A model generated the notes under the pieces. It saw nothing but the letters and a program-made list of their open reading frames with translations, was not told the DNA's origin and searched no databases. A program made the position numbers and the translations under genes. From the NCBI GenBank assembly GCA_001657395.1, contig LYSY01000005.1, forward strand, positions 186,001-250,000: 64,000 nucleotides of DNA, read 5' to 3'. Source of the stretch: Rhodospirillales bacterium BBD 1991-14. Lineage in GTDB: Bacteria > Pseudomonadota > Alphaproteobacteria > Kiloniellales > Kiloniellaceae. This document shows positions 1 through 64,000 of the stretch, in pieces (the stretch's first letter is position 1; each line of letters opens with the position of its first letter).

Positions 1-547
1 CCCCGGCCTTGTCTCCCTCCTCGTCTTCTTCCAGGGCTTCCGCGTCTACAGCCTCCGGCAGGGCGGAGCGGATGGTATGGAAGAGATCGCTCATGCCGAG
101 ACCATGCTCGGCGGAAATCGGCACGGGATCGCCCAGGCCCAGCGCATAGGTTTCCGCCAGCCCGGTCTCGGCCTCCCGCCCCTCGCACTTGTTGGCGATC
201 AGCGCCACCGGGCGGTTGCTGCGCCGCAGCCAGTTGGCAAAGTGTTCGTCGAGGGGCGTCAGCCCGGCGCGGGCGTCGATCACCAGCAGGGCCATGTCGG
301 CGTCTTCCAGCGCGCGCTCCGTCTGGCTGCGCATCCGCCCTTCCAGGCTGTCGTCAAAACGCTCTTCGAGGCCGGCTGTATCGATGACGCGAAAGGAAAA
401 TCCGAAGAGGTTCGCCTCCCCCTCGCGCCGGTCGCGGGTAACCCCCGGCGTGTCGTCCACCAGCGCGAGCTTCTGCCCGACCAGCCGGTTGAAGAGGGTC
501 GACTTTCCGACGTTCGGACGACCCAGGATGGCGACTGTGATGGTCAT
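1..547 (-). CDS. der: GTPase Der (EngA), N-terminal part, cut by window edge
   Basis: Der is a double-GTPase that acts in 50S ribosomal subunit maturation in the cytoplasm. The 182 visible residues cover the first G domain. G1 (GRPNVGKS) is at residues 9-16, G3 (DTAG) at 56-59 and G4 (NKCE) at 119-122. G4 ends in Glu where the textbook motif has Asp, a variation I believe occurs in alphaproteobacterial Der domain 1. The gene continues past the left edge, so the second G domain and KH-like domain are not visible. It lies 63 bp downstream of bamB on the same strand, in the conserved yfgM-bamB-der order also found in E. coli. The start is the ATG at 547, directly preceding the [10 protein letters not shown]-terminus typical of the family. 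Confidence 0.95.
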
Positions 548-610
548 GGTCCTGGCCTGAACTTGGCAAGCGCTGAGGGCGGGCGCCGGGTGGGCGCGCC
601 GGGGCGCACC

Positions 611-1969
611 CTAACGCAACGCCACCAGCGTGCCCGAGTGGGTCACAACGTAGAGGCTGTTGTTCGCCACTACCGGAGACACCGCGACACCGCTGCCCAC
701 ATCGAAGAACCCCAGCGGCTTGCCGTCATAGGGCGAGACAGACAGCACCTGCCCGTGAGAGCCGGCCACAACCAGACGGTCCCCGGCGAGCACCGGCCCG
801 GTCCAGCGGATCGGATCGTCCTGGTCGTCGGGATCTTCGAAGCGCGGCAAAGGCTGAACCCAGCGGATCCGGCCGTCCCGGCGCTGCAGGCAGACAAGCT
901 GGGAATCCTTGGTCAGGACATAGATCACGTCACCGGCCGGCCAGGGCATCTCGATACCGCCGAGATCGGCCTGCCAGACCCGCACCCCCTGACGCGTGTC
1001 GATGGCCAGCATGCGTCCGGCATGGCTGACCGCCAGAACCATGTCACGGTCGATGACCGGGAGGCCGCGGATCTGCGCGATGTCGGCCAGCGGATCGATG
1101 CGCCGGATTGCGCTCAGGTTCTCCGACCAGACGACGCGGCCACTGTCGGCCAGCATGGCCAGGATCTCGCCGGAGGAGTACGGCACCACCACCAGGTTGC
1201 CGGCCGCGGCCGGACTGGCGGAGCCCAGCAGGCCCGCCGTTTCCTGCACACCGACATGGTTCCACAGCCGATCGCCGCTTTCGGCGTCGACCACGATCAT
1301 CTGGTTGTCGAAGGTTACGGCGAAGACGCGGCCGTCGTTCACTGCGGGCCCGCTGCGCATCGGGGCGGGGCCCCTGTGCTCCCACAGCACCTCGCCGCTG
1401 CGTGCATTCAGCGCGAAGAGCTTGGCGAATCCGGTCGCGACGAAGACCTTTCCGTCCTGGTAGGCAATGCCGCCCCCGAAGAAGCCGTCATCCTCGTCAT
1501 CGTCCTCCAGGTCGACGCGCCACACGCGGCTGCCGTTGCTGGCGGAAAAGGCGGAGACGACGGAGCGCGCGTCCATGGTGTACACCAGATCGCCCACCAC
1601 CAGGGGCTGGGCCAGGACCTGTGCCACATCGCCGGAGCCCTCGCCGATGTCCGCGCTCCAGATGCGCCGGGGATTGGCGCTCAGCGAAAGGTGGTACATG
1701 GCATGGGCCGCCGAGCCGCCGGGCTGCGCCCAGTCGGTGTTCACATAGGGCTCAGGCAGACGGACCGCGACATCGGCAATGCTGGGGTCCGGGCGCAGGC
1801 CGCGCTCGATGGCCAGGATAGCGATCCGGTCGCCCGGCAGCGGCGGATCCTCCGGCGCACCGAAGAAGTCGTCGAAACTGCAGCCGCTCAGAACCAGGGC
1901 CAGCGGACCGAACAGAAGGGTCGGCAGCGCGCGTACGCGCAGGCGGGAAAAAGACATCAGCGGGATCAT
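611..1969 (-). CDS. bamB: Outer-membrane assembly lipoprotein BamB (PQQ-like beta-propeller)
   Basis: BamB is the beta-propeller lipoprotein of the BAM complex, anchored in the inner leaflet of the outer membrane, where it helps insert beta-barrel proteins. The 452-residue product starts with a hydrophobic signal ending in the lipobox LSGC (Cys30). Repeated blades follow with the PQQ/YWTD-like pattern, for example NGSRVWRVDL, SGEVLWEHRG, SGDRLWNHVG and DGRIRWVQPL. The acidic run EDDDEDDGF near residue 155 is a lineage-specific loop. Its start codon overlaps the stop of the yfgM-like gene as ATGA, supporting translational coupling; an in-frame ATG at 1957 is the alternative start. Family membership is strong from blade repeats, lipobox and position before der. 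Confidence 0.93.
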   Translation of the reverse strand: MIPLMSFSRLRVRALPTLLFGPLALVLSGCSFDDFFGAPEDPPLPGDRIAILAIERGLRPDPSIADVAVRLPEPYVNTDWAQPGGSAAHAMYHLSLSANPRRIWSADIGEGSGDVAQVLAQPLVVGDLVYTMDARSVVSAFSASNGSRVWRVDLEDDDEDDGFFGGGIAYQDGKVFVATGFAKLFALNARSGEVLWEHRGPAPMRSGPAVNDGRVFAVTFDNQMIVVDAESGDRLWNHVGVQETAGLLGSASPAAAGNLVVVPYSSGEILAMLADSGRVVWSENLSAIRRIDPLADIAQIRGLPVIDRDMVLAVSHAGRMLAIDTRQGVRVWQADLGGIEMPWPAGDVIYVLTKDSQLVCLQRRDGRIRWVQPLPRFEDPDDQDDPIRWTGPVLAGDRLVVAGSHGQVLSVSPYDGKPLGFFDVGSGVAVSPVVANNSLYVVTHSGTLVALR

Positions 1970-2610
1970 CCAGGCAGTGCGGCAAGCAACTGGGCGGCAC
2001 GGGTTCGGCTACTGGCAGGGGCTTCGGGATCGTCGGTGATCTCGGTCAGGATCTCACGCGCCTCCTCTTCATCCCCATCTTTGAGGGCAACCGCAGCCAG
2101 GAGTTCCAGAGCGGTGAAGCGGTAGGGTGCGCCGGGAGCGGCCAGCGGCTGCAGACGGCCGCGCAGTTCGGCCGGGTCGCCGTCATCCAGATCGCGCATC
2201 ACGGCGTTGAGCGCCCCGAGGCCGCTGACAGCCTGGGGCGCAGAGCCGTTCTGCGCAAGTTGGTTCCAGATGTCCTGCGCCGTCGCCGTATCCCCTGCTT
2301 CGGCGGCCAGATGCGCCTCTGTCAGCGCCGCCAGAAGCGCATAGCCGCTGCCGCTGGGATCGCTCAGCGTCCGCAGGGCCTGTCGGCCCGCGGCCTCGTT
2401 GCCGTCCTCGATCAGCGCCAGGGCTGCGGAATAGGCATCCGACTGCTCGCCGCGCAGTTTCTCGTCGTAGGCCCGCCAGCCCTGATAGCCCGCCGTACTC
2501 AGAACCACGACCGCCGCGACCAGATAGATGTAGAGGCTGTAGCGTTTCCACCAGTCGGCCGCCTTATCGCGGCGCAGGTCCTCTTCGACTTCCTTAAAGA
2601 TGTCGGACAC
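1966..2610 (-). CDS. YfgM-like tetratricopeptide membrane protein
   Basis: The 214-residue protein has a short basic N-terminus, one membrane segment at about residues 27-44 (LYIYLVAAVVVLSTAGYQGW) and a periplasmic helical-repeat region. This is the architecture of YfgM, the ancillary SecYEG/chaperone-linked protein. The N-terminal pattern (SDIFKEVEEDLRRDKAADWWKRY) is typical of alphaproteobacterial members annotated as TPR or DUF2659-like. It is first in the yfgM-bamB-der operon and overlaps bamB by 4 nt. In E. coli YfgM works with PpiD at the translocon; the same role here is inferred from homology and synteny only. Confidence 0.88.
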   Translation of the reverse strand: MSDIFKEVEEDLRRDKAADWWKRYSLYIYLVAAVVVLSTAGYQGWRAYDEKLRGEQSDAYSAALALIEDGNEAAGRQALRTLSDPSGSGYALLAALTEAHLAAEAGDTATAQDIWNQLAQNGSAPQAVSGLGALNAVMRDLDDGDPAELRGRLQPLAAPGAPYRFTALELLAAVALKDGDEEEAREILTEITDDPEAPASSRTRAAQLLAALPG

Positions 2611-2837
2611 TCAAGACTCCTCGACGCTCTCTCCCCGACCGGCCTCAAAACCGTCCCCGCATGCGATTTTCATTTACGCTTCCGGAGGTCACCCCCGGGC
2701 GTTATCCCAGGGGGTCATCGTTCTGCAACACGACCGCGCCCCGTTTGATAATGCCCCGGGGGGCCGTCATCAACCTTCTATTCGTGCTATCGCCCGGGCC
2801 GCGGCCAAGCGGGTCTGCCCGGATCAGGTTCTGCGGA

Positions 2838-3389
2838 TCAGGCCGCCTTCCATTTGATGCTGCAGCCCATCGAGGCGACCTGCTCTTCCGGGCCACGCCC
2901 GGTCTCGGCCACCGCCTGCATGGCCTCGAAGAGTTCCCGCCGGGCGTCAGGCACCAGCGTGGTCCGGGATTCGTCCAGGCGTCCGCGGTACTGCAACTCC
3001 CAGTCGGCGTTGAAGCCGAAGAAATCCGGGGTACAAATGGCATCGTAGGCCCGCGCGGTTTCCTGCGTCGGATCCACCAAGTAGGGGAAGCCGAAACCGT
3101 GCTCCCGGGCGAATTCCTTCATGTTTTCAAAGGAGTCCTCCGGATAGGCGGCGGCGTCATTCGCGTTGATCCCGGCGAAGCCGATCCCGATCGCCTGAAG
3201 GGCCCGGGCCTCTTCGGCCAGACGCCCGGCGACCGAGCGCACATAGGGGCAGTGGTTGCACATGAAAACGATCACGGTCCCCTTGGGGCCCGCCACGTCG
3301 TCCAGGTTGTAGGTCCGTCCGTCGATCCCCTGCAGGGAGAAGTCGACCGCCTTCCATCCAAAGTCGCAAATCGGTGGCACCGCCGCCAT
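2838..3389 (-). CDS. Thioredoxin-family redoxin (AhpC/TSA-like)
   Basis: The 183-residue protein has a thioredoxin fold of the peroxiredoxin/redoxin class. Residues 40-50 (IVFMCNHCPYV) carry a CxxC pair, Cys44 and Cys47, at the usual end of the first strand. CTPDFFGF supplies the cis-Pro region, and the conserved C-terminal tail SMGCSIKWK is diagnostic of this cytosolic thioredoxin-family subgroup. There is no signal peptide, so it is expected in the cytoplasm. It probably acts as a thiol-disulfide or peroxide reductase, but the substrate is unknown. It sits alone, upstream of the yfgM operon on the same strand with a 227-bp gap in which I see no gene. Confidence 0.9.
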   Translation of the reverse strand: MAAVPPICDFGWKAVDFSLQGIDGRTYNLDDVAGPKGTVIVFMCNHCPYVRSVAGRLAEEARALQAIGIGFAGINANDAAAYPEDSFENMKEFAREHGFGFPYLVDPTQETARAYDAICTPDFFGFNADWELQYRGRLDESRTTLVPDARRELFEAMQAVAETGRGPEEQVASMGCSIKWKAA

Positions 3390-3612
3390 CTTTTGCCCTC
3401 CGCAAGAGTCTTTTAATTCAGAAGCTTAGGTGGTCGTTATGACAGCTTCCGGCAAGCGGCGCACGTTAACATTTTTTTCAACGCGACAGGACAGACTGAT
3501 GCTTGGGGTTTTGGCTCCAGGCCACCCCGGATCTGCAGGATGCAGGTCGCCAGGTACCCCGGGCCCGAGAGAAATCTGGGCCCGAGAGGATAAAGGCCAA
3601 GAGGATCAAGGT

Positions 3613-3978
3613 ATGAGACGCTGCCGCCTGTCCGTTCTTCTGCGCACCGCGGTCCCCGTGCTGGGGCTGAGCCTGGGTGCCTGCGATCCCGCCTCCCAGG
3701 CCATGCTGGCCGGCGCCAGCCTCGTGACATTCGTCCATACGGACAAGACCCTTGGCGATCACATGGCGACCTGGGCCTTCGATCAGGATTGCTCGGTCCT
3801 CTATGCGGCCGACGGCGAGCCCTATTGCCAGCGCTTCGTCACCGAGGAGGAGCGCCACGCCGCCGAGTCGGCGGCCGCAGCCCAGCAGGCCAACACCTAC
3901 TGCTACCGGACCCTGGGCGCCATCAACTGCTTCCGCGAAGCCGACAGTCTCGCCAGCACCCAGGCCCGCGTCCGCTGA
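3613..3978 (+). CDS. Small Cys-rich lipoprotein of unknown function
   Basis: A 121-residue predicted lipoprotein. Basic residues MRRCR are followed by a hydrophobic stretch ending in the lipobox LGAC (Cys24). The mature part contains a block HTDKTLGDHMATWAFDQDCS and four further cysteines (DCSVLY, PYCQR, TYCYR, NCFRE), consistent with two disulfides in the periplasm. I recognise it only as a conserved alphaproteobacterial hypothetical. An upstream in-frame extension to 3430 is possible, but the ATG at 3613 places the signal peptide at the N-terminus and is preferred. The gene is monocistronic, divergent from the redoxin gene. Confidence 0.75.
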   Translation: MRRCRLSVLLRTAVPVLGLSLGACDPASQAMLAGASLVTFVHTDKTLGDHMATWAFDQDCSVLYAADGEPYCQRFVTEEERHAAESAAAAQQANTYCYRTLGAINCFREADSLASTQARVR

Positions 3979-4148
3979 TCGCGGGTGCCCCTGGCACGCC
4001 CTGGCCCCGCCTGGCCATGCGTTCGGCATCCCAGGCGGGAGCCTGCCGCCATGTTGCATCGCACAAATGTCCTCTCTGGACGGCGGCTGAAAATTCGGGA
4101 ACACTAAAAGCCCTAGGGACTATGACGCTTGGGAGACTGTCCGCGTCC

Positions 4149-4478
4149 ATGAGCCAGCTGTACCGCTTCAGCGAACACCGCAAGGCGCCCAGGCGCGTAT
4201 TCTTCAGCCGCTCCGAACTCAATCAATTGCTGTCGCTCTACAGCCGCAACGTCGCCAATGGGAACTGGCGCGACTATGCCATCGACCAGATCGGCGGCAC
4301 TGCCATATTCTCGGTGTTCCGGCACACCCATGATGCGCCGCTGTTCTCCATCGCCAAGCAGGGCAGCAGCCGCAGCCCGGAATTCGTGGTCTTCTCAGGC
4401 CGGGAAAAACTGAAGAGGGCCAAGACCTTGCCTGATGCCCTTAAAGTCTTCAGAAATCATCTGAAGGTCGTCTGCTAA
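4149..4478 (+). CDS. DUF2794 domain protein
   Basis: A 109-residue cytosolic protein matching the alphaproteobacterial DUF2794 family, whose hallmarks are visible: FSRSELNQLLSLYSRNVA, then WRDYAIDQ, then the C-terminal LFSIAK and FVVFSGREKLKRAKTL. The function of the family is not known. The ATG at 4149 has GGGAGA 12 nt upstream. An in-frame ATG at 4122 would add nine residues and cannot be excluded. It follows the small lipoprotein gene after 170 bp. Confidence 0.85.
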   Translation: MSQLYRFSEHRKAPRRVFFSRSELNQLLSLYSRNVANGNWRDYAIDQIGGTAIFSVFRHTHDAPLFSIAKQGSSRSPEFVVFSGREKLKRAKTLPDALKVFRNHLKVVC

Positions 4479-4481
4479 GGC

Positions 4482-4509
4482 ACACTCGCACCGCGTGATC
4501 GCAGTGTGT
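4482..4509 (+). terminator. Weak hairpin after DUF2794 gene
   Basis: CACACT and AGTGTG can pair around a roughly 14-nt loop containing a second possible GC pair, just after the DUF2794 stop, followed by TTCAATCC. There is no real T-run, so an intrinsic terminator is only a possibility. Confidence 0.25.
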
Positions 4510-4534
4510 TCAATCCCCAAGCGATCTCTTTAAG

Positions 4535-4554
4535 ATCAGTTATAAATTACTGAT
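4535..4554. promoter_or_regulatory. Imperfect 20-bp palindrome in AT-rich intergenic DNA
   Basis: ATCAGT at 4535-4540 and ACTGAT at 4549-4554 form the arms of an imperfect palindrome with an AT-rich centre. It lies in a 368-bp gene-free interval (4479-4846) whose 4530-4620 part is markedly AT-rich for this genome. It could be an operator or promoter-proximal site; no cognate regulator is visible. Confidence 0.3.
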
Positions 4555-4701
4555 TCATATGAGCTAAAGGCAGCTTCCCTGCTATCGCAGCGATAGAATT
4601 CTTAACCTAAACCTTTAAGCTGCGGGCAATCTCTTCGTGGGACCATGGGACAATTCCTGAGCTTTCCCCAATCGGCTTGAGGAAGAGTATCTGTCTCGAT
4701 C

Positions 4702-4737
4702 GGGCCAGCGGCGGACTCCCCCAACTGCCGCTGGCCC
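4702..4737. other. Perfect 11-bp stem hairpin upstream of PilZ gene
   Basis: GGGCCAGCGGC (4702-4712) is exactly complementary to GCCGCTGGCCC (4727-4737), with a 14-nt loop. It lies about 110 bp before the PilZ start and lacks a U-tract on either side. A leader structure or rho-assisted pause is possible. The rest of the 4479-4846 interval holds no recognisable gene. Confidence 0.4.
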
Positions 4738-4846
4738 ACCCCGACCCAGAGGACCGGTAGCGGCGCGCTTGCAGATCAGCGCAGGCGATGCCTCCTCTTG
4801 CGGCTGGGGCTGGGAGAAGTCGGGCCGCTGAGGAGAGGTGCAGACC

Positions 4847-5212
4847 ATGGCGCGGGATTCGGAAATTACAGAGATCGACCAGGCCGCCAACGACGGGTCC
4901 GATGGGTCCGACCGGCGGCGCTTCATCCGCGCCGCCACGGTCCTGAGCGCCCGCCTGCTGACCCGCCGGGGCGCCTTCGAGGGCACGGTCCTCGATGCCT
5001 CCCTGAACGGCGTCAAGGTCTGGACGGCCGGCGACGTGCCGGTCGGCAGTGCCGTGACGCTGGTCCTCGCCGGCGCGGTGCACTTCGGCGGCACCGTGGT
5101 GTGGCGCCGCGGCGAGACGCTGGGCATCTGCTTCCACGACGACCCGGAGAAGGTGGCCAGCATCATGGCCGCCCTGCTGCCCCAACGCTGCCTCCAGGTC
5201 GGCCACGCCTAA
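4847..5212 (+). CDS. PilZ domain protein
   Basis: A 121-residue single-domain PilZ protein, a probable c-di-GMP receptor. The two family signatures are both present: an arginine motif at about residues 23-28 (RRRFIR; RxxxR) and DASLNG at about 50-55 ((D/N)xSxxG). The GICFHD strand typical of the barrel end follows near residue 93. With both motifs intact, c-di-GMP binding is plausible; the output partner cannot be told from the neighbours. The ATG at 4847 is preceded by a strong Shine-Dalgarno, AGGAGAGG, eight bases upstream. It is convergent with guaA. Confidence 0.9.
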   Translation: MARDSEITEIDQAANDGSDGSDRRRFIRAATVLSARLLTRRGAFEGTVLDASLNGVKVWTAGDVPVGSAVTLVLAGAVHFGGTVVWRRGETLGICFHDDPEKVASIMAALLPQRCLQVGHA

Positions 5213-5240
5213 GGCGGGATACCCTACCCCGACTCTTCCC

Positions 5241-6788
5241 CTACTCCCACTCGATGGTTCCCGGCGGTTTCGAGGTCACGTCGTAGACCACGCGGTTGAT
5301 GCCGCGCACCTCGTTGATGAGGCGCGTGGCGACGGCGGCCAGAAACTCGTGGTCGAAGGGATAGCTCTCCGCGGTCATGCCGTCGGTCGACGTCACGGCG
5401 CGCAGGGCGCAGACGTAGTCGTAGGAGCGCGCGTCGCCCATCACGCCGACGGTCTTCACCGGCAGCAGCACGGCGAAGGCCTGCCAGATGGCGTCGTAGA
5501 GGCCGGCCTTGCGGATGGCGTCCAGATAGACCGCATCGGCCTTGCGCAGGATGTCCGCCTGCTCTCGGGTCACCGGCCCGGGAATGCGGATCGCCAGTCC
5601 CGGCCCGGGAAAGGGATGGCGGCCGACGAGGCGCTCCGGCAGGCCCAGTTCCCGTCCGAGGGCGCGCACCTCGTCCTTAAAGAGTTCGCGCAGCGGCTCC
5701 ACCAGCTTCATGTTCATCCGCTCCGGCAGGCCGCCCACGTTGTGGTGCGACTTGATGGTCACGCTGGGCCCGCCTGTGAAGGAAACCGACTCGATCACGT
5801 CCGGGTAAAGCGTGCCCTGGGCAAGGAACTCGGCGCCGCCCATCTCGTGCGCCTCTTCCTCGAAGACGTCGATGAAGGTGGAGCCGATGATCTTGCGCTT
5901 CTGCTCCGGGTCGGCGACGCCCTCCAGCTTGCCGAGGAAGACGGCGCTGGCGTCGCGATGCACCAGCGGGATGTTGTAGTGGTCGTGAAAAACCTTCACC
6001 ACCTCCTCTGCCTCGTTCAGGCGCAGCAGGCCGTGATCGACGAAGATGCAGGTGAGCTGGTCGCCGATCGCCTCATGGATCAGCACCGCCGCGACGGAGG
6101 AGTCGACACCGCCCGAGAGGCCGCAGACGACGCGGCCCTGCCCGACCTGTTTGCGGATCGCCTCGATGGCCTGCTGGCGGAAGGCCGCCATGGTCCAGTC
6201 GCCGCCGCAGCCGGCGACCTTGTGGGTGAAGTTGGCGAGCAGCCTGGCGCCGTCGGGCGTGTGCACCACCTCCGGATGGAACTGCACGGCATAGATACGG
6301 CGCGCCTCGTCCGCGACCACGGCATAGGGCGCCCCTTCGGAGGTGCCATAGACCTTGAAGCCCTCCGGCAGGCGCACCACGCGGTCGCCGTGGCTCATCC
6401 AGACCTGGTGCTTCTCGCCGGTCGCCCAGACGCCCTCGGTCAGCGTGCAACTCTCCTGCATCTCGACGAAGGCCTTGCCGAACTCCTGATGGTCGGAGCC
6501 CTCGACTTCGCCGCCCAGTTGGGCACAGAGCGTCTGCTGTCCGTAACAGATGCCGAGGATCGGCACGCCCAGATCGAAGACCGCCTGGGGCGCGCGCGGC
6601 GTGTCGCTGCCGGTGACCGAGGCCGGGCCGCCGGAGAGGATCACGCCTTTCGGCGCGAAGTCGGCAATCTTCGCGGGGTCGGTGTTGAAGGGAAGGATCT
6701 CGCAGTAGACACCGCTTTCGCGGACACGCCGGGCGATGAGCTGGGTGACCTGGGAGCCAAAATCGAGAATGAGAATGCGGTCGGTCAT
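5241..6788 (-). CDS. guaA: GMP synthase (glutamine-hydrolysing)
   Basis: Converts XMP, ATP and glutamine to GMP in the cytoplasm, the last step of guanine nucleotide synthesis. The 515 residues contain an N-terminal class I glutamine amidotransferase (ILDFGSQ at 8-14, nucleophile elbow GICYGQQ with Cys81, HPE of the triad near 173-175). An ATP-pyrophosphatase P-loop (SGGVDSS) follows near residue 225. The C-terminal dimerisation domain ends with [11 protein letters not shown], the invariant GuaA C-terminus. Length is normal. It is last in a leftward unit guaB-rsmB-GNAT-guaA, with 95 bp between it and the GNAT gene. Confidence 0.98.
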
Positions 6789-6883
6789 AGGGAAGGTCCA
6801 TCGGTCTTGGGAGTGGGCGCCCGTTCGCCCTGCGGCGGCGATGCGGGATGTGTGGTGTCAATGCGGGTCATGTTTCGGTTTGC

Positions 6884-7426
6884 TCACGCTTCGGTTTGCG
6901 CCGTCCAGGTTTCCAGATCGGGCCAGCCGTAAGCCAGTTCCTGCAGGCCGACCCCGGCGAACTCCTCGACCCGCTCGCCGGCGCGCTGCCCGCCCATGGC
7001 CTCGTAGAAAAAGCGCGAGGGGTTTTCGGCCAGCACCCAGACATGGGCGCCGCGATGGCCCTCCCCCTCAAGCCCGTGAAAGGCGGTCGCGAGAAGGCGG
7101 CGCCCCAGGCCCTGGCTCTGCCAGTCGACCGTGACGTAGAGCGCGAAGACCTCGCCGCTGAAGGGCAGGCCCTTGCTGCGCGACGGTCCGAAGGTGACGA
7201 AGCCGACGATCTCCTCGTCGATCTCCGCCACCACAAGATCGTTGCCCTTGGTGGCATTGGCGGCGGCGCGATGCCACTGGGCGGAGGACCGCGCCACCGT
7301 CATGCGTGCCAGATAGTCGGCCGGAACCAGCCCCGCATAGGTGCTCTGCCAGGTTTCGACATGGACCCGGGCAATCCCATCGGCATCGCGGATCAGGGCC
7401 GGGCGCAAAATGACGTCGTCCGTCAT
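6884..7426 (-). CDS. GNAT-family N-acetyltransferase
   Basis: A 180-residue acetyl-CoA-dependent acyltransferase. The GNAT core shows the beta4 strand FALYVTVDW followed by the acetyl-CoA pyrophosphate loop QSQGLGRRLL (Q/RxxGxG/A), then a late motif AENPSRFFYEAMGG. The N-terminal RDADGIARVHVETW is typical of the broad RimI-like branch. The substrate is unknown. It starts 13 bp after the rsmB stop and is co-oriented with guaA, so it is probably cotranscribed in the gua unit. Confidence 0.9.
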   Translation of the reverse strand: MTDDVILRPALIRDADGIARVHVETWQSTYAGLVPADYLARMTVARSSAQWHRAAANATKGNDLVVAEIDEEIVGFVTFGPSRSKGLPFSGEVFALYVTVDWQSQGLGRRLLATAFHGLEGEGHRGAHVWVLAENPSRFFYEAMGGQRAGERVEEFAGVGLQELAYGWPDLETWTAQTEA

Positions 7427-7439
7427 GCGTCTGCTTCGG

Positions 7440-8747
7440 TCATGGTTCTGCGCGCCTGTCGAAGACGGCAACGAAAAAACCGTCGGTGCCGTTGACGGCC
7501 GGCGTAAGTGTCAGGCATTCGCCTTTCGCCGGGCAGGGCCCGTTCAAATGACGCGCCCAGAGTTCATCGACCGGATGAACGACATAGTCTTCCTGCGCCG
7601 CCAAAAAGGCCTCCGCTTGGTCTTCGTTTTCTTCCCGCAGCAGGGAACAGGTCACATAGATCAGCCGCCCGCCCGGGCGGACCAGGGAAGCGGCCTTCGA
7701 CAGGATGTCGCGCTGGCTTGCGCGATAGCCCGAGAGTTCCGCCGCAGTCAAGCGCCATCGGGCATCGGGCTGGCGCCGCCAGGCCCCGCTGCCCGAGCAG
7801 GGGGCATCCACCAGAACGCGGTCGAAAGCCTGATGGAGATCGCTGCCCGCCTCCGCCCCGGCCAGGACCCGGCACTCCACGAAGTCGGCACCGGCACGCT
7901 GCAGACGTGCGCCCGCGCGCTCCAGGCGCCGCGGGTCCGGGTCGCTGGCGATCAGCCGCCCCTGCCCTGCCATGGCGGCGGCCAGGGCCAGGGTCTTGCC
8001 GCCGGCCCCGGCGCAAAGGTCGGCGACGGCCATGCCCGGGGCGGCATCGCAGAGCAGCGCCGCCACCTGGGAGCCCTCGTCCTGGATTTCGATCAAGCCG
8101 TCCCGAAACGCCCGGCTTGCCTGCACCGCGCGGCGCCCGGACAGCCGCAGGCCGAGCGGCGAGAGCGGCGTCGGCTCGCTCTCGATCCCCTCGGAAGCCA
8201 GGGCCGCCCGCGCCGTCGCCCGGTCCGCCTTCAGACTGTTGCACCGCAGGTCCGTCGATGCCTGGGTGCCCAGGGCCGCCAGTTCGGCTTCCAGGTCCGA
8301 TCCGAAAGCCCGCTCCAAGGCCGGCATTAACCACTCCGGGATCTCGAGGCGCACCGCCGCCGGCTGCTCCGGCGAATCCAGATCCTTGCCTTCGAGGATC
8401 CGCAGCAGGTTGCGCTCGCAATCAGCGAGCGATGCCGGACCGTAGGGTTCGGCCCCACAGAGGCGGTCGAGTGCCTCGACTGTCTCCGCAGCCCGCAGCA
8501 CGACGTCAGCCAGCACCCAAAGGCGCGGCTCGGCCTCTGTCTGGCCGACACGGCCCAGCCACCAGCCGAGCCGGGCACGGTGACGCAAAACGCTGTAGAT
8601 CAGGGAAGACACGGCACGCCGGTCCTTCGACCCGATGTAGCGCCGCTTGCGAAGATAGTCGGCGATCACCTGGTCGGCAGGCCGCTCCGCGGCCTCGATC
8701 GCTTCGAGGGCCTCTATCGCAGCCTGAAGGCGGGCACCGGGCTTCAC
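7440..8747 (-). CDS. rsmB: RsmB-type rRNA (cytosine-C5) methyltransferase
   Basis: A 435-residue SAM-dependent methyltransferase of the RsmB/NOP2 (Sun) family that modifies a cytosine in 16S rRNA (C967 in E. coli). An N-terminal NusB-like helical domain (residues about 1-140) precedes the Rossmann methyltransferase domain. Visible motifs are DLCAGAGGKTLALA (SAM-binding), DAPCSGSGAWRR with the motif IV cysteine, and YVTCSLL with the motif VI catalytic cysteine. Location between guaB and guaA is a known alphaproteobacterial arrangement. The exact target base is inferred from family, not shown. Confidence 0.92.
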   Translation of the reverse strand: MKPGARLQAAIEALEAIEAAERPADQVIADYLRKRRYIGSKDRRAVSSLIYSVLRHRARLGWWLGRVGQTEAEPRLWVLADVVLRAAETVEALDRLCGAEPYGPASLADCERNLLRILEGKDLDSPEQPAAVRLEIPEWLMPALERAFGSDLEAELAALGTQASTDLRCNSLKADRATARAALASEGIESEPTPLSPLGLRLSGRRAVQASRAFRDGLIEIQDEGSQVAALLCDAAPGMAVADLCAGAGGKTLALAAAMAGQGRLIASDPDPRRLERAGARLQRAGADFVECRVLAGAEAGSDLHQAFDRVLVDAPCSGSGAWRRQPDARWRLTAAELSGYRASQRDILSKAASLVRPGGRLIYVTCSLLREENEDQAEAFLAAQEDYVVHPVDELWARHLNGPCPAKGECLTLTPAVNGTDGFFVAVFDRRAEP

Positions 8748-8835
8748 CGCACCCCCGGCAAGTCTTCAAGGCGCTTCGGGGCTTCAAGGCGCAATCCGGC
8801 TTCGCGTCCTGGACAGAGGTGCAGAACGCTCCCGG

Positions 8836-10521
<1,686 letters not shown>

Positions 10522-10523
10522 TC

Positions 10524-10973
10524 ATGAAGCCCGTACGCAGCTGGATTGTCGTCGCCGACGGGGCTCACGCCCGAATCCTGGAGAACGACGGCCCCGGGAA
10601 AGGCCTCTCCCCCCTTCCCGAAGAGGAAAAACACCACAGCCATCGCCCGACGCGGGAGATCAACGCGGACCGCCCCGGCCGCACCCACGACCGTCTCGGC
10701 CCGGGCCGGCACGCCATGGAGCCGCCGAGCGACGCCCATCGCCAGGAAAAGCAGCGCTTTGCCGCCAGGCTGGCGGATCGGTTGAACGCGGCGGCCGCGG
10801 CGCGGAGCTACGACCGGCTGATCCTGGTCGCCCCGGCAAAGACCCTGGGGGATCTACGCCGCGGCCTCAGCAAGGAAACGGCCGCGAAAGTCCACGCCGA
10901 ACTGGCCAAGGACCTGACACCCCTGGCCGACGCCGAACTCCCGGAGCACCTGGAAAAGGTGATCGCGCTCTAG
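10524..10973 (+). CDS. Host-attachment family protein (Host_attach)
   Basis: A 149-residue soluble protein of the Host_attach family (PF10116-like). It was named from a plant-attachment phenotype but is related to eRF1/baeRF-like folds. Signature segments are [15 protein letters not shown] at the N-terminus, a charged middle ([16 protein letters not shown]), and the C-terminal [21 protein letters not shown]. The biochemical role is unknown. The ATG at 10524 is preceded by GAGAAGAG. It is divergent from guaB, and its last four bases overlap the convergent rlmE stop. Confidence 0.88.
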
Positions 10974-11740
10974 TCGGTCGCGGAGACGGCGCGAAAGCCG
11001 GTCGCCACCAGATACATCTCGGAGGAATCCGCGCGGCTGGCCGCCGGCTTCACATGGTGGACCTTCTCGAAGTCGCGCTTCAGTTGGGCCAGCAGGTCCC
11101 GCTCGGTGCCGCCCTGGAGAACCTTGGCGACAAAGGTGCCGCCGGGGGCCAGAACCTCCTGCGCAAAGAGGTGGGCCGCCTCGACCAAGGCCATCACCTT
11201 CAGGTGGTCGGTCTTGGCGTGCCCCGTGGAGGAGGCCGCCATGTCGGACAGGACGACATCGGCCGGCCCGCCGAGAGTGGCTTTCAAACGTTCCGGCGCG
11301 TCATCATCGAGGAAGTCCCCCAGCAGCAGGTCGGCGCCGGCAACCGCCTCCACCTCCAGTAAATCGATGCCGACGATGTGCGCTGACGGGCCGCAGCGCT
11401 CCGCCGCCACCTGCAGCCATCCACCCGGCGCACAGCCAAGATCGACAATCCTGGCCCCGCTCTTCAGAAAGCGAAAGCGGTCATCCAACTGGGTCAGCTT
11501 GAAAGCGGCTCGCGAACGGTAGCCGCGCTTGCGAGCCTCGGCGACGTAGGGATCGTTCAGCTGCCGTTCGAGCCAGCGCGCGGACGAGGCTGAGCGTCGC
11601 TTGGCGGTTTTCACGCGAACCTTCAGGTTTCGACCGGAAAGACCGCGCCCGCTGTCTCTGGCGCCGGAGCCTCCCCTGCCGGCGCCCGCTCGCCCGCCCT
11701 GGCCGCGTCCGCCAGAGCGCCCACCGGAATGGCGCGCCAT
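10970..11740 (-). CDS. rlmE: 23S rRNA (uridine-2'-O)-methyltransferase RlmE (FtsJ/RrmJ)
   Basis: Methylates U2552 of 23S rRNA in the A-site loop during late 50S assembly. The 256-residue protein has the FtsJ fold with SAM motif [12 protein letters not shown]. The K-D-K-E catalytic tetrad is at Lys81, Asp166, Lys206 and Glu241, with spacing matching E. coli K38/D124/K164/E199. It carries an N-terminal extension of about 40 residues that is almost entirely Gly/Arg/Ser ([12 protein letters not shown]), probably an RNA-binding tail. It is separated from the ppx/gppA stop by 4 bp, so the two are likely cotranscribed. Confidence 0.95.
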
Positions 11741-11744
11741 ACCC

Positions 11745-12911
11745 CTATGCCCGCGACGGAGGAAGGCGCCGGCCGGAGCGGCGGTCCCGGCCGTGCATCA
11801 TGGTGTAGAGCATCCCTTCTCTCAATCCGCGGTCGGCCACCCGCAGCCGCTCGGCCGGCCAGAAGCTGCAGAGTGCGGTCAGGATGGCGCAGCCGGCCAC
11901 GACAAGGTCCGCACGTTCGGCGCCGATGCAGGCGTGATCGGCGCGCTCGCCATAGCTCATCGCCGCAATACGCCGGCAGATCCGATGCACCGTCTCCATG
12001 TCCAGATAGCTGCCGTCGACAAAGGATCGGTCGTAGCGCGGCAGATCGAAATGCACGCCGACCAGGGTGGTCACCGTGCCGGAGGTTCCCAGCATCTGGA
12101 CCTCGCCGCCGGCGACACTCGCGCCGAGGTCGTGAAGTTCGGTAAAGCCGGACATGGCTTCGCGCATGACCCCCACCATCGCATCGTAGTCGGAGGGCGT
12201 GAGGTCGCCTCCCCCGAACCGCTCGGCCATGGAGATCACACCGATCGGAATCGACGACCAGGCATAGAGGGAGAGGTCTTCACCGGTCAGTCGGTCCGGC
12301 CCCGACCCGTTTGGCCCTGCTCCATCTGGCCCTCTTCCATTTGGCCCCCTTCCATTTGGCCCCCTTCCATTTGGCTGGGCGGCCTTCAGCCAGCACACCT
12401 CTGTGCTGCCGCCACCGATGTCGAAGAGAAGAACGTCGGGAACGTGCGGGTCGATCAGCGGGGCGCAGCCGTAGATCGCCAGCTTCGCCTCTTCGTCCTG
12501 AGAGATGATTTCAAGCTCGATCCCGGTCTCGCTTCTGACCCTGGCCAGGAAGGCCTCGCAGTTGCGGGCCCGGCGGCAGGCCTCTGTGGCAACGGCGCGG
12601 ACCTGGGTGGCGCCGCGGCGGCGGATCTTGGAAGCGCAAACCTTCAGCGCATCGAGCGTGCGCGCCATCGCCTCGTCCGAGAGCCTTCCGGAGGCCGAAA
12701 GCCCCTCGCCCAGACGCACGATCCGCGAAAAGGCATCGACCACCCGAAAGCCGTCCTGCTGCGGGCGGGCGACCAGCAGGCGGCAATTGTTGGTGCCCAG
12801 ATCCAGGGCGGCATAGACGCCGTTGGGCCGCGCCGACCCGTTACGGCGCGCGGAAGCCCCTTTGCGCTTGGCCCGACCCGGCCGGCGCTGCCCGTTTCCG
12901 AAGGCTGCCAC
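11745..12911 (-). CDS. Ppx/GppA family exopolyphosphatase/pppGpp phosphatase
   Basis: A 388-residue ASKHA-fold phosphohydrolase acting on inorganic polyphosphate and/or pppGpp. Phosphate-1 motif [10 protein letters not shown] is at residues 37-46, and the glycine loop DIGGGSTEV at 164-172. It is at the short end of the family and lacks the C-terminal HD domain of long Ppx proteins. Residues 181-205 are a low-complexity insert of five NGRGP-like repeats just after the glycine loop (see the repeat entry). The N-terminus is basic and Asn/Arg-rich. Translation appears to start at a GTG (12911). Upstream of rlmE on the same strand, an arrangement common in alphaproteobacteria. Confidence 0.92.
12297..12371. 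repeat. 15-bp tandem repeat inside ppx/gppA
   Basis: About five copies of a 15-bp unit (plus-strand GGCCCCCTTCCATTT), three near-identical and two diverged. They encode (N/D)G(R/A/S)GP repeats at residues 181-205 of the phosphatase. The reading frame is kept because the unit is a multiple of three. Confidence 0.85.
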
Positions 12912-13165
12912 CTAAAAACACTGCTCCTGTTCTTTCCGGCCGAACTTTTGCCGCCAGCCGTTAACTTCTGATCTTAGCGTGAAGCCGCGGGTTTGCACCA
13001 GTCCCGACCCTCGGGTTGGGTCGACCAGACCGCAAAAAAGCTACGGAAATCAGTTGAAAAGCCCCCCTTGATGGGACTATGTAATGCCTTCGCGCGCAAA
13101 CGAGGGTTTGCGGCCCTGGCGCTTGTCCGGGCCTCTTGGTTGGACCCAAGGCAAACCACCTCTCT

Positions 13166-13239
13166 TGGGGGATAGTTTAGCGGTAGAACTCTCGGCTCTG
13201 ACCCGAGCAGCCCTGGTTCGAATCCAGGTCCCCCAGCCA
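13166..13239 (+). tRNA. tRNA-Gln (anticodon CTG)
   Basis: A complete 74-nt cloverleaf including encoded CCA. Acceptor TGGGGGA pairs with TCCCCCA; the discriminator is G. The D-loop contains AGCGGTAGA. The anticodon stem is CTCGG/CCGAG around loop CTCTGAC, giving anticodon CTG that reads CAG. The T arm is CCTGG TTCGAAT CCAGG. U1 of the acceptor is the usual tRNA-Gln identity feature. No duplicated 3' end that would mark an attachment site was seen nearby. Confidence 0.97.
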
Positions 13240-13283
13240 AGTCAACCAAGCCAAATCGCCCCAGCCTCCCGAGCGAAATGACA

Positions 13284-13334
13284 GGGCCCAAACAACCGGG
13301 CCCAAACAACCGGGCTCACATGACCGGGCTCACG
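13284..13334. repeat. Short 14-bp tandem repeats after tRNA-Gln
   Basis: Two identical copies of GGGCCCAAACAACC are followed by a diverged third (GGGCTCACATGACC) and a partial fourth that runs into the stop region of the lysozyme gene. It is a simple minisatellite with no known role. Confidence 0.7.
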
Positions 13335-14136
13335 CCAGACGGCTGTCGCCGCCCTCCGTCTCCAGGCCGGCAAGCACCGACTCGATCTCGCCGCTCCCCA
13401 GGCCAAGGTCTCCCAGGTAGCGGGTCATGCGGTCCCGGCGCTCGGCGATCAATGCGCTCAAGGCCCGTCGCTCTTCGGCCGAGGGCTGCGCATTCAAGAC
13501 GCCGAAGACCTCGGCTTCCTTGTCGCGCCGGTTCTGAAGGCCCTTGTGCCGCTCGCGGTTCGACCCGAAGCGGATTTCATACCAGGCCATTTCCCGCCGG
13601 CCCTCACGCAAGGCTGCGCTCAGCCCGGGGCCGATGAGCGCCGGGCTGTTGTAGCAGAGCGAGAACAGGACCATCAGTTCCCGCGAACCCCTGAGCGTCT
13701 GCATGAGGACGTCGCCAAGACGCCGCTGCAGCACCTGCTCATACGCCGGCCGGATACGCTCGAAGAGGCGGCGGCCCTGCTCCCGTGAGATCAGGAAACT
13801 CAGCGCATTGCGCTGCCCGGGATCCTCGCCAAAGGAGAAAGGCGGAACCAGCGCCTTTGCTTCCGCCGGCGCGCCGCTGACCAGCGCCCGGCGCAGCTTG
13901 TCCAGAATCCTTCGGTCCGCGTCCGTCAGGGTCGCGCCGATAGCGGCCAAGTCCGCGTCCAGACCGTCGCGGTCGGGCCAGCCGGGCGCATCGACGAAGA
14001 GAGCGTAGCCGAGACCGAGCGTCGGGATGCCGCGATGGTCGGTGTAGACGCGCGGGACGAAGCCCTCGCTCTCCGCGATGAAGTCGAACAGCGCCTCATC
14101 ATAGGAGCCCTGCACCGGGCGCGGCACGATTGCCAT
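13330..14136 (-). CDS. T4-type (GH24-like) lysozyme domain protein
   Basis: A 268-residue protein whose N-terminal part matches the phage lysozyme (GH24) signature SEGFVPRVYTDHRGIPTLGL. The catalytic triad Glu24-Asp33-Thr39 has exactly the 9- and 6-residue spacing of T4 lysozyme Glu11-Asp20-Thr26. A downstream block LMVLFSLCYNSPALIGPGL resembles the helical lobe. No signal peptide or membrane segment is visible, so it needs a holin-like route or acts after lysis. The C-terminal 60 residues (RRALSALIAERRDRMTRYL) are charged and helical. RBS AAGGGAGA precedes the ATG. No other phage gene lies alongside. Murein hydrolase activity is inferred from the intact triad. Confidence 0.85.
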   Translation of the reverse strand: MAIVPRPVQGSYDEALFDFIAESEGFVPRVYTDHRGIPTLGLGYALFVDAPGWPDRDGLDADLAAIGATLTDADRRILDKLRRALVSGAPAEAKALVPPFSFGEDPGQRNALSFLISREQGRRLFERIRPAYEQVLQRRLGDVLMQTLRGSRELMVLFSLCYNSPALIGPGLSAALREGRREMAWYEIRFGSNRERHKGLQNRRDKEAEVFGVLNAQPSAEERRALSALIAERRDRMTRYLGDLGLGSGEIESVLAGLETEGGDSRLA

Positions 14137-14286
14137 GGATCATCTCCCTTCCACGACCTGCAGCAAAAGCCTCGGCCCAGGGGCAAGCCGCGTCAAGGAG
14201 CCATTGGAACAATGTAAGGGCGCGGCAGAGGTGCCCAGGGCGCAAAGGAAGTGCCACCCTGGAGGGAGCGGCGTCGCTGGAGTGCC

Positions 14287-14832
14287 TCAGAACAGCCGGG
14301 TCATCCCGTCGCGCAGCAGCCACAGGACCACGGCGCCGCCGACAGCCATAAGCAGGACCGCGGCGAGCGCCAGTTGCCAACCGGGAGGAGCGGACACCTG
14401 CGCGCCGCGGCGGTAGCGCCGCCAGGCGAAAATCAAAAGCCCGATGGAGAGTCCCAGGGATGCAAGGCTGCCGAGGTCAGCGTCGTAGCTGCCCATCCGT
14501 CCCTCCGCCAGCAGGACCAGCAGAACGCTGACCCCGGCAAAGGGCGCGAGGCGCCGCTGATAGCCGCGATGACCCTGCTCCAGCGGCGACGGGTTGGACT
14601 GCGGCAGAACCGCGACACACAAGGCCAGAACTGTCGCGGCGGCCGGAACGATGACGGCGACCTCCGCATTGCGCGCGATGGCATCGGCAACCTCCCGCCA
14701 GGGCGCCGGCAGACGCCCCGCATCCACAGCCGCCTGGATCAGCGCATGGCTCAGGAACAGAGTCCAGGCCGCCAGGAGACCGGAAAACCCGACGGCATAG
14801 GCAAGGTAGGAAAGGCCGACGAGGCGCTGCAT
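14287..14832 (-). CDS. Hypothetical four-helix membrane protein
   Basis: A 181-residue integral membrane protein with hydrophobic segments at about residues 7-30, 57-76, 97-108 plus 119-136, and 150-172, and Arg-rich loops (RGYQRRL, WRRYRRG). No conserved family was recognised. It is a stand-alone leftward gene between the lysozyme and the OmpA-FecR-kinase operon, with no clear functional link to either. Confidence 0.7.
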   Translation of the reverse strand: MQRLVGLSYLAYAVGFSGLLAAWTLFLSHALIQAAVDAGRLPAPWREVADAIARNAEVAVIVPAAATVLALCVAVLPQSNPSPLEQGHRGYQRRLAPFAGVSVLLVLLAEGRMGSYDADLGSLASLGLSIGLLIFAWRRYRRGAQVSAPPGWQLALAAVLLMAVGGAVVLWLLRDGMTRLF

Positions 14833-15013
14833 TCAAAAAGCCCTCTCCCACTTTCCGCGACCGCGCAGCCTTATGGCCTTGGCTGCACCTTAGTCCATCA
14901 AGTTTTGTCGGCCCTCGGACGGGAGGGGTTCATCTTGTCAAAGATGAAGACCCGGCAGGCATGCCGGCGTGGCCCCGTTGACGACGGCCCGGAGGCAGTG
15001 AACGAGCGCAGAC

Positions 15014-15607
15014 CTACTGCACCGTGACCTCAACGCGCCGGTTGCGGGGTTCCGCCACCTCGTCAGCGGTTTCGACCAGCGGATTGCTTTCGCCGTGGGA
15101 GTCGACTTCGATCAGGTCGGGCTCCAGGCCCTCGGCGATGAGCAGTCTCCGGATCGCCTCGGCGCGCTGCAAGGCAAGCTGAGCATTGCGCCGCTCTCCG
15201 CCGATGCGGTCCGTATGCCCGACGACCGAGACCTCAGCAGCCGGATACTCCTTGATCGAGTCGAGGATCTCCGGCAGCTGCACCCGCGATTCCTCCGTCA
15301 GCCGGTCGGAACCGATGATGAAGTAGAGGATGAACGTCCGCGGCTTGCGCGGACTGGCGCCGATGGTCGTGCCCCAGGTTTCGTCGATTTCCTGCTGGCT
15401 GATCTCCTGCGGACGGCCGGGCGCGGTTCCGGCATCGGCGACCTTGACCGCAACCCCGGGGCTTTCGAGGGTCTGGGCGCCGGCTGTATTCTCCACCGTG
15501 ATCGCACCGACGCTGCCGTCCTCTTCTTCCAGCAAAACGAAGCGGTTGCCCCCGGCGCAGGCGGTCAAACCCAGCATCAAGACCACTGACAAGACTTTGC
15601 GCAGCAT
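15014..15607 (-). CDS. OmpA-family peptidoglycan-binding lipoprotein
   Basis: A 197-residue outer-membrane lipoprotein. The signal ends in the lipobox LTAC (Cys17), then a linker, then a C-terminal OmpA/MotB domain (residues about 90-197) with SVVGHTDRIGGERRNAQLAL, the RAEAIRR helix and PRNRRVEVTV, the peptidoglycan-binding signature. The N-terminal linker (VLLEEEDGSVGAITVEN) suggests a small extra beta domain. The ATG at 15607 is 4 bp after the fecR-like stop and gives a clean signal peptide; the longer frame to 15658 is rejected. It is third gene of the kinase-FecR-OmpA unit, so it is likely an envelope sensor or output tether for that pathway. Confidence 0.9.
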   Translation of the reverse strand: MLRKVLSVVLMLGLTACAGGNRFVLLEEEDGSVGAITVENTAGAQTLESPGVAVKVADAGTAPGRPQEISQQEIDETWGTTIGASPRKPRTFILYFIIGSDRLTEESRVQLPEILDSIKEYPAAEVSVVGHTDRIGGERRNAQLALQRAEAIRRLLIAEGLEPDLIEVDSHGESNPLVETADEVAEPRNRRVEVTVQ

Positions 15608-15611
15608 CCGA

Positions 15612-16094
15612 TCAGTCTCCCGCCACTTCGGCCAGAAAGCGGGTACCGCGTACGGCAACCGTGGCCACCGGTGTCTTCACCTTTACGGCATCGGGCGACA
15701 ACTTTGCGATCACCCCGGATATGTACTGCATCGTGCCGCGAAAGAGTTCGACGATGAAGGAAAGCCGCCCTTCGGCCGGGACGAAGACGAACTCCGTGAA
15801 CTGGACCCTGGAATTCGGGCCGATGGAAATGCGCGTGCCGTCCTTGAACGTCAGGCCGACGGAGCCTTCGGCGGTTTCGATCACATCCATGGCGTAGATG
15901 GCCTCACCGACGTCGAGTTGGGCGCGCTGCTCGGCGCGCTGCGCAAAAGCTTCGCCATCCACGACCTTCACGAGGGCAACCTCTTGCTGCTGTGCTGCGG
16001 CCGGCACAACCCAACCCGCCGCGATAGCGACAGCAAGGCCCAGGCCCAGACTTAGGCCCGCGATTGCGGACTTGGCTCTATGCGGATTCTTCAA
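15612..16094 (-). CDS. FecR-domain secreted protein
   Basis: A 160-residue exported protein with a Sec signal (residues about 1-35, cleavage after VVPAAAQ). It consists of a single FecR domain: ALVKVVDGEAFAQR, then DVIETAEGSVGLTFKDGTRI, SIGPNSRVQF and the closing VKTPVATVAVRGTRFLAEV. FecR domains act as periplasmic signal-sensing or regulatory modules, and stand-alone versions often accompany CHASE2 sensor proteins. Its first 17 bases overlap the end of the kinase gene, so expression is coupled. A direct FecR-CHASE2 contact in the periplasm is a reasonable inference, not shown. Confidence 0.9.
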   Translation of the reverse strand: MKNPHRAKSAIAGLSLGLGLAVAIAAGWVVPAAAQQQEVALVKVVDGEAFAQRAEQRAQLDVGEAIYAMDVIETAEGSVGLTFKDGTRISIGPNSRVQFTEFVFVPAEGRLSFIVELFRGTMQYISGVIAKLSPDAVKVKTPVATVAVRGTRFLAEVAGD

Positions 16095-18294
16095 AGCGTG
16101 TGGCCTCCTCGCCCTTTCGATCCGTTAGATTGCGCAGGCGCGATGCCGGAAACACCAGAATCGCCGTTGTTCCGCGGTCGGTAACGCTGGTCAGCTCCAG
16201 CCTGCCGCCGTGCATTTCGATCATTGCCTTGGTCAAGGGCAGGCCAAGGCCGATCCCCTCCAAATTCGAAGCGAGGGCGTGGTCGATACGCCGAAAGGGA
16301 ACGAAGGCTTCGGAGACCTCCTTGTCCGACATACCGATGCCGGTGTCAGAGATCGAGAGGCGAAAATCCCCTCGCTCATCGACGCTTCCGGTCAGCCGGA
16401 CCTCACCGCCCTTCGGCGTGTACTTGACCGCATTGGAGACCAGATTGAGAACCATCTGCGTGAACATCCGTTTGTCCGCCCAAAGCCTGTGCGCGACGGT
16501 TTCCCTGCCGAAGGAAACGGCGATCCCGCTATCGCGATAGGCCGATTGGACGGTCCGTACGCAGTCCGCCAAAACGTCCTGGAGGGGAAACTCCGATTCC
16601 GAGAGATGGCTTTCACCCGCCTCGACCTTTGACATCTCCAGAATGTCATTGACCAGCGACAGCAGGTGGCTGCCCATGTGATGGATGTCTTCAACGTAGT
16701 CGCGATACTTCGGCGGCGAGATCGGTCCGAGGATCTCGCGCTTCATCATCTCCGAGAACCCCAGGATGGCGTTGAGCGGCGTTCGCAGTTCATGACTCAT
16801 ATTGGCAAGAAAACTGGTCTTGGACCGGTTGCCGGCCTCGGCCAGGATCAGTGCCATCTCGCGCTCCTCAGCGCTGCGCCTGCGCTGTTGCTGTGCCTCG
16901 GCAAGGCCGCGCCCGAGAACGACGAGATAGGCGATGGACCCGACAACCGCCGTGTATGTGGGATCGAAGAGAAGGCCGTTGCTCTGCATCGCAAACAGGC
17001 TGCCGGCAAAGAGCAGGCCCAACAGCCCGAGCATGGCAGGCAGACTGGTGTAGCCCGACAGCCGCGGCACGGCCAGAACGACCAGAGACAACACGGCAAG
17101 AGCCAGCAAAGCCTCCCAAAGGGCGGCCGCCTGGGGTCTGACGAGAAAGCTTTCCGTCAACAGGTTCTCGAGGAAAAGGGCCTGCACATCCACGTCGGAG
17201 CGCAGGCTCCCGCTGGGGGTGACGAATTCGCGCCCAAGTCCGACACCGGTCGAGCCAAGCAGAACAATATGGCCCTGAAGGCTCGCCAACGGCACCGCGC
17301 CCGACATCAGGTCTGCCGCCGACACGCGCAGCAGGCTGTCGGCCGGCCGGTCACGAAGCCAGACGTGGCCTGAGTAGGTCGTGGGAATCTCCGTATCGGC
17401 TAAAGAGACCGCAGCAACACCCGGACCGTTGATTTCCACGGAGACGGCCTCGCCACCCCGGGCAATGCGCAACACCTCCAAGGCAAAGCTCGGGAGCACG
17501 GCATCGCCGACCAGCATGACCGCCGGCATCTTGCGGACCACGCCGTCGCCCGAAAGCTCCAGGCTGGCTACCCCGACACCGCTGCTGGCTTCCTCCAGGA
17601 CCGGAAGATTGCGCAGCAGACCGGGGTAGCGCCGCAGCTCGGAAACGCTCTGCTGTCCGAGACGCAGCCTGATCGGGGCCTGCATACCGTTCTGCCCAAC
17701 GGGCGCTTCGCCGTCATCGATGGCCGCAACCGCCAGCACTGTCGGCAGCATGCGCAGCTTGGCGGCCAGGATGGCGTCGTTCGACGGCAGGGCTGAGAGG
17801 CTCTCCCGCAAGGGGGCATCCAGCGGGAAGCGCCTCAGGAGACTTTCCGGCGAAAGCCGGTCAGGCTCGGCGAAGATGATGTCGATCCCAAGGACCAGAG
17901 GCTTGTTGGCGGCAATGCGGCCCACCAGGTCCGCCACGATGTCGCGCGGCCAGGGCCACTGCCCTTGCTGCGCCAGACTGCGCTCATCGATATCCACGAC
18001 CGCAAGCGGCAGGCGCTGCGGCTCGACGGTGCCGGCGAAGACGGACTGGGCGACATCGAAGAACGCGTAGCGGAGCGTCGGAAAGGGATTGGGATCGGCG
18101 AACCGTAAGAGGACCACGGCCGCAAGCCCCACCCAGAAGGCCGCGCGGAGGGTCCACCGGCGGAGCATCACGGCCGCAGGCATCGGTCTCGACGAGAAGG
18201 GTCGCGAAGAGCTGGCCGCCGGTCCGCGGCGGAAAGGACCAGAGCGGCCAGGGTCGGAGCGGGCCTCCATGAGGGCGCGCTCAAGCGCCGCCAT
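16078..18294 (-). CDS. CHASE2-domain sensor histidine kinase
   Basis: A 738-residue membrane sensor kinase. After a Ser/Arg/Pro-rich N-tail there is a transmembrane helix (residues about 48-64), a periplasmic CHASE2 domain (about 70-385, with AVVDIDERSLAQQGQWPWPR and the VLLGSTGVGLG block) and three closely spaced helices (about 393-460). HisKA follows with phospho-acceptor His501 (MSHELRTPLNAILGF). The HATPase_c domain shows N box Asn621, G1 DTGIGM at 650-655 and G2 GIGLGL at 680-685. There is no receiver domain and no response regulator gene adjacent, so it is an orphan kinase here. Operon with fecR-like and ompA-like genes. Confidence 0.95.
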   Translation of the reverse strand: MAALERALMEARSDPGRSGPFRRGPAASSSRPFSSRPMPAAVMLRRWTLRAAFWVGLAAVVLLRFADPNPFPTLRYAFFDVAQSVFAGTVEPQRLPLAVVDIDERSLAQQGQWPWPRDIVADLVGRIAANKPLVLGIDIIFAEPDRLSPESLLRRFPLDAPLRESLSALPSNDAILAAKLRMLPTVLAVAAIDDGEAPVGQNGMQAPIRLRLGQQSVSELRRYPGLLRNLPVLEEASSGVGVASLELSGDGVVRKMPAVMLVGDAVLPSFALEVLRIARGGEAVSVEINGPGVAAVSLADTEIPTTYSGHVWLRDRPADSLLRVSAADLMSGAVPLASLQGHIVLLGSTGVGLGREFVTPSGSLRSDVDVQALFLENLLTESFLVRPQAAALWEALLALAVLSLVVLAVPRLSGYTSLPAMLGLLGLLFAGSLFAMQSNGLLFDPTYTAVVGSIAYLVVLGRGLAEAQQQRRRSAEEREMALILAEAGNRSKTSFLANMSHELRTPLNAILGFSEMMKREILGPISPPKYRDYVEDIHHMGSHLLSLVNDILEMSKVEAGESHLSESEFPLQDVLADCVRTVQSAYRDSGIAVSFGRETVAHRLWADKRMFTQMVLNLVSNAVKYTPKGGEVRLTGSVDERGDFRLSISDTGIGMSDKEVSEAFVPFRRIDHALASNLEGIGLGLPLTKAMIEMHGGRLELTSVTDRGTTAILVFPASRLRNLTDRKGEEATRFEESA

Positions 18295-18793
18295 CTATGA
18301 GTGCCTCGTTGCTGCATGCTTTGAAACTTCCCTGCGGCCGGCCCCGACAACTCTCAGGATAGCACGGAGCGCTGGCCATCAATCAACAAATCGATTAGCT
18401 CAAGCGATGGAGTCCCTCTCCTCCGCGACGCTGTCGCGACCGCACTCCTGCGGCCGGTTTCACGGCAGGATCGGCGTTAACCCTTTAAAACACTGATTCA
18501 TCGTCCCATCCCTTGCAGGGCTGGCTGCGCCAGCACAGCGGACAAGGCTCAAGGCGCAGCGATCACAATGCACAGGTTGGACTGCCTCTGTTTCGCAAAC
18601 TGCAGGCTGTGGATCCGCTGCGTGAGGGCACGCCGCGCAGCATAAGGCCCAGCGATCTGATCAATCCTCGATTGGAATCGGGCTTCCCATGAAAATCAAC
18701 TATAGGTAATGTGTTGCGGCCGATGGGAGAGACCGGTTTGCCGGGCGGGTCTTGTCGGCGGGGTGGGACCTAAATGTGGGGGAAAACGACATC
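18295..18793. promoter_or_regulatory. 499-bp divergent intergenic region
   Basis: This gene-free interval separates the leftward kinase operon from the rightward lipoprotein-protease operon and should contain both promoters. AT-richer patches occur near 18380-18400 and 18660-18710, the latter about 100 bp before the lipoprotein start and plausible as its promoter. I see no RNA gene, clear terminator or long inverted repeat. Confidence 0.4.
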
Positions 18794-19537
18794 ATGTCTC
18801 CAGCAGAGCGGAAGCGGTTCGACCTGCGCTTTCTGCTGCGGCTCCGGCTGATCTTGCTGGTGCCGCTGCTTTTCGCGGCCGGCTGTGCACAGACCAGAAG
18901 CCTGGATGCCGGCGATGCCTTTCAGCGCCCAACAGGTGAAGTGACGGTCTTGCTGATGCCAGCAGACGTCGAGATCTCGCTCCTGACCACGGGGGGTCTC
19001 CTGGAGCCCAATGCGGCCTGGACCGAGCAGGGTCGCCGCAACGTCGTTGCCGCGCTGAAAGCGGAAATGGAAGAGCGAAACATCAAGGTCGTTTCCTATG
19101 CGGACGACAGCAATCCGACCTATGAAGTCGAACCGGAGCACCTTCAACTGGTGAAGCTGCACGAAGCTGTCGGCGGCGCCATTGCGCTTCACAAGTTCAT
19201 ACCCGCCCTGGCCCTGCCGACCAAGAAGGACAAGTTCGACTGGACCCTGGGCGAAGGGGTCCAGCGCCTGCGGGAGTCGCACGGCGGGAACTACGCCCTC
19301 TTTGTCTATGCCGAGGACTCCTTCTCCAGCGAGGGCCGTGTCGCCTTGACAGTCGCCCTGGCGATCCTCGGTGTCGGTATTCAGGGCGGACAGCAGATCG
19401 CCTTTGCTTCCCTGGTCGACATGGATAGCGGATCGGTGGTCTGGTTCAACGTATTGAACAGTGGTGTCGGCGATCTGCGTGACCCTGAACTGGCACGCGG
19501 TACCATCGATACCCTTCTGGACAGCGCACCTCTATGA
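18794..19537 (+). CDS. Lipoprotein of unknown function (first of M48 operon)
   Basis: A 247-residue predicted lipoprotein. A basic N-terminus precedes a hydrophobic segment ending FAAGC (Cys35). The mature domain begins TRSLDAGDAFQRPTGEVTVLLMPADVEI, then alternates strands and helices, with a hydrophobic Gly-rich stretch (VALTVALAILGVGIQGGQQ) near residues 190-210. I do not recognise a named family. It overlaps the M48 protease start by 4 nt (ATGA), implying coupled translation and probably a shared complex at the outer membrane. The ATG at 18794 is preferred to an upstream in-frame codon at 18752 because it puts the signal peptide near the N-terminus. Confidence 0.8.
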   Translation: MSPAERKRFDLRFLLRLRLILLVPLLFAAGCAQTRSLDAGDAFQRPTGEVTVLLMPADVEISLLTTGGLLEPNAAWTEQGRRNVVAALKAEMEERNIKVVSYADDSNPTYEVEPEHLQLVKLHEAVGGAIALHKFIPALALPTKKDKFDWTLGEGVQRLRESHGGNYALFVYAEDSFSSEGRVALTVALAILGVGIQGGQQIAFASLVDMDSGSVVWFNVLNSGVGDLRDPELARGTIDTLLDSAPL

Positions 19538-20700
19538 GGCTGCCCTGCCTGCTCGCGGTGCTCGCCATTACGGTCGGCGGCTGCACGGCGGCCCCGCGGC
19601 CCGACCTGCAGCCGGGTACGACGCCGGCAGCCGACAGCGTGGAAGGCGGCCTCTGGATGGTCATGGAGCGGGCCGAAGCCCAGCTCAAGACGTCCGGCAA
19701 GGTCATCCCCAATGCTGCGTTGCAAAGCTACGTCCAGGATCTGACCTGCAAACTGGCCGGCGATCATTGCGGCCAGATCCGGACCTACGTCGTCCGTCAG
19801 CCGGGGTTCAACGCCTCGATGGCGCCCAATGGATTCATGACGGTGTGGAGCGGCCTGCTGCTGCGCTGCGAAAACGAGGACCAGCTGGTAACCGTTCTGG
19901 GTCATGAGATCGCGCACTATGTCAGGCGCCACTCCGTGCAGAGATGGGAAACGGCCCGCGATTCGCTGACGGCGGCCATGGTGTTCGGTGTCATGACCGC
20001 CGGCGTCGGCGTGCCGGTGGGCGGCCTCGCGCAGCTTGGTGTCATTGGACACATTCAGGCCTACAGCCGGGACCATGAGCGCGAAGCGGACCGTTTGGGT
20101 TTCGAACTCATGGCGAAACATGGCTACGACCCCCAGGCGGCGGCCCAGGTTTGGAGCAACCTGATTGCGGAAAGAGAGGCCGCTGAAGCGGATCGACCCG
20201 ATCCTTTTTTCGCCTCTCACCCGCCGAGCGAGGAGCGGATGGAGTCGCTCAGAGAGATGGCCAATGCCCTCGCGGAGGTGACGGTTCAGTCGGAGGCTGA
20301 AGGCAGGGATCTGCGTTTTCGAAACACCATGACACCTCATCTCGAAGCCTGGTTGGAAGACGAGGTCGACCTTGGACGCTATGCGCAGACTCAGGTCCTT
20401 CTGGACCGCCTGAAAGAGCGCGGGCACTCCCAGGGCCTTGCCTGGTACTACCAGGGCGAGGTCCTGCGGCGAAATCCGGGTTCCGAGGACAGATCAGAGG
20501 CGGTAGCCGCCTACAGGCAAGCGCTCAATCACGCCGATGCGCCTGTCGCGGTTCACCGAAGCCTGGGCATCCTGCTTTCCAAAGACGGCGACGTTGCCGG
20601 AGCCCGTGCGGCCTTTGCAACTTACCTGCAGGCCGCTCCGGATGCAGAGGACCGTGAAATTGTCCAATACTACCTGAGTGAACTGGAGACAGAATCGTGA
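19534..20700 (+). CDS. M48-family metalloprotease lipoprotein with C-terminal helical repeats
   Basis: A 388-residue periplasmic zinc peptidase of the M48/BepA-like class. The signal ends in lipobox VGGC (Cys17). The peptidase domain (about 40-260) shows VLGHEIAHYVRRH with zinc ligands His124 and His128 and catalytic Glu125. The third-ligand motif is EREADRLGFELMAKHGYDP. The FFASHPPSEERMESL block is typical of outer-membrane quality-control M48 proteins. Residues about 280-388 form TPR-like helices (LAWYYQGEVLRR, AVHRSLGILLSKDGDVAGARAAF), as in BepA/YfgC. Likely job: degradation or folding control of envelope proteins together with the two flanking lipoproteins, with which it overlaps by 4 nt on each side. 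Confidence 0.92.
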   Translation: MRLPCLLAVLAITVGGCTAAPRPDLQPGTTPAADSVEGGLWMVMERAEAQLKTSGKVIPNAALQSYVQDLTCKLAGDHCGQIRTYVVRQPGFNASMAPNGFMTVWSGLLLRCENEDQLVTVLGHEIAHYVRRHSVQRWETARDSLTAAMVFGVMTAGVGVPVGGLAQLGVIGHIQAYSRDHEREADRLGFELMAKHGYDPQAAAQVWSNLIAEREAAEADRPDPFFASHPPSEERMESLREMANALAEVTVQSEAEGRDLRFRNTMTPHLEAWLEDEVDLGRYAQTQVLLDRLKERGHSQGLAWYYQGEVLRRNPGSEDRSEAVAAYRQALNHADAPVAVHRSLGILLSKDGDVAGARAAFATYLQAAPDAEDREIVQYYLSELETES

Positions 20701-21269
20701 TCCGAGGACTGAGGGTGTTCGCAGTACTGGTTGTCGCCGGTTTGGCCGCGGGCTGTACGACCTTTTCGGAGGTGCCATCATCGGAACCCCAGGTGATCGG
20801 CGGCGTCTTTCGCGTTCAGCCAGGCGTTTTGTGGAGCGCGGCAAAGGACGGCAACAACCAGACCTGGACCATCAATGGCATCGGCCTGGAGTCTGTTTCT
20901 TTCATTACCAACGTGGCGGACGGCAAAGCGATTGCCCCGCGCCTTCAGGGAGAAAAAGCGCCGACCTTCCGCAGCGATATGACTGCCTCGGACATTGTCG
21001 ACCTCTATGAAGCAGTCCTCACCGCCCGCGACTACGCGCAGATACAGATCCTCGATCTACGGCCGCATGAGATCTCGGGCCAGAATGCCTTTCGTTTCGA
21101 GTACACGGCCTTCAACACCAACGGTCTGGAGAAAAAGGGCGTCGTCATTGGCTTGATCGACGATGAGAAAGGCTTGAATCTGGTCGTCTACGAGGCCGCA
21201 GCCGAACACTATTTCGCGGCCTCGCTGGGCGCGGCGGAGAAGCTGCTCAACTCTCTGGAACGGATCTGA
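20697..21269 (+). CDS. Lipoprotein of unknown function (third of M48 operon)
   Basis: A 190-residue predicted lipoprotein starting at a GTG embedded in the M48 stop (GTGA overlap). The signal ends LAAGC (Cys20). The mature region is beta-rich with conserved-looking blocks WTINGIGLESVSFITNVADG, FRSDMTASDIVDLYEAVL and LNLVVYEAAAEHYF. I recognise no named family, though similar alphaproteobacterial lipoproteins exist. Operonic coupling suggests it works with the protease. Ends 73 bp before the convergent LDH2 gene. Confidence 0.78.
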   Translation: MIRGLRVFAVLVVAGLAAGCTTFSEVPSSEPQVIGGVFRVQPGVLWSAAKDGNNQTWTINGIGLESVSFITNVADGKAIAPRLQGEKAPTFRSDMTASDIVDLYEAVLTARDYAQIQILDLRPHEISGQNAFRFEYTAFNTNGLEKKGVVIGLIDDEKGLNLVVYEAAAEHYFAASLGAAEKLLNSLERI

Positions 21270-21342
21270 GCGGCCCCGGTTCGACACGCCGGATACCTGT
21301 CGCCCCGCACGCGCCTTTGGCTTTCGGCCTACGCGGCAGCCG

Positions 21343-22359
21343 CTAAGTCAACAGGCCCCTGATCTCCGACAAGACGGCAGCCGGTATCGACAGGCCGTCG
21401 CGTTCGGCGGCGGCACGGGCAGTCAGACGACGCGTTCCCGGCAGACGCGCACCGGGTTGCGCCTCCAGAGCCTCGATCAGGACCTCGAGCCGGTCCGTGA
21501 AGCCGCCGCCGGAAAGCGGCACGGGATCGATGGCGATCAGCAACTGGCCGACAGCCGGTGCCGCGCCCTCGGCCGTGAAAAAGGAGGAGGCTTCGAAGCC
21601 GTGGTTGGCGCCGACCAGCGTGGCGGACAGCACCTCCACCATCATCGCCAGCGCCGCGCCCTTGGCCTCGCCCATGGGCACCATGGTGCCGCCTAGGGCC
21701 GCCTCGGGATCGCGGGTCGGACTGCCGTCGGCATCCAGCGCCCAGCCCTCGGGGATTTCCTCCCCGGCCTTGGCCGCGGCCATGACCTTGCCGCGGGCAA
21801 CCTTCGCGAGGGACAGGTCGATCACCAGCGGTGCGCCGCTGCGGCGCGGGGCGGCCATCGCGATGGGGTTGGTTCCGAAAAGACCCCGGTTGCCGCCCCA
21901 GGGGGCGATGGCCTGCGGCGAGTTGCCGAGCAGCAGTCCGACCAGCCCTTCCCCGGCCAGCCGTTCGACGTGGTAGCCGCCCTGTCCGAAGTGATGGGAG
22001 TTGTGGATCGCCGCCAGAGCCACCACCTGGCCCCGCGCCATGGGAATCAACGCCTTGCAGGCAAGGTCCATGGCCGGGAAGGCAAACCCGGCGCCGGCAT
22101 CGATGCGGACTGCAGAGGGAGAGAGCCGCTCCATCCGCGGCGATGCCTTGCCGCGAACCTTGCCGCTGCGGGCCTGCGCCGCATAGGAGGCCACCCGCGA
22201 GAGACCGTGTCCCTTCTGTCCATCGGCCTCTGCAGCCACCAGCGCGGCAGCGACGGAAGCGGCATTGTCCTCCGCCGTGCCGGACGCCACCAAGGCGCCG
22301 ACCACCAGGTCGCGCGCCTCGGCCGGCGTCAGCCGCTCCACCGCCGCGCCGTCAGGCAC
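21343..22359 (-). CDS. LDH2/MDH2-family NAD(P)-dependent dehydrogenase (ComC-like candidate)
   Basis: A 338-residue oxidoreductase of the malate/L-lactate/sulfolactate/ureidoglycolate dehydrogenase family. Characteristic segments are [32 protein letters not shown] with the catalytic-region His residues, [11 protein letters not shown] and [11 protein letters not shown]. The family includes ComC, the (R)-sulfolactate dehydrogenase. Its first 8 bases overlap the end of the suyB-like gene, so the two are translationally coupled. The most economical reading is interconversion of sulfopyruvate and (R)-sulfolactate, feeding or feeding from SuyAB. Malate, ureidoglycolate or a sugar-acid substrate is possible. 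Confidence 0.9.
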
Positions 22360-23521
22360 TGCGGTAAAGCTTGGTCATGACGAACTCGCGGTGCTTCAAG
22401 GCTTCCGCTGCCGTCAAACGCCCGTTGCAGGTCCGAACCGTGATGTCGATCAGCGCATCGCCGGCCTCGTCCATGTTCATTTCGCCGCGCAGAATGCCGG
22501 AGACGTCGAGATCGACGTGCTCGCCCATTTCGCGGGCGGTCTTCGGGTTTGCCGTCAGTTTGATCACCGGCTCGATGGGGTTGCCGATGATGTTGCCCTG
22601 GCCGGTCGGGAAAAGATGGACGACGAAGCCCGCGGCCGCCTGCAGGGTCACGCATTCCGCCGCTGCCGAACTGGTGTCCATGAAGTAGAGGCCCGGGCCC
22701 TTGGCGGGCTGCTCGGCGGGCTGCAGAACGTCGACGAACTTGGTCTTCCTGCCGATCTTCTGCAGGTTGCCGAAGGCCTTTTCCTCGATGGTGGTCAGCC
22801 CGCCGGCGATGTTGCCCTTGGTCGGCTGGCTGTCGGAGAGGTCGCTCGTCTTGTGCGGCTCGATGACCTCGTCCATGTAGGCCTGCCAGGTGTCGAGGAA
22901 CTTCTGCGCGACCTCCGGCGTCGCGGCGCGGGTCGCGCAGACCTGCTCGGCCCCCGTCAGTTCCGAGGTCTCGCCGAAACAGGTGGTGGCGCCGATTTCA
23001 TCGAACTTGTCGATGAAGTTCCCCACGGTCGGATTGGAGGCAAGGCCCGAAGTCGTGTCGGACTCGCCGCACTTGGTCGAGACCCAGAGTTCGTTCAGAT
23101 CGCAGGGTTCGCGCTGCAGCTCGCTGGCCCATTGGGAAAACTCCTTGGCCTTGCGGGAAGCATCAGCCACAACCTTGATCTCGCCGTGGCCTTCGATCGC
23201 GAAGCCCTCAACCCGCTTGCCGGTCTTGGCGATCCCCTCGACCACGCGTCCGGTCCAGCCCGGCTCGATCCCGATCACGATCACCGCGGCGACGTTGGGG
23301 TTGCTCCCGGTGCCGATCAGGGTGCGAAAGTGCAATTCCAAATCCTCGCCGAACTGCAGCCGGCCATAGTGGTGCGGCAAGGCCAGGCAGCCATCGATGT
23401 TGTTCGCCACCTTCTCGCAGGCGGCATTGGAGAGGTCGTCGAGCGGCAGAATGACAACGTGGTTGCGAACGCCGACCCGGCCGTTCTCCCGGCGATAGCC
23501 GTGAATCTTCTGTGCGGTCAT
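22352..23521 (-). CDS. suyB: UxaA-family dehydratase/sulfo-lyase large subunit, SuyB-like
   Basis: A 389-residue protein of the altronate/galactarate dehydratase C-terminal family. Its N-terminal pattern [19 protein letters not shown], the blocks [20 protein letters not shown] and [13 protein letters not shown], and [12 protein letters not shown] closely follow the (2R)-sulfolactate sulfo-lyase beta subunit, which splits sulfolactate to pyruvate and sulfite. Cysteines in KCGES and elsewhere probably coordinate the metal or Fe-S centre. The ATG at 23521 is one base after the suyA stop, with AGAGGTGG as ribosome-binding site. Length matches SuyB. Another sugar-acid dehydratase role remains possible, so the symbol is tentative. 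Confidence 0.88.
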
Positions 23522-23522
23522 C

Positions 23523-23810
23523 TCACCACCTCTTCGTCTTGACGTTCTGGGTATGCACATGTCCACCCTTGGCAATGGCAGCGACGGCCTTACCGATGTC
23601 GTTGCCGTACTTCAGGATGGTGTCGCCCTCTGCGATGTCCCCCAGCGCAATCTTGTGGCCGAGCGGGATCGGATCGATGCAGGCGATCTCGACGCGCGAG
23701 TCGTCGGCCATCACCCAGCCGGAGAGCGTGGTGTTCGCGGCAATGCCCTCTTTCACGATGACCCCGACCGTGTCCTCGGCATCGTGCACAATGAAGTCTG
23801 GCGCCGACAT
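23523..23810 (-). CDS. suyA: SAF-domain small subunit, SuyA-like
   Basis: A 95-residue SAF-domain protein corresponding to the N-terminal (UxaA/GarD-N) half of altronate-type dehydratases and to SuyA. Features are [36 protein letters not shown] with the typical HK motif, and [25 protein letters not shown]. It pairs with the adjacent large subunit to make an alpha-beta enzyme acting on a 2-hydroxy acid. It is first of a three-gene leftward unit (small subunit, large subunit, LDH2 dehydrogenase), divergent from a GntR regulator. Confidence 0.9.
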
Positions 23811-23927
23811 TTCGGATGTTCTCCCTTACCTGTTCGTCTTGAAGCATGACAAAAGAAGCGGCCCGACGGGCCCTTCATGCCGGGCCCGGGCGCTTGTCTG
23901 TTCAGCGTTTTAAATTTATATGTTATA

Positions 23928-23939
23928 TCTTATATAAGA
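23928..23939. promoter_or_regulatory. 12-bp perfect palindrome, candidate GntR operator
   Basis: TCTTATATAAGA is a perfect dyad in an AT-rich island (about 23905-23952) between the divergent suyA-like and GntR genes. Position and AT-rich symmetry suit a HutC/GntR-family operator overlapping the divergent promoters. Binding is inferred. Confidence 0.5.
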
Positions 23940-24052
23940 CAAGAAATTTCTTTTGCGGATCGAACGGGCGTGGAGGCCGGCCTGTGTCGCAGGCAGGCTT
24001 CGCGCCAGCCCGGTCCCCTCAGATTTGGGCCTTCAGAATTAGGAACTTCGAT

Positions 24053-24784
24053 TTGGCCGAGCAATCACAGCCCCTTCCCGGCCTCCGTCCGCTTTATCAG
24101 CAGGTCAAGGACCTGCTCATGGAGCGCCTCGTCGGCGGCTATTGGCGCCCGGGCGACCTGCTGCCCAGCGAGTTTCAGTTGGCGGCGGAGCTGAACGTAA
24201 GCCAGGGTACGGTCCGCAAGGCCCTGGACGAGATGACGGCCGGCAGCCTCCTGGTGCGGCGCCAGGGGCGCGGCACCTTCGTCGCCGAACACGACCAGGA
24301 GCACGCGCTCTTTCATTTCTTCAAGATGATCGGACGCGACGGCGAGCCTGTGGTGCCGGAGAGCCGCGTTCTGCGCCGTAGTCTGGGCGCTGCGCGCAAG
24401 GACGAGGCTCTGCGTCTCCAGCTTCGTGGCGAGGAAGCCGTTTTCCGGATTACCCGGGTGCGAACCATCGACGGCAAGGCCGCGATCCTGGAACGGATCG
24501 TCCTGCCCCAGCGGCTGTTCCCTGACCTTGCCGAGCGGCGGGAACTGCCGAATACGCTCTACACCCTCTTCGCACACCACTATAACGTGACGGTCACCAA
24601 GGCCGTCGAGCGCCTGCGCGCCGTCACGGCGACGCCGGACGCCCAGCGGCACCTGGGATTGGAGCCTGGCACGCCCTTGCTGGAGGTGGATCGCGTGGCG
24701 CTCGCCCTGGATGGCAATCCGGTGGAATGGCGGATCTCACTCTGCCACACCGAGGAGACCGCCTACGGAATCTCCCTGGCCTAG
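24053..24784 (+). CDS. GntR-family (HutC-type, UTRA) transcriptional regulator
   Basis: A 243-residue regulator. An N-terminal winged helix (PLYQQVKDLLMERLVGGYWRPGDLLPSE then VSQGTVRKALDEMTAGSLLV and RQGRGTFVAEH) is followed by a UTRA ligand-binding domain (residues about 100-240). Divergence from the suyAB-like/LDH2 unit suggests local control, with sulfolactate or a related acid as effector. The start is uncertain: TTG at 24053 (AGGAAC upstream) places the HTH at the usual distance from the N-terminus. A GTG at 23984 with GGAGG upstream is an in-frame alternative adding 23 residues. Confidence 0.9.
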   Translation: MAEQSQPLPGLRPLYQQVKDLLMERLVGGYWRPGDLLPSEFQLAAELNVSQGTVRKALDEMTAGSLLVRRQGRGTFVAEHDQEHALFHFFKMIGRDGEPVVPESRVLRRSLGAARKDEALRLQLRGEEAVFRITRVRTIDGKAAILERIVLPQRLFPDLAERRELPNTLYTLFAHHYNVTVTKAVERLRAVTATPDAQRHLGLEPGTPLLEVDRVALALDGNPVEWRISLCHTEETAYGISLA

Positions 24785-24842
24785 AGCAGATCCGGGTTTG
24801 ATGGAATCGCGAAGGCGATCCATCCAACCCGGATCTGCTCTA
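24782..24842. repeat. 61-bp palindromic element / hairpin overlapping GntR stop codon
   Basis: The arms TAGAGCAGATCCGGGTT (24782-24798) and its exact reverse complement at 24826-24842 extend inward with one mismatch and then a second internal stem, ATCGC/GCGAT. The result is an almost continuous hairpin with a 4-nt loop. The first three bases are the GntR stop codon. It could terminate transcription from both sides of this convergent junction. The shape also fits dispersed palindromic repeats of alphaproteobacterial genomes. No second full copy was seen in this window. Confidence 0.8.
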
Positions 24843-24897
24843 ACTCTTAGGTGTAAAGCGGCTTCACATGTTCTAGGCTGCGGGCCGCGGCGCGGCA

Positions 24898-25941
24898 TCA
24901 ACGGCGCGTCAGGAAGCCGCCGGCCTTCAGAAAGGCAAGCGTGTTGCGATAGGCCCGCTCCGCCGCCTCCTCGTTGCCGCCGGCGTGCCCGCTGCGGCTA
25001 CAGCCGGCCAGCACGGCGCCGAGGTTTGCAGCATCGATCTCCAGCCCGCTGCGGGTTTCCAAAAAGCCACCGTCTTCCTGTTGCTCCAACTGGCAAAAGG
25101 CTGGCGAGGGCGCAGTGATATCCACCTTGCCGAACATCTCCAGAAGAGGATGATCGAAGGCGTGCCGCGCATCCGGGTGGACCACCAGCTTCATGTTGTT
25201 CGGACCCTCCGGCCCGCGTGTCGCTGCCGCCAGATCGGCGCAGCGCTCCGGCGGAACCAGGTCGTCCAGCGCACCGGCCTGAATGAGGATCGGTGCACCG
25301 GTGGTCACGGGCCGGCGCAGCCGCAGGCCGCACCAGGGATAGTAGGCGACGTGCAACGCAAAGCGCACCTCCGCAGCGGCCAGCCTTTGCCGGATCGCCT
25401 CATAGCCCGCGTAGAGCGCGGCGATACCGCCTTTCGAGAAGCCGATGACTCCGACGCGCCGGGGGTCGATCCGGGGATCGCGCAGCAGGAACCGCAGCCC
25501 GCCGTAGGCATCGGCGAGCATCGAGGCGGTGCTTACAAGGGTCTGGTCGCGTACGGTATGGTCAACGTCGCGCGGCGAGAAGCTGTCGACGGCCAGAACG
25601 GCCACCCCTTCTTCCCGCAGGCGTTGGGCATAGAGCCAGTCCTGCGAACCCTGACCGTTGGAGGTGTGGAGCAGGACCAGGGCCGGATAAGGCGGTTTGA
25701 AATTCTTGTCCTCCGGCAGGACCAATACCGCCTCGGCCTGCTGCGCCTCCCCGGCCTCCCCGGCCAGCAGTTGATCGACGAAGCCATAGCTTCGGCTCTC
25801 GAAGGCGACGGCCTCGACCATCGCCGGTCTGGCGACACAGGCGCCTGCCGCAAACATCATGATCAGCGACACCAGCAGCCGCAGCTGCCGATCGCCGGCA
25901 CGTATCTCTCTTACCGTGTTCCCTTCAAGATCATCTCCCAT
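24898..25941 (-). CDS. Dienelactone-hydrolase-like alpha/beta hydrolase, exported
   Basis: A 347-residue alpha/beta hydrolase. A hydrophobic segment (LLVSLIMMFAAGAC, residues about 22-35) suggests export, possibly as a lipoprotein. The catalytic core is visible: nucleophile elbow GFSKGG, Asp in GALDDLVPPE and His in DARHAFDH. PALVLLHTSNGQGSQDWLY forms the oxyanion-hole strand. Size and motifs fit the dienelactone hydrolase family; the substrate is unknown. It is the last gene of a leftward group with another hydrolase-like lipoprotein and a diheme cytochrome lipoprotein. Confidence 0.88.
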   Translation of the reverse strand: MGDDLEGNTVREIRAGDRQLRLLVSLIMMFAAGACVARPAMVEAVAFESRSYGFVDQLLAGEAGEAQQAEAVLVLPEDKNFKPPYPALVLLHTSNGQGSQDWLYAQRLREEGVAVLAVDSFSPRDVDHTVRDQTLVSTASMLADAYGGLRFLLRDPRIDPRRVGVIGFSKGGIAALYAGYEAIRQRLAAAEVRFALHVAYYPWCGLRLRRPVTTGAPILIQAGALDDLVPPERCADLAAATRGPEGPNNMKLVVHPDARHAFDHPLLEMFGKVDITAPSPAFCQLEQQEDGGFLETRSGLEIDAANLGAVLAGCSRSGHAGGNEEAAERAYRNTLAFLKAGGFLTRR

Positions 25942-25976
25942 GCGCCCCTCCCCCGGCGCGCCCGGCTAGTCCATGC

Positions 25977-27206
25977 CTATCGCTCCGCCAGGCTGCAGTC
26001 CGTCACGCTGGCCAGCGTGGGCCAGCCGCCTCCACGCCGATGCTTGCAGCTTTCCAGCCACTGGATCGTGGTGTTGACGAGAGCGATGGTGCGTTGACGC
26101 AGGGTCTCGTCCACCATGTAGTGGTCGCGTCCGAAGTCGGCGAGCGTCACGCTTTCAGGCGCGATCAGATCGGCCAGCAGATTGAGGCCGTCATTCGGCC
26201 CGTAGGGCCTCAGGATGATGTAGGTATCGCGCACCTCGTCCGAGATGGTGCCGGTCACCGGGATGCCGATGTAGTTGACGATCAGCAGATCCTCATCCGT
26301 CCGGATCTGCTTGAACGCGGCCCGGCGTCTTTTCGTCAGCATGGAATGCATGCCGGGATCGTCGACGAAGGCGCGATACTTGGAGAGCGGGCCGTCGCCC
26401 AGGACCTCGTCCGCCAACGGCGTTCCCTGCAGGGTCCCGACAATGTTGATCCAGGCCTTGATACGCCCGGCATAGTCCGGTTCGAGCGCGGAGAGCGCCA
26501 GCGCCACCTCCGGGCTCGACTTGCTGGCACTGACCACGATCACCTTGCTGTCGGGGGCCGTGTTGCGGCGCAAGTAGTCGGCCACGACCAGCGCGTTGGT
26601 GTCGATAGAGCCGATCTCGTCGGTTCTGACCAATTGCGGCGTGAGACCGGCATCGCTCAGCGCAAGACGCGGGTCAGACAAGTCTGCGCCGGTGTTCTTG
26701 TGACTCTCGTAGTGATAGGCCGGAACGAAGACGAGCTGATAGTCCGCGGCCTGGGGCAGCAGCGTCCGCCCCTCCTCAACGGCATAGCCTTTCAGGGCCC
26801 GCGCCAGATGCACCTCGTAGGATCGGCGCAGCAGTTGATTTGCGGGCGCCCGGTTGATCAGGTCCGCAAAGTAAATGGCCGCGAAGTCGACGGAAAAGGC
26901 ATCGGCGATGCGGTTCAGGGCATCCCGGTCCGGCAGCCCCCCCTCGCCGCGCTCCGCGTAGAGGGCATCGATACGCTGGTCGAACTCGGGGCGCAGACGG
27001 GCGCCGGCCAAATAGTGCTCCATCAGATAGGCCGCTTCCTCGGAGTCGACGCCGACGGAGAAATGCTGCCCGCCCAAAACGCCGCTCGCCGGCAGGGTAT
27101 CCGGCAGCGTGGCACAGGCCCCCAGCAGGGCGAAGAGCGGCAGCAGAAATGCAAAGGCGCAGCGTGGCCGGGCGATGCGCGAGCTTTTGCTCCTTGAGCG
27201 GGTCAT
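25977..27206 (-). CDS. Alpha/beta-hydrolase-like lipoprotein
   Basis: A 409-residue predicted lipoprotein with a basic N-terminus and lipobox LLGAC (Cys31). The middle region has an alpha/beta-hydrolase-like order: YQLVFVPAYHYESHKNTGAD, then VIVVSASKSSPEVALALS where a Ser sits in a strand-turn-helix, GTLQGTPLADEV and a late FGRDHYMVDE with a possible catalytic His. The nucleophile motif is not the standard GxSxG, so activity is uncertain. It overlaps the upstream cytochrome gene by 4 nt, so it is part of the same operon and probably the same envelope complex or pathway. Confidence 0.78.
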   Translation of the reverse strand: MTRSRSKSSRIARPRCAFAFLLPLFALLGACATLPDTLPASGVLGGQHFSVGVDSEEAAYLMEHYLAGARLRPEFDQRIDALYAERGEGGLPDRDALNRIADAFSVDFAAIYFADLINRAPANQLLRRSYEVHLARALKGYAVEEGRTLLPQAADYQLVFVPAYHYESHKNTGADLSDPRLALSDAGLTPQLVRTDEIGSIDTNALVVADYLRRNTAPDSKVIVVSASKSSPEVALALSALEPDYAGRIKAWINIVGTLQGTPLADEVLGDGPLSKYRAFVDDPGMHSMLTKRRRAAFKQIRTDEDLLIVNYIGIPVTGTISDEVRDTYIILRPYGPNDGLNLLADLIAPESVTLADFGRDHYMVDETLRQRTIALVNTTIQWLESCKHRRGGGWPTLASVTDCSLAER

Positions 27207-29824
27207 TGCAGGGAGCTCCTTGGGCCGGGCTCATCGCCGTCAAGCCGTCCGTCGAGATCCCGGTCCAGCGCGCTGCGCCAGCCGTCGCCCGGGGGCACGC
27301 AGGCGAAGGTCACCGGCGCGACAGCCGCATGCGCCAGCAGGTCGTCCACCCGCCACGGCACCTCGCCCTCGCGGTCCAGCAGGAAACCCTCCGCACGCCA
27401 GAGCCATCCCCGCTCGCGCCCCTCCGCGCGTGCCCAGGCGATCAGATCGCAGTCTCCGGCGGCGGCCCGCCCGGTCATCAGGTCAAGGCGCGCCACCTGC
27501 CCGTCATCCGCCGTCCCGCTGACGGTGGTCTGCAGGCCGACCGCCGGCGCCATGCCGGTGTTGAAGGCCATGACAAAGGCGTTCAGGTCGGCACGTAGAC
27601 TGTCGCGCTCCTCCTCCGTCTTCCCGGGAATGTGAAAGACGTCCAGCTTCAGGAAGTTGATGATGGTGTCGATGCTGCCGTCGTGCACCAGGCCGAAGCC
27701 GGAGACCTGGGGGCCGGGCCGGTTGAAGCGGCCGACCTTTTGATAGACGTTGCGCAGGTGCGCGGTCTTCATATCGATTCCGGCATCGATCCCTTCGAAG
27801 TTGATGAGGCCGTTGGTGCCCAGCGGCGCGGCATGACAGTCGCGGCAGCTCAGGAGACCGCGGTCGATGTCGATACCGTCGTTGAAGATGCGAAAGCCCG
27901 CCTGCTGGCGCGAATTGTAGCTGCGGTCCGGCGCCTCGTTGGGGTTGGGCGGATAGCGGATCGTGTGCACGAAGCGGGCAAAGGCTTCCATCTCCGCCTT
28001 GTCGGGGACCTGATCCAACCCCATCAGATCCACGAAAGCCCGGTCGAAGTCCATGAAGCTCGCCAGGTTGCTGCCCGGCTGATCGCTGTCGCGCCCGAAG
28101 CGGTCGCCGCGCCAATGCAGCGGCCCGGTATCGGCGATGCCGCGCAGGCTCTGGGTCGTCATGGGGCCTTTCAGGGGATGGAACTCCTGCTGCGGGACGA
28201 AGAGCCCGTGCTCCAGAGCCTCCGGCATGGCCATCAGATCGCCCTCGGGATTGCCGAGGTCCCAGGCGAGGCCGTCGAGATCGGCGAAGACATGACAGGA
28301 GGCGCAGGACAGCGTGCCCTGGCCGGAGGTTGCCGCGGCGTCGTAGAGCAGCGGGCGCCCGGCCTTGATCACTGCGGGCGTTGGGTCGTGTTTCAAAGGA
28401 ACAGTGGCGACGACCTTGCCACCCTGCGCGTCGACGACGGAGATCGAGGCATCCAGGCGGTTGAAGACGTAAAGCCGCCGCCTCGCTGCGTCGTAGGCCA
28501 GCCCGGCCGGACCGAAGCCGACGTCGATACGGTCCAGCACCTCGGCATCGGGCGAAAGCACGGCGACCTTGCGCGACCCGAAGGCTGCCACGTAGGCCCT
28601 CTCCCCCGAGGGCTCGAAGACGATCTGCAGCGGCTGGGCGAGGCTCTTCGTGCGGAGCGCGGAAGACACCGGCATGCGCGTCGGGTTGACGTGGGGGTTC
28701 AGATCCTGCGGCAACACCTCCCAGCCGTCGCCGCTGCGCCGCAGGCGGGTGATGCGGTTCTCGGCGAAGCGGCCCTGCAGACGCGGCTCGTGGACCGTCA
28801 GGTTGGTAGCCTCGCTGTTGGAGACCCAGACCTCCTGGCGTGTTGCGTCACCCCCTTCACCGTCTCGCGGGCGCACGGCGATGTCGAAGAGCACCGTGCC
28901 GACACCGCTGATCGCCTCGGCAACCCTCGGTCGGTCGCCGGAGAGATCGATGCGGAAGACGTCGTAGTCGGGCAGATCGAAGGGCACCAGGCGCGACCAG
29001 TCGCGCCCCTCGCCGTCGACCCAGGTGTCGTTCACCTGGCGGACGATGGCGCCGGCCTTCGGCGGAGCGTCGGGCGGCGGCGGATTGTCGAAGCTGTAGA
29101 GGGGGGCCCGGCCGATGGAGGCAGCCTCGATGCCGCCGACACTGGCGGTCCTGTTGCCGGAATGGAAGATGCCGGCGTAGACCGAAAGACCGTCCGGCGA
29201 GACTGCAAGGGCGCGAGGCTTCGCACCGAAGAGGGTCAGCACCTGCGGTGGACGCTCGGGCGCTTCCGCGTCAAAGACCCAGAGATGGGCGCGGCCGGTT
29301 CCCGGCCGCAGGCTGTCGCCCCGCTTCGCCGTGGCGACGATCACCCAGCGCCGTTCCGGTCCCGCCGCGACGATGCCGCGCGGTTCGTCGCCGACATCAA
29401 GGCTGCGGATAACCCGGGGCGCAGCCGGGTCGCTGATATCCACGACGGAGACGCTGTCCGAGAGATGGTTGGATACCCAAAGCTCGCCGGCGTTGCGCAG
29501 CGTCAGCGCGATCGGGCGCAGCCCCAGGCGCGCCTCACCCACCGGCTTCAGGCCGCCGGGACCGGTCGCGAATACCTCCAGCCGGTCATCGGGCGTGTTG
29601 AGCGCATAGAGATGACCGCCGTCGCCGGACAGCGCGAGCGGGCGCAGGGGCTCGGTCTCGAAATTGGTGAATCCCGCAGAGGGCTGGGGCGCCGGAAAGT
29701 ACGGCGCGGCGCAGGCCGCCAGCAGAAGCAGCCCTGCAAACCCAGGCGCAAAGCGCCGCAGCACGGATCCCGGACCCGCGCGAAAATGACCCCGGTTCAG
29801 CAATGAAATGCGGCCCCCCTTCAT
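27203..29824 (-). CDS. Beta-propeller and diheme cytochrome c lipoprotein
   Basis: An 873-residue secreted lipoprotein (lipobox LLAAC). The N-terminal two thirds form YVTN-like beta-propeller blades (for example LYALNTPDDRLEVFATG, LWVSNHLSDSVSVVDISDPA, AYVAAFGSRKVAVLSPD, LYVFNRLDASISVVDAQGG). The C-terminal part carries two heme-binding motifs, CASCH near residue 505 and CRDCH near 660, with surroundings reminiscent of CCP/MauG-like diheme proteins (QSLRGIADTGPLHWRGDR). The ATG at 29824 is chosen for its AAGGAA ribosome-binding site; the frame extends to 29881. It heads an operon with two hydrolase-like genes. A periplasmic electron-transfer or peroxidase-like oxidase role is inferred; the substrate is unknown. 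Confidence 0.88.
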   Translation of the reverse strand: MKGGRISLLNRGHFRAGPGSVLRRFAPGFAGLLLLAACAAPYFPAPQPSAGFTNFETEPLRPLALSGDGGHLYALNTPDDRLEVFATGPGGLKPVGEARLGLRPIALTLRNAGELWVSNHLSDSVSVVDISDPAAPRVIRSLDVGDEPRGIVAAGPERRWVIVATAKRGDSLRPGTGRAHLWVFDAEAPERPPQVLTLFGAKPRALAVSPDGLSVYAGIFHSGNRTASVGGIEAASIGRAPLYSFDNPPPPDAPPKAGAIVRQVNDTWVDGEGRDWSRLVPFDLPDYDVFRIDLSGDRPRVAEAISGVGTVLFDIAVRPRDGEGGDATRQEVWVSNSEATNLTVHEPRLQGRFAENRITRLRRSGDGWEVLPQDLNPHVNPTRMPVSSALRTKSLAQPLQIVFEPSGERAYVAAFGSRKVAVLSPDAEVLDRIDVGFGPAGLAYDAARRRLYVFNRLDASISVVDAQGGKVVATVPLKHDPTPAVIKAGRPLLYDAAATSGQGTLSCASCHVFADLDGLAWDLGNPEGDLMAMPEALEHGLFVPQQEFHPLKGPMTTQSLRGIADTGPLHWRGDRFGRDSDQPGSNLASFMDFDRAFVDLMGLDQVPDKAEMEAFARFVHTIRYPPNPNEAPDRSYNSRQQAGFRIFNDGIDIDRGLLSCRDCHAAPLGTNGLINFEGIDAGIDMKTAHLRNVYQKVGRFNRPGPQVSGFGLVHDGSIDTIINFLKLDVFHIPGKTEEERDSLRADLNAFVMAFNTGMAPAVGLQTTVSGTADDGQVARLDLMTGRAAAGDCDLIAWARAEGRERGWLWRAEGFLLDREGEVPWRVDDLLAHAAVAPVTFACVPPGDGWRSALDRDLDGRLDGDEPGPRSSLQ

Positions 29825-30003
29825 TTCCTTGCCTACCGGACCTTGCCCAAAGGCTACGGTCCGACAGCACAAGAATGTCACAGGGGGAAACCCGCCTCAA
29901 CGAACCTAAAGGCGATCCGGATCACGATTGCTCGACCCCGCCCGGCCCCGATCTGGCGCCTGCCCTGGTCCAGCGCCGCACTCACCTTTGGCCGTGCGTC
30001 CGC

Positions 30004-30549
30004 CTAGACGTCTTCGGGATGCCAGCCCAGCGTGCCTTCGATGCGCTCGCGATAAGGCGTTCTGATCTGCGGATGCGTCCTGCGCACATAGCGCTCGGCA
30101 AACGCACGCTCGGCTCCGCTGAGGCCTGCGAGGAAGCTCAGGACCTCATCCACATTGGGGGTCCTTGCGCTGTCGAACTTCGGCGGCAACGCGGTCCAGA
30201 CGACACCGTCCAGGGCCCGGGCGCCTGCCCAGTCGGCCAGGCCGGCGATCAGGTCCGGCTCCTCCTCCCCGGAGACCCAACGGCCGATGTGCGCAGGGTC
30301 GGTGGTCCCCTCTCTCTCCCCAAGAGCCTCGCAAGCCGCCTGCATGGACTGCACCGACATAACGGACCACAGCGTGGGCACCGGCCGGGCGGCCGGCTCG
30401 ATGACCAGGGAGATGTAGTTGCGCTTGGACTTGCGTGCGAACTCAACCGGGATCAGGGGCCCGTCTTCATGCCACGGCGATTGCATCGGCAGGCTGCGCG
30501 GCGACCAGAACAGCGAGCCCCAGGCCAAGCACGCGATGGTGGAAGTCAT
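30004..30549 (-). CDS. Conserved hypothetical, gamma-glutamylcyclotransferase-like
   Basis: A 181-residue soluble protein. The start IACLAWGSLFWSPRSLP resembles the Y/WGSL loop of the gamma-glutamylcyclotransferase (GGCT) fold, followed by PLIPVEFARKSK and VPTLWSVM. I have moderate confidence in the fold and none in the substrate. It sits 10 bp after the SUFU-domain gene, and both follow a class V aminotransferase on the same strand. Confidence 0.7.
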   Translation of the reverse strand: MTSTIACLAWGSLFWSPRSLPMQSPWHEDGPLIPVEFARKSKRNYISLVIEPAARPVPTLWSVMSVQSMQAACEALGEREGTTDPAHIGRWVSGEEEPDLIAGLADWAGARALDGVVWTALPPKFDSARTPNVDEVLSFLAGLSGAERAFAERYVRRTHPQIRTPYRERIEGTLGWHPEDV

Positions 30550-30558
30550 GGCCCCTCG

Positions 30559-31134
30559 CTAGGCCAGAATGGGAGGCCGAGTGACGCTGAACTGGTCGTA
30601 GTCTGCGTGGTGCCAGAACGCCTTGAGTCCGATTTTCTCCATGACCGCCATCTCTGCTGCGTGGATCGGGTAGACTCCGCAGATGTTGAGAGGCAGGCGC
30701 GCGCCAACATCGATGCCTCTGCTTGCTTCGGGCGGCAGAATCGACGGGGCAAACACGAAGAAGGCCGACATATCTGAACCTTCGGAAACCGGCTCACCGA
30801 AATTGATCCGTTCGCCGTATGTGAACGGACATGTGCCACGCAGCTTGTTGGCCATCTGCGCAACAGCGAATGGCCAGGCTTCGTCGGGAGACTCCACGGT
30901 TATCGTCAGTTCCGGTCTTCCAACAGTCCAGGACGGATGCTCGCCAAGAGACAGTCCGTAGGTTACCCCGGTGGTCCAACCCTTTTCCGGCACATCGCGG
31001 TAGACCATACAGGTCACCTTCGGGAGCCCGGGCATCAGGGAGTCAAAGGCGACGAACTTGGGTTCAAGTGAAAAGACCGAATCCAAGTGATCCAAGAACC
31101 GCGACGCTTGTTCCCTTGGCGTAACCGTTGTCAT
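30559..31134 (-). CDS. Suppressor-of-fused (SUFU) domain protein
   Basis: A 191-residue protein with the bacterial SUFU domain. Conserved blocks are GWTTGVTYGLSLGEHPSW, RPELTITVESPDEAWPFAVA, LRGTCPFTYGERINFGEPVS and MSAFFVFAPSILPPE. Bacterial SUFU proteins occur as immunity proteins of polymorphic toxin systems and as genes of unknown role. No toxin is seen here. Its tight spacing with the downstream GGCT-like gene suggests a two-gene unit, perhaps read from the aminotransferase promoter 43 bp upstream. Confidence 0.87.
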   Translation of the reverse strand: MTTVTPREQASRFLDHLDSVFSLEPKFVAFDSLMPGLPKVTCMVYRDVPEKGWTTGVTYGLSLGEHPSWTVGRPELTITVESPDEAWPFAVAQMANKLRGTCPFTYGERINFGEPVSEGSDMSAFFVFAPSILPPEASRGIDVGARLPLNICGVYPIHAAEMAVMEKIGLKAFWHHADYDQFSVTRPPILA

Positions 31135-31176
31135 CCAAACTCCTGAGGTCCCCGCCGGATTGAACGCGGCAATCCG

Positions 31177-32322
31177 TCACCGCAGGTTTGCGGTCCCCAC
31201 CACCTTGTCGAGCGCCGCCTTCAGGTTGGCGACCGTGCGCTCGACATCGGCCAGCTTGTCCAGGCCGAAGAGGCCGATGCGGAAGGTCTGGAAATCCGCC
31301 GGCTCGTCGCACATCAGGGGCACACCGGCAGCGATCTGGAGGCCCTGGGCGGCGAACTTCTTGCCGCTCTTGATCTCCGGATCGTCGGTGTAGCAGACCA
31401 CCACGCCGGGGGCGCCGAAGCCTTCTGCGGCCACGCTCCGGAAGCCGGCGTCGGCCAGCAGCCCCCGCACGCGCGCGCCCAGCTCCTCCTGGGCCTCACA
31501 TGCAGCGTCGAAGCCGGTCAGCTCGGTCTCGCGCATGGCATCGCGGAAGCCGGCGAGCGCATCGGTGGGCATGGTGGCGTGATAGGCATGGCCGCCCTTC
31601 TCATAGGCCTCCATGATCTCCAGCCACTTCTTAAGATCGCAGGCGAAGCTGGAACTGGTCGTCCCCTCGATGCGCTCGCGGGCGGCCTTGCTCATCATGA
31701 CAAGGCCGCTGCAGGGCGAGGCGCTCCAGCCCTTCTGCGGCGCCGAGATCAGGACATCGACACCGGTCGCGGCCATATCGACCCAGACCGTGCCCGAAGC
31801 GATGCAGTCCAGGACGAAGAGCCCCCCGACGCCGTGCACCGCCTCCGCCAGGGCTTTCATATAGCCCTCCGGCAGGATCATGCCGGCGGAGGTCTCCACG
31901 TGCGGCGCGAAGACCACATCGGGCTTCTCAGCCTCGATAACCGCCACCGCCTCTTCGATGGGCACCGGGGCGAAGGGCGCCTGATGGCCGGGCGCCGTCT
32001 GGCGCGCTTTCAGGACGATGACCTCATCGGGGATGTCACCGGCTTCGAAAATCTGCGTCCAGCGATAGCTAAACCAGCCGTTGCGAATGACCATGCACTT
32101 CTTGCCTCCGGCGAACTGCCGGGCCACCGCCTCCATGGCATAAGTGCCGCCGCCGGGCACCACCGCCACCGCCTCGGCCTTGTAGACCCGCTTCAGGGTG
32201 TCGGAGATGTCGCGCATCACGCCCTGGAAGGACTGGGACATGTGGTTGAGGGCACGGTCGGTGAAGACCACGGAGTATTCGAGAAGTCCGTCGGGATCGA
32301 CGTTCTTCAGCAGGCCGGACAT
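31177..32322 (-). CDS. Class V PLP-dependent aminotransferase
   Basis: A 381-residue fold-type I enzyme of the alanine-glyoxylate/serine-pyruvate aminotransferase group. AVVPGGGTYAMEAVARQF forms the cofactor phosphate region, HVETSAG and LDCIASG supply ring and Asp contacts, and SAPQKGWSASP gives the Schiff-base Lys197. The substrate is not certain. The ATG at 32322 follows AGGAGAGAG, while the in-frame extension to 32400 is unsupported. It is separated from ccmI by 167 bp, so probably has its own promoter. Confidence 0.92.
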   Translation of the reverse strand: MSGLLKNVDPDGLLEYSVVFTDRALNHMSQSFQGVMRDISDTLKRVYKAEAVAVVPGGGTYAMEAVARQFAGGKKCMVIRNGWFSYRWTQIFEAGDIPDEVIVLKARQTAPGHQAPFAPVPIEEAVAVIEAEKPDVVFAPHVETSAGMILPEGYMKALAEAVHGVGGLFVLDCIASGTVWVDMAATGVDVLISAPQKGWSASPCSGLVMMSKAARERIEGTTSSSFACDLKKWLEIMEAYEKGGHAYHATMPTDALAGFRDAMRETELTGFDAACEAQEELGARVRGLLADAGFRSVAAEGFGAPGVVVCYTDDPEIKSGKKFAAQGLQIAAGVPLMCDEPADFQTFRIGLFGLDKLADVERTVANLKAALDKVVGTANLR

Positions 32323-32489
32323 GACTCTCTCCTGGCGGCAGACTCTTGGGGTTACACGGACCCTTGGAGGGGTTCTGGCTGACGCCAGCTTAGCCGCCAC
32401 CCTACCTGAGAGTCTCAGCTTTTCCTCCAGAATCCTGGCCCGCGGAAGGCCTTTTGTTGGCCGCTGCGCCGGCGCCCGGTTGCCGTCGT

Positions 32490-33941
32490 CTACTGGACCG
32501 GCGGGATCCCCAGGCTGTCGGCGGTCTGGGCGATCTGCCGACGCTTGGCGGCATCGCTCTCGAAAGCCCGGCTGGCATCGCGCACCGCCTGCTGCGCGGC
32601 CTCGGCCTCCTGCAGCACGGCATAGGAGCGGATGAGCATCAGCCAGCCCTCCAGGTCGTTGGGCCGGCTTTCCAGCCGCGCCGCCAAGCCGTCCACCATG
32701 CCGCGCACCATCTGGTCGCGCTCTTCCTCGCTCAGGCTGGCTGCGGCGGCGACGTCCTCGTCGCTGGGGCCGCGTGCCACCCGCTGCTGCGCGAGGCCAA
32801 GCTCGGCAGCCGCCTCATCGATCTTTCCCAGGACGAAAGGCGCAGCTGCGTAATGCTCCCTGGCCGACGCCAGCGCCGCCCTGGCCTCCTCAGCCGATCC
32901 GGCTCCGGCCCGCAGGCGGGCCAGGCGGATCCAACCCTGCCAGTCCTTGGGGTCGGCCTCCAGGGCGGCCGCCAGTTCCTCGGTATCTTGGGCCGGACTG
33001 TTTGTCGAAGCCGTCTGCACCTGACCCTGGACCGGCCCCTGAACCGGCAACGCCGCCCGGGCCAGCTCCGCCTCGGTGGCGTCCGGAAGCACCGCCGCCA
33101 GATCGCGCTTGAGGAAGCGCGTCATATTGACGATGTCGCGGCGCACCAGCGGCACCCAGGGTGCACCGACCTGGGACTCGCCGAGCAGGTGTACCCAGTC
33201 GGCGAGCGCCCCTTCGAAGTCCTGGGCCTGGGCCTTGGCGAGGGCAAGGTAGTAGCGGGCGCGCGGATCGTTACCGCTCTGCACCGCCTGGGAGAAGATC
33301 AGCTTGGCCGCCAGCGGAACCTTGTTGCCGTTGGCCAGCGTCAGCGCCTCCGCATAGGCGGAGAGCACGGCGGGATCGTCGTCCGACAGCTCCGCCGCCC
33401 GGCGGTAGGCATCGGCGGCGGAGGCGTAGTCGCCGACCGCGGCGTGGGACCGCGCCAGGGTCCACCACTTCTCAAAGTTCTCGGGTTCGGTTTCGCCGCG
33501 CTCGATCATCAGCATGGCCTGGCTTTCCAGGTCACCCGAGGCCGCCTGGCGCTCCAGGATTGCCGTGCGGCGATCCGCAAGCGGCTGGTCGACGGCACCC
33601 GGTGCACCCATGGAAGCATAGAGGCCGACGGCCCCGGCGCAGGCCAGCAATCCCAGCACCGCCGCCGTCAGCGGGGCCCGCCGGGTAACGGAAATCCCAG
33701 TGTCCAACAGGCGTGCGGCGCGAAGCGCGCGGCCCTCGATCTCCTGTTCGGCGGCATCGCGCTCCGCCGCCGTGATCAAGCCGCTCTCGGCGTCGCGCTG
33801 CACCTCCTCGCGCTGATCGCGATAGATGGAGATGGCGTGCTCCGCCTCGTTGGATTCCGACTGGGCGCGATGCAGGAAGGGGCGCGTCAGCCAGAGGGCC
33901 GTCAAGGCGATCGCGATGGCTATGGCAATCCAGAGCGTCAT
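32490..33941 (-). CDS. ccmI: Cytochrome c biogenesis protein CcmI
   Basis: A 483-residue inner-membrane protein that presents apocytochrome c to the CcmF/CcmH heme lyase. N-terminal helix one (residues about 2-20) is followed by a coiled-coil/leucine-rich loop (SISIYRDQ-like AISIYRDQREEVQRDAESG) and a second helix (about 93-112). A long periplasmic TPR region follows (AMLMIERGETEPENFEKWW, AADAYRRAAELSDDDPAVL, KDWQGWIRLARLRA). It overlaps the CcmF-CcmH fusion gene by 4 nt (ATGA) and closes the regulator-ccmFH-ccmI operon. Functional analogue of NrfG in nitrite reductase maturation. Confidence 0.93.
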   Translation of the reverse strand: MTLWIAIAIAIALTALWLTRPFLHRAQSESNEAEHAISIYRDQREEVQRDAESGLITAAERDAAEQEIEGRALRAARLLDTGISVTRRAPLTAAVLGLLACAGAVGLYASMGAPGAVDQPLADRRTAILERQAASGDLESQAMLMIERGETEPENFEKWWTLARSHAAVGDYASAADAYRRAAELSDDDPAVLSAYAEALTLANGNKVPLAAKLIFSQAVQSGNDPRARYYLALAKAQAQDFEGALADWVHLLGESQVGAPWVPLVRRDIVNMTRFLKRDLAAVLPDATEAELARAALPVQGPVQGQVQTASTNSPAQDTEELAAALEADPKDWQGWIRLARLRAGAGSAEEARAALASAREHYAAAPFVLGKIDEAAAELGLAQQRVARGPSDEDVAAAASLSEEERDQMVRGMVDGLAARLESRPNDLEGWLMLIRSYAVLQEAEAAQQAVRDASRAFESDAAKRRQIAQTADSLGIPPVQ

Positions 33942-36355
33942 GGCGCGTCTCCCTGCAACAACGCGCGGGCTTGGGCCCGCTCCTCCGCTGTCAGGTCGCC
34001 GGGCCGCCGGCGCCGCCGCGTGTAGGACCGCGCCACCACAGCCGCCAGCAGAAGCAGAACGAAGGGCGCGCCCCAGAGCACCAGCGTATGGGTCTTGACC
34101 GGCGGGCGCAGCAGGACGTAGTCGCCATAACGTGCCACGACGTAATCCAGCACGGCCTGATCGTCGTCACCGGCCCGGATGCGCTCGCGCACCACGGCGC
34201 GCAGGTCGCCGGCAAGACCGGCGTTGGAGTCGAAGATCGACTGGTTCTGGCAGACCAGGCAGCGCAGTTGCTTGCCGATGCTCTGGGCGCGCGCCTCCTT
34301 GGCGGGGTCCTCGAACATCTCGCCGGGCTCGATGGCCACCGCAGGCGCGGCGCTCGCCACCAGCATAAGCGCGAGAGCTGCGGTCACGGCCGGGCGCAGG
34401 GCGCGGCGCGGCACGCCGACCCGCAGGCGGCGGTCGCTGACCGAAACCAGCGCCCCCAGGGCCATCAGCAGGGCCCCTGCCCACATCCAGGCGACACCCG
34501 GATTATAGTAGTAGCGCGTCACCCAGCCCCCGGCGCCGTCCGGATCGCCCAGCACGGCATAGAGGTCGCCGTGCCAGAGGGTCACGATGCCGGCCTCGGT
34601 GGTCGGCTGCCGTTCAACCGGATACCAGCGCCGCTCCGGAAACAGCAGCGCCACGGTCTCTCCGTCGCGGGTCACCTTCACCGTCGCGATGGAGGTCTGA
34701 TAGTTGGCCCCGCGCCCGGCGCCGACATCCAGCAGGCTGAACTCGTAGCCGGCGACCTGCTGCACGTCGCCCGGCTGCTGCACCTGGATCGACTCGCTCT
34801 GCCAGACGGAGATGGCGGCCACCCCGGCAACGGCGACAGCGACGCCCAAGTGCCCCAGGACCAAGCCCCAGGCCGAGGTCGGAAGGCCAACCAGACGCCG
34901 CAGGGCGACGCCGGGGCCGACCTTCGGCAGGCCGATGCGAACCAGGAGGTCCGCCACGGTGGCGCAGGCCAGCCAGGCGGCTAGGGCGAGGCCCAGCAGG
35001 CCGAGCGGCTCGCGCCAGCCGGCCATCGCCAGTATGACCGCAACGATAAGCGCCGCCACGAAAGCGAAGCGAAGACGCTGCAGCACCCCCTTCAGGTCGG
35101 CGCGCTTCCAACTGAGGAAGGGCCCGACGGCCGCAACGGCGGCGGTGACGCCGAAGATCGGCAGGAAGGTCTGGTTGAAGTAAGGCGCGCCGACGGTGAT
35201 CTTTTCGCCGGTCATCAGCTCCAGGAACAGCGGGTAGAGGGTGCCGATGAAGACCACGCCCGTCGCGGCGGCGAGCAGCACGTTGTTCAGCAGCAGAGCC
35301 CCTTCGCGGGACACCGGCGCGAAGTAGCCGCCGTCCTTCAGCATCGGCGCCCGCCAGGCGAAGAGCGCCAGGGCACCGCCGATGAAGAGAGCCAGCAGCC
35401 CCAGGATGAAGACGCCGCGCTCCGGATCGGTGGCGAAGGAGTGAACCGAAGAAAGAATGCCGGATCGGACCAGGAAGGTGCCGATCAGGCTGAGGGCGAA
35501 GGTGAGGATGGCCAACAGGATGGTCCACTTCTGCAGCGACTCGCGCTTCTCCACGACGATGGCCGAGTGCAGCAGCGCGGTGGCCAGCAGCCAGGGCATG
35601 AAGCTGGCGTTCTCCACCGGGTCCCAGAACCAGAAGCCGCCCCAGCCGAGCTCGTAATAGGCCCACCAGCTTCCCAGGGCGATGCCGAGGGTGAGTCCCG
35701 CCCAGGCGATCAGCACCCAGGGCCGCATCCAGCGTGCCCAGGCCGGATCGACACGCCCGCGGATCAGCGCTGCGACGGCGAAGGAAAAGGCGGTCGAGAA
35801 GCCGACATAGCCGAGATAGAGCATCGGCGGGTGAAAGGCGACGCCCGGATCCTGCAGCAGCGGGTTCATGCCCTGCCCGTCCAGCGGCGGCAGCGCCAGG
35901 CGCTCGAAGGGATTGGAGGTGAAGAGGATATAGGCGAGGAACCCGACGCCGACGGCCGCCTGCACCGCCAGCACGGTGGCGCGCATCGGCGTCGGCACCG
36001 AACGCCCGAAGACGGAGATCAGCGCCCCGAACAGCGCCAGCATGAGGACCCAGAGCAGCATGGAGCCTTCGTGGTTGGCCCAGACGCCGGTCACCTTGTA
36101 GAGCATCGGCTTGGCGGAGTGGGAGTTCATCGCCACCGTGGCGACGGAAAAGTCGGAGACCACGTAGGCATAGGTGAGGGCTGCCATGGCCACGGCGGTG
36201 GCGAGAAACTGGACCAGGGCACCGGCATCGGCAAAACGCAGCGCGCTCAGCGAGTCGTTGCGCAGGCCTGCCAGGGGCACAACGCACTGAAGCACCGCGA
36301 CCGCGAGGGCGAGACAGAGGGCAAAGTGGCCGAACTCGACGACGATGTCGGGCAT
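33938..36355 (-). CDS. ccmF: CcmF-CcmH fusion protein (heme lyase)
   Basis: An 805-residue inner-membrane protein. Residues 1 to about 650 are CcmF: many transmembrane helices, the tryptophan-rich heme-handling WWD motif GGFWFWDPVENASFMPWL at about 239-256, and the typical end SVSDRRLRVGVPRR. Without a stop the chain continues into a CcmH domain: a hydrophobic helix (about 656-674), EARAQSIGKQLRCLVCQNQS with redox pair Cys699/Cys702, RYGDYVLLRPP and a final helix. Together they ligate heme to CXXCH cysteines. CcmG, normally encoded between F and H, is absent. The start overlaps the FNR-like gene stop as TAATG. The fusion is seen directly; its functional meaning is inferred. Confidence 0.93.
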   Translation of the reverse strand: MPDIVVEFGHFALCLALAVAVLQCVVPLAGLRNDSLSALRFADAGALVQFLATAVAMAALTYAYVVSDFSVATVAMNSHSAKPMLYKVTGVWANHEGSMLLWVLMLALFGALISVFGRSVPTPMRATVLAVQAAVGVGFLAYILFTSNPFERLALPPLDGQGMNPLLQDPGVAFHPPMLYLGYVGFSTAFSFAVAALIRGRVDPAWARWMRPWVLIAWAGLTLGIALGSWWAYYELGWGGFWFWDPVENASFMPWLLATALLHSAIVVEKRESLQKWTILLAILTFALSLIGTFLVRSGILSSVHSFATDPERGVFILGLLALFIGGALALFAWRAPMLKDGGYFAPVSREGALLLNNVLLAAATGVVFIGTLYPLFLELMTGEKITVGAPYFNQTFLPIFGVTAAVAAVGPFLSWKRADLKGVLQRLRFAFVAALIVAVILAMAGWREPLGLLGLALAAWLACATVADLLVRIGLPKVGPGVALRRLVGLPTSAWGLVLGHLGVAVAVAGVAAISVWQSESIQVQQPGDVQQVAGYEFSLLDVGAGRGANYQTSIATVKVTRDGETVALLFPERRWYPVERQPTTEAGIVTLWHGDLYAVLGDPDGAGGWVTRYYYNPGVAWMWAGALLMALGALVSVSDRRLRVGVPRRALRPAVTAALALMLVASAAPAVAIEPGEMFEDPAKEARAQSIGKQLRCLVCQNQSIFDSNAGLAGDLRAVVRERIRAGDDDQAVLDYVVARYGDYVLLRPPVKTHTLVLWGAPFVLLLLAAVVARSYTRRRRRPGDLTAEERAQARALLQGDAP

Positions 36356-37188
36356 TAGCGATGAACCTCCATCTCCTGAAGCGCCGCCCCGGACGCGTTT
36401 TGCGCAGCCGTTTTGTCGGCGCTGTGGGGTGCCAGGATCGGCGCGCGGTTCTGCAGCCCGGCGAGATCGCGCACGACGTACTCCGTAGGTGAGTGGAAGT
36501 CAGCCAGACGGGCCTTTTTCACGCGGCTGAAGATGCGGCTGACGGTTTCGGCATTGAGGCCCAGGTAGTCGGCGATGTCTTCGCGCGCCAAAGGCAGGCG
36601 CACGCGCCAGCCCTGGGCCGAATGCTCACCGACGCGCCAGGCCATGTCGGCGAGAAAGAGGCAGACCCGCTCCATGCCGTCGAGCCGGCCGAGGGTGACG
36701 AGGTGGGCATAGATGCAGCGCGCCTGGTCCCGTGCGGCACGGAACAGCGCCGCGCTCAGGCTGGCATTGCCGGCGATGGTGCCGGCGTGACCGGAGAGAT
36801 CGAGCTCGCAGAGGTGGCTGGGCGCCAGCGCCTCGATCCAGAAATTCAGGCTCTCGTCTTCGTCGGGCGGGCAGAAGCGGTCACCCCGGGTTGCCAGGCA
36901 GACGATCTGGCGGCGCCCGTCGGCCAGCGCGGTGCAAAGCGCAACCGTGCCGCTGAGTACGGTCCACAGCCTCACGCCGGTCCCGGACTCCAGACGCTCC
37001 CCGCGCGCCATGCTGCGCAGACGGGGGACCGGCGGGCCGCCGCCCAGCTGACCGCAGACCCCGTTGACGCAGCCGCGAGAGGGTTCGGCAGCCTTGCAGC
37101 CGATCCTTTCACCGGGGCCGCCTGTTCCTGGACCCCCTGCCCCCGGATCGGTCTCCTGATAACTGTCACCCCAGAGACAGCAATCCAT
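36355..37188 (-). CDS. CRP/FNR-family transcriptional regulator
   Basis: A 277-residue regulator with a cyclic-nucleotide-binding-like beta roll (about 60-135), a dimerisation helix and a C-terminal HTH (about 195-230). The recognition helix NAETVSRIFSRV has the Glu/Ser/Arg pattern of FNR, which reads TTGAT half-sites. The N-terminus is Cys-rich: Cys3, Cys4, Cys31, Cys40, Cys45, with further Cys at 85, 97, 106 and 127. The spacing differs from E. coli FNR (C20-C23-C29...C122), so an oxygen-sensing Fe-S cluster is plausible but not assured. Cotranscribed with ccmFH-ccmI and divergent from the dodecaheme cytochrome, whose upstream region holds a matching box. Confidence 0.9.
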   Translation of the reverse strand: MDCCLWGDSYQETDPGAGGPGTGGPGERIGCKAAEPSRGCVNGVCGQLGGGPPVPRLRSMARGERLESGTGVRLWTVLSGTVALCTALADGRRQIVCLATRGDRFCPPDEDESLNFWIEALAPSHLCELDLSGHAGTIAGNASLSAALFRAARDQARCIYAHLVTLGRLDGMERVCLFLADMAWRVGEHSAQGWRVRLPLAREDIADYLGLNAETVSRIFSRVKKARLADFHSPTEYVVRDLAGLQNRAPILAPHSADKTAAQNASGAALQEMEVHR

Positions 37189-37269
37189 CGCGTTCCCCCG
37201 CTCCTGCAGACGTCGAGCCGGCCCCTCGGCTCTTGAGGCTGAAGTCTAGGACTCGATTTCACACAAGCA

Positions 37270-37283
37270 TTGAGGTGGATCAA
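37270..37283. promoter_or_regulatory. FNR/ANR-type box
   Basis: TTGAG-GTGG-ATCAA matches the FNR consensus TTGAT-N4-ATCAA at nine of ten defined positions with correct spacing. It lies in the 300-bp divergent region (37189-37488) between the FNR-like regulator and the dodecaheme cytochrome gene, 82 bp from the regulator start and 205 bp from the cytochrome start. It could control either or both. The rest of the interval holds no gene that I can support. Confidence 0.65.
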
Positions 37284-37488
37284 CAACCCGCCGTTGTCCC
37301 AAGCCACGGTTGTTCGGGGCAAATCCGCAGCGGGCAAAAAAACCGTATTGGCATTAGGGATTTCTGACAAAGGTCAGGGCGGCGGTTTCCGAATCCTCCT
37401 AGCGTTCGGTCACGACGCTGCCGGAAGGACTGCGCGGCGTTCGTTTGCCCGCTTGATCGGGCGGGCGGCCCTCTTACGGGAGACGACG

Positions 37489-39846
37489 ATGAGATCGGCC
37501 CTTTTCGCCTTTGTGACGCTCTGCTTCGGAACTGCGGCTTTCGCGACCGGCGCTGCCGCCCAGACATCCGTCGATGCGCAGCTTGCCGCCGAGAAGGGCT
37601 GCCTCGCCTGCCACGACGGCATCGAGAAGTTCACCGACGGCCTGATGATTGAGCAGATCGAAGCCATGGGCGCCGATTTCAACGATCCCGCCGGCTGCGT
37701 GGTCTGTCACGGCGGCACGCCGGGCGCCACCACGGCGCAAGAGGCACACCAGGGCAGCCCCAGCGACCTCGTCGAGGCCGGAGGCCCGCACGTCTTCTAT
37801 CCCGACCCCGGCGCCATCACCGTCGCCGACAAGGCCTGCGGCCAGTGCCACGACGGCTACGCCAGCCGGCTGGCCAAGTCCCTCATGAACACCGAAGCAG
37901 GCAAGCTGCAGGGCAACCTCTGGTCCTGGGGCCTGCAGAGCGACCACAAGGTGGTCTGGGGCAACTACGACCTCGTCGACGAGGACGGGCCGGAGCCCGC
38001 CGTCGGCACCGAGGCCTACATCGAATACATGACCGCCTATGTCGCGGCCCATCCCGACCAGATGCCCTCGGAGATGAAGCAGATCCCGGCGGTCGACGTG
38101 AACCTGATCGCCGAGAATCCCAACATGGCCGGCATCACCTATTCCCGCCAGCAGTGCCAGCGCTGCCACGTCGGCGTGAACGGGCGCGAGAAGCGCGGCG
38201 ACTTCCGCGGCGCCGGCTGTTCGTCCTGCCACGTGCCCTATTCCAACGATGGCTTCTACGAGGGCGGCGACCCGACCATCGCCAAGGACCAGCCGGGCAA
38301 GCTGCTGCTGCACCGCATGCAGGGCTCGCGCAAGTCCAAGGTGCAGATCGGCGATCTCACCTACTCCGGCATCCCGACGGAAACCTGCAACTCCTGCCAC
38401 AACCGCGGCAAGCGCATCGGCGTGAGCTACCAGGGCATCATGGAGTTCCCCTACGGCTCGCCCTACACCGCCAGCGGCGGCAAGCAGCCCAAGCTGCACA
38501 CCAAGAACTATCTCTTCATCAAGGACGACCTGCATCACCAGGTGCAGTCGCGCCCGGGCAATCCGGAGGGCGGCATGCTCTGCCAGGACTGCCACACCAC
38601 CGTCGACATGCACGGCGACGGCAACCTGCCGGGCACCACCCTGGCGCAGGTGGAGATCGAGTGCGAGGACTGCCACGGCACGGTCTCCAAGTTCCCCTGG
38701 GAGCTGCCGCTGGGTCACGGCGAGGAGCACGCCCAGGACATCGGCGACACGCCGCGCGGCCTGGCCGACGACATCACGCCGGAGCAGTACTTCGCCGAGG
38801 TCTATGACGCCGAGGACGGCTACCTGCTGACCGCGCGCGGCAATCCCTACGGCAACGTGGTACGGCGCGGCGACAAGGTGATCATGCACTCCGCCTCCGG
38901 CCTCGACTTTGAGGTGCCGGTGCTGAAGCAGATCGCCCTCGACGGAACCTGGAAGAGCCAGAGCGCCGAGGTCGCCATGGGCGCCGTCGGCCAGCACATG
39001 GAATCGATGGAGTGCTACGCCTGCCACGCCGACTGGGCGCCGCAGTGCTACGGCTGCCACATCACCGTCGACTACTCGGAAGGCAAGACCGACATCGACT
39101 GGATCAACAACGCCAATGCCCGCGGCGAGGACGGCCTAACCGCCGACGCACCGCTCGGCACCAACGGCCTGACCTCCGCCGGCAAGGTCTCGGAGACCCG
39201 CTCCTACCTGCGCTGGGAAGAGCCGACCCTGGGCATCAACGGCGAAGGCCGCGTCTCGCCCCTCATGCCCGGCTGCCAGGTGATCACCACGGTCATCGAC
39301 AAGGACGGCAACACCATCGTCCAGAACGAGACCTGGATGACGCCGGATGCCGGGGGCACCAAGGGCCTGGACCATGCCGCCGTGCAGCCGCACACCGCCG
39401 GGCGCCAGGCGCGCACCTGCGAGAGCTGCCATGACAACCCGAAGGCCCTGGGCTACGGCATCTCCGGCGGGCGCTTCATGAAGGGCTACGAGGACGGCTT
39501 CACCGTGGACCTGGAGACCGCGCAGGGCCAGATCATCCCGCGCCAGACCCAGCTCCAGTCGCAGCCGATCCCCAGCCTCGACCACGACCTCAGCCAGATC
39601 GTGACGCGCGAGGGCGAGCAGTTGGTCACCGTCGGTTCCCACTGGCCGCTGACCGGGCCGCTGCCCCAGGCCATGCGCGAGAAGATGGAGCGCACCGGCC
39701 TCTGCATGGGCTGCCACCAGAACATGGTGAACGAGGATCTCTGGTCGCAGGTGAACTCGCCGAAGTTCGTCAACAACGCCGAGCACCAGGCGGTGATGAA
39801 CCAGGCCATCCACGCCCTCGCCAAGGAAAAGAGCGACGGCAACTGA
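37489..39846 (+). CDS. Periplasmic dodecaheme (12 x CXXCH) cytochrome c
   Basis: A 785-residue exported cytochrome. A Sec signal (cleavage near AAAQ, residue 25) is followed by twelve heme motifs at residues 38, 70, 117, 223, 244, 300, 365, 392, 509, 520, 644 and 739. All are canonical CXXCH; there is no CXXCK or long-spaced motif. A single extra Cys (596) lies in the long heme-free stretch 525-643. Many lone His residues could be distal ligands. It does not look like octaheme tetrathionate reductase, hydroxylamine oxidoreductase or MccA from its motif layout, and I cannot name a family. The true start is ATG 37489 with GGGAGA upstream; the frame extends to 37270 without support. Likely an anaerobic electron-transfer or reductase protein. 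Confidence 0.92.
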   Translation: MRSALFAFVTLCFGTAAFATGAAAQTSVDAQLAAEKGCLACHDGIEKFTDGLMIEQIEAMGADFNDPAGCVVCHGGTPGATTAQEAHQGSPSDLVEAGGPHVFYPDPGAITVADKACGQCHDGYASRLAKSLMNTEAGKLQGNLWSWGLQSDHKVVWGNYDLVDEDGPEPAVGTEAYIEYMTAYVAAHPDQMPSEMKQIPAVDVNLIAENPNMAGITYSRQQCQRCHVGVNGREKRGDFRGAGCSSCHVPYSNDGFYEGGDPTIAKDQPGKLLLHRMQGSRKSKVQIGDLTYSGIPTETCNSCHNRGKRIGVSYQGIMEFPYGSPYTASGGKQPKLHTKNYLFIKDDLHHQVQSRPGNPEGGMLCQDCHTTVDMHGDGNLPGTTLAQVEIECEDCHGTVSKFPWELPLGHGEEHAQDIGDTPRGLADDITPEQYFAEVYDAEDGYLLTARGNPYGNVVRRGDKVIMHSASGLDFEVPVLKQIALDGTWKSQSAEVAMGAVGQHMESMECYACHADWAPQCYGCHITVDYSEGKTDIDWINNANARGEDGLTADAPLGTNGLTSAGKVSETRSYLRWEEPTLGINGEGRVSPLMPGCQVITTVIDKDGNTIVQNETWMTPDAGGTKGLDHAAVQPHTAGRQARTCESCHDNPKALGYGISGGRFMKGYEDGFTVDLETAQGQIIPRQTQLQSQPIPSLDHDLSQIVTREGEQLVTVGSHWPLTGPLPQAMREKMERTGLCMGCHQNMVNEDLWSQVNSPKFVNNAEHQAVMNQAIHALAKEKSDGN

Positions 39847-39854
39847 CGGCCAGA

Positions 39855-39875
39855 CCGGTTGGGTAACACAACCGG
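39855..39875. terminator. Hairpin between dodecaheme and Rap1a-like genes
   Basis: CCGGTTG (39855-39861) pairs with CAACCGG (39869-39875) around a 7-nt loop, 9 bp after the cytochrome stop. With no U-run, it may be a processing or attenuation stem that leaves partial read-through into the next gene. Confidence 0.4.
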
Positions 39876-39990
39876 ACGCTAACAGGTACCAAGCGGGCAA
39901 AGCGGGTGGCCCGGCCGCCCGCGGCGCCCCATCCCCGGACCCTGATGCAGCAGGGTCGTCGAGTCAGATCAGAGTTTTCGGGAGGTCTTC

Positions 39991-40377
39991 ATGCGCCCAA
40001 TCATCCTCCGGCCAGTCATCCTCGCCACCGCGCTCATCGGCTTTGCCGCGGTCGCAGCGACGGCCGGCATTCCGGCCGGCCCGGCCGCCGCCCAGGCCTA
40101 CAGCGCCCACGACCTTCTGAGCGCCTGCACCGTCGCCGACAACGATTCCCGCGACGGCTTCGTCGCCGAGCTGGAATGCGAGCAGTACATGATGGGCTTC
40201 GTTCACGCCCTCGCCGAGACCGGCGACACCACCATCTGCCCGCCGCCCCGCAACACCGCCGACGAAATCCGCTGGGCCTACATGCGCTGGGTCCACCAGG
40301 ACTACAGCGCCCGCAAGGATCTCAGCGCCGGCAAGGCGGTGATGGGCACGCTGAGCGATAACTTCAAATGTCAGTGA
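39991..40377 (+). CDS. Rap1a/Tai-like small secreted protein
   Basis: A 128-residue exported protein with a Sec signal (about 1-36, ending AAAQA). The mature domain has the Rap1a/Tai-type layout: AHDLLSACTVAD, LECEQYMMGFVHALAE, ICPPPRNTADEIRWAYMRWV and a C-terminal FKCQ, with four Cys that would form two disulfides. This fold is known from immunity proteins of type VI amidase effectors, but it is also widespread as a housekeeping periplasmic domain. GGGAGG precedes the ATG. It lies 144 bp after the dodecaheme gene on the same strand, so it may be a companion of that cytochrome. Confidence 0.83.
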   Translation: MRPIILRPVILATALIGFAAVAATAGIPAGPAAAQAYSAHDLLSACTVADNDSRDGFVAELECEQYMMGFVHALAETGDTTICPPPRNTADEIRWAYMRWVHQDYSARKDLSAGKAVMGTLSDNFKCQ

Positions 40378-40430
40378 GGGATTGCGGCTGACCATAACCG
40401 GTGGGGATTTGCCGGGTAACCACTCTGCAT

Positions 40431-41186
40431 CTAAGAACTCTCCCGAAGGCGCGAGAGGAAAGTGCGTATCCGCTCGGCGTTCTTGCCGACGTCGCCGATT
40501 CCAATCCGGCTGACGGATCTCACGTCGACAGCTGAAGAGTCCTCTCCCCGCAGCGTTATCGTGATGACGATATCGTCCACAAAGCCGAACCAGCCGGTCC
40601 TGTCGACGGCCTCGAAGCGCCCGGCATTCTCGCCCACACTGCTTGCCTCAATCGACCAACCGAGATCTTCGGCAATCTCTCCGGCGCGGCTTGCCGCCTC
40701 GCCCACGGCAAGCGGCAGCACCAGCGTCTCAAGGTCCTGGTAGATCGCATCGTGGGTTTCCCGCCAGGCAGGGTGCGGATAGGCAGCACGGGCCGCCGCG
40801 CTCCCCTCCTCGTAGCGGCGTGGCGCGATGGCCAGGAAGGCCGGAGGCGTGTCGACATTCGTGGTGACGTCATGCAGCGGATTTGCCGCGGCACGGCTCT
40901 TGAAATCATCCACGGCGAGCCAGACCGCACCTCCGACCAGGGCCGCCACCACGGCAAGAGCAGCGCTCCGCCGCGCTTTCAGAAGAACCCCGGAGATGAT
41001 GCCGGCGAAGCCCAACGCAAACGCTGCGACTGCCGCTACCGGCGCGGCGTCCAGCAGCAGCGAGAAGGCCGGCATCAGGTCCAGAGCACCGGACGCGTAG
41101 AGCGGCCCCGGCGAGAGGGTGAGGAAAACGGCCGCGGCTCCCGAAACGGAGGCAAAGACAGCGAGGATCAAGGGGAAACGGCTCAT
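40431..41186 (-). CDS. DUF1499 membrane protein
   Basis: A 251-residue protein with three N-terminal transmembrane helices (about 5-30, 40-68, 74-92) followed by a soluble DUF1499 domain. The domain shows the family's NPLHDVTTNVDTPPAF opening, then YPHPAWRETHDAIYQDLETLVLP and a C-terminal VDVRSVSRIGIGDVGKNAERI. Function of the family is unknown. It is convergent with the Rap1a-like gene and divergent from the LysR regulator. Confidence 0.87.
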   Translation of the reverse strand: MSRFPLILAVFASVSGAAAVFLTLSPGPLYASGALDLMPAFSLLLDAAPVAAVAAFALGFAGIISGVLLKARRSAALAVVAALVGGAVWLAVDDFKSRAAANPLHDVTTNVDTPPAFLAIAPRRYEEGSAAARAAYPHPAWRETHDAIYQDLETLVLPLAVGEAASRAGEIAEDLGWSIEASSVGENAGRFEAVDRTGWFGFVDDIVITITLRGEDSSAVDVRSVSRIGIGDVGKNAERIRTFLSRLRESS

Positions 41187-41308
41187 GAGATAACCTCGAG
41201 GGCATCGGTCGTTGCAGAATCAATCGGAGGCAATTGCTCGAGATATAGGGTCAGCTCCGTGCGTCGGAAGGTCGACATGTGCCCCACTGTGGTGCAGTTT
41301 GTGCAACA

Positions 41309-42259
41309 ATGAATCTTCGCAATGTCCCTCTGCTGTCGCTTCACGTCTTCCTCTCCGCCGTGCGGCGCGGCTCGCTCTCGGCGGCAGCCCGCGAACATGG
41401 TCTGGACCGCTCGTCGGTCTCCCGCCAGATCTCGGCGTTGGAGCGGACCCTGGGGTTTCGCCTCTTCGAGCGCACGACGCGCCGGCTCGCGCCGACCGAA
41501 GCGGGACAGGTCTTCTTCGATCGCGCCGCCGGTCTTCTGGCCCAGCTGGAAGAGGCGCGCCTCGCGGCCGCCGATGTGGTCGGTGCGCCGGCGGGCATAC
41601 TCCGCGTTTCCACGTCGGTGGCCTTCGGCGAGCGCTGGCTGCTGCCGCGCCTTCCGGCGTTCCAACAGCGCTACCCGGATCTCACCCTGGAACTGATGCT
41701 CGACGATGCGGTGGTTGATCTGGTGCGGGAGAGCATCGACCTTGGGATTCGCCTGAGTCCGAGCGTGGACGAAGCCGCCGTCGTGACCAAGCTGATGGCG
41801 ACGCGATACCGTGTCGTGGCAAGCCCCGACTACCTCGACGCCTCCGGCCCGCTGTCGGACCCAAAGGATCTCTCGGAAAGGCGGTGCGTCTGTTTCACGC
41901 TGCCGGGCTTCCGGTCGTACTGGAGGTTCCGCAGAGGCAGCCGTGACACCGTCGAGGTCCCCGTCCGGGCTTCATTGATGATCTCAAACGCGCTTGCGGT
42001 CCGCCGCGCTGCGCTCGACGGGCTGGGTCCCGCGCTCCTCGCCGACTGGACGATCGAGCAGGATCTTGCCGACGGCAGCCTCGTCGACCTTCTTCCTGAC
42101 TGGCAGGCCGCCGCGAAGTCCTTCGACACCGCGGCCTGGATCCTCTATCCCTCGCGCTCCTACGTCCCGGCCAAGACCAGAGCCCTGATCGACCACATCA
42201 AGACCTGTGCTGCTCGCGGCAGCCAAACGACCTCGGCAGGTCGTTCAAGGAATCGTTGA
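41309..42259 (+). CDS. LysR-family transcriptional regulator
   Basis: A 316-residue LTTR. The N-terminal winged HTH (FLSAVRRGSLSAAAREHGLD, SSVSRQISALERTLGFRLFERTTRRLAPTEAG) is followed by a substrate-binding-protein-like effector domain (VSTSVAFGERWLLPRLPAF, LDDAVVDLVRESIDLGIRL). It belongs to the CrgA/YafC-like branch by pattern. The ATG at 41309 is chosen; an upstream in-frame ATG at 41279 is possible. The divergent neighbour is the DUF1499 gene, 122 bp away, which is the default target by position only. Confidence 0.93.
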   Translation: MNLRNVPLLSLHVFLSAVRRGSLSAAAREHGLDRSSVSRQISALERTLGFRLFERTTRRLAPTEAGQVFFDRAAGLLAQLEEARLAAADVVGAPAGILRVSTSVAFGERWLLPRLPAFQQRYPDLTLELMLDDAVVDLVRESIDLGIRLSPSVDEAAVVTKLMATRYRVVASPDYLDASGPLSDPKDLSERRCVCFTLPGFRSYWRFRRGSRDTVEVPVRASLMISNALAVRRAALDGLGPALLADWTIEQDLADGSLVDLLPDWQAAAKSFDTAAWILYPSRSYVPAKTRALIDHIKTCAARGSQTTSAGRSRNR

Positions 42260-42347
42260 CTTGGCGGGTACAGACCGCGTCGCCGAACTCGCCCCGCCCG
42301 GCTCAGTCAGACAGTAGAGTCCACGGATCGACACGCTTGCCTCACAT

Positions 42348-42842
42348 CTACCCCAGAAACTTCACCCGGAACTCTTCATCGTAGTAGCGCTCGCCGATCT
42401 TGAGGGCGCGGCGTTCTGTGCCGTAGAGTTCGAAGCCCATCTTCTCGTAAAAGCGGCTGGCGCGTTCGTTGTCGGCAATGACGGAGCAGAGCAGTTGCTC
42501 CACCTCGTCGCGGGCATGATCGACCACCGCCTCCACCATCTTCCCGGCCAGCCCGCTGCCCCTGGCGCTTTCCTTCACGTACATGCCCCACATCAGGCCC
42601 TTGTGCCTAATCTTCGCGTTCTTCAGCGCAAAGAAGCCGACGAAGCCGCAGAGCCTGCCGTCGATGAAGCCGCCGAAGAGCGCATAGCGGCGCAGGCGCT
42701 GGCGGTAGGCATCCAGCGGCAGGTCCGCCACACTCTCGTAGGTCGCCTGAAAGGCCTCGGGGTGGTGCTCCAGCGCCTCCAGCCGGATCTCCCGATAGCT
42801 CTCGGCGTCGTCCTCCGTCAGACGCCGTACCTCCATCCCCAT
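42348..42842 (-). CDS. GNAT-family N-acetyltransferase
   Basis: A 164-residue acetyltransferase. EVRRLTEDDAESYREIRLEAL begins the fold, GLMWGMYVKESARGSGLAGKM provides the beta4 strand and acetyl-CoA loop, and ADNERASRFYEKMGFELYG is the late motif. The acceptor is unknown. It stands alone between the LysR gene and a 281-bp gap (42843-43123) in which I see no gene. Confidence 0.9.
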   Translation of the reverse strand: MGMEVRRLTEDDAESYREIRLEALEHHPEAFQATYESVADLPLDAYRQRLRRYALFGGFIDGRLCGFVGFFALKNAKIRHKGLMWGMYVKESARGSGLAGKMVEAVVDHARDEVEQLLCSVIADNERASRFYEKMGFELYGTERRALKIGERYYDEEFRVKFLG

Positions 42843-43123
42843 GACTTAACCTCCCGATCCTTGCAGCGGGCCCGGCGCGCAGCCGGCCGCCCTCGCCACC
42901 GCTTTGCCGCGAAGCCTAGCACAGCGCGGCACGGCCGTGCACGAAGCCTGGAGGGGAACCAGGAGGGCCGCCGGAAGGCCTATCGCCGGGCCGCCAAAGG
43001 CCCTAGACTGAGAAACGCTGGGCTGTCGGGAGCGACCGGCGATCCGCGGGTGGGGCGCGGAACGCTTTGAGGTCCCGGATGGAGAGATGTCAACGGACGG
43101 GTTCCACGGAGGGGCGGCGGACC

Positions 43124-43924
43124 ATGACAGCAGCTTGGCGATCCTTGGCTCTGGGGCTGGCGCTGCTCTGGCTGCCGGCCTGCGCGGGTGCGCCGGAGCG
43201 CGCCTTCTGGGGGGCTGATGCGCGGGCGCTGCCGGGCTGGGAGCGGCTGGGCGAGGCCGCCCTGACAGCAGCGACCGATCCCTTCACCTGGCTGCCCGCC
43301 GCCGGGGCCGCGGCGCTGCAGATCGGCGGCGCCGACGAAGACGTCGCCGACTGGGCCAACGAGGAGCGGCCGCTCTTCGGCTCCCGCGACACCGCCGACG
43401 ACGTGAGCGACGGGCTGCGCATCGGCAGCTACGTGCTCTACGGCGCCGCCGGCCTGGCCGCTCCCGCGCCGGAGGGCGCCTGGCTGGAAAGCAAGTCCAA
43501 GGGCTTTGCCGTCGGCGCCGGAACCCTGCTCGCCACCCGCGGCGCGACCGACGGCCTGAAGGCCGTGACCGACCGGGAACGGCCATTGGACCAGGACGAC
43601 GAGGCCTTCCCCTCCGGCCACGCCAGCATGACCGCCGCCGCCGCGCGGCTCACCAGCGACACCCTGACGTACTACGACCTCTCCCGCCCCGCAGAGATCG
43701 GCAGCGACGTGGCGCTGGCCGGACTGGTCCTGACGACCTCCTGGGCGCGGCTGGAGGCCGGCGAGCACCACCCGGCCGACGTCCTGGCCGGCATGGCGCT
43801 CGGCAACTTCCTCGCCGTCTTCGCCACCGAAGCCTTCCTCGCCCCCGCCACCGAAGACCGCCTCGCCCTCGGCGTCAGGCCGGAGGACGACGGCATGGTG
43901 GTGCAGCTCGGGTGGAGGTTCTGA
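43124..43924 (+). CDS. PAP2-family phosphatase lipoprotein
   Basis: A 266-residue exported protein with a likely lipobox (LPAC, Cys20). It contains the three-part PAP2/vanadium-haloperoxidase active site: KAVTDRERP (KxxxxxxRP), PSGHAS with catalytic His, and ARLEAGEHHPADVLAG (variant of SRxxxxxHxxxD, with Ala for Ser). It therefore probably dephosphorylates a lipid-linked or small phosphate in the periplasm. The C-terminal segment VVQLGWRF ends in Phe as in some outer-membrane proteins. The ATG at 43124 follows GGAGGGG; the frame extends to 43067 without support. Confidence 0.88.
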   Translation: MTAAWRSLALGLALLWLPACAGAPERAFWGADARALPGWERLGEAALTAATDPFTWLPAAGAAALQIGGADEDVADWANEERPLFGSRDTADDVSDGLRIGSYVLYGAAGLAAPAPEGAWLESKSKGFAVGAGTLLATRGATDGLKAVTDRERPLDQDDEAFPSGHASMTAAAARLTSDTLTYYDLSRPAEIGSDVALAGLVLTTSWARLEAGEHHPADVLAGMALGNFLAVFATEAFLAPATEDRLALGVRPEDDGMVVQLGWRF

Positions 43925-44119
43925 TTCGCTAATCTCACCCCCGCCGTTGGATCGTGCATCGGCTTCAGTCCAGCCAGGACGGCAACGCGTTCGCAGGACG
44001 GATAGGCAAAGCGATTTCATGAAGCGTACGACTGGCCAAGGCGCTACCGGTGGCCACGGGGTGTATATTTCTGGGGTTGGCGGCGAGATTGATGTTCGAA
44101 AGACGCTGACCAGAATCAA

Positions 44120-45019
44120 TCAGGACTGTTTCCCCCCCGCCGCCGACAGTGCGATGCCGCCCAGGATAAGTCCACCACCGATCAGAACCTGTGATGTTAG
44201 CGTGGCCAGCTCGAGACCGACCAGAAGCAGCGTGGACAAAACCGGTGTCAGATACGCGAGGGTTGAAAGTACCCGCCCGTCGCCATAGCGCACGCCATAA
44301 TCCCAAAGCAAATTAGCCAAACCCATCGGCCCGACGCCGACAAGGACCATGGCCAGGATCGCTTCGGGCTCGATTTCGATGGGCGTGTCAGAGCCGAACA
44401 CCAGATGAAGAGAAAGTGCGACAAGCGCCGCGACACCACAAGCAGTGCCAGCGGCGTCCGCCGGTCCGCCTGCAACCTTGGCTCGCAGCGCACTGTAGGC
44501 CGCAAAGCACAAAGCCGCAGAGAATGCGAGAACATAGCCGAACATACTGCCATCGCCGGACCCCGGCGAAACAAACCATGCCAGCCCCGCAAAGCCGAGA
44601 AGACTGCCGAACAGCTGCCTACGCGTAGGAGTGGCCACACCGCTAAGGGCCAGAATTGTCACCATCAGAAGCGGCCACAGATAGGAAATCAGATTTACTT
44701 GCGCAGCCGGCGCATAGCGCAAAGCCGTCACGTAGAGCCCGTTGTGACCGAGAAACCCCAGCACCAGCAAAAAGAGGACCGGAAGTGGCACGGCCAACAT
44801 CCCGGCGACAGGTTGACCCCTGACCAGCCGCGCCGCCAGGAACGCAACAAATCCCGACGCGAACGCTCCTCCGATGAAGAGCATAGGCGGCAGGGCCGTA
44901 CCAAGAACGGCAAAGCTGGCCGCTGTTGACCATACCAGAACTGCGCTGCCCCCGATCAGTGTCGCGGTCTTAGCATTGGGTGGCGACGGCGGCCGAACCG
45001 GCGCAGTGCGGCCACTCAT
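44120..45019 (-). CDS. EamA/DMT-family metabolite transporter
   Basis: A 299-residue inner-membrane permease with ten predicted helices and the two EamA repeats (for example LIGGSAVLVWSTAASFAVLG and YVLAFSAALCFAAYSALRA). Members export amino acids or metabolites. The start is chosen at ATG 45019 because it gives the usual length and a short polar N-tail; in-frame ATGs at 45064 and 45193 give longer N-termini without a convincing ribosome-binding site. It is convergent with the PAP2 gene; the 195-bp interval between them shows no gene. Confidence 0.88.
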   Translation of the reverse strand: MSGRTAPVRPPSPPNAKTATLIGGSAVLVWSTAASFAVLGTALPPMLFIGGAFASGFVAFLAARLVRGQPVAGMLAVPLPVLFLLVLGFLGHNGLYVTALRYAPAAQVNLISYLWPLLMVTILALSGVATPTRRQLFGSLLGFAGLAWFVSPGSGDGSMFGYVLAFSAALCFAAYSALRAKVAGGPADAAGTACGVAALVALSLHLVFGSDTPIEIEPEAILAMVLVGVGPMGLANLLWDYGVRYGDGRVLSTLAYLTPVLSTLLLVGLELATLTSQVLIGGGLILGGIALSAAGGKQS

Positions 45020-45297
45020 CGCCAGCGTAAACTCGGATACTAAGGGCAATGCTGCTTGGGACATTTCGGGACGATGCGCCAAACGAGTGAATTGGGCAAG
45101 GATTTCGGATGATTTAGAGCTGCCACGGGCGGCTCTCGCATACCACGGACTTTCGGCCAAGGTCGGCTTTGTCCGCACTGCCGACGTTCGCACGACCGGA
45201 CCGGTAGCCGCAGCTGGCCCTTCTCGGATGTCCCGAACCTGCGATGGAGGGTCCGCTGCCGGCTAAAAGCCGCCCAATGGCCTTTCGTGCGGTACCC

Positions 45298-47769
45298 TCA
45301 TCCGCGCACACGTTCGCTCTTGGGGTCGTAGAGCGGCTTGAGGCTTGCCAGGGCCGGGACGCGTTCGCCGGCCACCTCGATCTCGTAGCGCGAGCCGAGC
45401 ACGGCTTCGGCGTTTTCGGTCGTCTCGCAGGCGACGTAGCCGAGGCCGATGGCGGCGCCCAGGTGGTGGCCGTAGTTGCCCGAGGTCAGATAGCCGGCGA
45501 TGCGGCCGTCGCGCCAGATCGGCTCGTTGTGATAGAGCAGCGGCTCCGGGTCCTCCAGCTTGAACTGAAGCAGGCGCTTGGAGAGGCCGAGCTGCTTCTT
45601 GCGCAGCACCGCCTCGCGGCCCAGGAAGTCGCCGAAGCGCGACGCCGGCTTGTCCGGCTTCACGGCGAAGCCCAGGCCCGCCTCCAGCACGTGATCTTCA
45701 TCTGAGATATCGTGGCCGAAGTGGCGGAAGGCCTTTTCCATGCGGCAGGAGTCCAGCACGTGCATGCCGCAGAGCCGCAGAGCCTGCGGGTCCCCGGCGG
45801 CCAGGATGGTGTCGAAGACGTGGCGCGCCATGTCGACCGAGACATAGAGTTCCCAGCCCAGCTCGCCGACATAGGTGATGCGGTGGGCGCGGGCCAGGGC
45901 GGCGCCGATCTCGATCTCCTGCATCGTCGCGAAAGGAAAGGCCGTGTTGGAGAGGTCGGTGGCGGTGAGCGGTTGCAAGAGGTCGCGCGCCTTCGGCCCC
46001 ATGACGCAGAGCACGGCCTCGGCCGCCGTCACCTCGGTCGCGATGCAATGGGCCTCCTCGGGGATGTGGCGCTTCAGCCAGGTCAGGTCGCGCCGCCCGA
46101 CGGCAGCGCCGGTGATGACCAGAAAGGCGGTCTCCGACAGGCGCGTGACCGTCAGGTCCGCTTCGATGCCGCCGCGTCCGTTCAGCCACTGGGTGTAGAC
46201 GATCTTGCCCACCGGCACCGCCACGTCGTTGGCGCAGACCCGCTGCAGCACCGCCTCGGCATCGCGGCCCTCGACCCGGATCTTGGCGAAGGAGGACATG
46301 TCGAAAAGGCCGACGCCGTCCCGCACCGCGCGGTGCTCCTGCGCGGCGTAGTCGAACCAGTTCTGCCGCTTCCAGGAATAGCGGTAGTCCGCCGTCCCGC
46401 CGGCGGCTTTAGCGTCGGCGGGCAGGAACCAGTTGGCCCGCTCCCAGCCCGCCACCTCGCCGAAGCAGGCGCCGCGCTCGGCCAGGCGCTCGTGCAGCGG
46501 GCTGTGGCGTACGCCCCGCGCCGTGGCGAACTGGCGGTAGGGAAAATGGTCGGCGTAGAGCAGGCCAAGGCTCTCCTTGGCGCGCTCGTAGAGATAGGTG
46601 CGGTTGTTCTGGAAGGGCTGCATGCGGCGGATGTCGACATCCCAGAGGTCGAAGGGCGGCTCGCCCGCATCCATCCATTCCGCCAGCGCCTTGCCCGCCC
46701 CGCCGGCGGACTGGATGCCGACGGAGTTGAAACCGGCGGCGACGAAGAAGTTGCGCAGCTCCGGCGCCTCGCCCAGCAGATAGCGGTCGTCCGGCGTGAA
46801 GCTCTCCGGCCCGTTGAAGAAGGTGTGGATGCCCGCGGTCTCCAGGATCGGCAGGCGCGCGACGGCATCCTCCAGGATCGGCGCGAAGTGGTCGAAGTCT
46901 TCCGGCAACTGGTCGAAGCAGAAGTCCTCGGCGATGCCCTCCATGCCCCAGGGCTTGGCCAGCGGCTCGAAGGCGCCGAGCAGGATCTTGCCGGCGTCTT
47001 CCTTGTAGTAGGCGCATTCGTCGGGAATGCGCAGCACCGGCAGGTCGCGCGGCAGATCGGGGATGTTCTCGGTGACGATGTAGAAGTGCTCGCAGGCCTG
47101 CAGCGGCACGTCGACCCCGGCCAGCCGGCCGACTTCGCGCCCCCACATGCCGGCGCAGTTCACCACCACCTCGGCCTCGATGCGGCCCTTGTCGGTGACG
47201 ACGCCGGTGACGCGCCCGCCCGCCTGTTCGATGGCGGTCACTTTGGTCTGTTCGAAGACCTTCACGCCCTTCTGCCGTGCACCCTTGGCCAGCGCGAGGG
47301 CGATGTTGGCCGGGTCCGCCTGGCCGTCCTTGGGCAGGAAGACGCCGCCGGTGACGCCCTCCAGGGAGAGCAGCGGATAGGCCGCATTCACTTCGTTCGG
47401 CGTCAGGACCTCGACCTCCAGGCCGAAGGTCTTGGCCATGGAGGCGCCGCGCTTCAGTTCCTCCAGGCGCTCCCCGGTGAGCGCGACGGAGAGCGAGCCG
47501 TTCTGCTTGAAGCCGGTGGCCACGCCGGTCTCCGCCTCCAGGGTGCCATAAAGCTCGGCCGAATACTTGGCGAGCTGGGTCATGTTCAGGGTGGCGCGGA
47601 GCTGGCCGATCAACCCGGCGGCATGCCAGGTGGTGCCGCAGGTCAGCTGCTTGCGCTCCAGCAGCACCACGTCCTGCCAGCCGAGCTTGGCCAGGTGATA
47701 GGCGACGGAACAGCCGATGACGCCGCCGCCGATGATGACCGCGCGGGCCTTTGTGGGAAGCTCGCTCAT
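45298..47769 (-). CDS. Dimethylglycine/sarcosine dehydrogenase-like flavoprotein (FAD + GcvT), paralogue 2
   Basis: An 823-residue cytosolic enzyme. The N-terminal DAO-type FAD domain has GGGVIGCSVAYHLAKLG (residues about 14-30) and LTCGTTWHAAGL, whose His is the covalent-FAD position in mammalian DMGDH. An FAO-type linker follows, then a C-terminal GcvT folate-binding aminomethyltransferase domain (about 430-820, with YVGELGWELYVSVD and a late YDPKSERVRG). Such enzymes demethylate N-methylated amino acids and pass the one-carbon unit to tetrahydrofolate. GGGAGAGG precedes the ATG at 47769. It follows its paralogue after 22 bp. The actual substrate (dimethylglycine, sarcosine or another betaine-derived amine) is not determined. 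Confidence 0.9.
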   Translation of the reverse strand: MSELPTKARAVIIGGGVIGCSVAYHLAKLGWQDVVLLERKQLTCGTTWHAAGLIGQLRATLNMTQLAKYSAELYGTLEAETGVATGFKQNGSLSVALTGERLEELKRGASMAKTFGLEVEVLTPNEVNAAYPLLSLEGVTGGVFLPKDGQADPANIALALAKGARQKGVKVFEQTKVTAIEQAGGRVTGVVTDKGRIEAEVVVNCAGMWGREVGRLAGVDVPLQACEHFYIVTENIPDLPRDLPVLRIPDECAYYKEDAGKILLGAFEPLAKPWGMEGIAEDFCFDQLPEDFDHFAPILEDAVARLPILETAGIHTFFNGPESFTPDDRYLLGEAPELRNFFVAAGFNSVGIQSAGGAGKALAEWMDAGEPPFDLWDVDIRRMQPFQNNRTYLYERAKESLGLLYADHFPYRQFATARGVRHSPLHERLAERGACFGEVAGWERANWFLPADAKAAGGTADYRYSWKRQNWFDYAAQEHRAVRDGVGLFDMSSFAKIRVEGRDAEAVLQRVCANDVAVPVGKIVYTQWLNGRGGIEADLTVTRLSETAFLVITGAAVGRRDLTWLKRHIPEEAHCIATEVTAAEAVLCVMGPKARDLLQPLTATDLSNTAFPFATMQEIEIGAALARAHRITYVGELGWELYVSVDMARHVFDTILAAGDPQALRLCGMHVLDSCRMEKAFRHFGHDISDEDHVLEAGLGFAVKPDKPASRFGDFLGREAVLRKKQLGLSKRLLQFKLEDPEPLLYHNEPIWRDGRIAGYLTSGNYGHHLGAAIGLGYVACETTENAEAVLGSRYEIEVAGERVPALASLKPLYDPKSERVRG

Positions 47770-47791
47770 GGTCCCTCTCCCGATTTCCTGG

Positions 47792-50221
47792 TCAGGCCCG
47801 CAGGCGTTCGTTCTTGGGGTCGAAGAGCGGCGAGGTGCCGACCCGCGCCGGGCAGCGCTCGCCGTAGATCTCCACCTCCAGGGCCTCACCTTCCGTGGCC
47901 AGGTCCGTCTGCACATAGGCCAGCGCGATGGATTTCTCGATGCGGTGGCCGTAACCGCCCGAGGTGACCAGGCCGACCCGGCGCTCGCCCTTCCAGACCG
48001 TGGCGCAGAAGGGCGCGTCGGCATCCTTTGCCTCCACCAGCAACGGCACGAAGCGCTCGCGGGGGCCGGCCTGCTTTTCCTTCAGCAGCGCCTCGCGGCC
48101 GACGAACTGCGCCTTGTCCAGCTTCACGAAGCGGTCCAGGGCGCCCATCAGCGGCGAATACTCGCTGGCGAGGTCCTGCTTCCAGGCCATGTAGCCCTTC
48201 TCCAGGCGCAGGGAGTCCATGGCGTACATGCCGAAATCGCGGATGCCGTGCGCCTCGCCCGCCTGCCACAGCAGGTCGTAGACCGGCGCCACGGTCTCGA
48301 TGGGCAGGTGCAGCTCCCAGCCCAGCTCGCCGACGTAGTTCACGCGGATGGCAAAACCCCGCGCCTGGGCGACTTCGATGGGCTGCACCGAAAGCCAGGG
48401 AAAGGCGCCGTTGGAAAGATCGCTCTCCGTCACCGGCCCCAGCACATCGCGCGCCCGGGGACCCGCCAGCACCAGGGTGCTCCAGCGGCTGGTGATGTTT
48501 TCCAGGGTGAAGGCGGCATCGGCCGGACGGTGGCTCCTCAGCCAGTCCTCGTCGTGCCACTCCCCCGCCGCCGCGGAGATCAGCCAGAAGTGGTCTTCGC
48601 CCAGGCGGGTCAGGGTCATCTCGGTGACCACCCCGCCCCGCGGTGAGCAGAAGTAGCCGAGGGAGATGCGCCCGACCTTGGGCAGGGCCCCGGCCACCAA
48701 CCCATCGAGCCAGTCTGCCGTGCCCGGCCCCTTCACCTCGAAGCGCGCGAAACCCGGCAGGTCGAGGATGCCGACCGCCTCGGCCACCGCCTTGCTCTCG
48801 GCAGCGACAGCGGGATACCAGTTGCCCTCCCGCGCCAGGGTCAGGTCGGCCTCGGGCTGCGCCCCGGCTTCCGCGAACCAGACGGCGCGCTCCCAGCCAC
48901 CGCGGGCGCCGAAGACCGCGCCCTTTGCTTTGAGCCGCTCATACAGCGGCGAGACCTTGGCCGGACGGCCGGCGGGGCGTTCTTCGTGCGGGAAGTGTAT
49001 GGCGTATTCGTGCTGGTAGAACTCGACCGCCTTGTCGACCACGTAACGCTTGGTGGCGAAGTCGGTGTAGCGGCGCGGGTCGATGACCCAGAGGTCCCAC
49101 TCCGGCTCGCCCTCCACGATCCATTCCGCCATGGTCTTGCCGGCGCCGCCGGACTGGGCGATGCCGAAGGAGAAGACGCAGGCCTCGTAGAAGTTGGTGA
49201 GGCCCGGCGCCGGGCCGACCAGCGGGTTGCCGTCCGGCGTATAGGGGATCGGCCCGTTGATCACCCGCTGCACGCCGCCGCTGGCGAGCATCGGCACCCG
49301 CGCGCAGGCCTGCTCGATGTACCATTCCAGCCGGTCCAGGTCGTCCGGGTAGAGCTGGAAGGAGAAGTCATCGGGCATGCCGTCCAGCCAGTGGGGTGTC
49401 GCCTGCCACTCGTAGGGACCCAGGATCAGACCCTTGCCTTCCTGGCGCAGGTAGTAGCTGTCGTCCGGGTCGCGCAGCAGCGGGACCTTGTGGTCGAGCG
49501 CCGCCAGCTCCGGGATCTCCTCGGTCACCAGATACTGATGCGACATCGCCACGGTGGGCACGTCGCGGCCCACCATGCGGCCGATCTCCGCGGCACGGTA
49601 GCCGGCGGCATTCACCACCTTCTCGGCAATGATGGTGCCCTTCTCGCTCTCCACTTTCCACTCGCCCGACGGCAGTTGCGAGAGCCCGGTGACGGCGCAG
49701 AAGCGGACCACCTTGGCGCCCAGGTCGCGGGCGCCCTTGGCATAGGCCTGGGTGAGCTGCGCCGGGTCGATGTCGCCGTCCATGGGGTCCCAGAGCCCGC
49801 CCTTCAGGTCGTGCAGTTCCAGGAAGGGGTAGCGGTCCTTCACCTCGTTCACCCCCAGCACCTCGTACTCCATGCCCTGATAGCCGGCCATGGAGGCGAC
49901 GTGGCGGAACTCCGCCATGCGGGCGTCGGACTGAGCAATGCGGATCGAGCCGGTGCGGTGGTAGTTCATGGGGTAGTCGACGTCGTCGGCCAGACGGTCG
50001 AAGAGCTCCGCCGAGTAACGCTGCAGCTTCATCATGTTCCAGCTGCCCGAGAAGGTCGGGCAGTTGCCCGCTGCGTGCCAGGTGGAGCCGGAGGTCAGCT
50101 CGTTCTTCTCCAGCAGCACCGCATCGCTGCAGCCCATCTTGGCCAGATGATAGAGCGTCGAGGCCCCGACGGCGCCGCCCCCGATGATGACGACCCTGGC
50201 ATGGCTGGGCAGATCTGACAT
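47792..50221 (-). CDS. Dimethylglycine/sarcosine dehydrogenase-like flavoprotein (FAD + GcvT), paralogue 1
   Basis: An 809-residue enzyme with the same layout as its neighbour: FAD loop GGGAVGASTLYHLAKMG, covalent-flavin-type LTSGSTWHAAGN, central linker, then GcvT N- and C-terminal domains (NYVGELGWELHLPIE, late LFDPKNERLRA). The catalytic domains differ enough from paralogue 2 (GNCPTFSGSWNMM in place of GLIGQLRATLNMT) to suggest successive demethylation of different substrates or a heteromeric enzyme. GGGAGAGAG precedes the ATG at 50221. It is first structural gene after the XRE-cupin regulator, in the same direction. Confidence 0.9.
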   Translation of the reverse strand: MSDLPSHARVVIIGGGAVGASTLYHLAKMGCSDAVLLEKNELTSGSTWHAAGNCPTFSGSWNMMKLQRYSAELFDRLADDVDYPMNYHRTGSIRIAQSDARMAEFRHVASMAGYQGMEYEVLGVNEVKDRYPFLELHDLKGGLWDPMDGDIDPAQLTQAYAKGARDLGAKVVRFCAVTGLSQLPSGEWKVESEKGTIIAEKVVNAAGYRAAEIGRMVGRDVPTVAMSHQYLVTEEIPELAALDHKVPLLRDPDDSYYLRQEGKGLILGPYEWQATPHWLDGMPDDFSFQLYPDDLDRLEWYIEQACARVPMLASGGVQRVINGPIPYTPDGNPLVGPAPGLTNFYEACVFSFGIAQSGGAGKTMAEWIVEGEPEWDLWVIDPRRYTDFATKRYVVDKAVEFYQHEYAIHFPHEERPAGRPAKVSPLYERLKAKGAVFGARGGWERAVWFAEAGAQPEADLTLAREGNWYPAVAAESKAVAEAVGILDLPGFARFEVKGPGTADWLDGLVAGALPKVGRISLGYFCSPRGGVVTEMTLTRLGEDHFWLISAAAGEWHDEDWLRSHRPADAAFTLENITSRWSTLVLAGPRARDVLGPVTESDLSNGAFPWLSVQPIEVAQARGFAIRVNYVGELGWELHLPIETVAPVYDLLWQAGEAHGIRDFGMYAMDSLRLEKGYMAWKQDLASEYSPLMGALDRFVKLDKAQFVGREALLKEKQAGPRERFVPLLVEAKDADAPFCATVWKGERRVGLVTSGGYGHRIEKSIALAYVQTDLATEGEALEVEIYGERCPARVGTSPLFDPKNERLRA

Positions 50222-50275
50222 GACTCTCTCCCGTTCGAACGACCGCTTCCAAGACAACTCAAAAAAAGTGGCGGC

Positions 50276-50893
50276 TCAATAGATTGGCGGCGCGATCACC
50301 CAGATCACCTCGGCGCGCACCCGCCCGGGGTTGCGCCAGCGAAAGGGTTCGCGTTCGATGCGAAAGCTGTCTCCGGCCTTCAGGCGGAACTGCCGCCCGC
50401 CGATCCAGAGATCCAATGCGCCGGAGACGACATAGCCCGTCTCCTCCGTATCGCGCAGGGCCGGCTCCTTCAGTTCGGCGCCGGGCTCGAAAAGACTGCG
50501 GATCACTTCGAAGGCACCGCCCAGGTCCGGCGACAGCAGCTCTTCGGTAAGGCCGTCGGCCGCCAGTCCCAGCGGGCGCCGGGCGCTGGACCGTACGACG
50601 ATGCCGCGCTCCTCCGGCGGCACGCCCTCGTGCACGAAAAACCACGACAGCGGCGCGCCCAGCGCGCCGGCCAGCCGCCGCAGGTCGCTGATGGAAAGCT
50701 CCGAGAGCCCCCGTTCCACCTGGCTCAGGTAGCCCACCGAGCGGCCGACTTCGGCTGCAAGGTCGGCAAGCGTCAGCCCGCGGGACTTGCGCAGGGCCCG
50801 CAGGTCCCGACCGACGCCGGAGGCAAGCGCGCCGGTCAGGGTTTCTGCACCCTGCGCGTCCAAGACGTTCTGCTGGCCGTTGCCCTGGCTCAC
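50276..50893 (-). CDS. XRE-family regulator with cupin domain
   Basis: A 205-residue regulator. The N-terminal helix-turn-helix is LRALRKSRGLTLADLAAEVG with SVGYLSQVERGLSELSIS. The C-terminal cupin_2 barrel has EPALRDTEETGYVVSGALDL and LKAGDSFRIEREPFRWRNPG. Such regulators commonly control methylamine, betaine or amino-acid catabolic genes and sense the substrate through the cupin. A GTG at 50893 with AGGAG eight bases upstream is chosen; ATG 50968 is an in-frame alternative without a ribosome-binding site. It sits between the flavoprotein genes (same strand) and the divergent xylX-like gene, so it may control both units. Confidence 0.9.
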   Translation of the reverse strand: MSQGNGQQNVLDAQGAETLTGALASGVGRDLRALRKSRGLTLADLAAEVGRSVGYLSQVERGLSELSISDLRRLAGALGAPLSWFFVHEGVPPEERGIVVRSSARRPLGLAADGLTEELLSPDLGGAFEVIRSLFEPGAELKEPALRDTEETGYVVSGALDLWIGGRQFRLKAGDSFRIEREPFRWRNPGRVRAEVIWVIAPPIY

Positions 50894-51127
50894 TCTGCCC
50901 GCTCCTGATTGAAGGTCCTGCAGGTGAGCCTGCCTTTCCCGTGGTGAAATTTCCAGAGATTTTTTCATCCGGGCAGACGGGGCCGAAGCCCTGACACCGC
51001 CACTGCAGGACAAAGGTTCAAACTGCCCGGCGAAGGCTCTAAAGTGCCGGTCTCCTCACGGCGCCCCGCTTCAAGAGCGCCGGTTCCAAAGATGCTTTCA
51101 GCGAGACCTGCCAGCGAGACCTACCCG

Positions 51128-52315
51128 ATGGACCTTTCCGCCGACTTCATCCTGCCCGACGACAAGACCTCAGGCCTGCTGATCGGCAGGGCCTGGCTGC
51201 CCGGCACGCCGGCCGGGCCGAGCCCGGTGGTGCTGGCGGATGACGTGGTGCACGACCTCTCTGCGCTCGCGCCCACCGTCTCGGCGTTGCTCGACCTGGA
51301 GGAGATGACCGAACGCATCCGCGCCGCGCTTCATGGCGGCAAGCTGACGGCCATCGGCGAGCTTGAAGCCATCCTGTCGAACTCCGCCTGGGATGCGCGG
51401 CGGGAGGGGGTCGCCTATTTCCTCGCCCCCTGCGACCTGCAGGCCCTGCGCGCCAGCGGCGTGACCTTCGTCGACTCGATGCTGGAGCGGGTGATCGAGG
51501 AACAGGCCAAGGGCGACCCTGCCCAGGCCGAGGCGATCCGCGAAAGCCTGGCTGCGGAGATCGGCACCCAGCTCGCCAGCCTGAAGCCGGGTTCGCCGGA
51601 GGCCGCGAAGCTGAAGGAGAGCCTCATCGAGCGCGGCCAGTGGTCCCAGTATCTGGAGGTCGGCATCGGCCCGGACGCGGAGATCTTCACCAAGTCCCAG
51701 CCCATGTCCGCCGTCGGCCCGGGCGCCGAGATCGGCATTCTCGCATCCTCCGTCTGGAACAACCCGGAGCCGGAGGTGGCCGTGGTGGCGAACGGGCGTG
51801 GAGAGATCGTCGGTGCGACGCTCGGCAACGACGTCAACCTGCGCGACGTGGAGGGGCGCTCCGCCCTGCTGCTGGGCCGCGCCAAGGACAACAACGCCTC
51901 CTGCGCGCTGGGGCCCTTCATCCGCCTGCTGGACGAGAGCTTCGACATGGCCGCCCTCGCCCGGACCGCCATCGAAGTGGAGGTGAGCGGCGAAGACGGA
52001 TTCACCATCGCCGACACCTATCCGCTCTCCGCCATCAGCCGCAGCCCCGAGGAACTGGTTAGACAGGCTTTCAACGCCGACCACCAATACCCTGACGGGC
52101 TTGTGCTTTTTCTCGGCACCATGTTCGCGCCGATCCAGGACCGGGAAGTGCCCGGCGAAGGCTTCACCCACAAGCTTGGCGACATCGTCACCATCCGCTC
52201 CAAGGAGCTGGGAGCACTGGTCAACCGGGTAAACCACTGCGACAAGATCGCCCCCTGGACCTTCGGCAGCCTCGCGCTGATGCGCAACCTGGCCCAGCGC
52301 GGACTGTTAACCTGA
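51128..52315 (+). CDS. xylX: FAH-family 2-keto-3-deoxypentonate dehydratase, XylX-like
   Basis: A 395-residue fumarylacetoacetate-hydrolase-fold enzyme very like Caulobacter XylX. XylX dehydrates 2-keto-3-deoxy-D-xylonate to 2-oxoglutarate semialdehyde in the Weimberg pathway. Shared blocks are ASGVTFVDSMLERVIEEQAK, WSQYLEVGIGPDAEIFTKSQ, VWNNPEPEV, GNDVNLRDVEGRSALLLGRA and QYPDGLVLFLGTMFAPIQDR. The Glu/Asp metal ligands of the FAH family fall in the NPEPE and later NDVNLRD motifs. The gene immediately downstream encodes the next enzyme. The pentonate stereochemistry (xylonate or arabonate) cannot be told from sequence. The start region lacks a strong ribosome-binding site. Confidence 0.9.
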   Translation: MDLSADFILPDDKTSGLLIGRAWLPGTPAGPSPVVLADDVVHDLSALAPTVSALLDLEEMTERIRAALHGGKLTAIGELEAILSNSAWDARREGVAYFLAPCDLQALRASGVTFVDSMLERVIEEQAKGDPAQAEAIRESLAAEIGTQLASLKPGSPEAAKLKESLIERGQWSQYLEVGIGPDAEIFTKSQPMSAVGPGAEIGILASSVWNNPEPEVAVVANGRGEIVGATLGNDVNLRDVEGRSALLLGRAKDNNASCALGPFIRLLDESFDMAALARTAIEVEVSGEDGFTIADTYPLSAISRSPEELVRQAFNADHQYPDGLVLFLGTMFAPIQDREVPGEGFTHKLGDIVTIRSKELGALVNRVNHCDKIAPWTFGSLALMRNLAQRGLLT

Positions 52316-52390
52316 TGTGAGAGTCACAGGCTCCACAGCTCTGAAAAGACGTTATTTTCTGGCAACCCCATCCTTTCAGGAGATCGCATC

Positions 52391-53824
52391 GTGCAGAACA
52401 ACCTGATCGCCGGGTCCTGGGTCGAAGGCCCGGACGCGGTCGACAACATCAATCCCTCCGACCTGAACGACGTGATCGACAGCTACGCCCGCGCCGATGC
52501 CGGCCAAGTGAACGACGCCGTCGCCGCCGCCAAGGCGGCCTTCCCCGCTTGGTCGACCGGCTCCATCCAGGCCCGCGCCGGCATGCTGGCCGCGGTGGCC
52601 GCGGAGATCATGGCCCGCAAAGAGGAACTGGGCGAGCTGCTGGCCCGCGAGGAAGGCAAGACCAAACCGGAAGGCATCGGCGAGGTGATGCGCGCCGGGC
52701 AGATTTTCGACTTCTTTGCCGGCGAAGTCGTGCGCCAGAGCGGCGAGAAGATCGCCTCGGTGCGCCCGGGCATCGACGTGGAGATCACGCGGGAGCCGCT
52801 GGGCGTCGTCGGCCTGATCACGCCCTGGAACTTCCCCATCGCCATCCCGGCTTGGAAGATCGCCCCGGCACTGGCCTACGGCAACTGCGTGGTCATCAAA
52901 CCGGCGGAGATCGCCCCGGCGTCAGCCCATGCGCTGGCCGAGATCATCCAGCGCGCAGGCGTGCCGGAAGGTGTCTTCAACCTCGCCATGGGCAAGGGCT
53001 CGGTGGTCGGCGAGGCCCTGGTGAACCATCCGGACGTCGCCGCCATCTCCTTCACCGGCTCGGTGGAGACCGGCAAGCGCATCGCCTCCAACTGCGCCGC
53101 ACGCCTCGCCAAGGTGCAGCTGGAGATGGGCGGCAAGAACCCCCTGGTGGTGCTGGACGACGCCGATCTTGGCACCGCGGTGGACTGCGCCCTCAACGGC
53201 GCCTTCTTCTCGACCGGCCAGCGCTGCACCGCCTCCTCGCGCCTGGTGGTGCAGAAGGGCATCCACAACGCCTTCGTCGACGCCCTGGTGGAGAAGATGC
53301 AGGCGCTGAAAGTGGACAACGCCCTGCTGGAAGGAACCCAGATGGGCCCGGTGGTCGACCAGTCCCAACTCGACCAGGATCTGAAGTATCTCGACATCGG
53401 CCGCGACGAGGGTGCGAAGCTGGCCTGGGGCGGCGAGCGCCTCAACCGCGCGACCCAGGGCTTCTACTTGCAGCCGGCGCTCTTCACCGAGACCGACAAT
53501 GCCATGCGCATCAATCAGGAGGAAATCTTCGGCCCCATCGCCTCGGTCATCGCCGTCGACGACTACGACCAGGCCTTGTACGTGGCCAACGACACCGCCT
53601 TCGGCCTGTCATCGGGGATCTGCACCGCCAGCCTGAAGCACGCCAGCCACTTCAAGCGCCATGCCCAGGCCGGCATGGTGATGGTGAATCTGCCAACGGC
53701 GGGCGTCGACTATCACGTCCCCTTCGGCGGGCGCAAAGGATCAAGCTACGGCTCGCGCGAGCAGGGCCGCTACGCCGCGGAGTTCTACACCACGGTGAAG
53801 ACCGGCTACACGCTGCCCGTCTAG
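52391..53824 (+). CDS. 2-oxoglutarate semialdehyde dehydrogenase (XylA/KGSADH-like)
   Basis: A 477-residue aldehyde dehydrogenase that would oxidise 2-oxoglutarate semialdehyde to 2-oxoglutarate with NAD(P). ALDH hallmarks are ITPWNFPIAIPAWKIAPALA, the oxyanion and general-base region QLEMGGKNPLVV with its Glu, and FFSTGQRCTASSR with the catalytic Cys. The C-terminal DYHVPFGGRKGSSYGSREQG is typical of the Caulobacter XylA-like KGSADH group. Translation starts at GTG 52391 behind AGGAGA. The 75-bp spacing from xylX and shared pathway logic indicate an operon. The same enzyme activity would also serve hydroxyproline degradation. Confidence 0.92.
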   Translation: MQNNLIAGSWVEGPDAVDNINPSDLNDVIDSYARADAGQVNDAVAAAKAAFPAWSTGSIQARAGMLAAVAAEIMARKEELGELLAREEGKTKPEGIGEVMRAGQIFDFFAGEVVRQSGEKIASVRPGIDVEITREPLGVVGLITPWNFPIAIPAWKIAPALAYGNCVVIKPAEIAPASAHALAEIIQRAGVPEGVFNLAMGKGSVVGEALVNHPDVAAISFTGSVETGKRIASNCAARLAKVQLEMGGKNPLVVLDDADLGTAVDCALNGAFFSTGQRCTASSRLVVQKGIHNAFVDALVEKMQALKVDNALLEGTQMGPVVDQSQLDQDLKYLDIGRDEGAKLAWGGERLNRATQGFYLQPALFTETDNAMRINQEEIFGPIASVIAVDDYDQALYVANDTAFGLSSGICTASLKHASHFKRHAQAGMVMVNLPTAGVDYHVPFGGRKGSSYGSREQGRYAAEFYTTVKTGYTLPV

Positions 53825-53908
53825 AGAGCGGAGGGAAACAACCGGGCGGCGGCTTGGCGCAGCCGGTGGATTGGCTCTATGCTGGTCGTCAGCCGCGCTT
53901 GAGACCTG

Positions 53909-54445
53909 ATGCCCGTGACACTGGACCCACGGCAGCAAGAGATCTACGACGCCTGGTGCCGCGAACAGGCGGCCCTCGGCGCCGTGCCGCCGCGCGCGGC
54001 CTTCGACCCCGTCGCCTTTCCCCGCGCGCTGTCCACGCTGGTGCTGGTGGAGCGGATCGAAGAGGACGCGCTCTGTTTCCGGCTGGTGGGCACCGACATG
54101 GTAGAGGCCTGGGGCGGCGACTTCACGGGCCAGCGCCTGGATGAGATCATGGAGGGCGAGTATCACGGCTTCATCCGCGGGCTCTTCGACGAGTGCATCG
54201 CGCGCCGCGGCCCGATCTTCTCCCACAGCCGCTTTCAGTGGGACAAGGGGCGCGCCCTCGACACCCGCCGCCTGATGCTGCCCTTTCGCCGCGATGCGCA
54301 GTCGGATGACATCGCCTTCATCCTGGTCAGCCAGGTCTTCGACCATGGCAAGCAGGGTCCGCCTCAGCCCATCGTGCAGGCCGGCAAGACCTTCGAGATC
54401 ATCGAGCTGCAGCGCGAACACCTCTCGGAGAGCCCACCCGGCTAA
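53909..54445 (+). CDS. PAS_5 domain protein
   Basis: A 178-residue protein consisting of a PAS_5-type sensor domain common in Rhodospirillales. Recognisable blocks are YDAWCREQAALGAVPPRAAF, ALSTLVLVERIEEDALCFRL, VGTDMVEAWGGDFTGQRLDE and RRLMLPFRRDAQSDDIAFIL. No output domain is attached, so it may act through another protein. It follows the KGSADH gene by 84 bp and precedes the DUF427 gene by 32 bp, all on the plus strand. Confidence 0.87.
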   Translation: MPVTLDPRQQEIYDAWCREQAALGAVPPRAAFDPVAFPRALSTLVLVERIEEDALCFRLVGTDMVEAWGGDFTGQRLDEIMEGEYHGFIRGLFDECIARRGPIFSHSRFQWDKGRALDTRRLMLPFRRDAQSDDIAFILVSQVFDHGKQGPPQPIVQAGKTFEIIELQREHLSESPPG

Positions 54446-54477
54446 CGCAATTTCCGGCTCAAAACAGGAGATCCCTC

Positions 54478-54840
54478 ATGTCCGAGCCCGCCCATCGGGC
54501 CACTCTGTCCCCGGCGACGGCGCCCTATGTCGCGAAGGTCGGCGATACAGTCATTGCGCGGAGCAGCCGTGCGCTCATCCTGGAAGAAGTGTCACCGCGC
54601 AAGACCTACCCGCCGATGATCTACTTTCCGCTGGAGGACGTGGACCGCGCCGTCCTGCGCCCCAGCGACCATCGCAGCTTCTGCCCGATCAAGGGCGATG
54701 CCGGTTACCACGATATCGCGGTCGACGGCGGGCTGCTTGAACGGGCCGCCTGGTACTACCCCGACCCCCTGCCCATGGTGGCCGGGGTGAAGGATCACCT
54801 CGCCTTCTACAGGGACAAGGTGGCGGTCGAAAAAGCCTGA
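54478..54840 (+). CDS. DUF427 protein
   Basis: A 120-residue small beta-rich protein of the DUF427 family. The signature is VRVxxxGxxIARS-like KVGDTVIARSSRALILEE, then YPPMIYFPLEDVD, STYCPYKG-like SFCPIKGDAGYHD and AAWYYPDPLP. Its biochemical role is unknown. AGGAG lies 8-12 bases before the ATG. It is the last gene of the rightward group beginning with xylX. Confidence 0.88.
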   Translation: MSEPAHRATLSPATAPYVAKVGDTVIARSSRALILEEVSPRKTYPPMIYFPLEDVDRAVLRPSDHRSFCPIKGDAGYHDIAVDGGLLERAAWYYPDPLPMVAGVKDHLAFYRDKVAVEKA

Positions 54841-54861
54841 AGCCTCATGTGAAGCACGACC

Positions 54862-55434
54862 TTAAAGCACAGAAACACCAAGAGCTTGCGCGTAATCTCT
54901 CGCCTTTTGCCGGAGAACCGTTTCGCCGGAGCCACGATCGGCGACGCAGACCAACAGCGGGATCGACTTCTCCGGTTCCGGGTGGCGCAGTTCGATGACG
55001 GAGAAGGTCCGATAATAGCGTCCACGCAGTACGCGCCGTGCCCTGCCCTCAACGCCCTCGAAGGCGCTGTAGGGCGCAAACCAGTTCTCGGTCCGGCGGA
55101 ACCATCGGCCCCTTACCGTCACGCCGTCTGGCGCAAAGGCGAGCTCGCGTCTCGACCGATAGGACAGCACAGCGAGATACAGGAGGCCGATACCGCCGCC
55201 GAGCGGCGGCAATGTCAGAAGCTGAACGGCCGCCGGTTGAAGCTGGCCGGAGGTGCCCAGCACTCCGCCGGCAACGACGGCAGTCACGATGCCGGCAAGG
55301 CCCAGCACGCCCAAGAGCATCGCGTTCCACGGTGCTGGCGCCTGGCGAATAGTCACTGGCAGATGCGAGAGATCCAGATCGATCTCTCCCACCCAGCGCC
55401 AGACTTCAAGCTGCCGTTTCAATAGCGCGATCAT
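54862..55434 (-). CDS. Hypothetical membrane protein with PH-like domain
   Basis: A 190-residue protein with two hydrophobic segments (about 38-58 and 73-92 from the chosen start). A soluble C-terminal part follows with strand-rich ELAFAPDGVTVRGRWFRRTE, NWFAPYSAFEGVEGRARRVL and YYRTFSVIELRHPEPEK, reminiscent of bacterial PH domains. No family is assigned with confidence. The ATG at 55434 is used; an upstream GTG at 55461 is in frame and neither has a clear ribosome-binding site. It is convergent with the DUF427 gene. Confidence 0.65.
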   Translation of the reverse strand: MIALLKRQLEVWRWVGEIDLDLSHLPVTIRQAPAPWNAMLLGVLGLAGIVTAVVAGGVLGTSGQLQPAAVQLLTLPPLGGGIGLLYLAVLSYRSRRELAFAPDGVTVRGRWFRRTENWFAPYSAFEGVEGRARRVLRGRYYRTFSVIELRHPEPEKSIPLLVCVADRGSGETVLRQKARDYAQALGVSVL

Positions 55435-55513
55435 CGGCTGCGCAGGACTCCCGTGTTGCACCTAAGAGGAAGTCGCTTGCGAAGCACCGGCGGTTCACTG
55501 CGCGCTCTGCCCT

Positions 55514-56389
55514 CTACTGAAAGATCTCTTTGAAGCGCGCGACGGAGCCGCGGAAGCCCACCTCGAAGTCGCCGTCGCCGGGGTGGTAGACGCTCTCGTA
55601 GGAGATCACGCCGTCGTAGCCGTCGCGTTTCAAGGCGGCAGCGAGGGGCTCCCACTGGGCGGCGAGCTGGCCTTCGCCGAAAGGGCGCACTTCCAGGGTC
55701 GCCTTGGGGGTGTCAGCCCGGACGTCCTTCACGTGCATGTGGCCGAGGTAACCGCCCGGCGCGGCGCTGCCCAGGGTCTCGTAGCCCTGCGGCCAGGCGT
55801 CCTCATGGGCCCAGCAGTTGTTCGCCGGGTCCCAGAGCACCGTAAGCACGTCCTGCGCATCCAGGTCGTCGATCAGACGCCTGCCGGTCCAGCAGGAGTT
55901 CACCATGGTGCCGTTGCCGGTCTCGACGACCAACTGCGCGCCCTCCGCGCGGGCCAGGTCGATCGCCGGGGCGATCAGCGGCAGCAGCGCGTCCCAGGCG
56001 CCCTTGGCGACGTTCCACTGCTCGGCGCCGTGCAGGCCCCAGAGGATCATCTCCTTCTTGCCGGAGAGGATGCGCACCCTGGGCGAGCCCACCTGCCGTG
56101 CGATCTCGATGCAGCGCTTCAGCGTGTCCATGTGCTTCACGTGCAGCGGCTCGCCTGGCCTGGTCGTCATCGGCATGCCGGCAAAGACGTGGTGGCAGAT
56201 GTTGGAGACCTTCTTGCCGTGCCGCTCCAAAAGGTCGCAGACGCGTGCCCGCTCCGCCGTGTCGAGGTTGCCCACCTCCTTGTCCCAGACGAACTGCAAC
56301 TCGGCATAATCCAGGCCGAACTCGTCCATGACCATGAGCGCGTGTTCGAAGTCGCGGCTGATGCCGTCGGTGATGACACCCAGTTTCAT
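55514..56389 (-). CDS. Xylose-isomerase-like TIM-barrel sugar isomerase/epimerase
   Basis: A 291-residue AP-endonuclease-2-fold protein of the sugar phosphate isomerase/epimerase group. Barrel strands and metal-ligand candidates are visible in LDYAELQFVWDKE, KVSNICHHVFAG, QLVVETGNGTMVNSC (Glu), TVLWDPANNCWAHED (Asp), YLGHMHVKDVR (His) and DGVISYESVYHPG (Glu). These are the usual Mn ligand positions, so an isomerase activity on a sugar acid or ketose is plausible. It is the last gene of the phnC-D-E/dehydrogenase/isomerase row, 9 bp after the dehydrogenase. Confidence 0.88.
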   Translation of the reverse strand: MKLGVITDGISRDFEHALMVMDEFGLDYAELQFVWDKEVGNLDTAERARVCDLLERHGKKVSNICHHVFAGMPMTTRPGEPLHVKHMDTLKRCIEIARQVGSPRVRILSGKKEMILWGLHGAEQWNVAKGAWDALLPLIAPAIDLARAEGAQLVVETGNGTMVNSCWTGRRLIDDLDAQDVLTVLWDPANNCWAHEDAWPQGYETLGSAAPGGYLGHMHVKDVRADTPKATLEVRPFGEGQLAAQWEPLAAALKRDGYDGVISYESVYHPGDGDFEVGFRGSVARFKEIFQ

Positions 56390-56398
56390 CGCTTCCCC

Positions 56399-57286
56399 CT
56401 AACGCTTGAGCTCAGCGCCGACAATCTCCTCCAGCACGCGGGTGACGATCCAGTTGTCGCCCTCCGGGTACTTGGTCTTGCCGGCCTGGAAGAGCTGCAT
56501 TGCCGCAGTGGCGGTGAACAGCGGCACGCCCAGCTCCCGCGCCAGGTCGAGGCTGATGGTGAGGTCCTTGTGCATGGTGCTGATCTGGCTGCCGGTGCCG
56601 ACGAACTGCCGGTCGATGATTTTCTCCAGCGCCGTGTTGGCGGCGATGCTGCCGCCGCTGGAGGTGGAGACCACGTCGTAGAGCACCTGGCCGGGGACGC
56701 CCGCCTTGGCCGCCAGCGCCGCCGCCTCGAAGGTGGCCGAGAACACCCCGCCGATGAGCGACTGCAGGCAGGCCTTCACCGTCTGGCCCATGCCCGGTTC
56801 GCTGCCGACCCGGTGGATGGTCTTGCTCACCGCCTCCATGGCCGGGCGGGCCTTTTCCATTGCCGCGTCGGAGCCGGCGGCCATCATCGTCAGGGTGCCG
56901 CCCTGTGCGCCGGGAAAGCCGCCGCTGACCGGGGAATCGATCAGATCAATCCCGCTGCCGGCCAGACCCTCGGCGATCTCCCGCGCCTCGGCCGCGCGAA
57001 TGGTGGCACTGAGGATCACCACGGAGCCGGGCTGCAGGGTGGACGCAAGCCCGTCCCCCAGGATCACGGCCTTGGCCTGCTCGCCGGTCATCACCATGAC
57101 GAAGACCACATCGGCCTGGCGGCCAACGTCAGCGGGGCTTTCCGCCGCCTGCCCGCCCATCTCCGCAAAGGCGGTCATGCGCTGCTCCGAGAGATCGAAG
57201 CCTGCCGTTTGGAGACCCGCTGCAATAAGGTTCTTCGCCAGGCCGCTGCCCATATCGCCCAGCCCGACCACGCCGCATCTGATCAT
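56399..57286 (-). CDS. Beta-hydroxyacid dehydrogenase (3-hydroxyisobutyrate/L-threonate dehydrogenase family)
   Basis: A 295-residue NAD(P)-dependent enzyme. The Rossmann motif GVVGLGDMGSGLAKNL is at the N-terminus, followed by the family substrate loop DSPVSGGFPGAQGGTL and the helical region with catalytic Lys in MGQTVKACLQSLIGG. The C-terminal MHKDLTISLDLAREL is also typical. The family acts on short hydroxyacids, including L-threonate (LtnD), tartronate semialdehyde and 3-hydroxyisobutyrate. GAGGAAA precedes the ATG at 57286; a longer frame to 57385 is not needed. It is placed between the PhnE-like permease and the TIM-barrel gene, so probably catabolises what that transporter imports. Confidence 0.9.
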   Translation of the reverse strand: MIRCGVVGLGDMGSGLAKNLIAAGLQTAGFDLSEQRMTAFAEMGGQAAESPADVGRQADVVFVMVMTGEQAKAVILGDGLASTLQPGSVVILSATIRAAEAREIAEGLAGSGIDLIDSPVSGGFPGAQGGTLTMMAAGSDAAMEKARPAMEAVSKTIHRVGSEPGMGQTVKACLQSLIGGVFSATFEAAALAAKAGVPGQVLYDVVSTSSGGSIAANTALEKIIDRQFVGTGSQISTMHKDLTISLDLARELGVPLFTATAAMQLFQAGKTKYPEGDNWIVTRVLEEIVGAELKR

Positions 57287-57400
57287 CGCGTTTCCTCGCC
57301 CCCGGTTGTTCGCACCGGGAAGGGACCCGGTGCGGTGTTCTTGGGTGCAAGTCTCAGCCGATCCCCGCGCCTTGGCAAGGCGCAAGCTGTAACGATGACG

Positions 57401-58240
57401 TCAGATCAGGCGCTTGCGGAGTTGGGAGGAGAGGATATCGATGATCGAGACCACCACGACGACCACGATGATGACGGCGGCGGCGCGGTCGTATTGGAAG
57501 GCACGGAAGGACTCGTAGAAGGTGAAGCCGATACCGCCGGCGCCGACGATGCCCAGCACCGTGGCGGAACGCACCAGCGTCTCGAAACGGTAGAGGGAGA
57601 AGCTGCTCCACAACGGCAGCACCTGGGGGATGACGCCGTAGATCACCTGCTGCAGCCGGCTGGCTCCGGTGGCGCGAATGCCCTCCACCGGGCGCGGATC
57701 GATGGCCTCAACGGCTTCGGAGAAGAGCTTCGAGATCACGCCCAGGTTATGGACGAACAGCGCCATCACGCCGGCAAAGGGGCCGAGGCCGACGGCGGCG
57801 ACGAACAGAATGGCGAAGACCAGCTCGTTGATGGCCCGGGCGGCATCCATCAGCCGGCGCATCGGCTGAACGATCCACACCGGTGCAATATTGTTGGACG
57901 ACAGGAGCCCGCAGGGCACGCCGACCACGATGGAGAGGAAGGTGCCCCAGATGGCGATCTGCACGGTCTCGACCATCTTCAGCACGAAGAGTTCGAGATC
58001 GGTGAAGTCGGGCCTCAGGAAGTCGCCGATGAAGACCGCCATGTTGTCGGCGTCGGTGATCAGATAGGTCCAGCGGTCGACCTCCGCAGGATAGTAGGAG
58101 ACCCCCAGCAGCACCGCGATGACCAGCGCAATCACGCCCTTGTTGAGGAAACCGCTCCAGCGCGGCCGCAAGGCCTCGCGCACTTCGGGAGAGATTTCAA
58201 GCGGCTTGGTGACGGCAGGACTGGCGCTGGCGAGAGTCAT
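57401..58240 (-). CDS. phnE: PhnE-like ABC transporter permease
   Basis: A 279-residue integral membrane permease of the phosphonate-type ABC importer family. It has about six helices and the permease coupling loop EAVEAIDPRPVEGIRATGAS, an EAA-like motif. FETLVRSATVLGIVGAGGIG matches PhnE/PtxC permeases. It follows the binding protein after 105 bp that include a GC-rich imperfect hairpin, a common device for raising binding-protein levels over permease. Substrate assignment (phosphonate or phosphite versus an organic acid) is open since no C-P lyase or phosphonatase gene is nearby. Confidence 0.9.
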   Translation of the reverse strand: MTLASASPAVTKPLEISPEVREALRPRWSGFLNKGVIALVIAVLLGVSYYPAEVDRWTYLITDADNMAVFIGDFLRPDFTDLELFVLKMVETVQIAIWGTFLSIVVGVPCGLLSSNNIAPVWIVQPMRRLMDAARAINELVFAILFVAAVGLGPFAGVMALFVHNLGVISKLFSEAVEAIDPRPVEGIRATGASRLQQVIYGVIPQVLPLWSSFSLYRFETLVRSATVLGIVGAGGIGFTFYESFRAFQYDRAAAVIIVVVVVVSIIDILSSQLRKRLI

Positions 58241-58345
58241 GGGCGGACGCCCCTAACGGATGGTTCGGCTTGAAAAGAAGTCGATGACGCCCGCAGGCGG
58301 CGGGGCGGAAGAAGGTCTCCACCCGCGCCGCCCGGGACGAAAGGA

Positions 58346-59353
58346 TCAGTAGCCGGCCTGGCCGACGATCCCGGAGTAGGCCTGCAACTCGGCGAGCTTG
58401 GCCTCGGCGGCCTTCACGCCCTCCTCGTCGCCGGCGTTCTGGGCCTTGATCTTGTCCTTGAAGGCCTCGATCTGGCGCACGTCCAAGAGCTGGGCGTTAG
58501 AGGACGCCAGGAAGGGCCCCCAGCCGTCGGAGAGGTTTGCCAGCACGGCGCGCTCACGCTTGACCTTTTCGAGGTCACCGAAGCGGCCGTACTGCATGAA
58601 GAAGAAGTACATCTTCTGCTTCACCTCGGCGGAAAGCTCCTTGCGCCAGACCATGGGGTCGGAGGGGATGATCGGCGAACGCCAGATCTCCTTGATGTTG
58701 GACGCGGCCTCCGGATTGGTCTTGGCAAGACGCGCATAGATGGACTCGGTGTTGTTGGTCGCCACGTCGACCTTGCCGCTGGCCACCGCCATGGCATTGC
58801 CTTCGTGGTTGGAATTGGTGACCCGTCCGAAGCAGTCTTCCGGCTCCTTGTTGTTCAGCGCCCAGACGTAGTAGCCGGGGATCGCGAAGCCGGAGGTGGA
58901 GTTCGGGTCGCCGTTGCCGAAGCTGAGGGTCTGGTCGCAGGCCAACACGTCCTCCAGCGAGTTCAGCTTGGAGTCCTTGTGAGCGATCAGCAGCGAATGG
59001 TAGCCGCGCGAACCGTCGTCCTTGATGGTCTGGGCGAAGACCTCGCCGCCGGCGCGGTCGACAGCCTCGATGGCCGACTTGTTGCCGAACCAGGCAACGT
59101 CCACCTTGCCGAAGCGCATGCCCTCGATGACGCCGGCATAGTCAGAGGCGAAGAAGGGCTTCACCGTCACGCCCAGCGACTTCTCCATGTCCTCGAGGAA
59201 GGGCGTGAAGTTCGCTTCAAGCACCGTGGCGGATTCCGTGGAGATGATTCCGAAGTTGAGCTGCTCCGGCATTTCGGCCTTGGCGGCGGTGGCGCCGAGA
59301 GCAAGCGCCGTCGCGATGCCGGCGGCGGATGCGGTAAGGGTCTTGAGCATCAT
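58346..59353 (-). CDS. phnD: PhnD-like periplasmic substrate-binding protein
   Basis: A 335-residue secreted binding protein with a Sec signal (residues about 1-26, ending AAKA). Type II periplasmic fold with the PhnD-family block FFASDYAGVIEGMRFGKVDV followed by AWFGNKSAIEAVDRAGGEVF, and the phosphonate-contact-like NGDPNSTSGFAIPGYY (DxxSTSG). These residues contact the phosphonate group in E. coli PhnD, which favours a phosphonate or phosphate-ester ligand. Cys pair DQTLSF-upstream Cys and EDCFGR may form a disulfide. The start is the first of two consecutive Met codons. Confidence 0.9.
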   Translation of the reverse strand: MMLKTLTASAAGIATALALGATAAKAEMPEQLNFGIISTESATVLEANFTPFLEDMEKSLGVTVKPFFASDYAGVIEGMRFGKVDVAWFGNKSAIEAVDRAGGEVFAQTIKDDGSRGYHSLLIAHKDSKLNSLEDVLACDQTLSFGNGDPNSTSGFAIPGYYVWALNNKEPEDCFGRVTNSNHEGNAMAVASGKVDVATNNTESIYARLAKTNPEAASNIKEIWRSPIIPSDPMVWRKELSAEVKQKMYFFFMQYGRFGDLEKVKRERAVLANLSDGWGPFLASSNAQLLDVRQIEAFKDKIKAQNAGDEEGVKAAEAKLAELQAYSGIVGQAGY

Positions 59354-59397
59354 TTACTCCTGTCAGTCAGATGCAACGAAAGCTTGGTAGGCGAATC

Positions 59398-60273
59398 TCA
59401 GAGGCTCGCGGCAGAGCGTGCGGCGAGGTCGTCCTGATGATCCAATCCATTGCCGGGGCGGCCCGGCACAGGCGCCGCCGGCTTTGCCGGGCGCGCCTTG
59501 ATGAGGTCCAGGCTGCCGGTCTCAACGCCGTAAAGATCGGCAATGTCGGCCGGCGTGATGTCGTCGGTGGGCCCGTTGTGGATAACCTCCCCGCCCTTCA
59601 GCGCGATGATGCGGTCGCAGTGCTCGAAGGCATGGTCGATCTGATGCAGGGAGACGATCACGGTCGTCTTGTCCTGCCGGTTGATCTCCCTGAGGGTCGA
59701 CATCACCAGCTTCGCCGAAGCGGGATCCAGCGAGGCGATGGGTTCGTCGGCGAGGATCAGCCGCGCCTCCTGAGTCAGCACCCGCGCGATGGCGCCACGC
59801 TGCTGCTGGCCGCCGGAAAGCGTCGAGGCGCGCTGGTGCGCCTGCTCGATCATTCCGACGCGCTCCAGCGCCTGCAGTGCCTTGACCTTGTCCTGCTGCG
59901 GAAACAGACCGAGCGAGCCACGCCAGCGCGGAATCCGGCCCAGCCGCCCGGCCAGGACGTTGGTCAGCAGCGCCAGCCGGCTGATCAGATTGAACTGCTG
60001 AAAGATGACGCCGACGTCGCGGCGCAGGGCTTCGCTGTGCTCGCTGAAGCGGCCGTTGATCTGCGTGTCCTTGCCAAACAGTGCGATGCGGCCATCGGTG
60101 TCGCGGTCCATGCGCTCCAGGCCGCAGATCAGGCGGATCAGCGTCGACTTGCCGGAGCCGGAGGCCCCGATCAGGCCGACCATCTCGCCTTCGCCGATTT
60201 CGAGATCGACACCCTGGAGAACCGTCTTTGCGCCGAAGGACTTACGGACGCGCGCCAGCTTGATCACTGACAT
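59398..60273 (-). CDS. phnC: PhnC-like ABC transporter ATPase
   Basis: A 291-residue ATP-binding subunit of the phosphonate-type importer. Walker A is GASGSGKSTLIRLI, Q-loop VIFQQFNLISRL, signature LSGGQQQRGAIARVL, Walker B LILADEPIASLD and switch His in VIVSLHQIDHA. The C-terminal tail after GVETGSLDLIK is Pro/Ala-rich and longer than usual. It is first of the C-D-E row; no convincing ribosome-binding site precedes the ATG. Confidence 0.92.
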   Translation of the reverse strand: MSVIKLARVRKSFGAKTVLQGVDLEIGEGEMVGLIGASGSGKSTLIRLICGLERMDRDTDGRIALFGKDTQINGRFSEHSEALRRDVGVIFQQFNLISRLALLTNVLAGRLGRIPRWRGSLGLFPQQDKVKALQALERVGMIEQAHQRASTLSGGQQQRGAIARVLTQEARLILADEPIASLDPASAKLVMSTLREINRQDKTTVIVSLHQIDHAFEHCDRIIALKGGEVIHNGPTDDITPADIADLYGVETGSLDLIKARPAKPAAPVPGRPGNGLDHQDDLAARSAASL

Positions 60274-60444
60274 ATGGTAATCACAGACATAGGCAGGCCC
60301 CCCTGAGCCCTGCGGCGCTGCACGGAACGCCTCAAGCTCTACAGCCAGGCCATGACGATATGATGACGATATTACTTCGATTTCTTTGCAGATTGCGTAG
60401 GTGAAGCGCGACGAGACCCCGGCTGCACCGAGAGAGTGCGTAGC

Positions 60445-61137
60445 TCAGGTCGCGAAGCGCTGCCGGGCCCGGAACGCCCGCGCCATCAGCCCGTCGGCGC
60501 GCTTCAGGCTGCGCCGCAGGTAGGATTTGCTGCGCTCCTGCCCCTCCGAACGGTCGCGGCACCAACAGGCCAGGGTGGAGAGGAAGATCAGGGTCATCCC
60601 CATCTCCTCGACCGAACGGCGCTGGCCCTTGCCGTCCAGCAACGCCGCCTCGCGCCACCATTGCACCGTGCGCGAGGTCCAGGTGATGAGCTTCAGGTTA
60701 TGGTGCACGTGCACCGGCCAGAGCTTGCCCAGGAACATCTCCGCCGTCACCTTGCGGCGCGGGGCGAGAGCATCGAGCCAGGCTTCCAGGGTGACCTGCA
60801 GGCGTTCTTCAGCCGGTAAGGCCGCAAAGCCCGCCCCCTGCCCGGCCAGCATCGCCGTGTCGGCCCGTGCGATCCAGGCATCGGCGATCGCATCGCCGTC
60901 GCGGAACTCGGCGCGGATCGCGGCAAGCGGAAGGTTCAGCCGCTCGGCCACATGATGCAGGCGGATGTCGTACCAGCCCCAGTCCTCGGCGATGTCGAGC
61001 GCAGTCTCAATGATAAGCGCTCTCAGGACGTCGCGTTGCTCTTCGGTTGGGTTTCCGCTCGGCGCCTCGGCCTTCGGCGAACGCTTCGCCGCAGCAGTAC
61101 GCTTCTTCTTTCCAGGGCCCGGTTTCGCAGCGGCCAT
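60445..61137 (-). CDS. TetR-family transcriptional regulator
   Basis: A 230-residue regulator with a Lys/Ala-rich N-terminal tail (AAAKPGPGKKKRTAAAKRSP). A TetR HTH region follows (ALIIETALDIAEDWGWYDIRLHHVAERLNLPLAAIRAEF), then an all-helical C-terminal domain. The HTH is somewhat divergent from the canonical YYHF ending. It lies upstream of the phnCDE-like genes in the same direction, 171 bp from phnC, and 92 bp after the Rieske oxygenase gene, so either unit could be its target. Confidence 0.83.
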   Translation of the reverse strand: MAAAKPGPGKKKRTAAAKRSPKAEAPSGNPTEEQRDVLRALIIETALDIAEDWGWYDIRLHHVAERLNLPLAAIRAEFRDGDAIADAWIARADTAMLAGQGAGFAALPAEERLQVTLEAWLDALAPRRKVTAEMFLGKLWPVHVHHNLKLITWTSRTVQWWREAALLDGKGQRRSVEEMGMTLIFLSTLACWCRDRSEGQERSKSYLRRSLKRADGLMARAFRARQRFAT

Positions 61138-61229
61138 GGGTTAAGCTCCTGTGGTCGTTGCAACCTATAGAGAGCTTACGACCGCGCACTGGACAGAGTC
61201 CACAGGTTCCGGCGGTCCCCGATCTGCGC

Positions 61230-62402
61230 TCAGGTCAATAAACGGCCGGCCATCCACTGGTGGAAGCAGTGGGTCGGGCCGTCCATCGCCGGCGAAAAGA
61301 CCCCGCCGCGGAAGGCCGGCGAAGCGCGCCCTGCCTGCATGCCCTCCACGACGCCGCGGTCCTCCTCGAAGATGCCGCGCCACTGGTGGGTGTTGGCGGC
61401 GCGCAGGTCGGCCAGGTCGTCGCCCAGCGCCGCCTCGCCGAAGTAGTAGATCTCGAAGTGCTCGCGGGTGCGGTCGGGCCCCAGAGGTTCCAGCACCACG
61501 GTATAGAAATGGTCGGCATGAATGCCGAAGAGCACGTTGGGAAAGAGCGCCAGGTACTCCGCCGCACCGCGCCAGGCCTCCGGCAGGTCGGGATGCTCGG
61601 GAAAGGCCCGGCCGTCGTCGCTCAAGGTGGGGCGGTATGCGGTGCTGCCCTGCCCCGCCATGTGGCCTTCGACCGCGATGTTGTAGTGGTCTTCCAGACG
61701 CGAGTACTGGTTCAGGCTGGGGTGAATCCAGGGCAGGTGATAAGCCTCGCAGTAGTTCTCGACTGCGAGCTTCCAGTTGCAGGCGACCTCGATCGTGAAG
61801 GCTGAGTCCGCGCCGCCGTGGCGGAGCCGGCTGCCGTCGAAAGCCCCCCAGCGCTCAGCCAGGGGCGCGATGAAGGTCTCGAAATCCTCCGCCTCGCCGG
61901 AAAGGTCGACGAAGACCGCATCGCACCAGACGGCGCTGCGCACCGGCTTCAGGCCGTGGCGCGTTCTGTCGAAACCCGGGCAGTCGCGGGTGCCGGGGCC
62001 GCCGACGAAAGGCGTGGCCTTGAGGTTGCCGTCCAGGTCGTAGCTCCAGGAGTGATAGGGGCAGCGGATCAGTCCTTTGGAGCGCCCCGGGGCGGCGACC
62101 AGTTCCAGGCCGCGGTGGCTGCAGACGTTGTGGAAGACCTTCAGGCCGCCCGCGGCATCGCGCAGCATCAGCAGCGGCAGGCCGAGAAGCCGGACCGGGC
62201 GCAGGTCGCCGGGCTGCGGGACCCAGCGACCGACACCGATGCAGGTCCAGCCCCGCGCCAGCACCTGGTCGCACTCGACTGCGGCAAAGCTCTCGGAGGT
62301 GTAGGCCGCATTGGGCAGGCCCCGCGCCTCCGCAATCGGCAACAGCACCTGCTGCAGCGCTTCGCGCTGCGCCTCGATCTCCCGTGGCAGCCAGCTGCTC
62401 AT
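61230..62402 (-). CDS. Rieske non-heme iron oxygenase, alpha subunit
   Basis: A 390-residue ring-hydroxylating/N-demethylating type oxygenase. The Rieske 2Fe-2S ligands are Cys94/His96 (CSHRG) and Cys114/His117 (CPYHSW). The mononuclear iron site is in NYCEAYHLPWIHPSL with His222 and His227. By size and motif it resembles the choline/glycine-betaine/carnitine/stachydrine monooxygenase group, which demethylates or cleaves quaternary amines; the substrate is not determined. No reductase partner gene is adjacent. The ATG at 62402 has a perfect AAGGAGGT Shine-Dalgarno, so the long in-frame extension upstream through the minisatellite is rejected. Confidence 0.92.
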   Translation of the reverse strand: MSSWLPREIEAQREALQQVLLPIAEARGLPNAAYTSESFAAVECDQVLARGWTCIGVGRWVPQPGDLRPVRLLGLPLLMLRDAAGGLKVFHNVCSHRGLELVAAPGRSKGLIRCPYHSWSYDLDGNLKATPFVGGPGTRDCPGFDRTRHGLKPVRSAVWCDAVFVDLSGEAEDFETFIAPLAERWGAFDGSRLRHGGADSAFTIEVACNWKLAVENYCEAYHLPWIHPSLNQYSRLEDHYNIAVEGHMAGQGSTAYRPTLSDDGRAFPEHPDLPEAWRGAAEYLALFPNVLFGIHADHFYTVVLEPLGPDRTREHFEIYYFGEAALGDDLADLRAANTHQWRGIFEEDRGVVEGMQAGRASPAFRGGVFSPAMDGPTHCFHQWMAGRLLT

Positions 62403-62421
62403 GGTGACCTCCTTTCCGAGA

Positions 62422-62506
62422 GCCCCTCTGGAGGCTCTGCCCCTCTGGAGGCTCTGCCCTTCTGGGGGCTCTGCCCTTCTGGGGGCTCTGCCCTCCTGGG
62501 GACTCT
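62422..62506. repeat. Five-copy 17-bp minisatellite upstream of the Rieske gene
   Basis: Five head-to-tail units of 17 bp: two identical GCCCCTCTGGAGGCTCT, two identical GCCCTTCTGGGGGCTCT, and one diverged copy. It fills most of the 115 bp between the MFS stop and the Rieske start, beginning 20 bp upstream of the start codon. Copy number may vary between strains. Confidence 0.9.
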
Positions 62507-62517
62507 GTCTGAGGAGA

Positions 62518-63762
62518 TCAGTCTGGCGCGGGAAGGCTGCAGCCGGCGTCCTTAGGAGCGACATTCCTGTCGCTGCCGCGACGACCCCCGGCCCTGTCGC
62601 TGCCGCGACGGCGCGCCGCCAGGGCCATCGCTCCGGCCCCCAGCAAAGCGGCAACGGCCATGGCCGCAACGAAGCCATGCGGTTGCCAGAGGTCCAGGGC
62701 GATCCCCCCGACGGAAGGCCCGACCATCGCCCCCACCTGATAGGTGATGAGGAAGGCCGCATTGGCGACCGCCAGGTCGTGAACCCGGACCCGCTGGCCG
62801 ATGAAGGCAAGCCCCAAGGTATAGAAGCCGATGCCCAGGCCGCCGAGCGTGAACACCGCTGCCGCGCGCAGCCAGGGCTCGGCGATGAGCGGCAGACTGG
62901 CGGCCAGCACCGCGAACATCAGAGCCGCGCCGATCAGAACCCGCTGCGCCGATACGCGGTCGGCCAACCAGCCCACGACGAACTGCAAGGCGATGCCGCC
63001 GACCATAAAGAGCGTCAGCAGGTGGAGCGCCTCGGTCTCGGACATACCGGACTGCAGCGCGTAGACCGGCAGCAAGGCAAAATGCCCCATCTCCAGCAGG
63101 CCGCCGACGACGCCCGCCACCATGGCGATGGGCGCCAGCAGGAAAGCCCCCGTGACGCCGGTTTCCGGATGTTCCGGCATCTGCGGTGCCAGATGTGCAG
63201 CGGCCACGATGGGCACCACGGCCAAGAGGATCCCGCCTGCCGCGATCAGGAACGGGAGCCATCCGTCGATCCCTATGGTCTCCAGGATGAAGGGGCCGGC
63301 GGCAAAGCCGGCGAAGAGCACGATGGCATAAAGCGCGATCATGCGACCGCGCGTCTTGTCGCTGGCAACCGTGTTGATCCATGTCTCGCCAACCAGCCAG
63401 GGCAGCGCGATGCCGGCGCCCATAATGGCGCGCAGCACAAGCCAGGCTTCCGGCGAAGGGAAGACCGGCATCAGCAGGAAGCCGCCGCCGACCAGCACAC
63501 AACCCAGCGCCATAGCCCGGATCGTCCCAAGGGCGCCCACCAACTTCGGGAAGAACGGCAGACAGAGCAGGATGGCAAGGGCGGGCGCACTGCCGACCAG
63601 CCCGGTGTACCAACTCGGCGTGCCCCAGCTTTCGAAGGTCAGCGCCGTGATCGGGTAGCCGATGCCATAGGAGATGCCGACGCCCACTGTCGAGGCAATG
63701 ACGGCCGCAAGGCTGAGGACGCGCTGGCGTGGCGACAGGTTCTCCGGTGCAACGGACGGCAT
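62518..63762 (-). CDS. MFS transporter
   Basis: A 414-residue major facilitator permease with twelve predicted helices. The YfcJ/MFS-like loop motifs are WLADRVSAQR between helices and TRGRMIALY in the mid loop. The C-terminal tail is Arg-rich with a duplicated RRGSDR motif, encoded by a short direct repeat near 62565-62615. The ATG at 63762 is chosen because GGAGGAAG lies just upstream; an in-frame ATG at 63789 lacks one. Divergent from a TetR regulator across an operator-like dyad, so probably an efflux pump induced by its substrate. Confidence 0.9.
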   Translation of the reverse strand: MPSVAPENLSPRQRVLSLAAVIASTVGVGISYGIGYPITALTFESWGTPSWYTGLVGSAPALAILLCLPFFPKLVGALGTIRAMALGCVLVGGGFLLMPVFPSPEAWLVLRAIMGAGIALPWLVGETWINTVASDKTRGRMIALYAIVLFAGFAAGPFILETIGIDGWLPFLIAAGGILLAVVPIVAAAHLAPQMPEHPETGVTGAFLLAPIAMVAGVVGGLLEMGHFALLPVYALQSGMSETEALHLLTLFMVGGIALQFVVGWLADRVSAQRVLIGAALMFAVLAASLPLIAEPWLRAAAVFTLGGLGIGFYTLGLAFIGQRVRVHDLAVANAAFLITYQVGAMVGPSVGGIALDLWQPHGFVAAMAVAALLGAGAMALAARRRGSDRAGGRRGSDRNVAPKDAGCSLPAPD

Positions 63763-63827
63763 CTCGATCTTCCTCCGGGTCAGCGTCATGGGACAGCCAC
63801 AGGGCAGCCCTTGGCAAGTGCGTTGAT

Positions 63828-63862
63828 CTCTACGCTGTAGAGATATATTCTACGGCGTAGAG
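63828..63862. promoter_or_regulatory. TetR-type operator dyad
   Basis: CTCTACGCTGTAGA (63828-63841) and TCTACGGCGTAGAG (63849-63862) are reverse complements with one mismatch, separated by 7 bp. Each arm is itself a near-palindrome (CTACG-N2-GTAG type). It lies between the divergent MFS and TetR starts and ends 20 bp before the TetR start, an expected autoregulatory position. Confidence 0.75.
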
Positions 63863-63882
63863 ACTTCAAGAACGGAGTTGCC

Positions 63883-64000
63883 TTGCCAAAGAAAGATCCG
63901 CGCCCCGGTCCACGCGGACTGTCCGTGGAGGAGATTGTCCGCGCCGCTGTGGCCTTGCAGGAAGCGGAAGGGGAACGCGGCTTCAGCCTGCGCAAGCTGG
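63883..64000 (+). CDS. TetR-family regulator, N-terminal fragment at window edge
   Basis: The first 39 residues of a probable TetR-family repressor: a basic tail (PKKDPRPGPRG) then VEEIVRAAVALQEAEG and GFSLRKL, the first HTH helices. It starts at TTG 63883 with GGAG about eight bases upstream. The gene runs off the right edge. Divergent orientation to the MFS gene and the dyad between them support a local regulator-efflux pair. Confidence 0.75.
   Translation, partial: MPKKDPRPGPRGLSVEEIVRAAVALQEAEGERGFSLRKL

Follow-up and report, generated by a model that had tools for sequence, protein, structure and literature searches.

The dodecaheme cytochrome gene and its surroundings

The stretch of DNA analyzed here (the window; 64,000 nucleotides of contig LYSY01000005.1 from Rhodospirillales bacterium BBD 1991-14) contains, at 37489..39846 on the plus strand, a gene for a dodecaheme c-type cytochrome that translates from its ATG into 785 amino acids. 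The N-terminus of the protein, judged by eye, is a plausible signal peptide, and the third-position GC of the gene (0.91) supports the reading frame. Twelve CXXCH motifs, compared with about 0.03 expected from composition alone, start at residues 38, 70, 117, 223, 244, 300, 365, 392, 509, 520, 644 and 739. The first-pass annotation had described twelve canonical motifs in an uneven layout, with eight hemes in residues 38-396, a pair at 509/520 that is 11 residues apart and isolated motifs at 644 and 739; re-translation returned the same residue positions and a recount agrees with this layout. The heme-free stretch with a lone cysteine to which it had drawn attention spans residues 525-643, and this residue, Cys596, is indeed the sole non-heme cysteine of the mature protein, the only other non-motif cysteine (Cys12) being located inside the signal peptide. 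The genome (5.51 Mb, 21 contigs) contains a single match to the dodecaheme cytochrome.

The divergent gene at 36355..37188 (minus strand) encodes a Crp/Fnr-type regulator with an N-terminal cysteine cluster (PF13545, PF00325; similarity to FixK/FnrL is below the cut-offs), and an Fnr-box-like site with one mismatch, TTGAGGTGGATCAA, is located upstream of the cytochrome gene at 37270..37283 on the plus strand. The window contains 5 Fnr-like matches compared with 1.97 expected, and 6 of 100 shuffles reach 5, so the box is weak on its own and only conservation among relatives counts. A site with at most one mismatch is found upstream of the gene in 26 of 79 relatives, compared with 13 of 1580 shuffled stretches, in a count that includes truncated genes and one locus (L025) read at the wrong stretch, and with shuffles that preserve base content only. 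Such boxes are frequent among the alphaproteobacterial genes. Neighborhoods were compared across 81 loci (the window counted) by clustering of rough gene calls, with some of the neighbors scanned, one member per family, and the rest assigned by clustering. In 33 of these loci, a minus-strand gene of the Crp/Fnr cluster is no more than two genes upstream of the cytochrome gene; CcmF is found within the locus in 38, and a TPR protein is encoded next to the cytochrome in 16, all Chloroflexota by record title. In 39 loci the next gene on the same strand encodes a Rap1a-domain protein, which in the window is small and has a signal-like N-terminus (39991..40377, plus strand; PF18602, 49.7 bits compared with a cut-off of 27.7). 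The Rap1a domain is an immunity-protein family; here its role might be that of a chaperone or partner for the cytochrome. In L040, the second gene downstream of the cytochrome, following that for the Rap1a protein, is Porin_5-like (11729-12919) and has a homolog at the same place in L053, and in Anaerolineales HSG25 (L072:2067-8713) genes for 7-, 8-, 13- and 7-heme cytochromes directly precede the dodecaheme gene. Farther away in the window, an 892-amino-acid beta-propeller protein (27203-29881, minus strand) shows weak similarity of the hydrazine synthase beta type, with a score far short of the cut-off.

Genes for cytochrome maturation are also present, namely a fused CcmF-CcmH heme lyase in one 805-amino-acid frame (33938..36355, minus strand; TIGR00353, 638 bits, above the cut-off, with an NrfF-like C-terminus below the cut-off) and, in the same maturation set, a CcmI-type TPR protein (32490..33941, minus strand; TIGR03142, 68.2 bits compared with 29.3). 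The fusion is the second CcmF of the genome, contig 15 encoding a separate CcmF (58% identical) and a CcmH-like frame, and by analogy with NrfEFG it may be the heme lyase for the dodecaheme protein. A strict coupling between the fusion and the cytochrome, examined in 58 genomes including the window's own, does not hold. Copies of the fusion at 79-97% identity accompany the cytochrome in G000, G001, G046 and G003 (where the copy is split between two contigs), and G008 combines the cytochrome with a copy at 63-64%; several genomes, e.g., G023, G026, G035 and G053, possess the cytochrome without the fusion, and in two genomes without the cytochrome, G036 and G044, CcmF and CcmH matches (about 50-59%) share one open frame of 883 and 909 amino acids, respectively. 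Thus, the link applies to some lineages only, and the fusion cannot serve as a marker of the cytochrome; given its presence in G036 and G044, the fusion arose or spread apart from the cytochrome.

Relationship to ExtM and phyletic distribution

The Pfam matches above the cut-offs are generic heme-motif families and MtrC/MtrF domain II/IV (39 bits, cut-off 30), and the top NCBIfam match is ExtM (NF040943; 235.6 bits, E 9e-70), at a score well under the equivalog cut-off of 800. The first-pass annotation had called the protein a cytochrome of unassigned family and had proposed a profile search; the label holds in that the protein misses the cut-off of every specific multiheme family, but the homology to ExtM had been overlooked. 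The poor fit to the named families that it had reported is borne out. NrfA, HAO, MccA, MtrC/OmcA and DmsE are multiheme c-type cytochromes like the window protein, but the profile matches to NrfA, HAO, MtrC/OmcA and DmsE are sub-threshold or none: the NrfA and HAO families are absent from the Pfam and NCBIfam match lists up to E 1, and the OmcA/MtrC decaheme family (TIGR03507) reaches 17.9 bits against a cut-off of 209.3. The octaheme tetrathionate reductase family (TIGR04315), which has an active-site cysteine, was likewise rejected (13.3 bits, with 375 required; twelve hemes in the window protein rather than eight).

ExtM (GSU2935 of Geobacter sulfurreducens) resembles the window protein in having twelve CXXCH motifs with the same order and pair spacings, and a PGCQ motif. 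In a sample of 247 genomes from the Desulfosediminicola phylum, the ExtM profile has some match in 102 and a match above the cut-off in 6. These six genes (L106-L111) encode twelve motifs in the order seen in the window protein, share with it pair spacings of 21, 27 and 11 residues, all contain PGCQ between hemes 10 and 11, and are 26-28% identical to it over 79-83% of the query (BLASTP, E 2e-51 to 4e-58). The differences are that the window protein has 785 amino acids and the ExtM profile 599 positions, that in the alignment Met53 and His375 of the window protein correspond to His52 and Met375 of ExtM, and that His337, His350, His467, His718 and His766 are unconserved in ExtM. Moreover, a cluster of the extHIJKLMNOPQS type with the ExtI porin and ExtKL is absent around the window gene. 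Given the ExtM-like order and spacing of the motifs combined with a score below 800, the window protein is, judging from these alignments, a homolog of ExtM outside the ExtM equivalog; it displays the long homology and the Cys/Sec-Gln motif between hemes 10 and 11 that define a broad ExtM superfamily. The Geobacter ExtM is annotated as a 12-heme, 68.3 kDa protein of the extHIJKLMNOPQS cluster, and the available part of that report describes no test of the role of ExtM itself in this (selenite/tellurite) cluster (PMC5877670). We found no biochemistry of any clade member in the literature, and among the papers listed for dodecaheme or multiheme cytochromes of Roseobacter-type bacteria nothing on the window protein came up.

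A scan of GTDB contigs returned 145 stretches encoding relatives, and the analysis continued with the best 80 of these. Among the 80, identity to the window protein (taxa as given in the record titles) is 72-99% in alphaproteobacteria, 63-79% in gammaproteobacteria, 54-59% in Chloroflexota, 57% in one planctomycete, 54% in Desulfosediminicola and 53% in an unclassified bacterium. Three contigs from metagenome-assembled genomes (MAGs), labeled Chromatiales, Dehalococcoidia and Thermus/Deinococcus group (L036, L037 and L044), encode genes 69-79% identical to that of the window, in L037 with Crp/Fnr and Rap1a neighbors; these labels look doubtful, the alternatives being misbinning and recent transfer. 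Within the order of the window, 13 of 58 genomes (its own included) have a match, which is weak in one case (G028) and strong in 12, some of these being truncated at contig ends; the distribution is patchy. In a tree of 58 tips, the window protein belongs to a clade of 18 tips (support 0.92), separate from the ExtM clade (6 tips, support 1.0) and from a clade of proteins with either a predicted selenocysteine (Sec) or cysteine at the position of Cys596 (17 tips, 16 distinct genes, support 1.0). The genes with an in-frame UGA and the window protein are thus on different branches.

Cys596, in-frame UGA codons and candidate heme ligands

Cys596 (codon at 39274..39276, plus strand) is located in the PGCQ motif and is as invariant as the heme cysteines, being present in all 74 aligned clade members (the window counted); the alignment leaves aside 7 of the 80 loci, which are short or split (L025, L039, L041, L050, L052, L054 and L055), and PGCQ is still present in all seven. 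Eleven near-relative loci from the window's order, some of which repeat the same species, also contain PGCQ. In a wider alignment of 40 rows, 37 of the 38 rows with a residue at this position have Cys or UGA, the sole exception being the nine-heme protein of L104; the motif is mostly PGCQ or PGUQ, with PCQ in L119-L122 and TGCQ in L130. The suggestion in the first-pass annotation that the insert with the free cysteine matters thus gains weight, both from the invariance of Cys596 and from UGA at the equivalent codon in 13 relatives from Desulfobacterota.

These 13 genes are the matches to the ExtM profile with an internal stop among the matches listed for the 247 genomes; each has a single TGA, and neither TAG nor TAA was flagged inside a frame among these matches. 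In all 13 fetched genes, the TGA is located exactly at the position of Cys596 (PG-UGA-Q) and the frame remains open and conserved beyond it, the pattern of an in-frame UGA at a cysteine-conserved site that is expected of selenoprotein genes. Further TGAs after the last heme in L139, L142 and L147 look like the genes' own stops. Cysteine versions with PGCQD are encoded in L148, L151 and L152; of these, L148 (the G126 gene, which also stands as L128) branches from within the Sec genes in the tree, with supports of 0.94-0.98. The machinery for Sec insertion is present in the genomes concerned: SelB is above the cut-off in all 16 Desulfobacterota genomes (13 with the Sec form and 3 with the cysteine form), compared with 2 of 14 control genomes, and the window's own genome is below it (121.6 against 242.25). 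A tRNA-Sec of at least 70 bits is present in 15 of the 16, with only 50.1 in G265; passing the gathering score is not informative by itself, because the genome of the window reaches 48.6 bits, just above this score and no better than chance-level matches in controls, 5 of 14 of which pass.

A SECIS-like hairpin starts 13-18 nucleotides past the UGA, 13 being the lower bound of the search. Its mean z is -2.48 for 12 related Sec genes, compared with -0.21 for 51 Cys-Gln sites from genes of the same kind, some homologous and some within heme motifs (rank test, p 1.4e-5); the ranges overlap, with z above -1.5 in 4 of the 12 UGA genes and below -1.5 at six Cys sites. L145 is outside this count, the filter having required two hemes after the site. 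Two cysteine-encoding relatives, L153 and L155, retain a hairpin immediately downstream of the Cys codon (z -4.8 and -2.0, respectively), perhaps a SECIS relic after a change from Sec to Cys.

ExtKL of Geobacter, a predicted selenoprotein cytochrome (PMC1914089), resembles this group as a multiheme cytochrome with a (predicted) selenocysteine but has five hemes, with the UGA after all five in SIPDGUP (L149), whereas the window protein has Cys. The Sec-containing cytochromes named in the available part of a 2026 selenoproteome review are ExtKL and an octaheme tetrathionate reductase, the latter representing a multiheme reductase family with a listed Sec form (PMC13188914). In searches of openly accessible article texts, a Sec-containing ExtM-type cytochrome did not come up.

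In the region from heme 10 to heme 11, DSSP on the AlphaFold2 model predicts a beta domain (residues 562-631; 39172..39381, plus strand), with Cys596 in one of its strands. The full-length model (57 sequences) has a mean pLDDT of 73.7 and a pTM of 0.75; a domain model of residues 400-760 was worse (pLDDT 65.3, pTM 0.48). Neither Foldseek (E <= 0.001) nor VIA-align (Z 2) matched the full-length model to a solved structure, and phmmer found no sequence match in the PDB. The conserved non-motif histidines in the 74 rows are 87, 275, 337, 349, 350, 375, 467, 503, 635, 718 and 766 (His467 in 72 and His766 in 73), Met53 and Met133 are conserved in the clade, with His at or beside the same position in some sister clades, and position 629 is His in 47 rows and Met in 25. 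Heme 1 is CX4CH in 5 rows and heme 3 in 9, the other ten hemes being CXXCH throughout. These 11 histidines, the two methionines and position 629 make 14 candidate sixth ligands for 12 hemes, so the ligand counts are compatible with both the presence and the absence of an open heme, and the ligand-free catalytic heme that had been envisaged gains no support from them.

Possible functions of the dodecaheme cytochromes

Exchange between Cys and Sec is expected of reactive residues in selenoprotein families, and the Cys/UGA exchange at this position is the strongest clue that Cys596 is probably reactive rather than structural. Quinol-side modules of four types are found in 7 of the 81 loci, none of them alphaproteobacterial: FeS and NrfD homologs in L059, L080 and L081 (the arrangement in L059 suggests an alternative-complex-III-like set), cytochrome b and Rieske proteins in L066 and L075, and a NapC/TorC-type protein in the gammaproteobacterial L048 and L049. 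Rieske and cytochrome b genes are also located directly upstream in 5 of the 13 Sec loci (L135-L137, which are close kin, L139 and L140), and this pair resembles the one in the ExtM-bearing locus L149. The ext cluster of Geobacter likewise holds Rieske and cytochrome b genes, and the pair upstream of the UGA-bearing genes parallels ExtO/ExtP.

Taken together, the Cys/Sec exchange, the recurrent quinol modules and the Fnr-type control best support a periplasmic reductase with a Cys/Sec site near a heme. We tentatively favor, as a reading that falls just short of an even call, a quinol-fed periplasmic dodecaheme reductase of the ExtM superfamily with Cys596 (Sec in one branch of Desulfobacterota) in the active site; from the gene sequences and neighborhoods, we infer the periplasmic location, Sec insertion, catalysis and the direction of electron flow. 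Electrons from the quinol pool would enter the heme chain via NapC/TorC, FeS-NrfD, an alternative-complex-III-like set or Rieske-cytochrome b, depending on the lineage, and would pass to an active site of which the invariant PGCQ cysteine, Cys596, is a part. This residue, putatively replaced by selenocysteine in the one Desulfobacterota branch, would act, close to a heme, as a redox-active or nucleophilic group, and in alphaproteobacteria the Fnr-type regulator probably induces the cytochrome at low oxygen. As for the substrate, our guess, made because of the link to ext and the known chemistry of Cys and Sec, is a sulfur or selenium/tellurium species (an oxyanion, polysulfide or disulfide).

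Among the alternatives, the one that fares best, and that we nevertheless regard as unlikely, is that the protein is a pure electron conduit, a twelve-heme wire from a quinol dehydrogenase to other carriers, perhaps at the outer membrane, in which Cys596 is an axial ligand or a tuning residue. The conserved His and Met residues suffice to ligate every heme, and porin-like genes are located near the cytochrome in L040 and L053. The cluster of ExtM itself also encodes a porin and further cytochromes (PMC5877670), wiring of this kind is discussed for the ext-cluster cytochromes, and the available part of a study of cable bacteria places their ExtM homologs in neither the catalytic nor the electron-transfer-only group (PMC11976967). 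However, among the neighboring genes clustered and scanned, a porin or outer-membrane cytochrome is not a common neighbor in this clade. Replacement of Cys by Sec is, furthermore, unusual where the residue is passive, which argues against a mere wire.

The opposite direction of electron flow, from a reduced periplasmic (sulfur) compound to quinone or cytochrome c, comparable to thiosulfate dehydrogenase with its His/Cys heme and to Qrc-type quinone reductase, appears rather improbable. It would be in line with the presence of Thiotrichales and a lucinid-symbiont MAG (by record titles) among the hosts, with the occurrence of COX1 in 5 of the 81 loci and of a QrcA-like 5-heme protein in 4, all from Chloroflexota, and with neighbors in L080 that score as DsrP (above the cut-off) and DsrO/QrcC (below it), but both the Fnr-type control in alphaproteobacteria and the NapC/TorC-type partners in the two gammaproteobacterial loci suit reduction better. 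Because quinol modules can also run in other contexts and COX1 is present in the five Chloroflexota loci, the reductive direction favored above is tentative. The weakest alternative, that Cys596 is kept for folding or assembly (an inter-subunit disulfide, for which a lone free cysteine could pair with a cysteine-bearing partner such as the Rap1a-domain protein, or a metal site) and that the UGA genes are pseudogenes or cases of odd readthrough, is very improbable given the 13 frames open and conserved past the UGA without a TAG or TAA among the matches listed, the presence of SelB and the hairpin after the UGA.

The reductase reading has a broader version, which we consider possible but doubtful: the dodecaheme cytochromes might constitute a new class of quinol-linked multiheme oxidoreductases, present in several phyla, in which a heme and a Cys/Sec-exchangeable residue, possibly as an axial Cys/Sec-heme ligand, form the active site, under Fnr-type control in alphaproteobacteria, for respiration of a sulfur, selenium or tellurium compound. 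Many multiheme cytochromes have no assigned function, and in such proteins it is difficult to tell which residues are active. The dodecaheme clade is widespread, with members by record title in Alpha- and Gammaproteobacteria, Chloroflexota, a planctomycete and Desulfobacterota, yet unstudied. Here, a lone cysteine is fixed across phyla and apparently swapped for Sec in a sister branch, such that evolution itself seems to point out the active residue. The Cys/Sec site would reduce the question of function to a single residue, for ExtM of Geobacter as well.
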